Assembly (NCBI GenBank): GCA_021845685.1
Contig: JAJZVN010000012.1
Coordinates: 1 to 52,278, forward strand
Direction: 5' to 3'
From: a bacterium
GTDB taxonomy: Bacteria; SZUA-79; Acidulodesulfobacterales; Acidulodesulfobacteraceae
DNA length: 52,278 bases
Below are positions 1 to 52,278 of this stretch, in pieces. Positions within the stretch are counted from its first letter, which is position 1. Every line of letters starts with the position of its first letter. Both the position numbers and the translations under genes were made by a program. Under the pieces are notes generated by a model. It did no database searches, had not been told where the DNA came from, and worked only from the letters and a program-made list of their open reading frames with translations.

Positions 1-5
1 TATGT

Positions 6-743
6 ATGAAAAATTTTAATTTTATCTTAAAAGACTTTAGAAGACTTAAGAACAATGAAGCGTTTACGCTAATTGAACTTGTAATGGTTATTTTGCTAAT
101 CGGTATTCTGGCTGCTGTGGTGCTGCCTAAATTTGTTAATTTAACCGGTTCGGCAAATAAGGCTGCTTCGCAGGGAGTAATAGGCTCGCTTGGTGAGGGT
201 GTAACAAGCCAGATGTCTAAAAATTTAGTAAATAATGATTTATCGGATTATGTGGCTATTACAGGATTTAACGCGACAAAAGCCGGGAAGGTGACATTTG
301 AGCCCACCTTGCCGTCTGCTAATACAGCCGGCACGAATCCTTACGCAAATCCGTTTTTATTACTGCCGAACTATACAACGCCTATAACCGGCTCTCCGGC
401 GGGTTCAGGCACATCTTACAATATTGCGACAACTGCTCCGACCGTTCCTTCGCCATCAACACCGGGCAATTCATGGTGGCTTGTTTATTCAAACGGCGCA
501 GTTACAGGTCCAGGTAAAGCAACAGGTCTTTCCGCAGGTCTAACATGCAACAATTCAGCGACGACCAATCCAAATTATGTTCTGCCTGCAACGACCGTAC
601 CTGTTAATGAATATACCGAACAAATAGGCAATATAGATTATGTCTATACAAACGGTTCGGTAGAAGACAGCTACGCTTATTATATGGTTATATCTGCAAA
701 CGATAATATAGAAGGATTTTATATGACCCCCTGTCAATCATAA
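6..743 (+). CDS. Type IV pilin-like / pseudopilin protein with class III signal
   Basis: Secreted fibre subunit of a type IV pilus or type II secretion pseudopilus. Residues 1-19 form a short basic leader. It is followed by a prepilin N-methylation segment reading A|FTLIELVMVILLIGIL, with Glu at mature position 5 and a hydrophobic helix over about residues 20-45. The residue before the predicted cleavage is Ala rather than the usual Gly. The rest is a Gly/Ser/Thr/Pro-rich globular part with two late Cys (one near residue 180 and one at the end). No other pilus genes are visible, but the window starts 5 bases upstream, so its operon and even its true start could lie outside. Two hairpin terminators follow. 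The family is certain from the N-terminus; the specific role is not. Confidence 0.85.
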   Translation: MKNFNFILKDFRRLKNNEAFTLIELVMVILLIGILAAVVLPKFVNLTGSANKAASQGVIGSLGEGVTSQMSKNLVNNDLSDYVAITGFNATKAGKVTFEPTLPSANTAGTNPYANPFLLLPNYTTPITGSPAGSGTSYNIATTAPTVPSPSTPGNSWWLVYSNGAVTGPGKATGLSAGLTCNNSATTNPNYVLPATTVPVNEYTEQIGNIDYVYTNGSVEDSYAYYMVISANDNIEGFYMTPCQS

Positions 744-745
744 TA

Positions 746-785
746 AACAACGGATAAACCCGCTTATGCCGGCTTATCCGTTGTT
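746..785 (+). terminator. Hairpin just after the pilin stop codon
   Basis: A 12-bp perfect inverted repeat (AACAACGGATAA at 746-757, its complement at 774-785) starts three bases after the pilin stop codon. The loop itself can fold as CCG...CGG. It is followed by T/A-rich sequence rather than a clean T-run, so it may act together with the next hairpin. Confidence 0.6.
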
Positions 786-793
786 ATAATATA

Positions 794-840
794 TAAAACC
801 CCTGATGGTATACAATATTTGCTATCAGGGGTTTTATATT
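794..840. terminator. Rho-independent terminator (second hairpin after the pilin gene)
   Basis: A 13-bp stem pairs TAAAACCCCTGAT (794-806) with its complement (824-836), followed by TATT. An A-run on the left arm and a T-run on the right arm mean it could work in both directions. It would separate the plus-strand pilin gene from the minus-strand toxin-antitoxin pair. Confidence 0.7.
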
Positions 841-933
841 CACCGTTCTTTTTTTTTCATTTTTAAAGATTATGGTTTACAGCATAAGAAAAGAAAATTA
901 TTCAAGGTATTGTTTTTAAGGTATCCTTTTAAG

Positions 934-988
934 GTATCCGATTTATTTATTCTCGTACTCCTGACTGTATTTTAGCATGAAAATATTA
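934..988 (+). repeat. Direct repeat, left copy, flanking the VapBC module
   Basis: About 55 bp beginning GTATCCGATTTATTTATTCT and ending in TTTAGCATGAAAATATTA. It recurs almost identically at 1863-1928 on the other side of the toxin-antitoxin genes. A partial third copy of the first part (TCCGATTTATTTATTC) lies at 1001-1016. Confidence 0.75.
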
Positions 989-1059
989 TTATAAAGGTAA
1001 TCCGATTTATTTATTCAGGGGGGTTTTTATAATAATCATATATGTTTTAACTATATCTT

Positions 1060-1464
1060 TTACGGCTCTTCTATTCTTTCTATTTTGTCTATTTTGTCAA
1101 AATCAGCATCGTAACTATAAATTTTAGTTATGCCTTTTGATTTCATAATTGAAGCATTAAAAGCATCGGTAAAAGATATATTTTTTTCTGCAAATAATTT
1201 AAGAGCAGAAATAAAAGTATCTTTAAATTCAACAACTAATCCTTCAAGATTGATAATGGCAGTCGTCATCTCGCCTATATCTTTTCTTGAAACTTTATAA
1301 AACTTATCAAGTGTAAAAATTAATTCAAAAATAACTAAAGGGCTTGTCGTTACCTTTTCTTTGCCCTCTTCTACTTTTTTTAAAAGCAAAAAGACCTTTT
1401 TAGCCTTTTCGGCGTCGTCGTTAGTGAGGTAACGAAGAAAAATATTCGTGTCTATAAAATGCAT
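1060..1464 (-). CDS. vapC: VapC-like PIN-domain toxin (ribonuclease)
   Basis: A 134-residue single PIN domain, the usual VapC length. The acidic residues expected for the Mg2+-dependent RNase site are present: Asp5 in FIDTN, Glu47 in FELIF, Asp100 in FTDAF, and Asp119 with Asp121 in SYDADFD. VapC toxins generally cleave tRNA or rRNA when freed from their antitoxin. The start lies only 4 bases downstream of the AbrB-type antitoxin, forming a standard antitoxin-toxin operon. The pair sits between direct repeats, which suggests it arrived as a cassette. All catalytic positions are intact, so it is probably functional. Confidence 0.88.
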   Translation of the reverse strand: MHFIDTNIFLRYLTNDDAEKAKKVFLLLKKVEEGKEKVTTSPLVIFELIFTLDKFYKVSRKDIGEMTTAIINLEGLVVEFKDTFISALKLFAEKNISFTDAFNASIMKSKGITKIYSYDADFDKIDKIERIEEP

Positions 1465-1468
1465 AATA

Positions 1469-1738
1469 TTATTTTTTTATTCCCCCAGCGACAGTTTCTT
1501 CAAACTCCTTCCTTATTTTTTTAAATTCCTCAGGTTTTTCTTTTGGCTTTACCTTTCCGAAATACTTAACTATATTTGAAGTAAACGGTATGACCTCTAT
1601 TAGATCTTGTTTTATTCTAAAAGTAACGGTATCTTTAGATTTTAATTTTAACATATCTCTATATTTTTTTGGAATAGTTATCTGACCTTTACTGGTAACA
1701 GTTGTCTTTTCTATTATTTTTGGCATAAGCCTTTTCAT
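1469..1738 (-). CDS. vapB: AbrB/SpoVT-type antitoxin of the VapBC pair
   Basis: An 89-residue protein with a SpoVT-AbrB swapped-hairpin DNA-binding domain in the N-terminal half (TVTSKGQITIPKKYRD, then a hydrophobic strand around VTFRI). A charged C-terminal tail probably wraps the toxin. The family binds its own promoter and neutralises the cognate PIN toxin. A strong AAAGGAG lies directly before the first ATG, leaving almost no spacing. Translation may therefore start at Met5, about 12 bases further on. Confidence 0.85.
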   Translation of the reverse strand: MKRLMPKIIEKTTVTSKGQITIPKKYRDMLKLKSKDTVTFRIKQDLIEVIPFTSNIVKYFGKVKPKEKPEEFKKIRKEFEETVAGGIKK

Positions 1739-1862
1739 CTCCTTTTAATATAATTTATATAATTTTATAATACTTATAAATTTAAGTATTACTTAATTTT
1801 ATATCATACTAAAAATAAAATGTCAACTTAAAGATAAGTCTTTAATCCTGCGATAAAGATAA

Positions 1863-1928
1863 GTATCCGATTTATTTATTCTCTTACTCCTGACCCACTC
1901 CTGACTGTATTTTAGCATGAAAATATTA
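1863..1928 (+). repeat. Direct repeat, right copy, flanking the VapBC module
   Basis: Matches 934-988 but contains an extra 11 bases in which part of the 'ACTCCTGAC' unit is repeated. The surrounding 1739-2050 gap shows no gene; it is AT-rich non-coding sequence. Confidence 0.75.
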
Positions 1929-2050
1929 AAAAATTATTAAATTTATTCCTACGAATAATTCAAATTGCTGAAAATAATTAATATTTTTTTAACAGAAATG
2001 TCATAATTATTTAATAATTTTTATGTATAATTATTATTATGTACATAAAG

Positions 2051-2139
2051 TCTAAAATTGCAGATATAAATTGTTAAATATACCGCAATGCATCAATAAC
2101 GCTGCATGCAGATAATAAGTTTCTATCGGCAATTTTAGG
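2051..2139. repeat. Short MITE-like element, family 1 (degenerate copy)
   Basis: About 89 bp bounded by inverted ends CTAAAATTGCAGATA (left) and the complement of CTAAAATTGCCGATAG (right). The same ends bound the elements at 15888-16049 and 16887-17053. An internal AAATATACCGCAATGCAT matches the complement of the interior of the 16887 copy, which supports common origin. Confidence 0.55.
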
Positions 2140-2151
2140 GAAAAGCAGTAT

Positions 2152-2181
2152 TTGGAAAAAATATTTTATATATGTTATAAT
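2152..2181 (+). promoter_or_regulatory. Candidate sigma-70 promoter for the coiled-coil protein
   Basis: TTGGAA (2152-2157), an 18-base spacer, then TATAAT (2176-2181). It lies 26 bases upstream of the ATG and just before an AAAGGAG ribosome-binding site. The -35 match is imperfect. Confidence 0.45.
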
Positions 2182-2206
2182 ATTATTGTAATAAAGGAGA
2201 TTTTTT

Positions 2207-2749
2207 ATGAACGAATCAACGGAAAAAATGAAAGAAAACAAAGATAAAAATTCTTTTTCTTATCCTAATGAAATGCTGACATTTATATCCGGTGTATTTC
2301 CTAATGCAAAATACTTTGATGCACGCTTTGATCTTCTTCAAAACCAAATAGATGAAATAAGAAGAAACCAGGAATTGGATAGAAATCAGATAAGAGATTT
2401 TAAAAACGACGTAGACAGACGGTTTTCCGAAGTAGATAAAAAATTTGAGCTGGTTGATAAACGTTTTGAGCAGGTTGACAAGCGGTTTGAACAAGTTGAT
2501 AAGCGTTTTGAGCAGGTTAATAAGCGTTTTGAACAGGTTGATAATCGTTTTGATCTAGTTGATAAGCGGTTTGATCAAGTTGACAAGCGGTTTGAACAAA
2601 TGATAGCATCTATAGATAAGCTTGGAGATAAATTAGAATATAGGGACAGAGACCAGCGCAATTTTACCATTAAAATGTTTTCAATAGCAATTGCTGTTTC
2701 TATGTTGGGAGTACTCGGAGCTTTTCTTAAAATTATAGGGGTTTTTTAA
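2207..2749 (+). CDS. Heptad-repeat coiled-coil protein with C-terminal membrane anchor (DUF1640-like)
   Basis: A 180-residue protein of unknown function. Residues about 40-155 form a long coiled coil dominated by seven-residue units of the form RFEQVDK (about ten copies, each coded by a 21-bp DNA repeat between roughly 2420 and 2610). A single hydrophobic helix follows at about 157-178. The N-terminal 40 residues are charged. This resembles bacterial DUF1640/CCDC90-type tail-anchored coiled-coil proteins, but I cannot confirm the family. A good AAAGGAG sits 7 bases before the ATG. The tandem DNA units make the coil length prone to change by slippage. Confidence 0.7.
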   Translation: MNESTEKMKENKDKNSFSYPNEMLTFISGVFPNAKYFDARFDLLQNQIDEIRRNQELDRNQIRDFKNDVDRRFSEVDKKFELVDKRFEQVDKRFEQVDKRFEQVNKRFEQVDNRFDLVDKRFDQVDKRFEQMIASIDKLGDKLEYRDRDQRNFTIKMFSIAIAVSMLGVLGAFLKIIGVF

Positions 2750-2778
2750 TTTTAATAAAAACAAATTAATAAAATTAA

Positions 2779-4566
2779 TTATAAAATGGTAGGATGTTTA
2801 AAGTTAATATCGTCTTTGTTGGGGTAATCAATCGTATAATGAGTTCCTCTTGATTCTTTTCTTAACATAGCCGATGTGATAATTAAATTAGCGACTTCGG
2901 CAATATTTCTTAATTCTATTAAATCCGATGATATTTTAAAGTTCCAGTAATATTCTTTAATTTCAGTCAAAAGATTGTCAATTCTTCTTTTTGCTCTTTC
3001 AAGCCTTTTATCAGATCTTACGATACCAACATAATTCCACATCGTCCTTCTTAATTCATCCCAGTTATGAGTAATAACGATAATCTCGTCTCCGCCTTCA
3101 AGTCCAAAATCTTTCCATTCAGGAATTTCAAATAAATTAGCTTTGCCGTTTGCAGTAATATTATTTTTATTGCTATTATTGCTATTGCTATTGCTATTGC
3201 TATTGCTATAATTATTAATAGAATTATATTTGCTGTTTTCTTTATTGTTATTGTTTATTCCTGTTTTATTTTTATTATTAATATTATTTGGGCTATTTCC
3301 GGCATTTCCAGATTGTAAAATCTTTAATTTTTCTATCGTAGATTCATATGCTTTTTTAGCAAAAACACAACCCTCAAGAAGCGAATTGCTTGCAAGCCTA
3401 TTGGCTCCATGAAGTCCTGTATATGCAGCTTCTCCGATAGCATATAAATTTTCAACGGAAGTTAAACCGTTTTTATCGGTTAAGACTCCTCCACAAAGAT
3501 AATGAGCCGCAGGAACAACAGGAATCCATTGTTTTGACATATCAATTCCAAAACTAAGCGTAGTTTTAAAAATATCCGGAAATCTTTTTTCTAAAAATTC
3601 TCTTGATTTATGAGTCATATCAAGATAAACACATTCGTCTCCCGTTCTTTTCATTTCAAAATCAATCGTTCTTGCCACAATATCTCTCGGAGCAAGGCTT
3701 TTCAGAGGATGAACATTGTCCATAAACGGAGTTCCGTCTTTAAGTCTTAAAACTCCCCCTTCGCCTCTTAAAGCTTCCGATATTAAAAACGACTTTGCTT
3801 CAGGATGATAAAGAATTGTCGGATGAAACTGATAAAATTCCATATTTGCAATTTTTGCCCCTATTCTATGAGCCATCGCAATGCCGTCGCCTGTTGAAAT
3901 ATCGGGGTTGGAAGTATAAAGAAAAACCTTTCCGGCTCCTCCTGTGGCAAGTACAACAAAATCAGCGCTTACTGTTTTCACCTCATTTGTTGTTTTATCT
4001 AAAAAATAAGCTCCAAGAACTCTATCGGTTTTATCTTTATCTTTGGTTTTATCTTTATCTTTATTGTTTAATTTTTTTAATTTATTAGACGTAATTAAAT
4101 CAATAGCAATATGATTTTCAAAAATTGAAATATTGTTTTTTTGTCTTGAATTTTCAACTAAAGCTCTTTCTATTTCTCTTCCTGTTATATCCCCTGCGTG
4201 TAACACCCTTCTTTGAGAATGTCCGCCTTCTCTGCCTAAATCAAAAATTTCTTCATTTTCTTTATATCGGGCAAAATTAACTCCCCAGTTTAAAAGATCT
4301 TCGACAACGGCAGGACCTTCTTCAACAACCATTCTTACAACTTCTTCGTTGCAAATACCGTCTCCTGCAATTAAAGTATCTTTTACATGAAGACTTACCG
4401 AATCTTTAAAATTAGTAACAGCCGCTAATCCGCCTTGAGCATAATTTGTGTTAGATTCAGCTTCTTCTTTTTTGGTAAAAATACCTACGGATATATTTTC
4501 ATGATATCTATTTGCAAGACTTAATCCCGCGATTCCCGAACCTATAATTAATATATTAAAATGCAT
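2779..4566 (-). CDS. nadB: L-aspartate oxidase (NAD biosynthesis)
   Basis: Flavoenzyme oxidising L-aspartate to iminoaspartate, the first step of de novo NAD synthesis, in the cytoplasm. The FAD Rossmann motif is at residues 7-16 (IIGSGIAGLS). It is followed by NYAQGGLAAV (41-50), EGGHSQRRVLHAGD (113-126), NMEFYQFHPT (241-250), the RGEGG loop (267-271) and a C-terminal IGEAAYTGLHGANRLASNSL segment (377-396). At 595 residues it is longer than the usual ~540. The excess is a KDKDK-type insert (about 168-181) and an Asn/Ser-rich insert (about 420-476) coded partly by a TTGCTA hexamer repeat near 3178-3207. It lies 12 bases after a lipoprotein gene and is probably co-transcribed. nadA and nadC are not in the window. 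Confidence 0.96.
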   Translation of the reverse strand: MHFNILIIGSGIAGLSLANRYHENISVGIFTKKEEAESNTNYAQGGLAAVTNFKDSVSLHVKDTLIAGDGICNEEVVRMVVEEGPAVVEDLLNWGVNFARYKENEEIFDLGREGGHSQRRVLHAGDITGREIERALVENSRQKNNISIFENHIAIDLITSNKLKKLNNKDKDKTKDKDKTDRVLGAYFLDKTTNEVKTVSADFVVLATGGAGKVFLYTSNPDISTGDGIAMAHRIGAKIANMEFYQFHPTILYHPEAKSFLISEALRGEGGVLRLKDGTPFMDNVHPLKSLAPRDIVARTIDFEMKRTGDECVYLDMTHKSREFLEKRFPDIFKTTLSFGIDMSKQWIPVVPAAHYLCGGVLTDKNGLTSVENLYAIGEAAYTGLHGANRLASNSLLEGCVFAKKAYESTIEKLKILQSGNAGNSPNNINNKNKTGINNNNKENSKYNSINNYSNSNSNSNSNNSNKNNITANGKANLFEIPEWKDFGLEGGDEIIVITHNWDELRRTMWNYVGIVRSDKRLERAKRRIDNLLTEIKEYYWNFKISSDLIELRNIAEVANLIITSAMLRKESRGTHYTIDYPNKDDINFKHPTIL

Positions 4567-4578
4567 TCTGTTTCTGCC

Positions 4579-5283
4579 TTAATTTTTAATCGGGGTTAAA
4601 TTCCATTTTAAAATAGCCCTTCCGTTTACCCCGGTAATAGTCAACTTTAGCCATTTGGTTTTTCTTGTAATCATCAATTCTTTTTTCTTTTTGTCGTAAT
4701 ATCTCGGAAATTCTATAATATATTGTTTTGACCATTTTGTAATATAAGGAAAAAAAGCTTTTAAAAATGCTCTTTTCCGTTCTGCAGGTTTTATTTTTAA
4801 CGGTAAAACATTTTCCTTTTTATTATTAGATAAATATATCATCCATATAGAACGATTTGAATCAAAATTATTATATCTTATGTTTGGAGTATAAACAGAG
4901 ATAAAAAATTTAACATATTTATTAGATGTTTTGTATAATTTATTAAGTTTTATTTTAAATGCCTTTTTATTAAGCAAATAATATTTGGAATATTTTTTTG
5001 CATAAGCATAAACAAAGGCGTTGTTAAAATAAGTAGCTCTTAAAAACATAACCGTGTCGAGTTTATTGTAATTATATACATTTATTTTTTTAGTGACATA
5101 GTTTAGGACTGATTTATAGTTTAAAACAGGTTTATAAATATTATTCTTTGATGAAACATTGTTTTTATAAACAACAGGTTTTCTATTTTTTTTTAAAATA
5201 AGAGAACAGCCCGATAAACTAAAACTTACAAAATAAACAATAAACAAAAATAGCAGCATTATATAAAATCTTTTTTTCATCAT
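4579..5283 (-). CDS. Putative lipoprotein of unknown function
   Basis: A 234-residue protein with a lysine-start hydrophobic signal (residues 3-22) ending in the lipobox LSGC, Cys26 being the predicted lipidated residue. The mature part is rich in Tyr, Lys and Asn with no motif I recognise. The C-terminal part (KTKWLKLTITGVNG) reads like a beta-strand domain. It directly precedes nadB on the same strand, 12 bases away, so the two are probably one transcript without an obvious functional link. Confidence 0.7.
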   Translation of the reverse strand: MMKKRFYIMLLFLFIVYFVSFSLSGCSLILKKNRKPVVYKNNVSSKNNIYKPVLNYKSVLNYVTKKINVYNYNKLDTVMFLRATYFNNAFVYAYAKKYSKYYLLNKKAFKIKLNKLYKTSNKYVKFFISVYTPNIRYNNFDSNRSIWMIYLSNNKKENVLPLKIKPAERKRAFLKAFFPYITKWSKQYIIEFPRYYDKKKKELMITRKTKWLKLTITGVNGRAILKWNLTPIKN

Positions 5284-5547
5284 TTTATTTAATATTTATT
5301 TAATATTTATTATTAAATTAATTAATTAATGTCTTATCGTTAAAGTTAATTAACAATCTAAAAAAGAGAGCAGATATTTTTGTTCATTATTTATTGCCTA
5401 CTATTTTAGTGATTTATTATTAATTAAATATATTTAAATTGTATATTTTTATCTTATTAATTTGTATAATATATTACTAATATTTTTAATATATAAAAAT
5501 AATAAATAAAATAGAAAAACTTATAAATAAATATAAATTATTTTAAG

Positions 5548-6165
5548 CTAATATAATATGTCCGCCTTTGTAAATAATGAAATTAAATCAATGCCATTTT
5601 CTTTTAAATTTTCTTTTCCGCCTTCTTCTCTATCTACAATACAAATGGTGTTTTTTACAATATAACCTTCATTTCTTGCACTTTCAACGGCTTTTAAAAT
5701 AGAACCGCCAGTCGTAACAACATCTTCTACTATCATTATTTTAGCATCTTTATGCAAAAATTGCACAGGCTCAATCATATTACCTTTTCCGTAGCCTTTC
5801 TTTTCTTTTCTTATAACAACAGATTTTAAAGTATTTCCGTCCAAAAAGCTGTTTATCAGAATAGAAGAAATTAAAGGTATTCCTCCTACAGGTACCCCTG
5901 CAATTACATCAAACGCCGATTTGCTTTTAAAAACCATAAGCTCTTCATAAAGCATTCTGCCGATATAATAAAGATAATCTCCGTCAAAAGAAATTCTTCT
6001 CAAATCAATATAAAAATCGCTCTTTCGTCCAGATACTAAAGTAAATTCTTTTTTTTCATAGCAAAATGTTTTTATTGCGTTTAAAACTGTCAATCTAATA
6101 TCGTCAATGCTTATATTTAATAAATTACTTAAATTACTTAAATTACTTAAATTATTGTTGTTCAT
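5548..6165 (-). CDS. pyrE: Orotate phosphoribosyltransferase
   Basis: Converts orotate and PRPP to OMP in pyrimidine synthesis. Diagnostic segments are SGRKSDFYIDLR (45-56), GVPVGGIPL (90-98), the flexible catalytic loop RKEKKGYGKGNMIEP (119-133) and the PRPP motif IVEDVVTTGGS (145-155). The 205-residue length is normal. The N-terminus contains three LSN-type units coded by a 9-bp tandem repeat (near 6119-6155), so the functional start may be a little downstream. It is monocistronic or loosely grouped with the purine genes upstream. Confidence 0.95.
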   Translation of the reverse strand: MNNNNLSNLSNLSNLLNISIDDIRLTVLNAIKTFCYEKKEFTLVSGRKSDFYIDLRRISFDGDYLYYIGRMLYEELMVFKSKSAFDVIAGVPVGGIPLISSILINSFLDGNTLKSVVIRKEKKGYGKGNMIEPVQFLHKDAKIMIVEDVVTTGGSILKAVESARNEGYIVKNTICIVDREEGGKENLKENGIDLISLFTKADILY

Positions 6166-6352
6166 TATATTTATTTAAATATTTATTAGTTAGTTATATT
6201 TGTGTTAAGCTTGCATCAAAAACAAAAACACACCTTAAATATATTATAATTATTTATCCTGAATAGATAGTTTTAATCGTGTCGTGTCATGTATAGATAA
6301 TATGAAGGTTATAATATATTAATAATATATCCTTTTAAAAAAGAAGTTAAAT

Positions 6353-7762
6353 TTAAATAATTTCCTTGCTGAATAATTTTAATTGACCGTAATAATCATT
6401 TTCATTTTCAATCTCTTCAGGGTAAGCACCGGAAAAACATGCTTCGCAAAAATTAACTTCATTCCCGACAACTTTTCTTAAACCTTCCAAAGTCAAAAAT
6501 TTTGTAGTTGTAGCTCCTAATTTTTCATTTATTTCTTCTTCGGAATATTTTGACGCCATAAGTTCTTCTTTTACAGGTGTATCTATACCGTAATAGCACG
6601 GAGACGAAACCATAGGAGAACTTAAACGGAGATGTATTTCTTTAGCTCCGGCGGCTTTCAGCATATCTACTATTTTTTTGGAGGTTGTTCCTCTCACTAC
6701 GGAATCGTCAACCACTACGACTTTTTTCCCTTCTATCACATCTAAAACAGGATTAAGTTTAATTTTTACTCCAAAATTTCTTATCGCTCTTTTAGGTTCT
6801 ATGAAAGTTCTGCCGACATAATGGTTTCTCGTAAAACCCATTTCAAACGGAATCCCTGATTCTTTTGAATAGCCCAATGCAGCTGGAACTCCTGAATCAG
6901 GAACGGCTATAACAATATCGGCGTCGATAAATGCTTCTTTTGCAAGCTGCCTTCCCATCGCGCTGCGTATTTTATAAATTGATTGACCGTTATATATGCT
7001 ATCCGGTCTTGAAAAATAAATTAATTCAAAAACACAATATGAATTTTTTTTTCTTTCAAACGGGAAAAAGCTTTTCATTCCTTCACTATTTACAAGAATA
7101 ATTTCGCCGGGTTTGACGTCTCGTATATATTTTGCATTGATTAAATCTAAACTGCATGTTTCGGAAGCAAAAACAACGGAACCTTCAAGTTCTCCTATAA
7201 CTAAAGGACGAAAACCGAAAGGATCTCTTGCGGCTATCATTTCATTTTCCGATAAAAATAAAAATGAATAAGCGCCTTTAATTTTTTCTAATGAGCTAAT
7301 AACTCTGTCAGCTAAAAATCTTTCTTTTGATGAAGCAATTAAATGAATAACAACTTCGGTATCGGAGCTTGAATAAAATATAGAACCTTTTTCTTCTAAT
7401 TCTTTCTTAATAATATTTGCATTAGTTAAATTTCCGTTATGGGCAACGGAAATAGAACCGTAATAATAATCTGCAATAAGCGGCTGCGCATTTTTAATTA
7501 AAGTTTCTCCCGAAGTAGAATATCTGACGTGTCCTATGGCATGCTTGCCTTTTATCCTGCCAAGAGTGGTTTCGTTAAATACGTCATTAACTAAGCCTAT
7601 ATTTTTATGAAAATATATATTGCGATTGTTGTCCGATGATGCGATTCCGCATGATTCCTGTCCTCTATGCTGCAGCGCATATAAACCTAAATATGTTATA
7701 TTTGTGGATTCTTCATGGTTATAAATACCAAATACTCCACATTCTTCGCTAATTTCTTCCAT
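6353..7762 (-). CDS. purF: Amidophosphoribosyltransferase (glutamine PRPP amidotransferase)
   Basis: Commits PRPP to purine synthesis using glutamine. A seven-residue propeptide precedes Cys8 in ECGVFGI, the Ntn-type glutaminase nucleophile exposed after cleavage. The phosphoribosyltransferase domain carries VVVVDDSVVRGTT. Four Cys in the contexts YCVFELIYF, SPCYYGID and FCEACFSG match the [4Fe-4S] ligands of the Bacillus-type enzyme, so this is the oxygen-sensitive, cluster-containing form. The 469-residue length is typical. It lies downstream of purL on the same strand with a 124-base gap. Confidence 0.96.
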   Translation of the reverse strand: MEEISEECGVFGIYNHEESTNITYLGLYALQHRGQESCGIASSDNNRNIYFHKNIGLVNDVFNETTLGRIKGKHAIGHVRYSTSGETLIKNAQPLIADYYYGSISVAHNGNLTNANIIKKELEEKGSIFYSSSDTEVVIHLIASSKERFLADRVISSLEKIKGAYSFLFLSENEMIAARDPFGFRPLVIGELEGSVVFASETCSLDLINAKYIRDVKPGEIILVNSEGMKSFFPFERKKNSYCVFELIYFSRPDSIYNGQSIYKIRSAMGRQLAKEAFIDADIVIAVPDSGVPAALGYSKESGIPFEMGFTRNHYVGRTFIEPKRAIRNFGVKIKLNPVLDVIEGKKVVVVDDSVVRGTTSKKIVDMLKAAGAKEIHLRLSSPMVSSPCYYGIDTPVKEELMASKYSEEEINEKLGATTTKFLTLEGLRKVVGNEVNFCEACFSGAYPEEIENENDYYGQLKLFSKEII

Positions 7763-7886
7763 TTTTTTAATTTTATTAATATTTAAGTTAGAATGCTATA
7801 ATAAATTTATTATTATAAATAAATTATATAAATAATAATATAAATAGTAAACTGCCGTTTAAGAAATTAAAAAATATTTTTACTTT

Positions 7887-10298
7887 TTAATTGTATGTAA
7901 ATAATTTTTCTATAGAGCCATAATATTTGTCTTTTATTATATCACTTTTTAGCTCTATTGTATTATTAAATTTTATAATATCTATTGCGGTTTTGCCTAT
8001 TTTTTCAATTTTAATATCCGCATTTTTTGCCAATTCGTAAATTTTGTTTTCATCAGAAGGGTCTGCGCTTATAACAAAAGCCTGTTCAAATTCCGAAAAC
8101 AAAAGCATATCGTTTCTTAATGAAGTTTTATGAATTTCTGCAATTACTCCTAAATTTTTATTTGATTTTGATGAAATTGCCGACTCCGCCAAAGCTGTAA
8201 AAAGACCGCCTTCGCTAATATCCGATGCGCTTTTTATTAATCTTTCGCTGATTAAACCCCTTAAACAACTCTGAAGTTTTAATTCATAACCAATATCAAT
8301 AGTCAACGGTTCCTGCATAAAATCATTATGGACGAGCTCCATAAATAAACTTCCGCCTAAATTGCCGGAAAGTCGCCCAAGCAAATAAATATCGTCTCCT
8401 ATGTCTTTAAAATACGAAGTAATTGCTTTATTAACATCGTCTATATAGCCTACCATAGCGATTACGGGGGTAGGATAAATTTTTCCGGCTCCTGCCGTTT
8501 CATTATACAAACTCACATTACCGCTGACTGCAGGCGTATTAAATTTTATAGCGGCGTCGGCAATACCTCTTATAGATTCTTTAAATTGCCACATAGTTTC
8601 CGGGTCTTCGGGACTGGCAAAATTAAGGCAGTCTGTGATAGCAGCAGGTGTTCCTCCGCTTGCCGAAATATTGCGGGCGCATTCTATTACTGCAAGCATA
8701 GCGCCTTTATAGGGATTTAAATAACAATATTTTGAATTGCAGTTAGAATTTAGTAATATTCCTTTATTACTATTACTATTACTATTATTGGCAGCGATAG
8801 TGTTATTACTATTGCTAATATTAATGTTATTATTGGTATTGCTATTATTATTTATACCGTTATTAATATTTTTAACACTGACTGCATCATCTTTTTTTTC
8901 ATTACCGGTTAAATCGGCAAAACATTTATATCTTAAGACGGCGCAAGACGAACCCGGCCCAATAGTTGTATTAGTTCCTATCTGATAATCATATTGGCGA
9001 TAAATAAAATGCTTAGAAGCAATATTAGGATGCGATATTATTCTCTCAGCGATAGAATTAAAATTTTTCGGCATTCTGTAATCATCTGGATAAAATTGTT
9101 TTATATTTTTTATATAAGACGGGATCGCGGAAGTTCTATCATAAGAAGGACCGTTTACAACGGCTTCAACAGATAAAGTATGATACGGTTTAGATTTATA
9201 ATTGAATTTTATTACTTTTTCTTTGATAACCTCGCCTATAACAACGCAGTTTAAATCCCATTTTGCAAATATTTCTTCAAGTTCTTTATAATTTTCTTTT
9301 TTGCATGCCAGAAGCATTCTTTCCTGAGATTCTGAAAGCATAATATCAATAGGCGTCATTTCTGAAGCTCTTAAAGGAATTTTATCCAGATCAAAAATCA
9401 TACCTTTGCCGCTATTTTCGGACATCTCAAAGGAAGAACTGGTTAATCCTGCCGCTCCCATATCTTGAATTGAAACAATAAGCTTTTTATCCATTGCTTC
9501 AAGACATGCTTCAAGAAGTAATTTTTCCGTAAAAGGGTCTCCAACCTGAACGGTGCTTCTTTTTTTGTCTTTTTTTGCGTCAAATTCGCCTGAAGCCATA
9601 GTAGCTCCGTTAATTCCATCCATTCCTGTGGCAGAACCAACATATACGACAAGATTACCTTCTTCGCATGCGGACGAAAGAAATATGCCGTCTTTTCTGG
9701 CTATTCCTATTGTAAAAGCATTGACAAGTATATTATCGTCATAACAAGAATCAAAAACAACTTCGCCGCCTACGGTAGGAACTCCCATACAATTTCCGTA
9801 AAAACCTATGCCTTTTACGACTTCAGCCAAATAATAAGGTGTTTTAGGATGATTAAAATTTCCAAATCTTAGCGAATTAAGATTTGCAATGGGTCTTGCT
9901 CCCATTGTAAAAATATCGCGCATAATGCCGCCGACTCCTGTGGCAGCCCCTTCGAAAGGTTCTATAAAAGATGGATGATTATGACTTTCCATTTTAAACA
10001 CAAGAACATAATCATCGTCAAATTTTATAACTCCGGCATTTTCGCCCGGACCTATAATTACATTATCGCCTTTTGAAGGCAATCTTTTTAAATGTATTTT
10101 TGAACTTTTATAGCTGCAATGTTCGGACCACATAGCCGAAAATATACCTACCTCAAAATCATCAGGTTTTCTTTGCAAAATATCCGCTATTTTTTTATAT
10201 TCTTCCAAAGATAAACCGAATTGAGCGTAATTTTCGTCTATAATATTATCATCACCGTTAATATTGATATTGCCATTGTCATATTTATTATTTGCCAT
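7887..10298 (-). CDS. purL: Phosphoribosylformylglycinamidine synthase II (small PurL)
   Basis: ATP-dependent FGAR amidotransferase synthetase subunit, acting with PurQ and PurS. Recognisable blocks are MWSEHCSYKSSK (56-67), the PGENAGVIKF region (84-93), ESHNHPSFIEPFEGAATGVG (104-123) and IQDMGAAGLTSS (277-288). At 803 residues it exceeds the usual ~730. An Asn/Ser-rich insert at about residues 466-524 (coded around 8730-8900, with TTACTA-type DNA repeats) falls between two conserved blocks, and there is a small Asn-rich N-terminal tail. It follows purQ by 30 bases. Confidence 0.96.
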   Translation of the reverse strand: MANNKYDNGNININGDDNIIDENYAQFGLSLEEYKKIADILQRKPDDFEVGIFSAMWSEHCSYKSSKIHLKRLPSKGDNVIIGPGENAGVIKFDDDYVLVFKMESHNHPSFIEPFEGAATGVGGIMRDIFTMGARPIANLNSLRFGNFNHPKTPYYLAEVVKGIGFYGNCMGVPTVGGEVVFDSCYDDNILVNAFTIGIARKDGIFLSSACEEGNLVVYVGSATGMDGINGATMASGEFDAKKDKKRSTVQVGDPFTEKLLLEACLEAMDKKLIVSIQDMGAAGLTSSSFEMSENSGKGMIFDLDKIPLRASEMTPIDIMLSESQERMLLACKKENYKELEEIFAKWDLNCVVIGEVIKEKVIKFNYKSKPYHTLSVEAVVNGPSYDRTSAIPSYIKNIKQFYPDDYRMPKNFNSIAERIISHPNIASKHFIYRQYDYQIGTNTTIGPGSSCAVLRYKCFADLTGNEKKDDAVSVKNINNGINNNSNTNNNINISNSNNTIAANNSNSNSNKGILLNSNCNSKYCYLNPYKGAMLAVIECARNISASGGTPAAITDCLNFASPEDPETMWQFKESIRGIADAAIKFNTPAVSGNVSLYNETAGAGKIYPTPVIAMVGYIDDVNKAITSYFKDIGDDIYLLGRLSGNLGGSLFMELVHNDFMQEPLTIDIGYELKLQSCLRGLISERLIKSASDISEGGLFTALAESAISSKSNKNLGVIAEIHKTSLRNDMLLFSEFEQAFVISADPSDENKIYELAKNADIKIEKIGKTAIDIIKFNNTIELKSDIIKDKYYGSIEKLFTYN

Positions 10299-10328
10299 AG
10301 TTATTTTTATTATTTACTATAGTTATTT

Positions 10329-11054
10329 TTATTTGTTTTTTACATAATAAATAATAGAATTAAATATTTTTGCCCCGTCATCGCTTCCCAATATTTTTTC
10401 AGAAGCTCTTTCAGGGTGAGGCATAAGACCTAATATATTGAATTTTTCTCCAAATAATCCTCCGATATTTTTAATAGAACCGTTAGGATTGGATTCGTCT
10501 GATGTAATGCCTGCCGCATCGCAATATTGAAAAGCAATTTGATTTGCCGAAAACAAATAATCTACTTCTTTTTTTTCGGCAAAATAATTTCCGTCATGAT
10601 GAGCAATAGGAAGCTTTAATACCGCATCTTTATTTATAAGGCACGTAAAAGGATTATTTTGATTATTATTGCCTGTATTCTTTATATATACATCTTTGCA
10701 TTCAAATTTTAATGATTTATTAGTTAGCATTGCTCCTTTAAGCAATCCTGATTCTAAAAGTATCTGAAAGCCATTGCAAATACCAAGAATAATACCTCCG
10801 CCGGCAGCATAGTCTTTTATTGACTCCATTACTCTGCTTCTTGCCGCCAAAGCTCCCGCCCTTAAATAATCCCCGTAAGAAAAACCTCCGGGGATAACGA
10901 TAAAATCGTACTTTTTAAAATTATGAAATTCATCTTTATGCCATAAAAAAGTCACATTAATATTAAAAACATCTTTTAATGCATAATAAACGTCAATATC
11001 GCAATTAGAACCCGGGAAAACAGTAATACCGGCGTTGATTTTTTTATTTTCCAT
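10329..11054 (-). CDS. purQ: Phosphoribosylformylglycinamidine synthase, glutaminase subunit
   Basis: Supplies ammonia to PurL from glutamine. Class I amidotransferase features are present: PGGFSYGDYLRAGA oxyanion region (55-68), the nucleophile in GICNGFQILLES (91-102) and the catalytic His-x-Glu in MPHPERAS near the C-terminus. The 241 residues are normal for the small PurQ partner of a split FGAM synthase. It sits between purB-purS and purL with short gaps (41 and 30 bases), making a purine operon. Confidence 0.96.
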   Translation of the reverse strand: MENKKINAGITVFPGSNCDIDVYYALKDVFNINVTFLWHKDEFHNFKKYDFIVIPGGFSYGDYLRAGALAARSRVMESIKDYAAGGGIILGICNGFQILLESGLLKGAMLTNKSLKFECKDVYIKNTGNNNQNNPFTCLINKDAVLKLPIAHHDGNYFAEKKEVDYLFSANQIAFQYCDAAGITSDESNPNGSIKNIGGLFGEKFNILGLMPHPERASEKILGSDDGAKIFNSIIYYVKNK

Positions 11055-11095
11055 TAAAATTTTATTTATTTATTGTAATATATTATAATATTATA

Positions 11096-12796
11096 TTATT
11101 TTATCTCAATTTCAAAATTTTCGATTAAAGGATTAGACAATATCTTTTCCGAAATATCTCTTAACTCTTTATTTAATGCTTCTTTGTCTAATTCGTCTAA
11201 ATTTTGATTATTATTTTTGCTATTTTTACCATGATATTTGTTATTGCCGCTGCTGCTATCATATTCATTATTGTTTTCAATCTTATCTGCCGCATTGTTG
11301 CCAGCCGCATTATTTCTTTCTTCTTTTCTTTTATTTTTTTTCTCTTTTTTAATAGTTAATTCTATATGTTTTCCTACTCTGACATCTTCAATATTATTAA
11401 AACCCGATGATTTTAAAACTGATAAAACTGCTTTTCCCTGAGGATCTAAAACCTCGTCTTTCAATGTTACTTTAACTACTGCTTTATAAGAATCGGGGAT
11501 AGGAAATAACGATAAAGATCTTTCAAAAATAAAATCTATATTTTTATAATAATAATTAATATCAAATAAATTTCTTATTTCATCTTCTTTTAAATATTTT
11601 AAAACATCGGCATTATTTTTTAACAAAATAACAAATTCTGTTTCAGTTTGAATAGCCTGATGCGCAAGTTTTTGAACAATTGCATACGCATCTTCCCTGA
11701 GCATTCCTTTATCTGTCAAAGTAAGAAGAACTTTTTGCGAAAAAATTACTCCTTTGGTTAATTGCATATTTTTAAGCATTTTATCTTCATGGACTACCAT
11801 ATTGTCAACTAAATTAATAAGCTGATGTAAGATATAATATGCTAAAATAGTTGAATCCGGAGTTATAATTCTTTCAACGGAAGAATGGGAAATATCTCTT
11901 TCATGCCATAACGCAATATCTTCGAGAGCCGACATTAAATTAGACCTTAAAACTCGGGAAAGTCCGCAAATATTTTCGGAAACAATTGGATTTTTTTTAT
12001 GCGGCATTGCGGAAGAACCTTTTTGACCTGCAGAAAAAGATTCTTCGGCTTCGGAAACTTCGGTTCTCATTAAATGCCTCATTTCAAGAGCTATTTTTTC
12101 GCATGAAGCTCCCAATGAAGCCAATGCATAAAAACATTCGGCATAAATATCCCTTTGAATTATCTGATTTGACAATAAAGGTTTTAAGTCTAAAATTTCA
12201 AGGGCTATTTTTTCAACTTCGGGGGGCACATTCGCAAAAGTTCCGACGGCGCCAGAAAGTTTTCCGCATGAAACCGTTTCAACGGCTTGCTTTAATCTAT
12301 ATATTCCCCTATTAATTTCTTCATAAAATATAAGAAGTTTAAAACCGAATGTTATAGGTTCCGCATGTATTCCGTGGGTTCTGCCCATCATAGGAGTGTG
12401 CTTATATTTAAGAGCTTTTTGCGCCAAACTTTCAGCAAGACTTTCGGCTTTTGACAAAATTAAATTAAGCGCTTGCCTGAACAATAAAGAAAACGAAGTA
12501 TCGCCGACATCGGAAGAAGTAAGTCCAAGATGAATATATCTTGAATCTTCGCCGACATATTTTGCAACATTTGTTAAAAAAGCAATAACATCATGTTTTG
12601 TGATTTTTTCTGTTTCTTCTATTTCCGCAACCTCAAATCTGGCGTTTTTTAAAATATTTTCCGTTGATTTATCAGGAATTTTGCCGATTTTATTATAGGC
12701 GGAGCAAACTGCAAGTTCAACTTTAAGCCATGTGTTATATTTATTTTTTAAAGACCAAATATCTGAAATTTCCGGCAAGGAATATCTTTCTATCAA
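11096..12796 (-). CDS. purB: Adenylosuccinate lyase fused to a C-terminal PurS domain
   Basis: Residues 1-435 are an adenylosuccinate lyase: HLGLTSSDVGDTS (89-101), GRTHGIHAEP (138-147) and the signature SSAMPHKKNP (261-270). It releases fumarate from SAICAR and adenylosuccinate. Residues about 438-566 read as PurS, the small bridging subunit of FGAM synthase. VKVTLKDEVLDPQGKAVLSV (441-460) and DVRVGKHIELTI (471-482) are followed, after an Asn-rich insert (about 485-532), by a helix and the final LSNPLIENFEIEI. No separate purS is seen, while split purL and purQ follow immediately, so the fusion is functionally coherent. The lyase call is firm; the PurS call rests on motif resemblance. Confidence 0.94.
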   Translation of the reverse strand: MIERYSLPEISDIWSLKNKYNTWLKVELAVCSAYNKIGKIPDKSTENILKNARFEVAEIEETEKITKHDVIAFLTNVAKYVGEDSRYIHLGLTSSDVGDTSFSLLFRQALNLILSKAESLAESLAQKALKYKHTPMMGRTHGIHAEPITFGFKLLIFYEEINRGIYRLKQAVETVSCGKLSGAVGTFANVPPEVEKIALEILDLKPLLSNQIIQRDIYAECFYALASLGASCEKIALEMRHLMRTEVSEAEESFSAGQKGSSAMPHKKNPIVSENICGLSRVLRSNLMSALEDIALWHERDISHSSVERIITPDSTILAYYILHQLINLVDNMVVHEDKMLKNMQLTKGVIFSQKVLLTLTDKGMLREDAYAIVQKLAHQAIQTETEFVILLKNNADVLKYLKEDEIRNLFDINYYYKNIDFIFERSLSLFPIPDSYKAVVKVTLKDEVLDPQGKAVLSVLKSSGFNNIEDVRVGKHIELTIKKEKKNKRKEERNNAAGNNAADKIENNNEYDSSSGNNKYHGKNSKNNNQNLDELDKEALNKELRDISEKILSNPLIENFEIEIK

Positions 12797-12962
12797 TTTA
12801 TTATCCCCTTCTTTATTTTTATTAAAATTTATATTAAAAATTACAAATGCTTAACAATATCGTGCGGAATAATAAATTAATATAACATTATAACATTCCT
12901 TAAAACTGTATTCATTCCAGCTTTCTCGCGAATGATTATGTCGAAATTTACGCCGCCTTGGA

Positions 12963-13364
12963 TTATTTTTTAGTAGCTATTGCAATCTTATAAAGTCCAT
13001 TCTTAATAGCAGAACTCATAACGGCAACAACGCTGTTAATTTTTGACGCCTTATCCGCTTTTATCACAATTGTAGGATTAGCGCCTGTTTTTTTTAAAAA
13101 AGATAAAATTTTTGAAAGTTTTTTCAACGTTATTTCTTTTTTTTTATAATAAACACTGCCTGCTTTTGTAATATATATAGTAATAGGTTTTTTTGAAGCA
13201 GCCGAAGTTCTAAGCCCTGATTTAGGAAGATGTATTTTAATACCTGAATTATTACTTGCAAAAGTAGTAGTCATCATAAAAAATATTAATAAAGTTAAAA
13301 ATACATCAACCATATTAATAACATTAATAATAGGATCAGGTTTTTTTCTTTCCGCAAATTTCAT
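12963..13364 (-). CDS. exbD: ExbD/TolR-family biopolymer transport protein
   Basis: A 133-residue inner-membrane protein with a short cytoplasmic N-terminus and one transmembrane helix. The helix (about 16-36) starts INMVDVFLTLLIFFMM and contains the conserved membrane Asp used for proton-motive-force coupling. A periplasmic domain follows. It lies 9 bases after exbB on the same strand. Together they would energise a TonB- or TolA-type outer-membrane process; no TonB or receptor gene is visible here. Confidence 0.92.
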   Translation of the reverse strand: MKFAERKKPDPIINVINMVDVFLTLLIFFMMTTTFASNNSGIKIHLPKSGLRTSAASKKPITIYITKAGSVYYKKKEITLKKLSKILSFLKKTGANPTIVIKADKASKINSVVAVMSSAIKNGLYKIAIATKK

Positions 13365-13373
13365 ATAAAATAA

Positions 13374-13982
13374 TTAGTCTCTATTTATTTTAGATATTAA
13401 AGAAGAAGCCATATCTTCCATAATTACCGCATAATTAAAAGATTTTGAAACAAAATATTTATAAAATAAAAAACATACTATAGCAATTATTAAACCCATC
13501 GCGGTTGAATATAACGCTTCGGAAATACCTAACGCCAGCAAATGCGGATTTGCAATTCCTTTATTGTAAGAAACGGCACTTAAAGCTTTAATCATTCCAA
13601 CTACAGTTCCAAGCAGACCGAGAAGCGGCGCGATTGTTGTAATTGCGCTTAGACCTTCAAGATTTTTTCCAAGCTCCGAATAAGCTCTTTTTCCTGCTTC
13701 TTCCACTTCTAATTTAACAGTATCCATTGAATTTCTATAATTTTCAATTATAGAAAGGTAAACCCTTGTTAAAGGCGTCGCAAAACCAGAGCATATACCT
13801 TTTGCTTTTTCAATTTCACCCTTTTTTAAAGCATCTTCAATATTAACTATTAAATCTTGAGGAAATATTTTAGATTTTCTGAGGTTATAAAATCTTTCAA
13901 TTATTATTGCAAGACCGATAATAGAACACAAAAGAAGAGGGTATAAAAAATATTCCGATATTAAAATAGTAGAATTAAACAT
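13374..13982 (-). CDS. exbB: ExbB/TolQ/MotA-family proton channel protein
   Basis: A 202-residue protein with three hydrophobic segments: near residues 10-27, around 105-130 (TIAPLLGLLGTVVGMIKAL, the family hallmark) and around 150-175. It forms the proton-conducting complex with the downstream ExbD. A weak AGGTGA ribosome-binding site lies upstream. Assignment to ExbB rather than TolQ is by context only, since no tol or pal genes are present. Confidence 0.9.
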   Translation of the reverse strand: MFNSTILISEYFLYPLLLCSIIGLAIIIERFYNLRKSKIFPQDLIVNIEDALKKGEIEKAKGICSGFATPLTRVYLSIIENYRNSMDTVKLEVEEAGKRAYSELGKNLEGLSAITTIAPLLGLLGTVVGMIKALSAVSYNKGIANPHLLALGISEALYSTAMGLIIAIVCFLFYKYFVSKSFNYAVIMEDMASSLISKINRD

Positions 13983-14103
13983 TTATTTAATTTTTCACCT
14001 AATTTAGTTTAATTTAATTTAGTTTAATTTATAGCTAATATTTTACAAATATAATTTGAAATAACATGATACATAGTTTTTGATTATATTTAAAATTTGA
14101 TTA

Positions 14104-15144
14104 TTATAGATAATATTTTACCCTTACTTTTTTAAATTCTTTTATGCTTTTTAGACTACTGAAATCTTTTATGTCTGTTAACTCAGCTATTTTATCCATA
14201 ATCTTTAACGCTTCTTCTTCGTTTTTTGTATGAATCATAGTAAAAATATTATATTCCCATTTGCCTGGATATGTAAATCTTCTATAACAATGAGAAACTT
14301 CATTTATTGAAGCCATAATTTTTCCGTTTTTATCAATTTCATCTTCTTTTGATTTCCATATACCCATTATATTATAATTAAATCCGGCTTTTTGATGATA
14401 CAGAACACAAGCAAATCTGCGCATTTTTTTTTCTTCTATAAACTTAGAAATTTGACAGAGAAGCTCTTCTTGAGAAATATTTAAATTTGAAGCGGCGTTT
14501 TTAAAAGGTTCGCCTGTAATTTCTAAATCTTTTTGCAATTCTCTTATGCAATCTTTTTCAAATTCGCTGATATTAATTTTAGAATCGTCAATAGCATCGT
14601 CTTGCGAAAAATATCTAAAATTAGCATTAGCATTAGCATTAGCATTAGCATTATATATATTTTTATTGTTTGCAGTTTCGATTTCTTCCGTCATATCAAA
14701 ATTAACGCCTATTTTAAATAATTTTAATGTAGGAAGAATCAGGTAATCTTCAGCTTTGGAGTTTTTTGATATAGTGCTTATTTCTTCTTCAAAATCTTTA
14801 TCGGGAGGTAAAGTAATAGTAAACCAGATATTATAGGGATTATTTCTAAGATAATTATGGCTGACTCCTTTATATGAATTAATAACGGATGCCGCATTAT
14901 CTATCTCACATTCAGGAACTTTAAAAGCAGCAAGAGTGCCTTTATATCCGATATTATGCGAATCAAATATTGCGCTTATTTGTCTAATTATCTTTTCTTG
15001 TTTTAAATTTATAATTCTATTTAACACTTCTTCTTCACTAATACCCAATCGCAAACCTATTTCCCTAAACGGTCTTGCTGAAATAGGAAAATCTGTTTGT
15101 AAAATATTTAAAATCTTTTTATCAAATAAATCTAATTCCATAAT
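14104..15144 (-). CDS. Fused siroheme decarboxylase (AhbA-AhbB / NirDL-like)
   Basis: Two Lrp/AsnC-type halves in tandem. Half 1 (about 1-150) has a winged-helix start ELDLFDKKILNILQ and the motif SHNYLRNNPYNIWFT (94-108). Half 2 (about 192-346) has FEKDCIRELQ and SHCYRRFTYPGKWEYNIFTM (283-302), a hallmark of AhbB/NirL-type decarboxylases with its conserved His and Arg. The family removes carboxyls from siroheme to give 12,18-didecarboxysiroheme for alternative heme or heme d1 synthesis. The halves are joined by a linker containing an (NA)n tract coded by a tandem ATTAGC hexamer (14621-14652). An upstream in-frame start at 15249 would add 35 residues with a hydrophobic stretch. I prefer this ATG because the domain begins here. 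Confidence 0.85.
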   Translation of the reverse strand: MMELDLFDKKILNILQTDFPISARPFREIGLRLGISEEEVLNRIINLKQEKIIRQISAIFDSHNIGYKGTLAAFKVPECEIDNAASVINSYKGVSHNYLRNNPYNIWFTITLPPDKDFEEEISTISKNSKAEDYLILPTLKLFKIGVNFDMTEEIETANNKNIYNANANANANANFRYFSQDDAIDDSKINISEFEKDCIRELQKDLEITGEPFKNAASNLNISQEELLCQISKFIEEKKMRRFACVLYHQKAGFNYNIMGIWKSKEDEIDKNGKIMASINEVSHCYRRFTYPGKWEYNIFTMIHTKNEEEALKIMDKIAELTDIKDFSSLKSIKEFKKVRVKYYL

Positions 15145-15282
15145 TTTTTTATAATCACCCGTTAAAATATAAAAATAAAAAATTACTATAAAAATAATTA
15201 ATGTAAATATTTTTTTATTGTTATAAGTTCTTATCTTATTTAGTATCATTATAGATTATAGAATCAATCTAATCAATAAAAA

Positions 15283-15339
15283 AATTTATAAAAAAAAATG
15301 CTTAGAAGATTAATTAAATTTAATTAATCTTCTAAGCAT
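15283..15339 (-). terminator. Strong rho-independent terminator after cytochrome gene 1
   Basis: A perfect 21-bp inverted repeat with essentially no loop (15298-15318 and 15319-15339) is followed, on the minus strand, by nine T residues and another T-rich stretch. It lies about 100 bases past the cytochrome stop codon and insulates the ahb gene downstream. Confidence 0.85.
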
Positions 15340-15440
15340 TCAAAATAAGCTTTTAAACAATAAATACAAATAGTCTAAGTTAACAATATATATATTGGGC
15401 ATTACAGTTTAACTCAGATTATCTCTTTAAAGATATATAA

Positions 15441-15815
15441 TTATTTCAGAGATTCTAGATAGTGGGCTAAAGTGTTTACCTGAGATTTGGGCATATTTTT
15501 ATGGCTGGGCATAATTGCCATAAAAGATTTACCGTTAATTGTAACCATACTTCCCGGAGCAAAATGAGCCGAAGGAGTCACAATTTGTGTTTTAATCCAG
15601 CTAAGACTTCTCTGGCTTCCCACATGGGAAAGATTTGGTCCGACGGAACCTCCTTTTCCGTTAATAGTATGACAGGCAATGCAGCCGTCGGAGTTAAACA
15701 GCGAAGGTCCTGATGCGGCAAAAGCCATTGACGAAGTTAAGGCTAAAATTCCAAGTCCTAAAACAGCAATAGTTAAAATTTTTGATTTAATTAATTTTGA
15801 AACTAAATTGTTCAT
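15441..15815 (-). CDS. Periplasmic monoheme class I cytochrome c (copy 1)
   Basis: A 124-residue electron carrier. A signal peptide (about 1-33) ends in SSMAFA. The mature part has one heme-binding site CIACH (45-49), a GPNLSHVG segment and a distal Met ligand candidate in AIMPSHKNM, then the C-terminal helix LAHYLESLK. A strong AGGAG lies 5-6 bases before the ATG, suggesting high expression. It is nearly identical in its mature part to the second cytochrome at 16449-16796, pointing to recent duplication. Redox partner unknown; the neighbouring siroheme decarboxylase fits a heme-dependent respiratory lifestyle. Confidence 0.92.
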   Translation of the reverse strand: MNNLVSKLIKSKILTIAVLGLGILALTSSMAFAASGPSLFNSDGCIACHTINGKGGSVGPNLSHVGSQRSLSWIKTQIVTPSAHFAPGSMVTINGKSFMAIMPSHKNMPKSQVNTLAHYLESLK

Positions 15816-15887
15816 ACATTTCTCCTCACATTTTTTTTAATTTAATAATAATAAAATTTTTTAAATTCTATAAAAACATATATCAAT

Positions 15888-16049
15888 TTAAATCACCGTT
15901 AGAAATTATTAAAACTGATTCAGTATATGATAAATACTGGATTCCCGCTTTCGCGGGAATGACATCAAATAGGTTAAAATTTAAACCTTCGCAAAGTCAT
16001 TCCTGCGTTGGCAGAAATCCATAAAAAGAAATTTCTAACGGCAATTTAA
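15888..16049. repeat. MITE-like element, family 1
   Basis: A 162-bp non-coding element with 20-bp terminal inverted repeats (TTAAATCACCGTTAGAAATT and, inverted, TTAAATTGCCGTTAGAAATT). The interior carries the palindrome ATTCCCGC-TTTC-GCGGGAAT and a further inverted pair near 15990-16020. The wider 15816-16448 gap holds no gene. Confidence 0.75.
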
Positions 16050-16448
16050 GGTATCATATATATAAAAATATAAATAAAAATATGCAAAAAACATCTTTAA
16101 TTAATAATCCTTAATCTGATAACCCGTAATCCAGCATTAGAAAATTATTACACATATACATAATAAAAATAAATATATACTTATAATAATAATTTTTTTA
16201 GTTACATCAAAAAACTTCTGCCGAATTCAAAATCAGCTTTTGTTTCAATAAACATATTCCAAGACATCAATAAGCCGACAATAAACTCTAAATTATTATG
16301 TTCAATAATATACAAGCGTTTCGCCTATATGTAATAATAAAATAATTTTTAACTATCCTTGTCTAATAATCTAATATCAGCATTTATTATAATTTTAATA
16401 ATATTTTACAAGTTCTAACGCAGGATTAAGAGTAACAAAATCAAATGA

Positions 16449-16796
16449 TTATTTCAAAGATTCTAAATAACTTGCTAATGCAGTAAGTTCTGAAGCCTGC
16501 ATATTTTTATGACCCGGCATAATCGCCATATAAGATTTGCCATTAATTGTTACTGAACTTCCTGACGCAAAATGTGCCGAAGGATCTGTAATCTGAGTTT
16601 TTATCCAAGAAAGGCTTCTTTTGCTTCCTACATGGGAAAGATTCGGTCCGACGGAACCGCCGTTTCCGTCAATAGTATGACAGGCGATGCAGCCATCGGA
16701 GTTAAAAATTGAAGCTCCTGATGCGGCAAAAGCCATTGAAGCATTAATCATAATTAATCCTAAAATAATAATAAAAATACCTGTAATTTTTTTCAT
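16449..16796 (-). CDS. Periplasmic monoheme class I cytochrome c (copy 2)
   Basis: 115 residues with a signal peptide ending MAFA (about residue 24), heme site CIACH (36-40), the same GPNLSHVG segment and the AIMPGHKNM distal Met region. It is a paralogue of the cytochrome at 15441-15815, differing mainly in the signal peptide. AAAGGAGGTGA, a near-perfect ribosome-binding site, precedes the ATG. Like copy 1 it has a MITE-like element less than 100 bases upstream. Confidence 0.92.
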   Translation of the reverse strand: MKKITGIFIIILGLIMINASMAFAASGASIFNSDGCIACHTIDGNGGSVGPNLSHVGSKRSLSWIKTQITDPSAHFASGSSVTINGKSYMAIMPGHKNMQASELTALASYLESLK

Positions 16797-16886
16797 GAAT
16801 TATTCACCTCCTTTTTATGCTATTTATCATCATAAACACTCTAATTGTATTAAACTATCCAATTAAAGTCAATACTTTTTTATTTT

Positions 16887-17053
16887 CCAAAATTGCCGAT
16901 AGAAAATTTTATTCTGGTTTCCCGCTTACGCGGGAATGACTTTGATGGATTTTAAGAGTTCACCCATCCGTAAGATGTCATTCCTATAAAAACAGGAATC
17001 CAGTGTCCTTAATGCATTGAGGTATATTCAATAATCTCTATCGGCAATTTTGG
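16887..17053. repeat. MITE-like element, family 1
   Basis: A 167-bp element with perfect 17-bp terminal inverted repeats CCAAAATTGCCGATAGA. The interior has TTTCCCGC-TTAC-GCGGGAAT and a distal CAGGAATCCAG arm, in the same orientation as the copy at 15888-16049. An extra half-end (TTTCTATAGGTGATTTAGG) follows at about 17072-17091. The gap 17092-17212 is plain AT-rich sequence. Confidence 0.78.
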
Positions 17054-17212
17054 GTATTTTCTGAAAAAGAAATTTCTATAGGTGATTTAGGAAATAGAAA
17101 TAATATAAAATTATTTACTTTTTGTTTTATTATGTTAATATTAACATAATAAAGAAATATAAAATAAAATATAAATATTTATATTTCCGTTATTACTTTA
17201 ATTAATCTTAAT

Positions 17213-17489
17213 TAAAGTAATTATACTTATAACAATATATTATTTATATTGATTCAGCTTATATATTACCATATTACTAAAAAAAATTTAATAATAATTT
17301 AATAATAATTTAATAATAATTTAATAATGCATAAAATATTCTTTTTTTTATATATTTTATATATATAAAGTAATTATACTTATAACAATATATTATTTAT
17401 ATTGATTCAGTTTATATATTACTATATTACTAAAAAAAATTTAATAATAATTTAATAATGCATAAAATATTCTTTTTTTTATATATATT
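17213..17489 (+). repeat. Tandem duplication of a ~150-bp leader upstream of a small ORF
   Basis: 17213-17361 and 17366-17489 are near-identical, both starting TAAAGTAATTATACTTATAA and both ending in ATAATGCATAAAATATTC. The first copy therefore contains a truncated start of the small membrane ORF that is complete only after the second. The copies differ in the number of TTTAATAATAA units. Confidence 0.8.
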
Positions 17490-17649
17490 CGGCATAGTGT
17501 GTTTTTTAAGTCTTTTAATTACATTTATAGGTTCATTGATTTTTTTAAAAATAAAAAAGATAAAAGTTAAAAAACAAGTTTATTTTACATATCTGGTAAT
17601 TTTTATAATCCTTATTATAATAATAATTATATCCGATGTTTTAGTTTAA
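17458..17649 (+). CDS. Small hydrophobic protein, hypothetical
   Basis: A 63-residue ORF with two predicted membrane helices (about 4-29 and 42-62) separated by a lysine-rich loop (IKKIKVKKQ). It ends 38 bases before the chemoreceptor gene. No clear ribosome-binding site is visible, and the region is so AT-rich that hydrophobic ORFs arise by chance. The duplicated leader is the only sign that the start region matters. Confidence 0.35.
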   Translation: MHKIFFFLYIFGIVCFLSLLITFIGSLIFLKIKKIKVKKQVYFTYLVIFIILIIIIIISDVLV

Positions 17650-17687
17650 TTTAGTTAAAATCATAAAACTAAAGAGGAGTATTTATC

Positions 17688-18095
17688 ATGCTTGTCACAT
17701 TTAAATCCAGATTATATTTTGCTGCCATATTGATGTTTATAGTTATTTTAATAGGGAGCTTTATGGTAATCAATTTTATCAATACATTTAAAAACTCATC
17801 ATATTTAGAGTCCGCGATTAATTCTTCAATTACCTCTTTTACAAATGTGCAGAAAGATACAATAAGTATAATTTATCTTTCAAAACTTAGAAAGGCTAAT
17901 ATTAAAATAGCAAAATTAGAAAAAAAGACTTTTAATACATCGTCTATCGATAAAAACATAGCGCAATTAGTAAAAAAAATTAAAATGGCAAGAGTTGATA
18001 ATATTATAGTTGCAAATGGGTTCATGAGCGGATTTAGCCGTGAAAAATTTTCTACCGTGTTTGGCGTAAAAAAAAATATTTACATAAACCCGTAA
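17688..18095 (+). CDS. Methyl-accepting chemotaxis protein, N-terminal part (before frameshift)
   Basis: 135 residues: a cytoplasmic start, transmembrane helix 1 (about 10-31) and part of a periplasmic helical sensor domain. An AGAGGAG precedes the ATG. The frame ends at 18095, just after a run of nine A at 18068-18076. In the alternative frame, from that run onward, there is no stop until the end of the next ORF. One extra A would join the two into a receptor of about 560 residues. Treat it as the 5' half of a split gene. Confidence 0.75.
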
Positions 18096-18115
18096 ATAAA
18101 GAATTAAATATTAAA

Positions 18116-19375
18116 ATGCTTAAATTTAAAAAATTCATGGCTTTCTATAGACCGCATTTAATAAAAATTTTAAAAAACCCTATTAAAACAGGTCCGACTA
18201 TCAGCGTTAATCATTTTAAAAAATATCTGCCTGAATTGCTTAAAAATCTAAATTATGTTCGCTCATATATCGTTTCATCTTCTGCTAAGAGAATTCACAT
18301 GCTTTTATATTTTTTTATGGTGCTGCCATTTTTCTTTCTGTTAGCGCTTCTTCTCATAAGCTATTATTTCAAAAAAACATTATTAGATAAACTTAAACTT
18401 ACGATAAATAAAATAGGCGAAGTTGCAAAAGGCGATTTAAGAACTAAAATAAAAATCAGCGTAAATCCTAAAAATGAAATAGGTTTGCTCGTAAACCATG
18501 TTAACATACTGATAGATTCACTAATTGGCAATGTAGGTTCTATTTCTCAGGCCGTGGAATCCGTATCTAGCTCCAGTACTGAACTAGATGCTTCTTCTTC
18601 AGAACTTGAAAATTCAATAGACAATATGAAACAAAGCAGTTCATCAATAGTTGAATCTATAAAACAATTGACTCTTGCAATAGTTGAAATTGCAAAAAAT
18701 TCAAGCAATGGAGCGCAAGAAGCAGATTATGCGCAGAAAGCCACCGAAGAAGGTTATGCTGCCGTCCAAAATGTTATTAAGGAAATCACATTAATTGAAA
18801 AATCCGTTGATAAAGCCGCCGATGTTATAAACGAACTAGGAGAATCTTCGCAAAAAATAGGGGAAATTATTGCAGTTATTGATGAAATTGCAGACCAAAC
18901 TAATCTGTTAGCTTTAAATGCCGCTATAGAAGCTGCCCGCGCAGGAGAACAAGGCAGAGGGTTTGCGGTTGTTGCCGATGAAGTGCGGAAACTTGCCGAA
19001 AGAACAACAAAAGCTACAAAAGAAATAACAGATATGATTTCTTCTATTCAGGAAGATACTTTAAAAGCTGTTGAATCAATGAATTATGGAAAAGAAGAAG
19101 TAAAAAACGGCGTAAACGTCGCTAAAAACGCAGGGTATCAAATTAATAAAATTAAAGACCTTTCCGTTAAACTAAAAGATATGATAATTTTAATTGCAAC
19201 TGCTGCGGAAGAACAATCTACTGCAACGGAAGAGATATCTGCATCTTCTGAAAGTATTTTGCAATCCCAAGAATCTGCGACGTCCAGCGCAATGCAGGTA
19301 AAAATAGGAGCAAACGAGCTTTCAAAATTAGCATCTGAATTGTCTAAAACAATAAGTATATTTAAAATAAAATAA
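18116..19375 (+). CDS. Methyl-accepting chemotaxis protein, signalling part (after frameshift)
   Basis: 419 residues carrying the rest of the receptor: remaining sensor segment, transmembrane helix 2 (about 62-84), a HAMP linker (about 85-140) and the cytoplasmic coiled-coil. The kinase-coupling tip includes [20 protein letters not shown] and [18 protein letters not shown]. The open frame extends upstream from the first ATG to the A9 run at 18068 without a stop, so 18116 is not a natural start. It would control CheA through CheW/CheV-type adaptors; a CheV is coded at 26709-27830. The ligand is unknown. Confidence 0.85.
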
Positions 19376-19535
19376 TAAATAATAAATAATAAATAATAAA
19401 TAACTTACTTATATAAAACATAAATTATACAAAGAAATAATTATACTATCATTATAATAATAATATAAATTATAAACTTTAATATAAATAATATAAATTT
19501 AATAAAACTAAAAAGCCGCTTATTTTATTTTTTTA

Positions 19536-21836
19536 ATGAACAAGCAAAAAAATATTAAAAAAAAATTATTTCTATTTATCTTTATTCTCATAATATTCTT
19601 TTTAACAGGTTCTTCTATTGCGTTTATGGTAAATAAACCGCTTAGATATACTTTTAAGAAAACTGTATTCGTTCCTTTAAAAAATTTTACTCTTTCAATA
19701 TTTAATAAAAAATATACAGATTCTCAATTACTAAACGTAAACAATAATAATGCTAAATATAAACCTGCCGATGTAAAAAAAATTAAACAAACAATTAATC
19801 ATATAAAATCTGTAAAAAAAAATAAAAGAAAATTAAAAATTATAATCCCGTCTGATTTTACATATCCTTATCTTTATCACGGCATATACAGAACAGGAAA
19901 TAACTTATTCAGCGTAATAATGTCAAAGTTAGGCTATCTGCCGATAGAATGCATTCCTTTTGACGCTGCCGCCAGCAATAAAAATTATATTTATATTAAA
20001 TATGAGCATAATAAATACTGCAGATGGAGATGGAAATGGAAAAATTTACCCGAAAATTTTATAAAAGATTGGAAGCCGGATTATTTTTCATCTATGTTGG
20101 AAGGTGCGGCTATGAATTTTCAATACCAAAACGGACTTAAAATCACGGGGAGAATCAACGAAAATGTTTGGAAAACAGCTTTTAAAGACTTAAAAATTAA
20201 TAAAAAAAATAAATACGGTATAACTTATATCTGGGCTGACAAAAACTTTCCAAAAACATTGCACTTATGGAAAAACGGGAAAAACATATTAGTTTCATTT
20301 GTTAATACAGGGGTTTTTGATGCTCCTACGTATAATGGAATATTTTCTGTTTATCAACGTTATTTTGAAGCGACAATGTCAGGCAAAACACCATGGAACA
20401 AATCATATGACGACAAACATATTCCTTTTATAAATTATTTTAACTATTACGGAGAAGCAATACATGGGTTTCCTCGAGGAATGTACGGCATTAATAGAAG
20501 TTTAGGCTGTTTAGAACTTCCATTAAGAAATGCATGGATTGTTTGGAAAAAAATAAATTTTGGAACAATGGTTGATGTGATTAAAGACGCAGATAGAGAA
20601 CCTGCTTTTAAACAAAAAAACTATTTGCATCCTAAAATCAAAAATTTTATACCAAATGCAAATTTTTTAAAATATTATTTAATTAATAAAACCAAGAAAA
20701 ATAAAACTAAAAAGAAAATATTTGCTTTAAAAAATAAAACTAAAAAGAAAATATTTGCTTTAAAAGTAATTAGCAATAAAGTAATTAGCGATAAAGTAAT
20801 TAGCGATAATTTAAATATGCCGTTAAAATTAAAATTTATATATGTTGACTACGGTATGACATTTAAAGACATCCCTGTTACATCTTTAGTATATTTTAAA
20901 TTTATAGCAAGCAAAGATAATGCCGGTTATAAATTTCATAAAAAAATTCTATTAACAAGCGGCATTAATTATGGCGGAAAAATAGGGTTAATTTCTAAAA
21001 CATCTGATAAAAATAATTTATTTTTTACCGATGTCCGAAATTTAAAAGGAACATATATAAGAAGTATTTATTCGTTATCAAAATTATCCGCAAATTTTAG
21101 CAAAATAAATATTAAAAGACGCTTTACCGTTAAACAGAGAAATAGCGGAATATTAAGCAATATTGCAATTAATAAAAAAAATGATTCATTATGGGTAATT
21201 TTATATTTATATTCATACTCTAAAAACATATTTAATAATTACTTATGTAAAATTACAATAAACCCGTCATCGTCAATGCCATTTTCAATACAAAGAAAAA
21301 TATTACTCAAAAATTATGCTTCTTATTTAACTTTTGATAAAAATGGGAATTTATGGCTAAGCGGATTAAAATTTAAAAATGGTAAAGTGATAAATTATAT
21401 AGAAAAAATTAAAAGCAGATATTTAAATAAAAATTTCAGCAATCACGATATTAAACAATTATATACGATTCCGGGCAAATTTTCGGCAACAATGCCTGTA
21501 ATACCTGAGAATAAAAATAATTTATTAATACTTAAACATTCTTATCATAACGGAAATGTATATAACGATATAATTAAAATTAAACAAAACTATCTAAAAC
21601 ACAAATATGTAAATACTTCTATAAAAAATATCATCAGCATTAAGGGCTATGTTGGAAATTTGTCTGAAAACAGCGGCGGAGATGTATTTTTTATTGATAA
21701 TATTTTAAAACGCGGAATTTTTTATAAAACATTATATGAAATCAATCCTTATTCTAATTCATATAAACCTGTTAAACTCTTAAAATTTGACGGAAAACTT
21801 AATGGCGTGGCAAGCAGTCTTGTTTTCTTAAATTAA
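19536..21836 (+). CDS. Large membrane-anchored L,D-transpeptidase-like protein with C-terminal repeat domain
   Basis: 766 residues. An N-terminal signal anchor (about 10-32) is followed by a region resembling a peptidoglycan-binding fold (YQNGLKITGRINENVWKTA, 197-215). A YkuD-type catalytic segment comes next: His310 in AIHGFPRGMYG and Cys325 in NRSLGCLELP, close to the family's H...SxGC pattern. The family makes 3-3 peptidoglycan cross-links or attaches proteins. Residues about 380-420 are short in-frame duplications (a KTKKKIFALKN unit twice, VISDK three times). Residues about 430-766 hold repeated strands such as GNLWLSG that suggest a beta-propeller. The gene stands alone between the chemoreceptor and speD. 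Confidence 0.7.
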   Translation: MNKQKNIKKKLFLFIFILIIFFLTGSSIAFMVNKPLRYTFKKTVFVPLKNFTLSIFNKKYTDSQLLNVNNNNAKYKPADVKKIKQTINHIKSVKKNKRKLKIIIPSDFTYPYLYHGIYRTGNNLFSVIMSKLGYLPIECIPFDAAASNKNYIYIKYEHNKYCRWRWKWKNLPENFIKDWKPDYFSSMLEGAAMNFQYQNGLKITGRINENVWKTAFKDLKINKKNKYGITYIWADKNFPKTLHLWKNGKNILVSFVNTGVFDAPTYNGIFSVYQRYFEATMSGKTPWNKSYDDKHIPFINYFNYYGEAIHGFPRGMYGINRSLGCLELPLRNAWIVWKKINFGTMVDVIKDADREPAFKQKNYLHPKIKNFIPNANFLKYYLINKTKKNKTKKKIFALKNKTKKKIFALKVISNKVISDKVISDNLNMPLKLKFIYVDYGMTFKDIPVTSLVYFKFIASKDNAGYKFHKKILLTSGINYGGKIGLISKTSDKNNLFFTDVRNLKGTYIRSIYSLSKLSANFSKINIKRRFTVKQRNSGILSNIAINKKNDSLWVILYLYSYSKNIFNNYLCKITINPSSSMPFSIQRKILLKNYASYLTFDKNGNLWLSGLKFKNGKVINYIEKIKSRYLNKNFSNHDIKQLYTIPGKFSATMPVIPENKNNLLILKHSYHNGNVYNDIIKIKQNYLKHKYVNTSIKNIISIKGYVGNLSENSGGDVFFIDNILKRGIFYKTLYEINPYSNSYKPVKLLKFDGKLNGVASSLVFLN

Positions 21837-22052
21837 ACTAAATATTAAAAAACAACAATTAAACCGCAATAATTTAATTATACAGGATTGACGCAGAATT
21901 TTGAACGGTCTCATAGAAAATAAATTTCTATATAAATTTCTATAAATGGATTAAAGATTTTTCTTGCATTTTTATCTATATACAATATAATAAAAAATTG
22001 TGCTTTAATTTATTTTTTTTATAATATATTACGTATATGGAGGTTAAGAATT

Positions 22053-22460
22053 ATGAATTCTCTTGGAGTGCATCTGCTTTTAGAACTAAAAAAATGCAAG
22101 TCAGGTATTTTGGCGGATTTAGAATTTGTAGAAACAGCTATGCTTGATGCTGCATCAAATGCAAAAGCCACAATAGTGGAGCATAAATTTCATGAATTCA
22201 ATCCGTTTGGAATTAGCGGAATGGTTATAATTGCAGAATCACATCTGTCTATTCATACATGGCCAGAATATGATTATGCAGCAGTTGATATTTTTACATG
22301 CGGAGATATAATAAAACCGCAAATAGCGGCTCAATTTTTAATTGAAAGATTTGGGTCTTTAGAACCTCAAATGATGGAAATAAAAAGAGGTCTTATTTCC
22401 ATGTATGACCAAAAACTTCCTCATAAAGTAGTTTGTGAAGAGAAGCTTGTCGCCCGTTAG
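22053..22460 (+). CDS. speD: S-adenosylmethionine decarboxylase proenzyme (prokaryotic class 1B)
   Basis: A 135-residue pyruvoyl enzyme giving decarboxylated SAM for spermidine synthesis. The self-cleavage site is Glu62-Ser63 in AESHLSIHTWPEY; Ser63 becomes the pyruvoyl group, at the same position as in Bacillus-type SpeD. FTCGD with the conserved Cys83 follows. The ribosome-binding site GGAGG is well placed. speE is not next to it. Confidence 0.96.
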   Translation: MNSLGVHLLLELKKCKSGILADLEFVETAMLDAASNAKATIVEHKFHEFNPFGISGMVIIAESHLSIHTWPEYDYAAVDIFTCGDIIKPQIAAQFLIERFGSLEPQMMEIKRGLISMYDQKLPHKVVCEEKLVAR

Positions 22461-22837
22461 CGTTCCAAAATCTTTAATTTTTATATTAATTATAATAATT
22501 ATTTTAATTTATTGGGTTATTCCATTTATATCGGGTATTTGTTTGTTGTTGTTGATTGAATTTAATAAGTTTATATTTTATATATTGTTTTCCAGATTTT
22601 ATACAATTTTCTATTAATATAATAAAGGTAGTATATCATCGGGATTTAAATTAAAAAAATATACTTGCCGATTATTTATGCAATAACCCAATTATAATTA
22701 TTGTAAAAAGTTTTTAGCATTATTGTTTTAATAGAATATTATATTTAATATATTTCTATATTAAGATTAAGATTAAGATTAATAACTTTTTGACAATTAC
22801 ATAATAAATTTATTTATTATATTTTATTAATATTTAT
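22461..22837. other. Gene-poor AT-rich gap
   Basis: 377 bases between speD and folK, which converge. An overlapping 60-codon hydrophobic frame is unconvincing. There is a short GATTAA tandem repeat near 22763-22783 and no clear terminator. Confidence 0.5.
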
Positions 22838-23482
22838 TTATATTCTATTAATATTTAAATAATTATCGCTAAAAACACCGTAAGGTTTAAATGATTGGGT
22901 TATTCCTTCTTCGGTTGCGGAAAAATCGGAAAGTATATTTTTATATAAATTTTTGGTTATAGGGTCAATAAGATTTTCATTTATATCTAATAACGGTATT
23001 AATGCAAATTTGCGGTTTTTAAGTTCTTTATGCGGTATATTTAATTTTGGAAGAGATATAATAATTTTATCAAGCAAAAGTATATCAATATCTATTTCTC
23101 TGGAAATGTGCCTAACAAATAAGACTTCACCGTTATTTTTAAAGTTAAATTTTCTGCCGATTAATTTTTCTATGTTTTTAATTTTGAATAATAAATCCTT
23201 ACCTATATTTTCATAATAAGCTATACTATCAGTATTATTATTTTCGTGTCTATATTTATAAAATCTATAAAGAACTGCGCAATTTAAAAAAACCGGTATA
23301 GTACCGCTTTTGCATTCTTCTTCGCTGAAACCGACGGGAGAAGTTTGATATATTTTTGAAGCTCCGACTAATTTTAAAACTCCTCCGCAATCTAATTTTA
23401 TTAAATTTATTAACGAAATTGCATTTATTAAATTAACTTCTTTATTTCCTAAATTACTTCCTAAACCAAAATAAATATCCAT
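22838..23482 (-). CDS. folK: 2-amino-4-hydroxy-6-hydroxymethyldihydropteridine pyrophosphokinase
   Basis: Transfers pyrophosphate to the pterin in folate synthesis. It starts FGLGSNLGNKEVNL (5-18), then SKIYQTSPVGF (about 43-53), FLNCAV, and the metal-binding REIDIDILLL motif followed by IPHKELKNRKFAL(I)PLLDI. At 214 residues it is longer than the usual ~160. The extra part is a charged insert around residues 75-95 (RHENNNTDSIAYY) and a C-terminal extension. Confidence 0.92.
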   Translation of the reverse strand: MDIYFGLGSNLGNKEVNLINAISLINLIKLDCGGVLKLVGASKIYQTSPVGFSEEECKSGTIPVFLNCAVLYRFYKYRHENNNTDSIAYYENIGKDLLFKIKNIEKLIGRKFNFKNNGEVLFVRHISREIDIDILLLDKIIISLPKLNIPHKELKNRKFALIPLLDINENLIDPITKNLYKNILSDFSATEEGITQSFKPYGVFSDNYLNINRI

Positions 23483-23643
23483 TAATTAATATTTATTATA
23501 TTATTTATTTAATGATTTATTATTAAATTATTAATTTATTACCCAAATTTACCTATAGAGATTTTTAGTTATATATTTGTTATATATTTATTAATTTGAT
23601 TTAATTTATTAGCTTATTTATTTACTTGCTTATTTTTTTATTA

Positions 23644-24843
23644 TTATTGCGCCATTCTCTCAAGAGCTTCCGTTATACGATCTTCGCTTATAGTTAATGA
23701 AAATCTGATATACCCTTCGCCGTATTCTCCGAAGCCTGAACCAGGAGTCACAACAATTCCTTTATCATTAAGTAAAGATAATGCAAAATCTTTAGATGAT
23801 ATTCCTTCTACGGGAACTTTTGCCCACACATAAAAAGTAACGTCGGATTTATATACATTATAGCCGAGACGTTCAAGTCCTTCGACAAGAAGATCTTTTC
23901 TTTTTCTATATATTTTATTGTTTTCTTTAATAACTTGAAGTTCATTATCTAAACCGTATGCTCCTGCAATCTGGATAGGCTGAAAAATCCCTGAATCAAG
24001 ATTTGTCTTTACTGCTCCTAATCCGCTTAAAATTTGCTTATTTCCGCAAACAAAACCGATTCTAAATCCTGTCATATTAAATGTTTTAGAAAGAGAATGA
24101 AACTCCACCCCTATGTCTTTTGCTCCTTTGACAGATAAAAACGACTCCGGTTCAGCATCTCCGTCTCCGGTAAATACTTCGGAATATGCAAAATCATGGG
24201 CTACTATAAAATTATGTTTTTTTGCAAGCTTAACAACTTCACTAAAGAAAAATTTGTCGGCTTTAGCAGATGTAGGATTATTAGGATAATTTAAAAACAT
24301 AATTCTGGTTTTTTCAAACACGCTTTTAGGTATTATAGAAAAATCAGGCAAAAAATCATTTTCTTGTTTAAGAGGCATAATATATGGAGTTCCGCCTGCA
24401 AAAATAGTTCCTGCATTATAAACGGGATAACCAGGGTCAGGAACAAGAACGATATCGCCCGGATTTACAAAAGCAAGCGGAAGATGCCCTATACCTTCTT
24501 TTGAGCCTATTAAGGAAAGAACTTCCGTTTGAGGGTCTAATAAAACGCCAAATCTTTTTTCATACCAGTTAGCAGCGGATTCTCTAAATTTAAGAAGACC
24601 TTCATAGGAAGGATACTTTTGATTTATATCTATCTCGCTTTCTTCTTTCAATACATTGACAATAGATTTAGGCGCGGACAAATCAGGATCGCCTATACCA
24701 AAGCTGATAACGTTGACTCCTTTAGCTTTGACTTCCTGCTTTAGTCTATCAATCTCGGCAAAGAGATAAACAGGCAATTTATTTAATCTTTCTGCAAATT
24801 TAAATGAATTTTGATTTATAGCATCTGTTTGTTTCATTAACAT
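23644..24843 (-). CDS. dapL: LL-diaminopimelate aminotransferase (DapL type)
   Basis: A 399-residue class I/II PLP aminotransferase that, if DapL, converts tetrahydrodipicolinate directly to LL-diaminopimelate for lysine and peptidoglycan. ISFGIGDPDLSAP and YPSYEGLLKFRESAANWY match the DapL pattern, as does LIGSKEGIGHLPLAFVNPGD. The PLP Lys is in SLSKTFNMTGFRIGF. NYPNNPTSA and the C-terminal GYIRFSLT complete the fold. AGGAG precedes the ATG. It lies 8 bases after the FAH-family gene. A related aminotransferase specificity cannot be excluded from sequence alone. Confidence 0.85.
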   Translation of the reverse strand: MLMKQTDAINQNSFKFAERLNKLPVYLFAEIDRLKQEVKAKGVNVISFGIGDPDLSAPKSIVNVLKEESEIDINQKYPSYEGLLKFRESAANWYEKRFGVLLDPQTEVLSLIGSKEGIGHLPLAFVNPGDIVLVPDPGYPVYNAGTIFAGGTPYIMPLKQENDFLPDFSIIPKSVFEKTRIMFLNYPNNPTSAKADKFFFSEVVKLAKKHNFIVAHDFAYSEVFTGDGDAEPESFLSVKGAKDIGVEFHSLSKTFNMTGFRIGFVCGNKQILSGLGAVKTNLDSGIFQPIQIAGAYGLDNELQVIKENNKIYRKRKDLLVEGLERLGYNVYKSDVTFYVWAKVPVEGISSKDFALSLLNDKGIVVTPGSGFGEYGEGYIRFSLTISEDRITEALERMAQ

Positions 24844-24851
24844 TTCTTCTC

Positions 24852-25622
24852 CTATTCTACGAAGTTTTTTAATTTACCGATATTTTCAATTTCAATTTCA
24901 AATATATCTCCATGATTTAAAGTTCCAATTCCTGAAGGAGTTCCTGTTGAAATAATATCTCCCGGATAAAGCGTCATAATCCCGGAGATAAATTCAACTA
25001 ATTCAAAAGGATTAAATATAAGATTTGACGTATTTGAAGACTGTTTTAATTCGCCGTTTAAATAGCCTTTAATTTCAATATCGGAAGGGTTGTCTATTTC
25101 AGTTTCTACATATGGACCTATCGGAGCAAAAGTATCAAATCCTTTAGCTCTTGTATATTGAATATCTTTAGCTTGCAAATCTCTTGCCGTTACATCGTTG
25201 CAGCAAGTGTAACCGAATATAAAATCTTTCGCTTCAGATTTTTTAACATTTTTCGCAGTTTTTCCGATAACTATTGCCAATTCGGATTCGTAATCCACCT
25301 TTTTAGAAACAGCGGGTATTACTATATTACATAGATGCGATATAATACTTGACGAAGGTTTAATAAAAAGAAGAGGTTCGTCAGGCAATTTTTTTTGCAT
25401 TTCTTGCGCATGATCTTTATAATTTAATCCTACTGCAACAATTTTAGTCGGTTCAACGGGGGGCAAATATTCAAGTTCTGTTAATTCATACTGTCTGCCT
25501 GTATAATCAATATCGCCAAAATCAAAATCTTCTATAACATTAATAAATGTTCCGTCAGGAGATAAAGTTCCATAATATGTTTTCATTTCTCCAGTTTTAT
25601 GCTTAAATCTTCCTAATTTCAT
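24852..25622 (-). CDS. Fumarylacetoacetate hydrolase family protein
   Basis: 256 residues with a short N-terminal lobe and a catalytic FAH beta-barrel. VAVGLNYKDHAQEM opens the domain; DYESELAIVIGK provides the metal-binding Glu residues and CCNDVTARDLQ follows. GDIISTGTPSGIG closes it. Family members cleave C-C bonds of acylpyruvates or decarboxylate oxaloacetate; the substrate here is unknown. It is co-directional with dapL, 8 bases upstream of it, and probably shares its transcript. Confidence 0.9.
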   Translation of the reverse strand: MKLGRFKHKTGEMKTYYGTLSPDGTFINVIEDFDFGDIDYTGRQYELTELEYLPPVEPTKIVAVGLNYKDHAQEMQKKLPDEPLLFIKPSSSIISHLCNIVIPAVSKKVDYESELAIVIGKTAKNVKKSEAKDFIFGYTCCNDVTARDLQAKDIQYTRAKGFDTFAPIGPYVETEIDNPSDIEIKGYLNGELKQSSNTSNLIFNPFELVEFISGIMTLYPGDIISTGTPSGIGTLNHGDIFEIEIENIGKLKNFVE

Positions 25623-25844
25623 AAAAAATCCTTAAATAATATTAAAAAAATTTAAAATAAATCTATATATAATATAATATAATATAATATAAATATCAGA
25701 TGTAAATATTTATTTATTTATTTTGAAATTAAAAAAAATATGTTAATTAAAATATAAAAAAATATAAAAATAAATAGATGTATAATTAAATAAAATTTTT
25801 AAACTAAACTAACTAAAATATTAGTTTTTCTATTAATTATTTTA

Positions 25845-26546
25845 TCATAAAATACTGCTGAAGTCTATATAGTTTAAAGACAATGCCTTAAAATACCTGA
25901 AATTTTCTCGTTCATTAAATGAAAAATATGGAATATCGCCTATTATTGGAACTTCGGTAAATTCTCTTAATATTTCTTTATTTGACAAAACACTTTCATC
26001 TTTTTCATTTTTTGCATTATTTATAATAATTCCCGCAAGTTTAATGTCGTTATTTTTTGCATAATTAATGCTAAGCAATGTATGATTCAGCATTCCTAAT
26101 CCTGCCCTGCCGACTATTATAACTTCTGCATCCATATATTTTGCAAGATCAATCATATAGTGACCTTTTTTAAGAGGCACGAGCATTCCCCCTGCACCCT
26201 CAACAATCAAAATATCATGACTATTTTTTAAATCGTAGAAACTATATAAAATTTCTTTGATGCATAGTGATTTGTTTTCAAACTTGGAAGCAGCATAGGG
26301 AGATAAAGGATGTTCAAAAGTAAAAGGGCAAATTTCTTCTAAACTTTCATTTATATCTGATTGTTTTTTAACAAAAAAACTGTCAATATACTTCTTTGTA
26401 CCGTCGTGATTTAATTTAACTCCTGTTTCTACCGGCTTTAAATATCCTGTTTTTTTCCCGTAATATTTTAAGCCGTTAATTATCAGCGAACTGACAAATG
26501 TTTTACCTACGTCGGTATCGGTTCCGGTTATAAAAAAAACGCGCAT
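25845..26546 (-). CDS. bioD: Dethiobiotin synthetase
   Basis: Closes the ureido ring of dethiobiotin with ATP and CO2. The P-loop is FITGTDTDVGKTFVS near the N-terminus, followed by LKPVETGV, VEGAGGMLVPL and GRAGLGMLNHTLLS. About 233 residues is normal. I use the ATG ending at 26546; an alternative TTG two codons upstream adds only Met-Lys. No other bio genes are adjacent. Biotin demand fits the biotin-dependent AccB/AccC pair coded at 35-37 kb. Confidence 0.93.
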   Translation of the reverse strand: MRVFFITGTDTDVGKTFVSSLIINGLKYYGKKTGYLKPVETGVKLNHDGTKKYIDSFFVKKQSDINESLEEICPFTFEHPLSPYAASKFENKSLCIKEILYSFYDLKNSHDILIVEGAGGMLVPLKKGHYMIDLAKYMDAEVIIVGRAGLGMLNHTLLSINYAKNNDIKLAGIIINNAKNEKDESVLSNKEILREFTEVPIIGDIPYFSFNERENFRYFKALSLNYIDFSSIL

Positions 26547-26708
26547 TTTCAAGACAAAATTTTATATATAATTATTAAATGAAAATCAAAATTATCTAAA
26601 CAAATAAGCAGCCGAACAAACAGCGGCTAAGTGAATTACCTCGCATTACGGACGGATACTTATCGGCAATATAGTTAAAATAAATATTGCAATTATAATT
26701 ATTATTAA

Positions 26709-27830
26709 TTAATCTAATTTCAATACGGTTTTAATTGCTCTGTTAAATTCAATAGGATCAAATTTAACAATATATAAATCTGCCCCGGAAATTTTACCTT
26801 TTAATTCATTCTGCGTGCCGCTGAGAGACGTGTGCATTATTATCGGTATTGCTTTATATTTATCGTCGGCTTTCAAAGTTTTAGTAAAAGTATAGCCATC
26901 CATAACAGGCATTTCAACATCGCAGATTATCACATTAATTTTATAGCTTTCGGAATAAATAATATCAAGCGCTTCTTTTCCGTTTTCCGCCATAATTGTT
27001 TTAAATCCTTCCTTGACAAGGGCATTATTTATCATTTTTCTGGCGGTTGAAGAATCGTCTATTATAAGAACATTTACATTGGTAGTAATTTCTTTCTTTT
27101 CCGCATTAATTTCTCCGATTTCTTTTTTATAAAAACCAAGCTCATCAACAATAGATTCAAAATCTAATAAAAGAAGCAAATCATCATTCTCTATTTTTAT
27201 TATACCTGTTACTTTTGAATCTTCTTGGGAAACGGAAGATAATTCAGTTTTATTAATATCTTGCCAAGACACGCGTCTTATTCTGGTTGTCTCATGAACA
27301 ATAAAGCCGACTTTGACTTTATTGAATTCTGTAATAATAACCTTAAAATTTTTCTTTTTTAAATTTTCAGGTTCTACCAATCCCATCCATTTTGGCAAAT
27401 TAACTAAAGGAACTACAAAACCTCTTAAGTTAAACATTCCTTCGATAAATTCATTACTATTTGGTACATCTGAAATATCCTCAGGCATTTTAATTATCTC
27501 AATGACTTTAGCTACATTTATACCATATATGCCTTCATTTATATCATCTCCGTATTCCTCTAACGAAAGTTTTAAACTGCTTTCTCTAGAATAGCCGCTT
27601 TTATCTAATATTGAGCTGCGCTGATCTAACGATTTATTATCAGGGGAAGATTCGCTTGAGCCTGATAAACCTGAGTCTTGCTTATTACCTGCAATATTTT
27701 CAAATACGGCATTAGGCTGCTCGTTAATGCTAAACAGTCTAAAATCAACAAGCTCCATTTTATTTTGTCCAACTTCTAATATATTTTGTCCGGCATTAAC
27801 CTGACCTTCTTGGGAAATATTAACATCCAT
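26709..27830 (-). CDS. cheV: CheV-type chemotaxis coupling protein (CheW domain plus receiver)
   Basis: 373 residues. A variable Ser/Asp-rich N-terminal tail (about 1-90) precedes a CheW-like adaptor domain (about 95-235: NEGIYGINVAKVIEII, MFNLRGFVVPLVNL). A response-regulator receiver domain follows (about 252-373: VLIIDDSSTARKMIN, phospho-acceptor Asp in VIICDVEMPVMDGY, conserved Thr/Ser in HTSLSG, Lys in YIVKFDP). CheV couples receptors to CheA with phosphorylation-dependent adaptation. AGAGGAT precedes the start. The long tail is unusual for the family. Confidence 0.92.
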   Translation of the reverse strand: MDVNISQEGQVNAGQNILEVGQNKMELVDFRLFSINEQPNAVFENIAGNKQDSGLSGSSESSPDNKSLDQRSSILDKSGYSRESSLKLSLEEYGDDINEGIYGINVAKVIEIIKMPEDISDVPNSNEFIEGMFNLRGFVVPLVNLPKWMGLVEPENLKKKNFKVIITEFNKVKVGFIVHETTRIRRVSWQDINKTELSSVSQEDSKVTGIIKIENDDLLLLLDFESIVDELGFYKKEIGEINAEKKEITTNVNVLIIDDSSTARKMINNALVKEGFKTIMAENGKEALDIIYSESYKINVIICDVEMPVMDGYTFTKTLKADDKYKAIPIIMHTSLSGTQNELKGKISGADLYIVKFDPIEFNRAIKTVLKLD

Positions 27831-27925
27831 ATTTTTATCCTCTTTTTATAATTATATTTCCATAATTAATATATCACATATATTTTATTTAACAATTAAT
27901 AATTATTAAATGTTAAATAATTATA

Positions 27926-28735
27926 TTAATCGTCAACCCATGGATTTTCAGATACTTCTATATTTTCATTATTGGTATCTACGGACATTATTCTGTTTCT
28001 GCCTCTATTTTTAGCCTCATATAAAAGTTCGTCCACTTTTTTTAAAAAATCTTTAGATTTATCTTCAAATTCTTTTGAATATGATATTACCCCAATGCTT
28101 ATAGTAATTTTTCCAGTATCTTTTATGCTAATTTTAGAAATTAATGTTTTTATCTTTCTGGCAACATCTAAAGTTCTTGACAATCCTGTCTGCGGCAATA
28201 CGACGATAAACTCTTCACCGCCATATCTTGAAGCTATATCGGATTTGCGCATATTATTTTTTAAAATTTTCGCCACTTCTTTTAATACCAAGTCGCCTTT
28301 ATCATGACCGTAAGTATCGTTTATTTTTTTAAAATGATCAATATCGCACATAATCAAAGAAAATATCGTGCCGTATCTTGAAGCTTGATCAAATATATTT
28401 TCATAAAAACTGTCAAAATACCGCCGATTATATAAACCTGTCAAACTGTCGGTCATAGCTATATCTTCAAAATTTTTCCCGAAAAATATATTTTTATACC
28501 GAATAATAATCCAAATAACCGTTATTGCCGATATAAACAAAATAAATTCTAAAATAAAACTAATATAAATAAAATGTTTAGCATTAATAAAAACAGATTC
28601 ATTAATATTTTTTAATAAACTAAAATCACTGTAAATCAAAAAATTTGAACTGATAAATAATATAACTAATACTAAAAAAAGCTCTATTATAATTGATAAA
28701 GTTAATATATAAAATATTTTTTTTTCTTTATCCAT
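27926..28735 (-). CDS. Membrane-anchored diguanylate cyclase
   Basis: 269 residues: two transmembrane helices (about 8-30 and 55-78) with a short periplasmic loop, then a GGDEF domain with DSLTGLYNRRYFD (96-108) and the active-site GGEEF (172-176). RKSD at 163-166, five residues before the GG, is an intact inhibitory I-site. It should make cyclic-di-GMP from two GTP under product feedback. The HD-GYP phosphodiesterase coded at 31465-32703 could be the opposing activity. Confidence 0.92.
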   Translation of the reverse strand: MDKEKKIFYILTLSIIIELFLVLVILFISSNFLIYSDFSLLKNINESVFINAKHFIYISFILEFILFISAITVIWIIIRYKNIFFGKNFEDIAMTDSLTGLYNRRYFDSFYENIFDQASRYGTIFSLIMCDIDHFKKINDTYGHDKGDLVLKEVAKILKNNMRKSDIASRYGGEEFIVVLPQTGLSRTLDVARKIKTLISKISIKDTGKITISIGVISYSKEFEDKSKDFLKKVDELLYEAKNRGRNRIMSVDTNNENIEVSENPWVDD

Positions 28736-28998
28736 AATATAATAGCAATTAAAATAATAAAATTACGAGCAAAAAATTAAATAATCAGCGTATTTATATT
28801 CTATCTTACTTAACTACGTTAATTACGCGTTGATTGCGTTTTATTGTTTTATTAATATTTAATAATATTATTAAATATTAATAAAAATGATAATTATAAT
28901 AATATATTTATAATTTATTTAAATTAAATTTACAGGTATTGTTTAAATTGTATATTTTTTTTTAAGTTATTACAAATAATTTTTAGAAATTTTAGAAA

Positions 28999-29066
28999 GG
29001 CTTATTTACCGCAGTTTTTAATGAAGCAGGCAACGAGGTTCTAACTCGCGACTCCAAGCTTGGGAA
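28999..29066 (-). repeat. Partial tRNA-Gly copy: att-like end of island 1
   Basis: 29022-29066 matches the 3' half of the intact tRNA-Gly (32781-32825) at 41 of 45 positions, including anticodon loop, T-arm and a CCA-equivalent end, then stops abruptly. The outward flank 28999-29021 contains TTTACCGCAGTTTTTAAT, which is also found beside both tRNA-Met copies. The surrounding 28736-28998 gap has no gene. Confidence 0.8.
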
Positions 29067-29081
29067 AAAAGTTTGCCGATA

Positions 29082-29705
29082 TTACGGCGTAAGCGGTTTT
29101 TCCAGCTGCAACGACCTTATATAGTTCTTTAAAATATCAAAACACCCTTTTAACACTTCTTTGTTATGTTTTGACTTAGAAAGCATAACGCAACCTTCAA
29201 CCCCCGCTATTATAAAATTACCGATATTAATTATATCGGCGTCCTTGGCGATAACCCTTTTTTCCTTTGCTTTAAGCAATGCCTTTTCAATGTGTGCATG
29301 CCATACAATAAGAATTTCGTCGGTCAGCCGGGAAAGATATAAGTCTTTTGTGGATAATTCAAGTATCAGGTTTCCGAGGGGACAGCCGGTCTTTGAAAAA
29401 TCCCCGCCCCTTTTTTCATAAAGCTTATCTATGACCGCGATGATATTTTCTAACGGGTTTTCACCGCCGCCGTACAGCTTATCCCAGGTATGCCCCCAGA
29501 ATTCGTTATAGGCGGGTTTTATCGCCTCTTCTATGACTGCGGCGGCAACATCTTTTTTAGAGTCAAAATAATGATAAATTAAGCCCTTAGTGGCGTTTAT
29601 CCTATCGGTAATATCCTGAATGGATGTGCCTTCGTAGCCTTTTGTAAGCATAAGCTCGAAGGATGCGTCTATTATCTCTTTTCTTTTAATTTCCGTTTTA
29701 TTCAT
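29082..29705 (-). CDS. TetR-family transcriptional regulator
   Basis: 207 residues with an N-terminal helix-turn-helix (about 8-54: IIDASFELMLTKGYEGTSIQ, then KGLIYHYFDSKKDV). The C-terminal ligand-binding domain carries the FSKTGCPLGNLILELS segment common in a TetR subgroup. It is the last gene of the minus-strand operon 31185-29082, 12 bases after the TusA-like gene, and probably represses that operon through the palindrome at 31295-31312. The stop codon lies 15 bases from the tRNA-Gly remnant. Composition is visibly more GC-rich than the core genes. Confidence 0.92.
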   Translation of the reverse strand: MNKTEIKRKEIIDASFELMLTKGYEGTSIQDITDRINATKGLIYHYFDSKKDVAAAVIEEAIKPAYNEFWGHTWDKLYGGGENPLENIIAVIDKLYEKRGGDFSKTGCPLGNLILELSTKDLYLSRLTDEILIVWHAHIEKALLKAKEKRVIAKDADIINIGNFIIAGVEGCVMLSKSKHNKEVLKGCFDILKNYIRSLQLEKPLTP

Positions 29706-29717
29706 TATTTTAATAAG

Positions 29718-29951
29718 TTATCTTTTTTTAATATAAAATGCAAGCGTGTCGTCCTGTCCCGAGGTTTCCAAACCAAGAAGCTCGTTTCCGGACTGCCTGC
29801 AAAAAGCGGGAATATCGTTTTTCATAGAATCTTTATCAGAAACGGCCAACAGAATCTCTCCGCTCTGCATATCTTTAAGCTCTTTAGATATCTTTATTAT
29901 CGGAGCAGAGCAGCATAAGCCCGTAATGTCTAATTTACGATCGTTATCCAT
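29718..29951 (-). CDS. TusA/SirA-like sulfur-carrier family protein
   Basis: 77 residues, the size of a single TusA fold. The N-terminal motif reads LDITGLCCSAPIIKISKEL. The reactive-Cys region is kept, but the usual Cys-Pro pair is replaced by Cys-Ser-Ala-Pro. The second half (AVSDKDSMKNDIPAFCRQSG, with a second Cys) matches the family helix. Such proteins pass persulfide sulfur or modulate redox enzymes. It lies between nitroreductase and tetR genes, 12 bases before the latter. Confidence 0.85.
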   Translation of the reverse strand: MDNDRKLDITGLCCSAPIIKISKELKDMQSGEILLAVSDKDSMKNDIPAFCRQSGNELLGLETSGQDDTLAFYIKKR

Positions 29952-30022
29952 AATACCATCCTCTAATGAATTTAATTAAATTAAAAGTCTAAACATAATC
30001 GATTCTCGTAAGTAACAGCATA

Positions 30023-30685
30023 TCAATCATAATATTTAACTGCATCTTTTAATTCAACTCTGGATGTATGTATATTATTAGCCGCGCTATCTTTTTTGTA
30101 AAAGCCGATGGAGATACCCAGAAGGAATTTTTTGCTTTCGGGCAGTTTAAACGCTTCTCTTAATATGTCGGGATATCTAACTATATAAGCCTGCGGGCAG
30201 GCGCCGAGACCTGCGGCATGCGCGCCCAAGAGAATATTTTGAATGAGCATCCCCGAGTCGAGAGCGGACCAGATTCCCAATTTTTCATCCATATATATAA
30301 ATATTGCCGTTTGGGAGCCAAAAAAATCATAATTATATAAAGCTATATCTTTTCTCTTTGCAGCATCGTTTCGTGAAATATCCATAGATTCATATATTAA
30401 CTTTCCTGTTTCAAACATATTGGCGTTTTGCTTGTCCGGCCACGATACAGGAAACGGAAAATCAGGATTTCCGGGGTTATCCTCCGATGCCAGTTTATAA
30501 ATACTCTTCTTGATAAATTCACTTGTTTTACCCGTAGAAACGGCAATTTCCCACGGCTGTGAATTAGCCCATGAAGGCGCCCTCAAGGAAGCGGATAAAA
30601 TTTTATCGATTGTTTCTTTCGGCACGGGCTTGTCTTCAAAATCTCTTTTAGACGAACGCGTAAGCATGGCTTCGAACAGTTCCAT
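30023..30685 (-). CDS. Nitroreductase-family FMN oxidoreductase
   Basis: 220 residues. The N-terminal RSSKRDFEDKPVPKETI and PSWANSQPWEIAVSTG segments give the FMN-binding Arg/Ser and Asn-Ser-Gln-Pro-Trp signature. ALDSGMLIQNILLGAHAAGLGACPQAYI is the typical central helix, and the C-terminal LLGISIGFY completes the fold. Substrates could be nitroaromatics, quinones or enones. It sits in a TetR-controlled operon downstream of an EthD-like gene, which suggests an inducible response to a small organic or electrophilic compound. Confidence 0.93.
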   Translation of the reverse strand: MELFEAMLTRSSKRDFEDKPVPKETIDKILSASLRAPSWANSQPWEIAVSTGKTSEFIKKSIYKLASEDNPGNPDFPFPVSWPDKQNANMFETGKLIYESMDISRNDAAKRKDIALYNYDFFGSQTAIFIYMDEKLGIWSALDSGMLIQNILLGAHAAGLGACPQAYIVRYPDILREAFKLPESKKFLLGISIGFYKKDSAANNIHTSRVELKDAVKYYD

Positions 30686-30801
30686 GATTAATTGTCTCCT
30701 ATTTAAAGATTAATTAATATTAATTGCAAAATATAGTTAATTGGATATATACGCTTTATTGAGTGATCTTGCATGGGATTTTATTAAATGTTAAAAACTT
30801 A

Positions 30802-31185
30802 CTAATTAGGAATTACCCCATCAACAATAACATGTTCTACGGTAAAAAATGCAGAAGAAGCGCTCAAATTCACGAATTTAGCTTCATCTTCAATAAACAT
30901 CGTGCGCAACTTCTGACCTTCCGGCGACGAAATTGCGGCAAGAAAGTCTTCTTCGGACTGCCACCAGATTTCTGCGATACCATCATACTCATCAGACATC
31001 CCTCTGGACTTCTTGAGATTTTCATTCAACGGAGAATCTATCGTGTGGCTCTGTACATAACGAACCGCCCTATAAGTCTTGGCGAACTTCTTAAACAAAG
31101 GTCCGTGATGTTTAAGCCAATAATCTTGAAACTCAGCGCGCGACATTAGAGGCTGCCGCTTTACGCAAAAGATCATTTTGATCAT
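30802..31185 (-). CDS. EthD-domain protein (dimeric alpha-beta barrel)
   Basis: 127 residues beginning MIKMIFCVKRQPLMSRAEFQ and containing YWLKHHGPLFKKF, the conserved EthD-type helix. WWQSEEDFLAA and EDEAKFVNLS follow. Family members act in breakdown of ethers, quinones or polyketide-like rings, often as small cofactorless enzymes. A GGAGGTG ribosome-binding site lies about 12 bases before the start. First gene of the operon and directly behind the regulated promoter. Confidence 0.85.
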   Translation of the reverse strand: MIKMIFCVKRQPLMSRAEFQDYWLKHHGPLFKKFAKTYRAVRYVQSHTIDSPLNENLKKSRGMSDEYDGIAEIWWQSEEDFLAAISSPEGQKLRTMFIEDEAKFVNLSASSAFFTVEHVIVDGVIPN

Positions 31186-31294
31186 AATAATGTAACACCT
31201 CCAAATGTAAATTTATCAAATGCCGATTAATATTTAATTGCAAAAAGCTTCATTTATAAGCGTATGAACATTTAATCCAATAAATTAAAATTAT

Positions 31295-31344
31295 ATACTA
31301 AACGGTTAGTATTTTAATTATACAATTTATAAAATTTATGTCAA
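31295..31344 (-). promoter_or_regulatory. Consensus promoter with overlapping TetR-type operator
   Basis: On the minus strand, TTGACA (31339-31344), a 16-base spacer, and TATAAT (31317-31322) make a consensus sigma-70 promoter for the EthD-nitroreductase-TusA-TetR operon. The predicted start of transcription falls in a palindrome ATACTAA-N4-TTAGTAT (31295-31312), the size and position expected for a TetR-family operator. The HD-GYP gene starts 120 bases away on the other strand and could also be affected. Confidence 0.75.
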
Positions 31345-31464
31345 GTAAATTTTTAATTGAATCTCTCTAAATTGATTTTTTGTATTTCGGTGGTATAAAT
31401 AAACTATATGTAATATGTAATTATATAAATATATAAAATAAAAAGTTAATAGAATATAAAATAA

Positions 31465-32703
31465 ATGAATAATACGAAGAAAATCCTCGTCGAAGAGCTT
31501 AAAACCGGAATGTATATTTCGGACCTGAACGCTCCGTATATAGACCACCCCTTCTTCTACAACCACTTTATAATCGAGAACGAGAAAACTATCGAAAAAA
31601 TTAAGGAATGCGGAATCCGCTCGGTTTACATCGACCCCTCTAAAGGCATGGATGAACCGAATGCCCCTACATATCTGGAAATCAATAAAAAAATGAAAGA
31701 AATGATGGGAAAAATATTCGCCGAGGATAAAAGGCGGGAAGAGAATAAAAACATAGTCCAAATTCACGTTCGGGAGGAAATACCTGTAGCGGAAAAAGTC
31801 CGGAGCAAAGCCATAACCACGGTACGCAACGTTTTGAACGATGTACGTTCAGGGCAGGAAATCGCAACTAAAGACGTCATGTCCACCGCCGTGCTGCTTG
31901 CCGACACCGTCATTAGATGTCCGGAAGCAATACATTTAATAAGCAGCATTAAAGACAAAGATGATTATACGTTCCAGCACTCCGTTTCGGTTTGCTCGCT
32001 GCTCGTAGCTTTCTGCAATATAACGGGATTCGATAAGGAGAGCATTTATGCCGTCGCCCTTGGCGGATTGCTGCACGATGTAGGCAAGGCCAAAATAGAC
32101 GACAGGATACTTAAAAAACCGGGCAGGCTTACCCGCGAGGAATTCGAAATAATAAAAACCCACGTGGTAGAAGGCAAGAAAATACTGGATAAGACTAGAG
32201 ATATACCCGACCTCGCAAAACATATTACTTATGAACATCATGAGCGATACGACGGCATGGGTTATCCGACAGGACTAAAGGGGGAAGAAATTTCTAAAAT
32301 AGGCAGGATGGCGGCAATATGCGACGTTTACGATGCAATGTCTTCCGAAAGGGTATATCACAGGGCACTGATACCCTATGAAACTTTACGCAAAATATTC
32401 GAGTGGAGCACTTATCACTTCGACCGTGTTCTCGTCGAACAGTTTGTACATATGATGGGGATTTATCCGGTGGGAACCTTAGTCATGCTTGAATCAGGGT
32501 TTGTCTCCATTGTTCTTCAGCAGAACGGGGGAAGCCTACTTCAACCATTAGTCAGGACATTCTACGATTCATTTGCGAAAAGATTCGCCAGGCCGGTAGA
32601 AATCGATTTATCGAAAAATACTAGCGAAAAGATTATCGGGGCGGTTTCCCTGGAGCAATTAAAATTGAACATAAACCTCATCGATATGCTCCAGACCGCA
32701 TAG
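31465..32703 (+). CDS. HD-GYP cyclic-di-GMP phosphodiesterase with DUF3391 N-terminus
   Basis: 412 residues. Residues about 5-60 (VEELKTGMYISDLNAP, GIRSVYIDPSKG) match the DUF3391 domain often found before HD-GYP. The catalytic domain has His172, LLHDVGKAKI (202-211, HD pair 204-205), His233, and HHERYDGMGYP (258-268) with the GYP signature. It then has DVYDAMSSERVYH. It should hydrolyse c-di-GMP. Codon use is richer in G and C than in most of the window, in keeping with the tRNA-bounded island. No clear ribosome-binding site precedes the ATG. Confidence 0.94.
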   Translation: MNNTKKILVEELKTGMYISDLNAPYIDHPFFYNHFIIENEKTIEKIKECGIRSVYIDPSKGMDEPNAPTYLEINKKMKEMMGKIFAEDKRREENKNIVQIHVREEIPVAEKVRSKAITTVRNVLNDVRSGQEIATKDVMSTAVLLADTVIRCPEAIHLISSIKDKDDYTFQHSVSVCSLLVAFCNITGFDKESIYAVALGGLLHDVGKAKIDDRILKKPGRLTREEFEIIKTHVVEGKKILDKTRDIPDLAKHITYEHHERYDGMGYPTGLKGEEISKIGRMAAICDVYDAMSSERVYHRALIPYETLRKIFEWSTYHFDRVLVEQFVHMMGIYPVGTLVMLESGFVSIVLQQNGGSLLQPLVRTFYDSFAKRFARPVEIDLSKNTSEKIIGAVSLEQLKLNINLIDMLQTA

Positions 32704-32780
32704 ATTAAGAATTATGTTTATAACTGTTTACAACAAGAAAAAAACGGAAAGCACCTGAACCTGCAAACCCTTGTAAATAA

Positions 32781-32856
32781 TGGAGCGGGCAACGAGGTTC
32801 GAACTCGCGACACCAAGCTTGGGAAGCTTGTGCTCTACCAGCTGAGCTATGCCCGC
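32781..32856 (-). tRNA. tRNA-Gly (anticodon CCC)
   Basis: A 76-nt cloverleaf with the 7-bp acceptor stem GCGGGCA/TGCCCGC, a D-arm AGCTCAGCTGGTAGAGC and an anticodon stem CAAGC/GCTTG around loop TTCCCAA. The T-arm carries GTTCGAAC and the CCA is encoded. The anticodon CCC reads GGG. It is the intact boundary of island 1; a partial copy of its 3' half lies at 29022-29066. Confidence 0.95.
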
Positions 32857-33011
32857 AATGAATAAAATTTGTATTATTATTATATATTATTATATATTAT
32901 TATTAAATATCCTGCATAAATTTTAGAACTAATACTTAATACCTAATATAATAACTAATAATTTATAACACATTATAACATATTATTTAATCGTTATTAA
33001 TTCAATTATTA

Positions 33012-34160
33012 TTAAGCAATAAAAGCGCTTTTGGCTAATCTGCCAATTTCTGAAATCTCCGCATCATTAAACTTATAATCTTTAGCTTTAAGACTATAAG
33101 TTTCTTCAAAAGATGTTTTTAAAGCATTTAATAATCTATTTTTATCTAATAATTTATTATAATCAATTGCTTTTGTATTTTGCCTATTGTTTCTGACTAA
33201 TTCCTGCTTTACGCCTGTAATTTTTTCAAAATAATCTTTTACTTTATTGTATTCTTTTTTAATATCTAATTTACTGTCTAATTTTTCATCGCCATTATTT
33301 CCTTTATTGCCATAATTATTTTCAAACAATTCATAATGCTCTTCAGGATTATAATCAATATATATAGAACCGTGCTGAAGAAAAGCAACATCATTTCGTC
33401 TTTGAGAATTCCCGCATATTTTTTTTCCTGATAAAGTTATTTCGTAAGAATGAGCCTTTAAAAAACAATTAAAATTTTTATTTATAATTTCTTTATTAAC
33501 GGTATCAACAAGAATTGCTGACTTAAATATATTCTTGTCCTGCTCTGTGTTATTTACGCCTGCAATGGCATAAGCGCTTTCATCCGATAAAATATTAGAA
33601 TGCACACTGTTTATCTTATTAATATCTGTATTATTCACTTTGCTTACTTCAATATCCTTAATATCATCACAGATATTATTGACAATACCGTTGAAATATT
33701 TTTTAGTTTTTTTCTGTGTAAATGCTGAAACTGCATCAGGATTTAAACCTATTTTCAAAAAAAAATTATAAATAAAATTACTAATAATTTTATATGTTTC
33801 TATAAGTTTTCCTGCAAAAATTCCACATTTATATGATGCTATGACGCTATATGTTATTTCGTTTAAATGCAATACCGCCCGTCCTCCCGTGGGTCTTCGG
33901 ACAATATCGTATTTTTTATTCTTAGCTTTTTTTATTAGTTCATTATCTAATTTATTCTGAAAAAAACCTAAAGAAAGAGCGGGCGGGGAAAAAAAATAAA
34001 GATGTAATGTAGGCAGTATAGTAAAATCATCTAAACATCTGTATCTGTTTAAAACATACAAATCTTTAGCCATATTAACTATACCCGGCTCTCCTCCAGA
34101 ATATATTAAATTAAAATAATTTTCGTCATTTTGCATATTCATCGTCTTTAATATATACAA
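33012..34160 (-). CDS. Lipoate/octanoate-protein ligase or octanoyltransferase (LplA/LipM fold)
   Basis: 382 residues of the biotin/lipoate transferase fold: TLHLYFFSPPALSLGFFQNK (51-70), VRRPTGGRAVLHLNEITYSV (87-106), and catalytic Lys247 in SGKKICGNSQRR (244-255). Cys232 in NCFLKAHSYEI resembles the acyl-binding Cys of LipM-type octanoyltransferases, so the exact activity (ligase or transferase) is open. A polar Asn/Lys/Asp-rich insert at about 150-228 separates the two halves. It lies near gcvH, whose product needs lipoylation. The gap to gcvH is AT-rich and empty. Confidence 0.85.
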   Translation of the reverse strand: MYILKTMNMQNDENYFNLIYSGGEPGIVNMAKDLYVLNRYRCLDDFTILPTLHLYFFSPPALSLGFFQNKLDNELIKKAKNKKYDIVRRPTGGRAVLHLNEITYSVIASYKCGIFAGKLIETYKIISNFIYNFFLKIGLNPDAVSAFTQKKTKKYFNGIVNNICDDIKDIEVSKVNNTDINKINSVHSNILSDESAYAIAGVNNTEQDKNIFKSAILVDTVNKEIINKNFNCFLKAHSYEITLSGKKICGNSQRRNDVAFLQHGSIYIDYNPEEHYELFENNYGNKGNNGDEKLDSKLDIKKEYNKVKDYFEKITGVKQELVRNNRQNTKAIDYNKLLDKNRLLNALKTSFEETYSLKAKDYKFNDAEISEIGRLAKSAFIA

Positions 34161-34307
34161 AATATGATGCTATCCTGAATATGTTAAATTAAAATAATTT
34201 TTATTATAGCAAACCATTTTAATCATTAAATTTATAATTGAAGTTTACAATACTTATAAACATATATAATTTATAATTATTAATAATGAATACAATAAAT
34301 TATAAAA

Positions 34308-34691
34308 TCAATTAGAATTTAATAATTCTTCATATTGTTCCTTGGATAGAAGCTCGCCGATTTCATTTTCATTACTTAATTTAACTTCCAAAATCCATCC
34401 CGCGTCATATGGTTCTTCATTTATTAGCTCAGGTTCATCTTTAAGAGATTCGTTAATTCTGATAACCTGTCCGCTAACAGGGGCGTATAATTCGGAAACC
34501 GACTTTGCAGATTCTATCGTGCCGAACGATTCGTTTTGTTCAAGTTCATAACCTGGTTCAGGAATATCAACGTAAATTACATCTCCAAGCTGATCCTGAG
34601 CAAAATCTGTAACGCCTATAAGCGCTTTATCTCCGTTAACTTTAACCCATAGGTGCTCTGAGTTATATTTAAAATTTTTTGGAATATCCAT
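34308..34691 (-). CDS. gcvH: Glycine cleavage system H protein
   Basis: Lipoyl carrier of the glycine cleavage complex. From the chosen ATG it has 127 residues, the family length, with HLWVKVNGDKALIGVTDFAQ and the lipoylated Lys63 in GTIESAKSVSELYAPVSG. The ATG at 34691 has AGGGGG five bases upstream. A longer frame starting at 34781 would add 30 hydrophobic residues and is not supported. No gcvT or gcvP is visible; the nearby lipoate/octanoate transferase is the likely modifying enzyme. Confidence 0.94.
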   Translation of the reverse strand: MDIPKNFKYNSEHLWVKVNGDKALIGVTDFAQDQLGDVIYVDIPEPGYELEQNESFGTIESAKSVSELYAPVSGQVIRINESLKDEPELINEEPYDAGWILEVKLSNENEIGELLSKEQYEELLNSN

Positions 34692-35022
34692 AATGCCCCC
34701 TATTGTGATACTATTAATAATATATAAAAATAATAAAAATAATAACTGTATAGTGTCTCTTAATACAGAAACGGCTGACAAAGAAAGATAGTCAAATATA
34801 GATATAATAAATAATAGCCATTTTTATTATACGCCTAACTAAAATAGCTTTTACGGTATATTAATTAATATCTAAAATATAAAACTTAATAATTCAATAA
34901 TACAAATATAAATAAAAAATTTCAATTATTTTTATTATTTAATTTTATTATTTATGTAATTTATTAATTATTAATTTTATTATGAAATATATCAACTTAA
35001 TTTTTGGTTAAAAAATTAATAA
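34692..35022. other. AT-rich gap between accC and gcvH
   Basis: 331 bases with no convincing gene, structured RNA or terminator; almost entirely A/T with short direct repeats of TTATTATTTA type. Confidence 0.5.
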
Positions 35023-36369
35023 TTACTTTCCTTCCAAGAATCTTGCTACATAGCCTATGTCAACTTTGCCGGAAACATAATTGCCGTCATTAAGAATCCT
35101 TTTGATAAATGGAATGTTTGTTTCAATTCCTTCAATCCAGAATTCATTTAATGCGCTTTTTAGTTTATTAATTGCGGCAGTTCTTGAAGTGTCATAAACT
35201 ATTAACTTACCGAGAAGGGAGTCGTAATAAGGCTCAACTTTATATCCGCAGTATGCAAAATCATCAACTCTTACATTTACTCCGCCTGGCTTATTGTACA
35301 TAGTGATAAGCCCGGGAGACGGCTTAAAATCACGAGAATTTTCGGCATTAATTCTAACTTCTATACTATGCCCTTTAATTTTAATATCTTCCTGTTTTAT
35401 TTTAAGTTTATCTCCGTTTGCAATTTTAATCTGTTCTTTGATGATATCAATACCAGTCACAAATTCTGTAACAGGATGTTCAACCTGAACCCTTGTGTTG
35501 ACTTCCATAAAATAAAAATCGTTATCGCCTGATAGAAGAAACTCAAATGTTGCTGCATTAACATATTTGATTTCTTTTAAAACCTTAGTTATAGCTTCTC
35601 CCATTTTTTTTCTCATAGATGCTTTAACGGCAATTGAAGGACTTTCTTCTATTATTTTTTGATGCCTTCTCTGAATAGAACAATCTCTTTCTCCAAGATA
35701 TACTGCATTTCCATATTTGTCCGCAAGAACCTGAAATTCTATATGCCTTGGATCTTCGCAAAATTTTTCAAGATAAACATCTTTGTCACCAAAAAAAGTT
35801 AGGGCTTCCTGCCTTGCTTGATGGTAAGCCTGATTTAAATGAGCAGGGGAGAGCACCATTCTTATACCTTTTCCTCCGCCTCCCATCGACGCTTTCAAAA
35901 CTAAAGGATATCCTATGTCATCGGCAGCTTTTTTTAAACCTTCCTCATCATCTTCTCCTATATTGCCGCTTCCAGGAAGCACAGGAATACCGAGACTTGA
36001 AACAAGTTTTCTGGCATTGCGTTTATTACCAAGCATATTCATGTTTTCAGCAGTAGGACCTATAAATTTAATTCCACAATTTTCGCTAATTTCTGAAAAA
36101 TTGGGGTTTTCCGACAAAAATCCGTATCCGGGATGAATTGCTTCACTATCGGTAACTTCGGCCGCCGATATTATTGAAGATATATTTAAGTAACTCTTGG
36201 AAGACTGCGGAGGACCTATACATATAGATTCATCGGCATATTTTACATGAAGACTTTTCTTATCGGCGGTTGAATAAACTGCCACAGTTTTAATTCCCAT
36301 TTCCCTACATGCCCTAATAATTCTAACGGCAATTTCACCTCTATTGGCAATTAAAATTTTTCTAAACAT
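35023..36369 (-). CDS. accC: Biotin carboxylase subunit of acetyl-CoA carboxylase
   Basis: A 448-residue ATP-grasp enzyme that carboxylates biotin on AccB for malonyl-CoA synthesis. KILIANRGEIAVRIIRACRE (4-23) opens the pre-ATP-grasp domain. ASMGGGGKGIRMV is the glycine-rich ATP loop; YLGERDCSIQRRHQKIIEE and EVNTRVQVEHPVTE carry active-site residues. The length is standard. It is downstream of accB on the same strand with a 76-base gap. Confidence 0.97.
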   Translation of the reverse strand: MFRKILIANRGEIAVRIIRACREMGIKTVAVYSTADKKSLHVKYADESICIGPPQSSKSYLNISSIISAAEVTDSEAIHPGYGFLSENPNFSEISENCGIKFIGPTAENMNMLGNKRNARKLVSSLGIPVLPGSGNIGEDDEEGLKKAADDIGYPLVLKASMGGGGKGIRMVLSPAHLNQAYHQARQEALTFFGDKDVYLEKFCEDPRHIEFQVLADKYGNAVYLGERDCSIQRRHQKIIEESPSIAVKASMRKKMGEAITKVLKEIKYVNAATFEFLLSGDNDFYFMEVNTRVQVEHPVTEFVTGIDIIKEQIKIANGDKLKIKQEDIKIKGHSIEVRINAENSRDFKPSPGLITMYNKPGGVNVRVDDFAYCGYKVEPYYDSLLGKLIVYDTSRTAAINKLKSALNEFWIEGIETNIPFIKRILNDGNYVSGKVDIGYVARFLEGK

Positions 36370-36445
36370 ATATTATTATATTTTATATTATTCTATTTAT
36401 GTTTTTTGATATTCTTATATTTTTATTATTTAAAACAGACTAAAA

Positions 36446-36976
36446 CTAAACAGGCTCGACTATAAAAAGAGGCTGTCCGTATTCTACAACCTGACCGTTT
36501 TCTGCAAGAATTGATACAATACGGCATTTTATATCCACTTCTATTTCATTCATAAGTTTCATAGCCTCAATAATACACACAGCACTATTTTTTTCTACTA
36601 TTGAGTTAACCTCTACAAAAGAGGGTTTATCCGGAGCGGATGACCTGTAAAATGCACCGACAAAAGGAGATACTATTTCTTTGAATTTGGAAACATCTTC
36701 TTTAATTCCGACAATTGTATCTATTTCTTGAGTATGCGATGCTTGATTAGATATATTTGATAATGCTGTAGCCTCTGCCTCAGATATCTGTTCGTCGGCA
36801 AACTTGTCATGATTTTTTTCTTGCCGCTTATTATTTTTTATGTTTTTATAGTCCCTAAAATCAAAATCTTCATCTAATTTAATCTTTATTTCTTCATCGC
36901 CTTTTTTATAATAAAATTCGCCAATTTTATTTGACTTTATGAATTTTACAATGTCTTTAACGTCTTTAATATTCAT
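36446..36976 (-). CDS. accB: Biotin carboxyl carrier protein of acetyl-CoA carboxylase
   Basis: 176 residues: a short N-terminal helix region (1-35), a flexible polar linker (about 36-100) and a biotinyl domain with FVGAFYRSSAPDKPSF and the biotin-accepting Lys140 in EAMKLMNEIE. The linker is Lys/Asn/Asp-rich rather than the usual Ala/Pro-rich thumb. The gene order peptidase, efp, accB, accC is a common bacterial arrangement and supports the assignment. Confidence 0.96.
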   Translation of the reverse strand: MNIKDVKDIVKFIKSNKIGEFYYKKGDEEIKIKLDEDFDFRDYKNIKNNKRQEKNHDKFADEQISEAEATALSNISNQASHTQEIDTIVGIKEDVSKFKEIVSPFVGAFYRSSAPDKPSFVEVNSIVEKNSAVCIIEAMKLMNEIEVDIKCRIVSILAENGQVVEYGQPLFIVEPV

Positions 36977-37212
36977 AATATTTTTATATTAATTAATTGA
37001 ATTGATAATAAATTAAATAATTTATTGATTTTTGATTAACTTCATTGTATTTATTTAAAGTATTTATTCAAAAACTTCCGTTTTCAAAATAAGTTAATGC
37101 CGATTATTAATTATATTTACATTATTGCGCTTATTTAGAAACATTGATATTGATAATAATGTTTATCTAAACATCACAACATCACATCTCTTGTTTTAAT
37201 ACCAATTTGCGC

Positions 37213-37776
37213 TTATTTAGAAACCCTTTCAATATATGACTTATTTCTTGTATCAACTTTTATTACATCGCCTTCATTAATAAATAAAGGAACATTTATT
37301 ACGAGTTTTGTTTCAAGCACCGCAGGTTTGGTAGCCCCAGAGACAGTATCTCCTTTTATGCCCGGTTCAGTGCTTGCAATTTTTAAATCTAAAAAATTAG
37401 GAACATCAATATTAATTGGCTTATTGTTATAATATAAAACATTTACCGTAATATTTTCAAGAAGAAAACCTTCGTTATCTCCTACTGTTTCTTTGCTGAA
37501 TTTTATCTGGTCATACGTTTCGTTATCCATAAATACATATTCATCGCCTTCTGCATACAAATACTGCATATTTTTTTCTTCAATATTCGGCGTTTCTACT
37601 TTTTCGCCCGCTCTTAAAGTCCTGTCAATAACCCTTCCGTTAATTAAATTTTTTAATTTTGTTCTGACAAATGCACCTCCTTTACCCGGTTTTACATGCT
37701 GAAAATCAATAATTTCAAAAGGCTCCTTTTCAAATTCTATTCGAAGTCCTTTTTTAAAATCTGTTGTTGAATACAC
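37213..37776 (-). CDS. efp: Translation elongation factor P
   Basis: 187 residues in three beta domains; relieves ribosome stalling at polyproline. The loop residue that reaches the P-site is Lys32 in HVKPGKGGAFVRTK (27-40), the type that can be beta-lysylated. The C-terminal signature is present (LVINVPLFINEGDVIKVDTR). It lies between the peptidase (upstream) and accB. The ribosome-binding site is GGAGG. Confidence 0.97.
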   Translation of the reverse strand: MYSTTDFKKGLRIEFEKEPFEIIDFQHVKPGKGGAFVRTKLKNLINGRVIDRTLRAGEKVETPNIEEKNMQYLYAEGDEYVFMDNETYDQIKFSKETVGDNEGFLLENITVNVLYYNNKPINIDVPNFLDLKIASTEPGIKGDTVSGATKPAVLETKLVINVPLFINEGDVIKVDTRNKSYIERVSK

Positions 37777-37894
37777 AAAAATCCTCCATTGATATTAATT
37801 AACAATTTTCTGATATTATAAATACCTAACATATACTTTAAATGAAAGTAAATTAAAAATCAATACAAAATTGAAAAAATTTGATAAATAAATT

Positions 37895-39151
37895 TTATTC
37901 AATAAATCGGCTAATTTTATCTTTTTTTATTGTTGTTATTATTTCAGCGCCGTCTTTAGCAACTAAGCACATATCTTCAATTCTAACTCCGCCGAATCCC
38001 TCAATGTAAACGCCCGGTTCAATTGTAAACACCATCCCTTCTTGAATAATATCTTCATTTTTAAACGACACATAAGGATATTCATGTATATCAAGTCCTA
38101 CTCCATGTCCAAGCGAATGGGTAAAATATTGTCCATATCCTTTTTTGCCGATATAATCCCTTGCTATCTTATCTAATTCGCAAAATTTAAGTCCAGGTTT
38201 TATACTTGATATAGCTAATTGCTGAGCGGCATAAACCGTTTCATATATATCTATAAATTTTCTATCCGGAGTCCCAAAAAACAAAGTAACTGTTTCATCA
38301 CTATTATAATGATTGTATTTGGCGCCAAAATCGCATAAAAGTATATTGTCTTTTCCATCATTTATAATATTGCCGTCTAAAGGTACGCCGTGAGGCATAG
38401 CGGAACGCTCTGCTTTAAGAACAATAGTTTCAAAAGCCGCATTTTCAGAACTGCCGAAATTTAAAAGATTGATTTTGTAATTATTTGCAACATCCAATTC
38501 TGTAATTTTTTTTCCTGAAATAAAACTTTCGGTAATATTTTTAATCGCATAGGACATTGATCGTTCTGCGATAGATACAGCTTTTTTTATATTTTTAATT
38601 TCTTCTTCCGTTTTAAAACTTCTTAATTTTAGCAGAAGATTGTGCGCAGGCATAAGTTTAAAATCTTTTAATTCTTTTTTGAATCCAAGATATTCTTCAT
38701 AAGTAAAATATAAAGATTCAAAAAGAATAATATTTTTAGATTTTAATTTAAACTCTGATTTTAAATTTGAGGCTATATCTTTATAAAGTTCTTTAAAACA
38801 TTTTATATTTATTGTGTTTTTATTTTTATAATTTTGGATATACTTTATATTTATATCTGCATTATTGACACTGCGATATTTATCATCATCATTTATATTA
38901 TTATAGCCTATGATATTCTTAACCGTTTCATTGACTGCCCTTTCATAATATCTGCCGTCAACATATAAATTGGCAACGCCATTTTTTGACATAAAAAGAT
39001 AGCAGTCTTCACCTGAATATCCTGTAATATAAAAAACATTAGAGGGATGCTTTATTAAAATCCCCTCGGCTTGTCTTGAATTTATCAAATTACAAATGTT
39101 GATTTTATTGTTTAAATCCATTTTAATCTTATTAACCACCTTTTTAACCAC
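37895..39151 (-). CDS. pepP: M24-family Xaa-Pro aminopeptidase/dipeptidase
   Basis: 418 residues with a creatinase-like N-terminal domain and a pita-bread metallopeptidase. Metal ligands are visible in LLCDFGAKYNHYNSDETV (two Asp), HSLGHGVGLDIHEYP (His), FTIEPGVYIEGFGG (Glu) and GVRIEDMC (Glu). It cleaves X-Pro bonds. The charged segment about 85-125 is longer than usual. The frame opens with GTG at 39151; an ATG ten codons later, behind AAGGTGG, is an alternative start. It is first in the efp-accB-accC cluster. Confidence 0.9.
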   Translation of the reverse strand: MVKKVVNKIKMDLNNKINICNLINSRQAEGILIKHPSNVFYITGYSGEDCYLFMSKNGVANLYVDGRYYERAVNETVKNIIGYNNINDDDKYRSVNNADINIKYIQNYKNKNTINIKCFKELYKDIASNLKSEFKLKSKNIILFESLYFTYEEYLGFKKELKDFKLMPAHNLLLKLRSFKTEEEIKNIKKAVSIAERSMSYAIKNITESFISGKKITELDVANNYKINLLNFGSSENAAFETIVLKAERSAMPHGVPLDGNIINDGKDNILLCDFGAKYNHYNSDETVTLFFGTPDRKFIDIYETVYAAQQLAISSIKPGLKFCELDKIARDYIGKKGYGQYFTHSLGHGVGLDIHEYPYVSFKNEDIIQEGMVFTIEPGVYIEGFGGVRIEDMCLVAKDGAEIITTIKKDKISRFIE

Positions 39152-39311
39152 CCCCGATTAACTTAAATTTTACTCTCTTATTTTATTCAAGTCAATTGGC
39201 GAGCTAATCCTAAAATTGCTGATAGAGATTATTGATTTAGCAATTAGAATATTTATAAGTTGATAAAAATTAGCATATTTCTATTTTGCTTTGGCAAATT
39301 TTCCTCTTGAC

Positions 39312-39339
39312 TTGACTTTCAACAATGTTGACTTATAAT
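39312..39339 (+). promoter_or_regulatory. Near-consensus sigma-70 promoter for the TPR protein
   Basis: TTGACT (39312-39317), a 16-base spacer and TATAAT (39334-39339), 78 bases before the ATG. A half-end of the family 1 MITE (CCTAAAATTGCTGATAGAGA) lies about 85 bases upstream of the -35. Confidence 0.7.
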
Positions 39340-39416
39340 ATATTTATGGATAGATTAAAATAATATTAAATTAAAAAATAAACTTATTTAATTAGTATTT
39401 AATTAGGAGGATAAAA

Positions 39417-40352
39417 ATGATTAAGATGAAGTATATTTCATTATTAGTTTTAGCTTTTATATTTACCTTTAGTGTTAAGGCTTATGCCTATAATTCCTTA
39501 GTTAATCAATGCTTTAGCCGCATTGACTCCCAGTCTTATATGTCCGCAAAAAAGTTGGGACTTATGGCAGTAGAAAACAATTATAAAAGTTTCAATGCTC
39601 GTTTGTGTCTGGGGGAAGCTAACGAAAATCTTGGCAACTATAAAGTCGCAATAAGCGAGTTTAGTTTTGCGATTCCAGCTGCTAACAATAAAACGAGGAA
39701 GATGCTTGTTTATAACTGGTTAGGTTCGGCGTATCATAATATAGGAAATCAAAAAGAGGCGTTCAAGTATGATTCTATGTCGCTTGCGCTTGCGAGAAAA
39801 GCTAATGACACAAGCCTTGAGAGCAATGATTTAAATAATATAGGAACTATATATTTATCTGAAGGAAGATATGCAAAGTCACTTCATTATTATAAGGAAT
39901 CTTTACCATTGCATGTGACTGCGAGCGGCTTAGCCGTTACCTACGGTAATATAGGCGTGGCTTATTATGGAATGGGAAATTGTCCAGAAGCCGTAAAATA
40001 TCAAACAAAGGCGCTAAATTTGCTAAATTCGGACAAAAACAAAAATGGCGGAGATTATTATGTAACTGCAGTGAATCTTATAAATCTCGGCGGCGATAAT
40101 ATATGTACTAAAAATTATTCCAGGGCTAAAATTGATATTACAGAAGGACTCACAATGGTGAAAAAGATAGGCGCTAAAAAATGGATAGCGACAGGTTATA
40201 GATATTTGGGCAGACTTTATAGAAACGAAGGCAATAATAAAAAATCTTTATTTTATTACAGAAAAGCTCATAAAATGTTTAGAGTCATCGGAAGTTCCGG
40301 AAGAGCGCATGATACTCTTATGATGATAAATAAAATAAAAGAGAACAGATAA
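39417..40352 (+). CDS. Secreted tetratricopeptide-repeat protein
   Basis: 311 residues with a signal peptide (about 1-24, ending AYA). Five to six TPR units follow, e.g. NWLGSAYHNIGNQKEAFKYD, NNIGTIYLSEGRYAKSLHYY, GNIGVAYYGMGNCPEAVKYQ and RYLGRLYRNEGNNKKSLFYY. TPR arrays bind proteins; this one should be periplasmic. An excellent AGGAGG site and a good promoter suggest solid expression. No partner is identifiable nearby. Confidence 0.85.
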   Translation: MIKMKYISLLVLAFIFTFSVKAYAYNSLVNQCFSRIDSQSYMSAKKLGLMAVENNYKSFNARLCLGEANENLGNYKVAISEFSFAIPAANNKTRKMLVYNWLGSAYHNIGNQKEAFKYDSMSLALARKANDTSLESNDLNNIGTIYLSEGRYAKSLHYYKESLPLHVTASGLAVTYGNIGVAYYGMGNCPEAVKYQTKALNLLNSDKNKNGGDYYVTAVNLINLGGDNICTKNYSRAKIDITEGLTMVKKIGAKKWIATGYRYLGRLYRNEGNNKKSLFYYRKAHKMFRVIGSSGRAHDTLMMINKIKENR

Positions 40353-40520
40353 TTCATACAATAATAACCATTACAGAAATAGAAATAGAATTAAATTAGT
40401 TTGTCTTAAAATTAAATTGTCTCAATTTAATTTTAAATAGCTTAATTTATTAATTGAGGGTCATTTATTAAGCCATAAAAACTAAATTATTCTATATTCT
40501 ATTTCTGCTAAGTTGGAAAA

Positions 40521-40778
40521 TTAAACTGATTTTATTGATTTTGTCTTATAAATCTCAATTTTATCAAGTAAACTATTAAGTAAACTAATTTTAGCGGCAA
40601 TAGCTTCTTTTTTTTTATTTTTTTCGCTTAATATTAAGTTTTGCATATCTTTAATCTTATCTACCAACTCTGCATCAAGAGAATTTTCTTTTAGCAGTTC
40701 TATATAAATGGTAAGCGCCTTGTTATAATGTCCTTGCGATTCATAAATTTCAGCAAATGTTTTAGTTTTTTGTTCCAT
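40521..40778 (-). CDS. Small TPR-like protein
   Basis: 85 residues: one TPR-type helix pair (TFAEIYESQGHYNKALTIYI and LKENSLDAELVDKI) followed by a Lys-rich helix likely to form a coiled coil. Small proteins of this form occur in deltaproteobacterial genomes as uncharacterised ORFs. No signal peptide. It stands alone and converges on the secreted TPR gene. Confidence 0.65.
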   Translation of the reverse strand: MEQKTKTFAEIYESQGHYNKALTIYIELLKENSLDAELVDKIKDMQNLILSEKNKKKEAIAAKISLLNSLLDKIEIYKTKSIKSV

Positions 40779-40906
40779 AATTTTATTTGTTTTTTTATTA
40801 AAATTAATTAGTTTTTTTATTGTTTATCGTTTATCACAATTTAAATTATACAATATTTAAATTATATAATGCTTATTTAAATTATTTTAATTTATTTATT
40901 TAAATA

Positions 40907-41064
40907 TTAACCCGACTTCACCATAATTAACAGCAGCATATCGATATTACTATATTTATGGGGGCAATAAAAATGTCTATGGGGACTGCAAAATAAAAAA
41001 TAAAATACACATAATATCAATAAGTTATAATTTTATAATAATAAAAACGGTGAAGTTGAGTTAA
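40907..41064. repeat. MITE-like element, family 2, copy A
   Basis: 158 bp with 16-bp terminal inverted repeats TTAACCCGACTTCACC and (inverted) TTAACTCAACTTCACC. The interior contains CATATCGATATTACTATATT and GGGGACTGCAAAATAAAAAA, both shared with copies at 42220-42382 (inverted) and 45902-46055. It fills most of the 40779-41099 gap. Confidence 0.78.
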
Positions 41065-41099
41065 GTAAATTAATTTTTATTTTTTTAAATATAATTTTA

Positions 41100-42182
41100 T
41101 TATAGTAAATTTTCTAAAAATTTATAAATAAATGTAAAGTCAAGTTTTTCAAATTTAAAACTTCCTATGCTATTAATCAAAACAAATTTAATTGATTTAT
41201 CTTCTACTTTTTTATCAAGTTTCATCGCATTAATATATTCTTCGGGAGTAAATTTTGGAATTTCCGTAGGAAGTCCCGATTTTTTAATTAGCGTTTCAAG
41301 CATATCAACTGTTTCATTGCCGCAAAGATTTAATTCTTTGGATAATTTAGATGCAAATACCATTCCTATGGAAATGGCCTCTCCGTGTTTTATATTGTCG
41401 TAATTATAAAGAGTTTCAATTGCATGCCCGAGACTGTGCCCGAAATTTAAAACTGATCTGAATCCGTTTTCCTTTTCATCTTTATTCACAACATCTGCTT
41501 TTATTGAACAAGATCTTTCAATTATATGTATTAAAGATTGTTTATCTTTTAACATTATTTTATCAAGATTGTTCTCTATATACAAGAATAAATCTTTATC
41601 AAGAACAGCACCGTATTTTATAACTTCTGCAAAACCGTTTATTAGTTCTATCTTATCCAAAGAATTAAGAAAATCAACATCAATGATTACAATTTTCGGC
41701 TGATAAAAAGCTCCTATCAGATTTTTCCCCGAAGGATGGTCTATGCCAGTTTTTCCTCCTACGGAAGAATCTACATCGGATAGAAGCGTGGTAGGAATTT
41801 GTACAAAATTAACGCCTCGCAGATAAGAAGCTGAGGCATATCCCGCAAGATCTCCTATTACTCCGCCGCCAAAAGCAATTATATAATCCGATCTTTCAAA
41901 TCTGTTCTTGATTAGTTCATCGTAAATATACGATAAATATTTAATGCTTTTAGCTATCTCGCCATCAGGAAGAACTATAAAAACAGGTTCAATACCTGCG
42001 CTATTTAATGAATTGCTGATTGAAAAACCGTATAAATCATTGACGGTTTTGCATGTTACGATACATGCTCTTTTTTTAATTCCGATAGATTCTAAAATAG
42101 TTCCTATAGAAATATTTGAATTAATTAATATATCATAGCTTGCATCCTTTGCCGAATGAGACAAATCTACTTTTATTTTCAT
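41100..42182 (-). CDS. aroB: 3-dehydroquinate synthase
   Basis: Second enzyme of the shikimate pathway, using NAD and a divalent metal to cyclise DAHP. FGGGVIGDLAGYASASYLRG, PTTLLSDVDSSVGGKTGIDH and the metal ligands in NGFAEVIKYG, NFGHSLGHAIE and IKHGEAISIG are all in order. 360 residues is the normal length. Flanked on both sides by family 2 repeat elements and not in an obvious aro operon. Confidence 0.96.
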   Translation of the reverse strand: MKIKVDLSHSAKDASYDILINSNISIGTILESIGIKKRACIVTCKTVNDLYGFSISNSLNSAGIEPVFIVLPDGEIAKSIKYLSYIYDELIKNRFERSDYIIAFGGGVIGDLAGYASASYLRGVNFVQIPTTLLSDVDSSVGGKTGIDHPSGKNLIGAFYQPKIVIIDVDFLNSLDKIELINGFAEVIKYGAVLDKDLFLYIENNLDKIMLKDKQSLIHIIERSCSIKADVVNKDEKENGFRSVLNFGHSLGHAIETLYNYDNIKHGEAISIGMVFASKLSKELNLCGNETVDMLETLIKKSGLPTEIPKFTPEEYINAMKLDKKVEDKSIKFVLINSIGSFKFEKLDFTFIYKFLENLL

Positions 42183-42219
42183 ATTATTTTATTTGTAATA
42201 ACTTACAATATAAAAAAAT

Positions 42220-42382
42220 TTAACCCGATTCTACTTCTGTTATTATTTATTATTAAAAATTATAACTTATTGATATTATGTCATTTTATTTTTTAGTTTG
42301 CAGTCCTAATATAAATTTGTGCTGTATCATAAAATATAATAATATCAACAGGTTGTTGTTAATTATGGTAAAATTGGGTTAA
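42220..42382. repeat. MITE-like element, family 2, copy B (inverted)
   Basis: 163 bp starting TTAACCCGATTCTACTT and ending in TGGGTTAA. The interior (TATAACTTATTGATATTATG, TTTTTTAGTTTGCAGTCC) is the reverse complement of copy A. It occupies the 42183-42515 gap, where no gene is seen. Confidence 0.75.
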
Positions 42383-42515
42383 AACTTTTCTAAAATTTTT
42401 TAAAATAAATTCTTTATTTTATTAATTACTATAATTGTTTATCTTTACCATTGAATTTTATAACTTTGCATGAAATATATTATATATTATTTTTTCTATA
42501 ATTAAATATTATATT

Positions 42516-42890
42516 TTAATCCAATATTTCCGGAGGTCTAATATTTTCAAACTCTTCATCGGTAAGCAGTCTTGATTTAGCTATAAAACGTATTCCGAGA
42601 GGAATCTCTAATGAAAAACTATTCCCTCTGCCTTTAACAATATCTATAGTTAAATGCATGTTCTTATAATATTCAAATTGGTCGGCCGCCATATAAAACT
42701 TGCATCCGTGAATTTCACCAAGCATTAAATCCCTGCTTCCTAAAATAAAATCGCCGACTGCAAAACACATTGGAGCAGAGCCGTCGCAACAGCCCCCGCT
42801 TTGATGAAATATTAATTCTCCGTGTTTTTCTATTAACCTGTCAATTATTGCTTTAGCTTCTTCAGTTATTGATATGCGTTCAAAATACAT
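42516..42890 (-). CDS. DUF779-family protein linked to aldehyde dehydrogenase
   Basis: 124 residues. The conserved HQSGGCCDGSAPMCF block holds three Cys; GEIHGCKFYMAADQF and SLEIPLGIRF follow, typical of DUF779. The family is commonly coded next to NAD-dependent acetaldehyde dehydrogenases, as here (the dehydrogenase lies upstream on the same strand), but its biochemical role is not established. The Cys cluster hints at metal binding or redox; that is inference. Confidence 0.88.
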   Translation of the reverse strand: MYFERISITEEAKAIIDRLIEKHGELIFHQSGGCCDGSAPMCFAVGDFILGSRDLMLGEIHGCKFYMAADQFEYYKNMHLTIDIVKGRGNSFSLEIPLGIRFIAKSRLLTDEEFENIRPPEILD

Positions 42891-42965
42891 GATATTTTAT
42901 TTGCCGATTTATTGGCAATCGGCAGGATAAACACTCCTTTATTTTATTTAATTATTAAGATTATT

Positions 42966-43076
42966 TACCTAACTTTTCCTTATTTTTTATGCAGGACATT
43001 TGAACTTCCTATTTTTATTAAATATTTTTATATTATTTTTATTTGTCCTGTATAAAATTCATAGAAAAGTTAGGTA
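42966..43076. repeat. Imperfect long inverted repeat (family 3)
   Basis: Arms 42966-43001 and 43041-43076 pair over about 36 bp, outer end TACCTAACTTTTCCTTATTT and inner end TGCAGGACATTT, with a few mismatches. A single arm (TGTCCTGCATAAAAAATAAG) recurs at about 51920-51939. It lies in the 42891-43283 gap. An ORF at 43000-43230 running through it is not convincing. Confidence 0.6.
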
Positions 43077-43283
43077 TTTAACGTTTACGCCAAAAAAAGT
43101 CATAATATATAATAACCCTATAAGAATAGTCAAATTTGCACGTTATTTAACATTTATTTTTTTAATTGAATTGCAATTCAATGTATCTATTTTGTTTTGT
43201 TTGTTTATCAAGTTTACCCGTTATCTTTAATCCTGCGATAGGATTTTATATTCTAAAGTTATTTATGTTTTTACGTCTTTTGA

Positions 43284-44780
43284 TTAAAAAAATCCTAAAG
43301 GGTCTTTACTATAAGACATTAATACATTTTTAATATGACGATATTGATTAAGCATCATCATGTGAGTTTCCCGTCCGATACCGGATTTTTTATATCCGCC
43401 AAATGAAGCATGCGCGGGATATAAATGATAGCAATTTACCCATACGCGCCCTGCCTGAATGCCTCTCGCAAATTTATTGACCTGATGAACATCGCGCGAC
43501 CATATGCCTGCACCTAACCCATATAGAGTGTCATTTGCAATATCCATTGCCTCAGCTTCATCCTTGAAGGTAGCAACGCTTAGCACGGGACCAAATATTT
43601 CTTCCTGAAAAATACGCATTTTATTGTTACCTTTAAATACAGTCGGCTTAATGTAATAGCCGTCGGGATATATCTTATTTGCGTAAACATCGCCGCCCGT
43701 CAAAACTTTAGCGCCCTCCTGCTTTCCGACATCAATATAATTTTTTATTTTTTCATATTGGTCAACTGAAACTTGCGCTCCCATCATAGTGGCAGAATCA
43801 AGCGGATCACCCATTTTTATAGCATCTATACGCTTTAAAGCCAGTTCCATAAACTCATCATAAATGTTTTCTTGAATTAGAGCACGAGATGGACATGTAC
43901 ATACTTCGCCTTGATTAAAAGCAAATAGTACTAAACCTTCAATTGCTTTACTAAGAAAATTATCATTTTTTGCCATTACGCTGTCAAAAAAGATATTAGG
44001 TGATTTACCGCCGAGTTCCAGTGTAACAGGAATTATGTTTTCGGATGCATACTGCATAATTAAACGACCTGTCGTAGTTTCTCCCGTAAATGCAATCTTT
44101 TTAATACCAGGATGTTTTGCAAGCGGTTTTCCTGCTTCAGGACCAAATCCGTTTACAACATTAATAACCCCTTCAGGCAAAATATCGGCTATCATTTCCA
44201 TAACACGCAGAATAGACACGGGTGTTTGTTCCGCAGGTTTCAATACAACGCAGTTACCTGCCGCTAAGGCAGGCGCCAACTTCCACGTTGCCATAAGAAT
44301 AGGAAAATTCCAAGGTATAATTTGTCCGACAACGCCTAAAGGCTCATGTATCTCCATTGATACCGTATTGGCGTCAAGATCAGCAACGGTGCCTGACTCA
44401 GCTCTAATCACACTTCCAAAATACCTAAAATGATCCACTGCCAACGGAATATCGGCTACAAGTGTTTCTCTTATAGCCTTGCCGTTATCCCATGCTTCTA
44501 TAATTGCAAGTTCTTCCAGATTTTTTTCTATTATATCAGCAATCTTAAAGAGCAGGCTGCTCTTTTCTGTAACAGAGGTTTTCCCCCATAACGCCGCGGC
44601 TTTCCATGCTGCAGCAACGGCAGCATCAATGTCTTTATTGTTAGACCTGGGTACTCTGGCAATTATACTGCCATCAACAGGTGAAATGTCGTCAAAATAT
44701 TCTCCGTCAATTGGTTTTATCCATTTGCCGCCAATATAATTTTCATATTGGTCCTTAAATTTCGGTTTATTATACAACAT
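43284..44780 (-). CDS. NAD-dependent aldehyde dehydrogenase (acetaldehyde type)
   Basis: 498-residue ALDH superfamily enzyme oxidising aldehydes to acids. Catalytic Cys294 lies in [14 protein letters not shown], general base Glu255 in [15 protein letters not shown] binding is shown by [20 protein letters not shown] and the FTGETTTG turn (231-238). It resembles ExaC/AcoD-type acetaldehyde dehydrogenases, which agrees with the DUF779 neighbour. GGAGG precedes the ATG. The G+C content is higher than in flanking genes, so relatively recent acquisition is possible. Confidence 0.93.
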
Positions 44781-44961
44781 TGGTAACCTCCTTTAAAATT
44801 AAATTAATTTTAGTTTAGATATCTAAAATTTTACTTTAAAAAAAGTTAGTTTTAAATCGGCATTCTATTTATTTCAGTTAGGTGTTTTATTCATAAAAAA
44901 TTAGGTATTTAGTAATTATTTAGTAATTCAATATATTAATTTTATTTTAATATATTGAATT

Positions 44962-45594
44962 CTATTTTGCAATTATATTAAAACAATCGTTTTCTTTATC
45001 ATAATTATATACCTCTCCTGTTCCAATTATATAGTACCAGCCGTATATGTTTATTTCTTTATTTAAATACTTTTCCTTTATAAATGGATATGTAAATAAA
45101 TTTTTCATCTGATGAACAATATTGAATTGTTCGGTCATCATTTCCCTTTTAACATATTTTTCGGCGTCAATATCAATATTATTTAAAACATATTCTTTTA
45201 CATGACTTGCTAATTCCAACCATCTTCTAACATGAGGAACATTCTTAAGCTCTTCTTCTGACTTATATAGAGCAGCACAGCCGCCGCAATTAGAATGTCC
45301 GCAAACCACGATGTTTTTAACATCAAGCACTTCTATGGCAAATTCTATGGCAGATGTTGTAGAAACGTACTCTTGGGTTTCTCTGTATGGAGGCACCATG
45401 TTTGCAATATTTCTTACCATAAAAAGTTCGCCCGGAAGAGTTTTTGTTATAAGACTCGGCACAACCCTTGAGTCAGAACATCCTATGAACAATGTATGAG
45501 GATTTTGCCCAACTTCCAATTTGGCAAAAAGATTTTTATGTTTTTCATAATCCTCATTTTTGAATTTAAAAACACCGTCAAAAAGATCATTCAT
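44962..45594 (-). CDS. Beta-class carbonic anhydrase
   Basis: 210 residues. Zinc ligands are Cys39 (FIGCSDSRV, with Asp41 and Arg43 of the catalytic dyad), His100 and Cys103 (CGHSNCGGC). Interconverts CO2 and bicarbonate, supplying bicarbonate to carboxylases such as AccC. AGGAGG precedes the start. Monocistronic. Confidence 0.95.
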   Translation of the reverse strand: MNDLFDGVFKFKNEDYEKHKNLFAKLEVGQNPHTLFIGCSDSRVVPSLITKTLPGELFMVRNIANMVPPYRETQEYVSTTSAIEFAIEVLDVKNIVVCGHSNCGGCAALYKSEEELKNVPHVRRWLELASHVKEYVLNNIDIDAEKYVKREMMTEQFNIVHQMKNLFTYPFIKEKYLNKEINIYGWYYIIGTGEVYNYDKENDCFNIIAK

Positions 45595-45901
45595 AAAAAT
45601 CCTCCTGATTTATTTTAAAACTTAAAATTAAAGTTATTTTAATTATAATAAAACATCATTTTAAAATCAAGTAAAAAATTAAAAAATATAAAAATTATAT
45701 GATATTATTTTACATTGATTGTATTTTTAATCAAGCATTTTAAAGATATTTATAATTAAAGATATTGATAACTTAAACAATAGATTTATAAATTAAACTC
45801 TATTAAAAAAAAATTTAAAAAAATTCTAAATGGATAATAACATACCAAAAATAAAAAAATAAACTCGTGTTTTAATATTTTTTTTCAGATAAAAAGTATG
45901 C

Positions 45902-46055
45902 TACCCAAACCTCACCATAATTAATAGCAAGATATCGATATTACTATGCTTATTAGGCAACACAAATTTCTATGAGGACTACAAAATAAAAAATAAAATG
46001 CAATAAATAAGTAAGGTATAATTTTTAATAATAAAAATAGCGGGGGTTGGTTAAA
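45902..46055. repeat. MITE-like element, family 2, copy C
   Basis: About 154 bp, same orientation as copy A: CCTCACCATAATTAATAGC, then GATATCGATATTACTATG and GGACTACAAAATAAAAAATA, ending GGGGGTTGGTTAAAA. The ends are more decayed than in copies A and B. It lies just outside the att-like end of island 2. Confidence 0.7.
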
Positions 46056-46113
46056 ATTGAATAAATTTAATAAAATTTAGCAATGATTTTGCTGATTGTT
46101 CGTTTTGAATAGC

Positions 46114-46178
46114 TATTTACTGCGGTTTTTAATGGCGGCGGTGCAGAGACTTGAACCCCGGACACTACGGATATGAGC
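46114..46178 (-). repeat. Partial tRNA-Met copy: att-like end of island 2
   Basis: 46133-46178 matches the 3' part of the intact tRNA-Met (49684-49729) at 44 of 46 positions, including the CAT anticodon, then diverges. The outward flank 46114-46129 (TATTTACTGCGGTTTT) is identical to 49665-49680. This is the expected footprint of tRNA-targeted site-specific integration. Confidence 0.85.
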
Positions 46179-46265
46179 TATAATTTCCGGCGTGGTAACT
46201 TATCGTAATTATTAAATAATATTACCGGTTTTTAGAGGGTATAGTAATATTGTAGTAAATAAAAT

Positions 46266-46370
46266 CTATAGCACCCTGATACCCGTTTTTATTATTTCGG
46301 CCGCAAACGGATTGTCTTTGTTGAATTTATTATAAGCCTTTAAAAGTTTTTCGATAACAAGATGTCCTAT
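46266..46370 (-). pseudogene. Coding remnant resembling a HEPN/MNT-type protein
   Basis: A stretch of 34 codons without an initiator reads IGHLVIEKLLKAYNKFNKDN and ends IIKTGIRVL-stop. The first half resembles the GHLAIEKLLKA helix of HEPN domains; the end resembles the C-terminus of some MNT nucleotidyltransferases. Too short to classify firmly. The rest of 46179-46604 is decayed sequence with no intact gene. Confidence 0.3.
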
Positions 46371-46604
46371 GTATTAATAACGGCCACATATATTCGCCGG
46401 TGTTAAAAATATTCAGCATGGAACTGTAATTATCGTCCGATAAGTTTATCTAATAGTTTATTAATTATTTATTTGTCATGCGAATTATCGGTTTCTATAT
46501 TTATCGTAATTACAGCAAATGCAATTTAAGTTCCCCCGCCCCTCTTAATCACGGATATAAAATATTATATCATATTTATAATAGTCATTTTTATACGTTT
46601 GGCG

Positions 46605-47396
46605 TTATTCAGGCAAATAAATCTCACCTTCCATAAACGTTACGGCCTGTCCGGATATAAATATGCGGCCTTTTTCTTTTTCCACACGGCAGTATAATTC
46701 TCCTCCCCTCTTGGAAACCTGCCGAGCTTTCAAGTCGTTTTTGTTCAGCTTGCTTGCCCAGTAAGGAGCAAGTTCGCAATGGGCGGAACCGGTTACCGGA
46801 TCTTCGGGAATACCGAATTTTGGCGCAAAAAAACGGCTGACGAAATCAACGCTGTCGCCTGGGGCGGTAATACATACCCCGCGCAGGTCGAGCCTGTTAA
46901 GTAATACCTGGTCTGGAACAATGGAACGGATGGTCGCCTCGTCGCCGTAAACAGCTATGTAATCCTGCGCTTCGAGCACCTCGACGGGTGTTTTCCCAAG
47001 CCCTTCTATGAGATGCTCCGGAGCCGCGCACGGCTTCGGAGCAAGCAGAGGGAAATCCATCTCCAGCATATTTCCGTTTTTTTTAACGGCCAAATCCCCG
47101 CTTCTGGTCTTGAATATTACGTAATCCGCCGGATGACCGATATGTTCTAATATTACGTGTGCCGACGCAAGGGTCGCATGTCCGCACAGGTCCACCTCCC
47201 TTATGGGAGTAAACCATCTCAGCTCAAAGTCGTTTCCGGTAGAAACAAAGAATGCAGTCTCCGACAGGTTGTTTTCTTCGGCTATCGACTGAAGGATATT
47301 ATCGTCCGGCCAGCTTTCGAGCGGACAGACAGCAGCGGGATTTCCGCCGAAAACACGGTCAGTAAAAGCGTCTATCTGGAATTGTTTGAGTTTCAT
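46605..47396 (-). CDS. PhzF-family isomerase/epimerase
   Basis: 263 residues with the two-lobed PhzF (diaminopimelate-epimerase-like) fold: QIDAFTDRVFGGNPAAVCPL (7-26), catalytic Glu46 in NNLSETAFF, RWFTPIREVDLCGHATLASA, and FGIPEDPVTGSAHCELAPYW. Most non-phenazine homologues have unknown substrates. The gene is clearly more GC-rich than its surroundings and lies inside the tRNA-Met island, so it is likely acquired. No other phenazine genes are present. Confidence 0.92.
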   Translation of the reverse strand: MKLKQFQIDAFTDRVFGGNPAAVCPLESWPDDNILQSIAEENNLSETAFFVSTGNDFELRWFTPIREVDLCGHATLASAHVILEHIGHPADYVIFKTRSGDLAVKKNGNMLEMDFPLLAPKPCAAPEHLIEGLGKTPVEVLEAQDYIAVYGDEATIRSIVPDQVLLNRLDLRGVCITAPGDSVDFVSRFFAPKFGIPEDPVTGSAHCELAPYWASKLNKNDLKARQVSKRGGELYCRVEKEKGRIFISGQAVTFMEGEIYLPE

Positions 47397-47502
47397 TAGC
47401 TATTTATAAATATAAAAATATATTAAAAATATTTTTATCAATAACTACTATAAGAAAAATTCAGATTTATGCCTTTATAAAAATTAATAGCATTACTTAT
47501 AT

Positions 47503-47595
47503 TTATAAATAAACAAGCAAGTATTTCTTACGGAATTCGTCTCTCCATTCAGATTTTAATTCAATATTTCGAGATTCCGCAATATATTTTTTCAT
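47503..47595 (-). pseudogene. 5' fragment of an AlbA_2/Schlafen-like DNA-binding gene
   Basis: Thirty codons from an ATG read MKKYIAESRNIELKSEWRDE and run into a stop soon after FRKKYL. The ESRN-E-K-EWRDE pattern is the usual start of AlbA_2-domain (putative ATP-dependent helicase-like) regulators, which normally run to several hundred residues. Only the beginning survives. The rest of the 47397-47760 gap is AT-rich without a gene. Confidence 0.45.
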
Positions 47596-47760
47596 AAATT
47601 ATAGACATTATAAATTGTTTTAATTTTTCTGTCAAGGCCGGAAAAATTCGCTTTCTGACATTAAATAAATCGCATAAATAAATTGCACAATTGACTATTA
47701 TCAAAAATTATTGTATAAATAATAAATAAGAATATGTAAATTAACACGGGTAAATGCAAT

Positions 47761-47991
47761 ATGGATCTATCTGAAAAAATAATTGAAACGGTTAAATCGC
47801 TGCCGGAATCAAAACAGGCAGAGGTTCTTGATTTTATAGAATATATGCATTACAGAACTTCATCGGCTGAATGGGCTGATTTTTCCCTTTCATCGGCAAT
47901 GCGGGGAATGGAAAGCGAAAATTCGCCTTATTCGTTAAATGATATAAAGGAAAGCTTCCGTGATATCGGAAGGACAAATAGTCCTGTTTAA
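47761..47991 (+). CDS. DUF2281-type antitoxin
   Basis: 76 residues. The N-terminal half (IIETVKSLPESKQAEVLDFI, then EYMHYR) matches DUF2281, an antitoxin domain. The remainder (SAMRGMESENSPYSLNDIKE) is the flexible toxin-binding part. Its 3' end overlaps a PemK/MazF-like reading frame by 32 bases, the standard coupled arrangement. It appears intact although its toxin is frameshifted. Confidence 0.8.
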   Translation: MDLSEKIIETVKSLPESKQAEVLDFIEYMHYRTSSAEWADFSLSSAMRGMESENSPYSLNDIKESFRDIGRTNSPV

Positions 47992-48312
47992 ATTTCCCCA
48001 AATCGACCAGAAAGAAGAAAAACTTAGACCTGCCCTTATCCTGCGCAAAATGCAGGGTAATCTTGAAGATTATCTTATATATGCATGATATCATCGCAGT
48101 TGCACCAGCAAATCCCAGAATTAGACGAAATAATCAATGTTGATGACGCAGATTTCATAGAATCCGGCTTGAAACAACGAAGTATTATAAGAATTTGCAG
48201 GCTGGCAGCAGTAAACGATTTTATCTTTCTTGGCAAAATAGGGCAGGTAACTACCGAAAGGCTTAACAGAATAAAGCAAAAACTTGCCGCATGGATTAAC
48301 GGTCTCAATTAA
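47960..48312 (+). pseudogene. PemK/MazF-family toxin, frameshifted by a TA insertion
   Basis: From GTG at 47960 the frame reads GQIVLFKFPQIDQKEEKLRPALILRK (quoted in two parts: GQIVLFKFPQIDQ, EEKLRPALILRK) and then DYLIYA-stop at 48088. It resumes in another frame as CMISSQLHQQ and continues to the family C-terminus (DADFIESGLKQRSIIRICRL). The junction is CTTATATATGCATG; removing one TA restores DYLICMISSQ. The mRNA endonuclease is therefore presumably inactive unless the slip is corrected. Confidence 0.8.
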
Positions 48313-48322
48313 TCATATTTTT

Positions 48323-48616
48323 TTAACTTCTTTTAGTTTCAAGTTTTATAACAAGATTGGCATTTAGTGCTTCGGCAATGCTTTTTAGCGTTCCAACCGT
48401 CGCCTTATTAAAAGCGCCGCTTTCGAGTCTTGATAAAACTGGTTGCTTTGTGCCTATCTTCTTAGCGAGCTCTTCCTGAGTAAGTCCGGCTTTTTTTCTT
48501 GCTTTAATCATGCTTTCCATAAGCTCGAATTCGGTATCGAGTTCATGCCAAGCCTTTTCAAAGCCGGGGTTTTTCATCTGTTCGTCTATGTAGTTTTTTA
48601 AGGTTCTATTTTTCAT
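48323..48616 (-). CDS. higA: HigA-like antitoxin (XRE helix-turn-helix)
   Basis: About 97 residues from the ATG at 48616, which has GGAGG six bases upstream. A longer frame from 48646 is less likely. KKAGLTQEELAKKIGTKQPV is a lambda-repressor-type HTH, followed by LSRLESG and LKSIAEALNANLVI. It is coded after the toxin with an overlap of about 11 bases, the HigBA order. It should repress its own promoter and neutralise HigB. Confidence 0.88.
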   Translation of the reverse strand: MKNRTLKNYIDEQMKNPGFEKAWHELDTEFELMESMIKARKKAGLTQEELAKKIGTKQPVLSRLESGAFNKATVGTLKSIAEALNANLVIKLETKRS

Positions 48617-48968
48617 CTTTTCCTCCAGAGCGTTCAATAAAATCATTCATCCTTTTTACCGCGACATCTATTTCCTTTACCGGAGTTTTTCCGGTCTTCT
48701 TGATAAAGCCGTGAAGCAGTATGAATTTTTTATCCGTAAATGTGAAATACAGCACTCTTACTTCGCCGGTATGTTCGGAAATTCTTAATTCCCTTATTTT
48801 GCCTTTTATCTGTTTCGTATATGGTTCCTTTAAAAGCACACCGTATCGAGTTAAGAGACTTAATAGCCTAACGGTTTTAGCCCTTGCCTTTTCGGGCAGG
48901 GAATCCAAAAACTCGGCTACAGGTTCCCTGCCGTTTTTATCGCGATATAATTCGACTAACCATTCCAT
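48606..48968 (-). CDS. higB: HigB/RelE-family (Gp49-like) toxin
   Basis: 120 residues: EWLVELYRDKNGREPVAEFL at the start, then KARAKTVRLLSLL, IKGKIRELRISEHTGEVRVL and FILLHGFIKKTGKTP. These are the features of the RelE/HigB ribosome-dependent mRNA interferases with conserved Arg and Lys. Intact, and first in the toxin-antitoxin operon. Confidence 0.9.
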   Translation of the reverse strand: MEWLVELYRDKNGREPVAEFLDSLPEKARAKTVRLLSLLTRYGVLLKEPYTKQIKGKIRELRISEHTGEVRVLYFTFTDKKFILLHGFIKKTGKTPVKEIDVAVKRMNDFIERSGGKDEK

Positions 48969-49028
48969 AAAATATTATAACATAAAAGTTATAAAATTAA
49001 AATTTATTTATTTCATAAAAACATTGCT

Positions 49029-49593
49029 TTATCCCTTTGGGCGCGATGCTTTTATATCCCATACATCGTCCACCGCTTTTTTAAGCGTATAAATCGTAAA
49101 ATAGAATTGACCCCTTTCGTCATTTGTGTCGTTCGGTGGCCTAACAGTTCCCCTGTAATATATAGCGAAGTTCCGCCCATAACCATTTTACTTGCAAATA
49201 CGTGCCGCAAGTCGTGGATGCGCAAATCCTTAAGTCCGGCATTACGGCAGGCTGTATGAAACGAACGTTTAAAATCGGTTAATTTAGCCCCGTTTCTTTC
49301 AAAGACGTATAAAAAAACTATCCTGATTTTTTTCAATCCCCTCTAAAATAGATTTTAAAGCATTGGATATTGGAATATACCTATCATATTTGTCTTGGTT
49401 CCTTTTATTGCTATAACTCCGTTCTGTAAGTCCACATCGTCCCATTTTAAATTTAACGCCTCGCCTTTTCGACAGCCAGTATAAATTAAAAAGGTAATTA
49501 AATCTCTCGTTAGCTTATTCGTGGCACCAGCGATAAGCTTATTAATATCTTCATCGGATAAGGTCTTTAAGCGGGATAAAGTATTTAATTTTT
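49029..49593 (-). pseudogene. Decayed tyrosine recombinase (integrase), catalytic domain only
   Basis: Recognisable catalytic-domain pieces lie in three frames. LSDEDINKLIAGATNKLTRD and TGCRKGEALNLKWDDVDLQN include catalytic Arg 1. YDRYIPISNALKSILEGIEK is next. LKDLRIHDLRHVFASKMVMG and LGHRTTQMTK give the HxxR and His/Lys region. TIYTLKKAVDDVWDIK follows. Frame breaks lie near 49405, in a T-run near 49315 and near 49113, the last destroying the context of the nucleophilic Tyr. The N-terminal arm-binding domain is absent. It lies 70-90 bases from tRNA-Met, the normal place for such an integrase. Confidence 0.85.
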
Positions 49594-49664
49594 ATTAAAT
49601 TTTAGCAAAATATGTAAAAAAAATATGTCAAGAGATTTTTTATCATTTATAGGCAGGAACGGCT

Positions 49665-49760
49665 TATTTACTGCGGTTTTGAATGGTGGCGGTGCAGGGA
49701 CTTGAACCCCGGACACTACGGATATGAGCCGTATGCTCTAACCGACTGAGCTACACCGCC
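49665..49760 (-). tRNA. tRNA-Met (anticodon CAT) with att-like flank
   Basis: The tRNA itself is 49684-49760 (77 nt): acceptor GGCGGTG/CACCGCC, D-arm AGCTCAGTCGGTTAGAGC, anticodon stem TACGG/CCGTA around CTCATAT, T-loop GTTCAAG, CCA encoded. It resembles elongator tRNA-Met; a lysidine-modified tRNA-Ile2 cannot be ruled out by eye. 49665-49729 is repeated at 46114-46178, bounding island 2. Confidence 0.93.
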
Positions 49761-50017
49761 ATCTTAATTGAATATATTTATTTAATGCGGTAAAGAAATA
49801 TTTTTTTAAATTTTAAACTTAAGAATAATTTTAAAACAACCTTATCTTTATCTAATGTATTTATTTACTGAGAATTGCAGATTGTATCAGATTATAATTT
49901 AAATTGCAATAAAATTTTGTTGCCTTAATTGCGATAGGGAGTAATTGCTTCCGTAACTCCTCGCCCCCATAAAGGCGGAGAGGAGTTGGTTAGGATTTCT
50001 ATTATAGGATTAAAATG

Positions 50018-51709
50018 TTATGACGACAATTTATATAAAGCAATATAACTTTTAGGTTTTGAAAACATAGAACCGGAATTTTCAACTATTGCATTTGCTA
50101 AGTAGGTTTTTTTATTAAATTTAAATATAGAAAACCCAGCGCTATATCCAACTACAGATCTTATCTTCCACATTGGATAAAAACTTACGTTATTCCAGAC
50201 TAGACTATAGATAGAGTTTTTAGTATAATAATTTAAATGCGGCAAATATGCTGCCTGCTGATAGTTTTTCGTAACAACTATCCCAACTTTTCCATTAATA
50301 TAAAACTTACTGACTTTAGCCGGAACATTGTAAATTAGACCGCCTGTGACGCTTGAACTGCGAACTCCGCTATTAGAAGGAACTTGAATTTGAAGGGGGG
50401 AACCGCCATAGGTTTTTGAACCTGTATATTTTGTTTCCCCTTTTTTATTTATAATCATTAAATTTCCTGAATTAGATAAAGCCATGAGGTATTTTTTCCC
50501 ATTCCCCATAAAATTGCCGTAAGCCGTGCCATAAAGAGTTATATCGGAAAAAAACGGCAGTTTTTTTATTTTTATTAAAGTATTATTATTTTTATTAAAT
50601 CTATAAACATAAGTAGCGCCGCCAAATTGACCGATAGGATAGGTATTTTGACCAATAACCGAATCATTAAAATACCTTCCTGAAGGAATAACCGATATGG
50701 GATTTTGTCCCACTATCACTTTTTTATGTTTATTAAGTCTCATCACCCTTAAAAATAAATTATAATTTGGCGTGATTTTGACAAGTTTTCCATTGTTATA
50801 GGCAAGTAAATATGATATTACCATCCCAAGCTTTGTCTTTGTAAGCACTATTGCCATTCTATTTTTTGATATTTTATAAGATCCAACATATATCGGATTT
50901 GATTGGGATGATAAATTATATTGGGCAAGTTTTTTTAAACCGCCGTTTATTAAAAGATTATATAATATAACACGATGTCTTGTAGCAACAACCAGTTGCG
51001 CACCTCTATTTAAAAATTTACCTGTACTAAACGATTGAATTATATAATGTTTTGTCGGAGTTCTTAAAAGCCCTTTGCTGTTTTGATTAAATCTTTTTAT
51101 ATACATATTGCTTGTATTGCTTTCAGTAGGCGGAGCAGAAGAAATAACAGGGGAGGGAGCTTGAAGTTCCTCCGGTTTTTGAACCTTTTCTTTAAATGTA
51201 AGCGATACAATTTTTGCTTTAATGGTTTTAGATAACCCGTCTACATCTTTTATTATGAATTTTGATCCGAGAACTTGAATAGACCGTCTATAAACTACCG
51301 CATTTTCAGAAGGGCTGAATACATTTGTTTCAATATCAAAAACATTTCTAATTTTAATTATTCTTCCAAAAATTAAATATTTTAAATTAAAATATTTTGA
51401 AATTTTTAAAAGATTATCTGTTGAAAAAGAGGTTATGTTATTTTTCTTAATAAAATTATTTATATCGGAGTTTCTTGATACAGAAATATTATTTGACGAT
51501 AAATTTGAACTTAATATAATAGGAATGCTATCTTTTATATAAGAATATTTTTTATAATGCGTAGCAATAATTTTATAGGGCAAAATACCTATTTTAACAA
51601 AGGCATCCGCACTTTTTATAATAAAAAATATTGATATTAAAATGGAAAATATAAGAGCAATTACAATTCTGATTGAACTAGTTGAATTTTTTTGAAAAAC
51701 AGTATTCAT
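50018..51709 (-). CDS. Secreted repeat (VCBS/FG-GAP-like) protein of unknown function
   Basis: 563 residues. The N-terminal signal or anchor lies at about 14-36. It is followed by a region (about 38-165: VKIGILPYKI, LKYLIFGRIIKIRNVFDIET) that resembles periplasmic TolB-N/FlgT-like domains. A Pro/Ser linker is at about 175-195. The C-terminal part (about 215-563) has repeated strands typical of FG-GAP/VCBS propellers, such as YGNFMGNGKKYLMALSNSGN and YLLAYNNGKLVKI. Probably periplasmic or outer-membrane-associated. Transcribed towards tRNA-Met. No function can be named. Confidence 0.65.
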   Translation of the reverse strand: MNTVFQKNSTSSIRIVIALIFSILISIFFIIKSADAFVKIGILPYKIIATHYKKYSYIKDSIPIILSSNLSSNNISVSRNSDINNFIKKNNITSFSTDNLLKISKYFNLKYLIFGRIIKIRNVFDIETNVFSPSENAVVYRRSIQVLGSKFIIKDVDGLSKTIKAKIVSLTFKEKVQKPEELQAPSPVISSAPPTESNTSNMYIKRFNQNSKGLLRTPTKHYIIQSFSTGKFLNRGAQLVVATRHRVILYNLLINGGLKKLAQYNLSSQSNPIYVGSYKISKNRMAIVLTKTKLGMVISYLLAYNNGKLVKITPNYNLFLRVMRLNKHKKVIVGQNPISVIPSGRYFNDSVIGQNTYPIGQFGGATYVYRFNKNNNTLIKIKKLPFFSDITLYGTAYGNFMGNGKKYLMALSNSGNLMIINKKGETKYTGSKTYGGSPLQIQVPSNSGVRSSSVTGGLIYNVPAKVSKFYINGKVGIVVTKNYQQAAYLPHLNYYTKNSIYSLVWNNVSFYPMWKIRSVVGYSAGFSIFKFNKKTYLANAIVENSGSMFSKPKSYIALYKLSS

Positions 51710-51849
51710 AATAAACCTCTTAAGTTATTATTACTAAATTTAGTTATTAATAATTTAATTATTAATATTATAATCTTAATACATTACATATTACCACTTT
51801 TTTTATTTTTGCACATTAAAAATAAATTGTCAATATAATTAGAGACCCG

Positions 51850-52059
51850 AAAACCTCATTAAAATAATTAAAGTTAAAAGTTAACTGAGCGCCTTATATT
51901 TAACAATATGCTATATTTAATGTCCTGCATAAAAAATAAGAAAAAGTTATATATATATTTATATAATATATATAAATTAAAATATGACTATCGTACAAAA
52001 AACCTCATTAAAATAATTAAAGTTGACTGAGCGCCTTATATTTAACAACATGCTATATT
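51850..52059 (+). repeat. Two direct repeats of ~65 bp between the repeat-protein gene and the rRNA operon
   Basis: 51850-51917 and 51997-52059 share AACCTCATTAAAATAATTAA and GACTGAGCGCCTTATATTTA/ACAA-ATGCTATATT, the first copy with a short insertion. A GTATACATTATTGTATAC inverted repeat follows the second copy. One arm of the family 3 repeat lies between them. No gene is seen in 51710-52190. Confidence 0.75.
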
Positions 52060-52130
52060 GTATACATTATTGTATACAATATTATAATTATATAAAATTA
52101 AATTCATCTATAATAAATAATAAAAATAAA

Positions 52131-52183
52131 AAAATAAAAATAAAAAAGCCTCTTGAAGTGCAATAAAGCATCTCAAGAGGCTT
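52131..52183 (-). terminator. Rho-independent terminator of the rRNA operon
   Basis: An 11-bp stem AAGCCTCTTGA (52147-52157) pairs with TCAAGAGGCTT (52173-52183). On the minus strand it is followed by a T-run (TTTTTTATTTTTATTTTT). It lies about 8 bases past the 5S 3' end. Confidence 0.88.
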
Positions 52184-52190
52184 ATAAAAA

Positions 52191-52278
52191 AATTCGGTAA
52201 CGACCTACTCTCTCATGCAGCTACCCGCATAATACCATCGGCGCAATAGAGCTTAACTTCCGTGTTCGGGATGGGAAC
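52191..52278 (-). rRNA. rrf: 5S ribosomal RNA, 3' portion (5' part beyond window end)
   Basis: The minus-strand sequence reads GTTCCCATCCCGAACACGGA, then AGTTAAGCTC, GCGCCGATGGTA and GCATGAGAGAGTAGG. These are the conserved loop and helix segments of bacterial 5S rRNA. About 30 bases of the 5' end lie outside the window. It is the last gene of a minus-strand rRNA operon. Confidence 0.95.

Follow-up and report, generated by a model that had tools for sequence, protein, structure and literature searches.

A conserved and recurrent PurB–PurS fusion among the purine genes of Candidatus Acididesulfobacter

Introduction

Adenylosuccinate lyase (PurB) acts at steps 8 and 12 of purine synthesis, and FGAM synthase (PurL with PurQ) at step 4. 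A further protein, PurS, has been reported to be necessary for efficient FGAM synthase function (PMC3815217), and is normally a small stand-alone protein, typically of fewer than 100 residues (PMC3261824). In the stretch of DNA analysed here (the window; 52,278 nucleotides of contig JAJZVN010000012.1), PurB and PurS appear to be encoded as one chain, which raises the question of whether the fusion is real, whether both of its parts work, how it arose and what it might do. The window comes from Candidatus Acididesulfobacter (Candidatus Acidulidesulfobacter in the NCBI spelling), a genus that, like its order, originates from acid mine drainage (PMC6776010).

Results and Discussion

Architecture of the fusion gene

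The minus-strand reading frame 12796..11096 is a single open frame of 566 amino acids with a TTG start, and encodes PurB followed by PurS. It is divided as follows:

11096..12796, minus strand: PurB–PurS fusion gene, 566 aa (ORF call, profile matches, start context)
11519..12796, minus strand: PurB (adenylosuccinate lyase), residues 1–426 (TIGR00928, alignment to T. maritima 1c3u, Foldseek)
11489..11518, minus strand: linker of about 10 residues, residues 427–436 (SLSLFPIPDS; boundary reading)
11339..11488, minus strand: N-terminal half of PurS, residues 437–486 (PF02700/NF004630; alignment to B. subtilis PurS 1t4a)
11177..11338, minus strand: Asn-rich hypervariable insert, about residues 487–540 (pLDDT mostly below 50)
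11099..11176, minus strand: C-terminal half of PurS, residues 541–566 (ISEKILSNPLIENFEIEI; second PF02700 stretch, conservation)

Residues 1–426 score 498.7 bits against the TIGR00928 purB profile (cut-off 326.2) and contain Lyase_1 and ADSL_C domains, the latter with 75 bits for PF10397 (cut-off 32.7). The initial annotation, which gave no strand, had proposed a PurB–PurS fusion on the strength of PurS hallmark motifs in the C-terminal part, and this is borne out, as both domains exceed curated cut-offs in one frame and the quoted motifs are present. The PurS family match lies where it had been predicted, with residues 436/437–566 scoring 86.2 bits against NF004630 (cut-off 75) and the C-terminal part 72.1 bits against TIGR00302 (cut-off 39). 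The proposed splitting of PurS by an Asn-rich segment is likewise confirmed by Pfam PF02700 (81.4 bits, cut-off 22.2), which matches in two stretches on either side of the insert. Because it is fused and, with the insert, amounts to 130 residues, we refer to this part as a PurS domain rather than a PurS protein.

The front of the chain has its best solved relatives in the PurBs of T. maritima and Bacillus, and the back in B. subtilis PurS. The PurB part resembles bacterial PurBs (T. maritima 1c3u, B. anthracis 2pfm, S. aureus 2x75) in its full-length domain and catalytic motifs, with 46–49% identity over the structural alignment, but differs from bacterial PurB as described by TIGR00928 in the addition of a C-terminal PurS domain. 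That domain shares with the PurS of B. subtilis (1t4a) and of the T. maritima PurLQS complex (3d54) its core sequence and the conserved LDPQG, VRVGK and NPxIE positions. As with stand-alone PurS, PurQ and PurL are encoded next to it; it departs from stand-alone PurS in being fused to PurB and in carrying an insert of 36–73 residues where a short loop otherwise connects strand 3 to helix 2.

In the structure model, PurB is mostly confident and its Foldseek search returns PurB structures with a probability of 1.00. The PurS part is moderately confident (pLDDT about 55–72), with several elements of the strand-helix-strands-helix-strand fold predicted.

The seven genomes of the genus, and the one sister genome examined, all begin purB with the same TTG, a conserved rare start codon (TTG at 12796; purB of loci L034–L040).

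Conservation of both domains

PurB and both halves of PurS are under purifying selection, with pairwise dN well below dS within the genus; for the N-terminal half of PurS, for example, dS is 0.73 and dN 0.11 between genomes G000 and G003. In the insert, pairwise dN reaches 0.96, much above the values of the other parts. The catalytic His motifs and signature loop of PurB are intact (KHDVIAF at 67–73, GRTHGIHAEP at 138–147, SSAMPHKKNP at 261–270), and the PurS part is 62–69% identical to the stand-alone PurS of sister genera, with the conserved positions kept.

A working PurS domain need not stay attached to the lyase, as proteolysis, or translation starting internally, within the linker or insert could release PurS and leave no lasting tether. 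The linker and the Asn-rich loop look exposed and disordered in the model, and four of the seven linkers contain an ATG or TTG in frame, ahead of the first PurS strand. However, where the stand-alone purS of the sisters has an ATG start and a purine-rich ribosome-binding site, none of the seven fusions has such a site with a start at the PurB/PurS boundary, so that we reject an internal start yielding free PurS. In the window genome, in its nearest relative and in G005, in-frame start codons are absent altogether ahead of the first PurS strand, and the variable linker shows no conserved cleavage motif. Altogether, release of PurS by either route appears unlikely.

Gene neighbourhood and single copy

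The genes around the fusion are:

12963..13982, minus strand: exbD and exbB, the upstream neighbours, conserved across the family and a gene-order marker outside the fusion
10329..11054, minus strand: purQ, FGAM synthase glutaminase subunit (NF002957, 283 bits)
7887..10298, minus strand: purL, small PurL of 803 aa that has an Asn-rich insert around residues 476–511 (NF002290, 914.5 bits)
6353..7762, minus strand: purF-like gene with class II glutamine amidotransferase and phosphoribosyltransferase domains (Pfam GATase_7, GATase_6, Pribosyltran)

Downstream of the fusion gene the order is thus purQ, purL and the purF-like gene, and the profile matches agree with the initial annotation in placing both FGAM synthase partners directly after the fusion. 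The further claim that there is no separate purS also holds: the fusion is the sole genome-wide match to PF02700 (3.04 Mb, 96.3% complete, 199 contigs), although in a draft of this kind a second purS could be missed, and none of the remaining six genomes of the genus yielded an additional purS. The only other lyase-family match in the window genome is ArgH (argininosuccinate lyase), which we rejected as a candidate second purB. The fusion provides the sole PurS of the genome and, so far as could be found, the sole PurB. PurC is encoded separately, on another contig.

With PurL in its small form and PurQ a separate protein, FGAM synthase would be expected to require the fused PurS. This bears on the possibility that the domain is no more than a relic, dispensable for FGAM synthase. 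The large insert splitting the domain could be taken that way, but a relic is hard to reconcile with purifying selection on both PurS halves, with retention of the conserved positions, and with the presence of small PurL and PurQ in a genome lacking any further PurS. We therefore regard a relic as very improbable, and on these patterns of conservation both domains most likely work.

Two further loci upstream of the exb genes are of separate interest. At 14104–15249 (minus strand) lies a siroheme decarboxylase-type protein whose single chain contains two NirDL/AsnC-like units joined by an (AN)n-type repeat, and 15441–15815 and 16449–16796 (minus strand) encode a pair of very similar small c-type cytochromes that seem to have arisen by local duplication.

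Origin of the fusion within the genus

The architecture read from the window recurs in related genomes: each of the seven genomes of the genus carries the PurB–PurS fusion. In contrast, purB and purS are separate but adjacent in all 14 genomes from five sister genera. Nearly all loci in sisters and genus alike have the order exbB-exbD-purB-purS-purQ-purL; two loci lack some of these genes because they are cut off by the end of the contig or of the stretch retrieved. Since the sisters keep purB and purS adjacent in the same order, the fusion is best explained by loss of the boundary between neighbours, and this would have been an easy route, as in three sisters the purS frame is open directly past the purB stop.

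In the PurB tree the seven fused PurBs form one clade (100/100) nested in the clade of their family (100/100), which supports the view that the fusion arose once, from neighbouring genes, in the ancestor of the genus. As the fused PurB nests in its own family, we reject transfer of one ancestral fused gene as the source in this genus. The DNA of the seven fusions is divergent, PurB dS being near 1 between two sub-clades, and the genomes come from separate named isolates. An assembly or frameshift artefact, which the draft state of the window's assembly (199 contigs) might have suggested, is thereby refuted, since seven genomes carry the fusion with different DNA.

The Asn-rich insert

Within the genus the insert varies from 36 to 73 residues (about 50 in the window) with 18–30% Asn, and it differs even among near-identical strains. 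In the model it is disordered, with residues 484–536 at a pLDDT below 50. It is probably a separate, fast-evolving disordered loop in which change of length is tolerated.

A simple window measure detects Asn-rich stretches at six of the seven loci of the genus and at none of the 14 sister loci. We disfavour the insert as a part specific to the fusion, as comparable inserts are present in PurL and in further proteins of this genus, and that measure finds none at the 14 sister loci. Low-complexity stretches are also expanding elsewhere in this AT-rich genus, and the insert is best read as part of this genus-wide expansion, distinct from the fusion itself. Within the window, such Plasmodium-like Asn-rich inserts in conserved enzymes are found at 7887–10298 (PurL, residues ~476–511), 2779–4566 (residues ~427–470), 14104–15249 and 11177–11338.

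Fusions in other lineages

Our survey covered 386 genomes from about 250 families, with 80 weaker PurS matches re-read and nine of the weakest left out. PurS is present in at least 253 of these genomes, and joined to PurB in two families besides that of the window. In the first (f248), 12 of 14 genomes, from four genera, have the fusion, as open frames of 512–574 residues; all eight loci read have PurB and PurS in one frame, followed by purQ and purL. Among the families listed, the nearest others to f248 have mostly stand-alone PurS of about 79–146 residues. In the second (f70), five genomes from three genera carry fusions of 505–530 residues (for example on CALHPK010000001.1). Here purQ and purL are not adjacent, which indicates that a shared operon is not essential.

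These fusions have the domain order of those in Ca. Acididesulfobacter, and f248 also the downstream purQ and purL, but the loci read lack the Asn-rich insert, their PurS is more divergent and their PurB is distant in the tree. The f248 and f70 PurBs are long branches whose separateness from each other is uncertain by the tree alone, and overall the sequences point to at least two, and probably three, origins of PurB–PurS.

A further family (f46) has PurC–PurS fusions, in open frames of 318 residues (locus L055, 2945–3898, genome G074) and 337 residues (L056, G349), with purQ and purL adjacent. As in PurB–PurS, a purine-pathway enzyme is joined to the N-terminus of PurS, but the partner, as read at L055, is SAICAR synthetase, the enzyme of step 7. 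Long frames around PurS in G360, G166, G375 and G332 were rejected as fusions because their upstream part does not read as a known purine enzyme; in G375 and G332, purC lies upstream of PurS in another frame.

We found no description of a PurB–PurS fusion in the literature on fusions, PurS and purine complexes, which is weak evidence given thin coverage of subscription journals. The fusion is real, conserved, recurrent and built of two well-known families, and is apparently undescribed.

A possible lyase–FGAM synthase assembly

On the comparisons above, we think it probable that loss of the purB/purS boundary in the ancestor of the genus gave a single chain with a working lyase and a working PurS domain, and that this chain carries FGAM synthase. 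If both domains work, as their conservation supports, the fusion would tie the lyase physically to FGAM synthase, as the initial annotation had suggested: with only one PurS found in the genome, PurL and PurQ would have to assemble on the lyase's PurS arms. PurBs of this type form homotetramers. The PurS:PurL:PurQ stoichiometry is 2:1:1 (PMC10912719), and four PurS arms on a PurB tetramer could therefore form two PurS dimers and bind two PurL–PurQ pairs, giving an assembly of roughly (PurB-PurS)4 PurL2 PurQ2 and about 0.5 MDa.

A stronger proposal would be that (PurB-PurS)4 PurL2 PurQ2 is an obligate supercomplex that serves as the genetically fixed core of a bacterial purine-enzyme assembly and has been selected more than once independently. 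We consider this somewhat improbable. As steps 4, 8 and 12 are not consecutive, simple hand-over of substrate does not explain the tie, and fixed stoichiometry or co-location would be a more obvious gain than direct channelling.

The adaptive part of this proposal, and that part only, competes with a neutral fusion, in which both domains work and the join reflects simple loss of the boundary with no benefit at the level of a complex. We give such a neutral history a little less than an even chance. It is favoured by the genes having already been neighbours, by those sisters in which the purS frame is open directly past the purB stop, and by the AT-rich genus in which other low-complexity stretches are expanding. 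On the other side, every one of the seven genomes of the genus retains the join, which spans four genera in f248 and recurs in unrelated lineages, although retention alone is no proof of benefit.

Provided that both domains work, the fusion would be natural evidence that lyase and FGAM synthase can co-locate in bacteria, and would offer a stable handle for testing whether a lasting purine-enzyme complex exists there. The repeated fusion of PurS, to PurB in three families and to PurC in one, suggests that PurS tolerates attachment and may serve as an attachment point. A parallel is found in large PurL, the single-chain FGAM synthase, where PurS-like repeats are also covalently tied to a purine protein (PMC3815217), but there the tie is to PurL itself and not to an enzyme of another step.

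The survey also turned up frames of about 150–190 aa with two PurS-like matches (in G066, G095, G171, G211, G266, G281, G344 and others), which are possibly natural single-chain PurS pairs, separate from large PurL.
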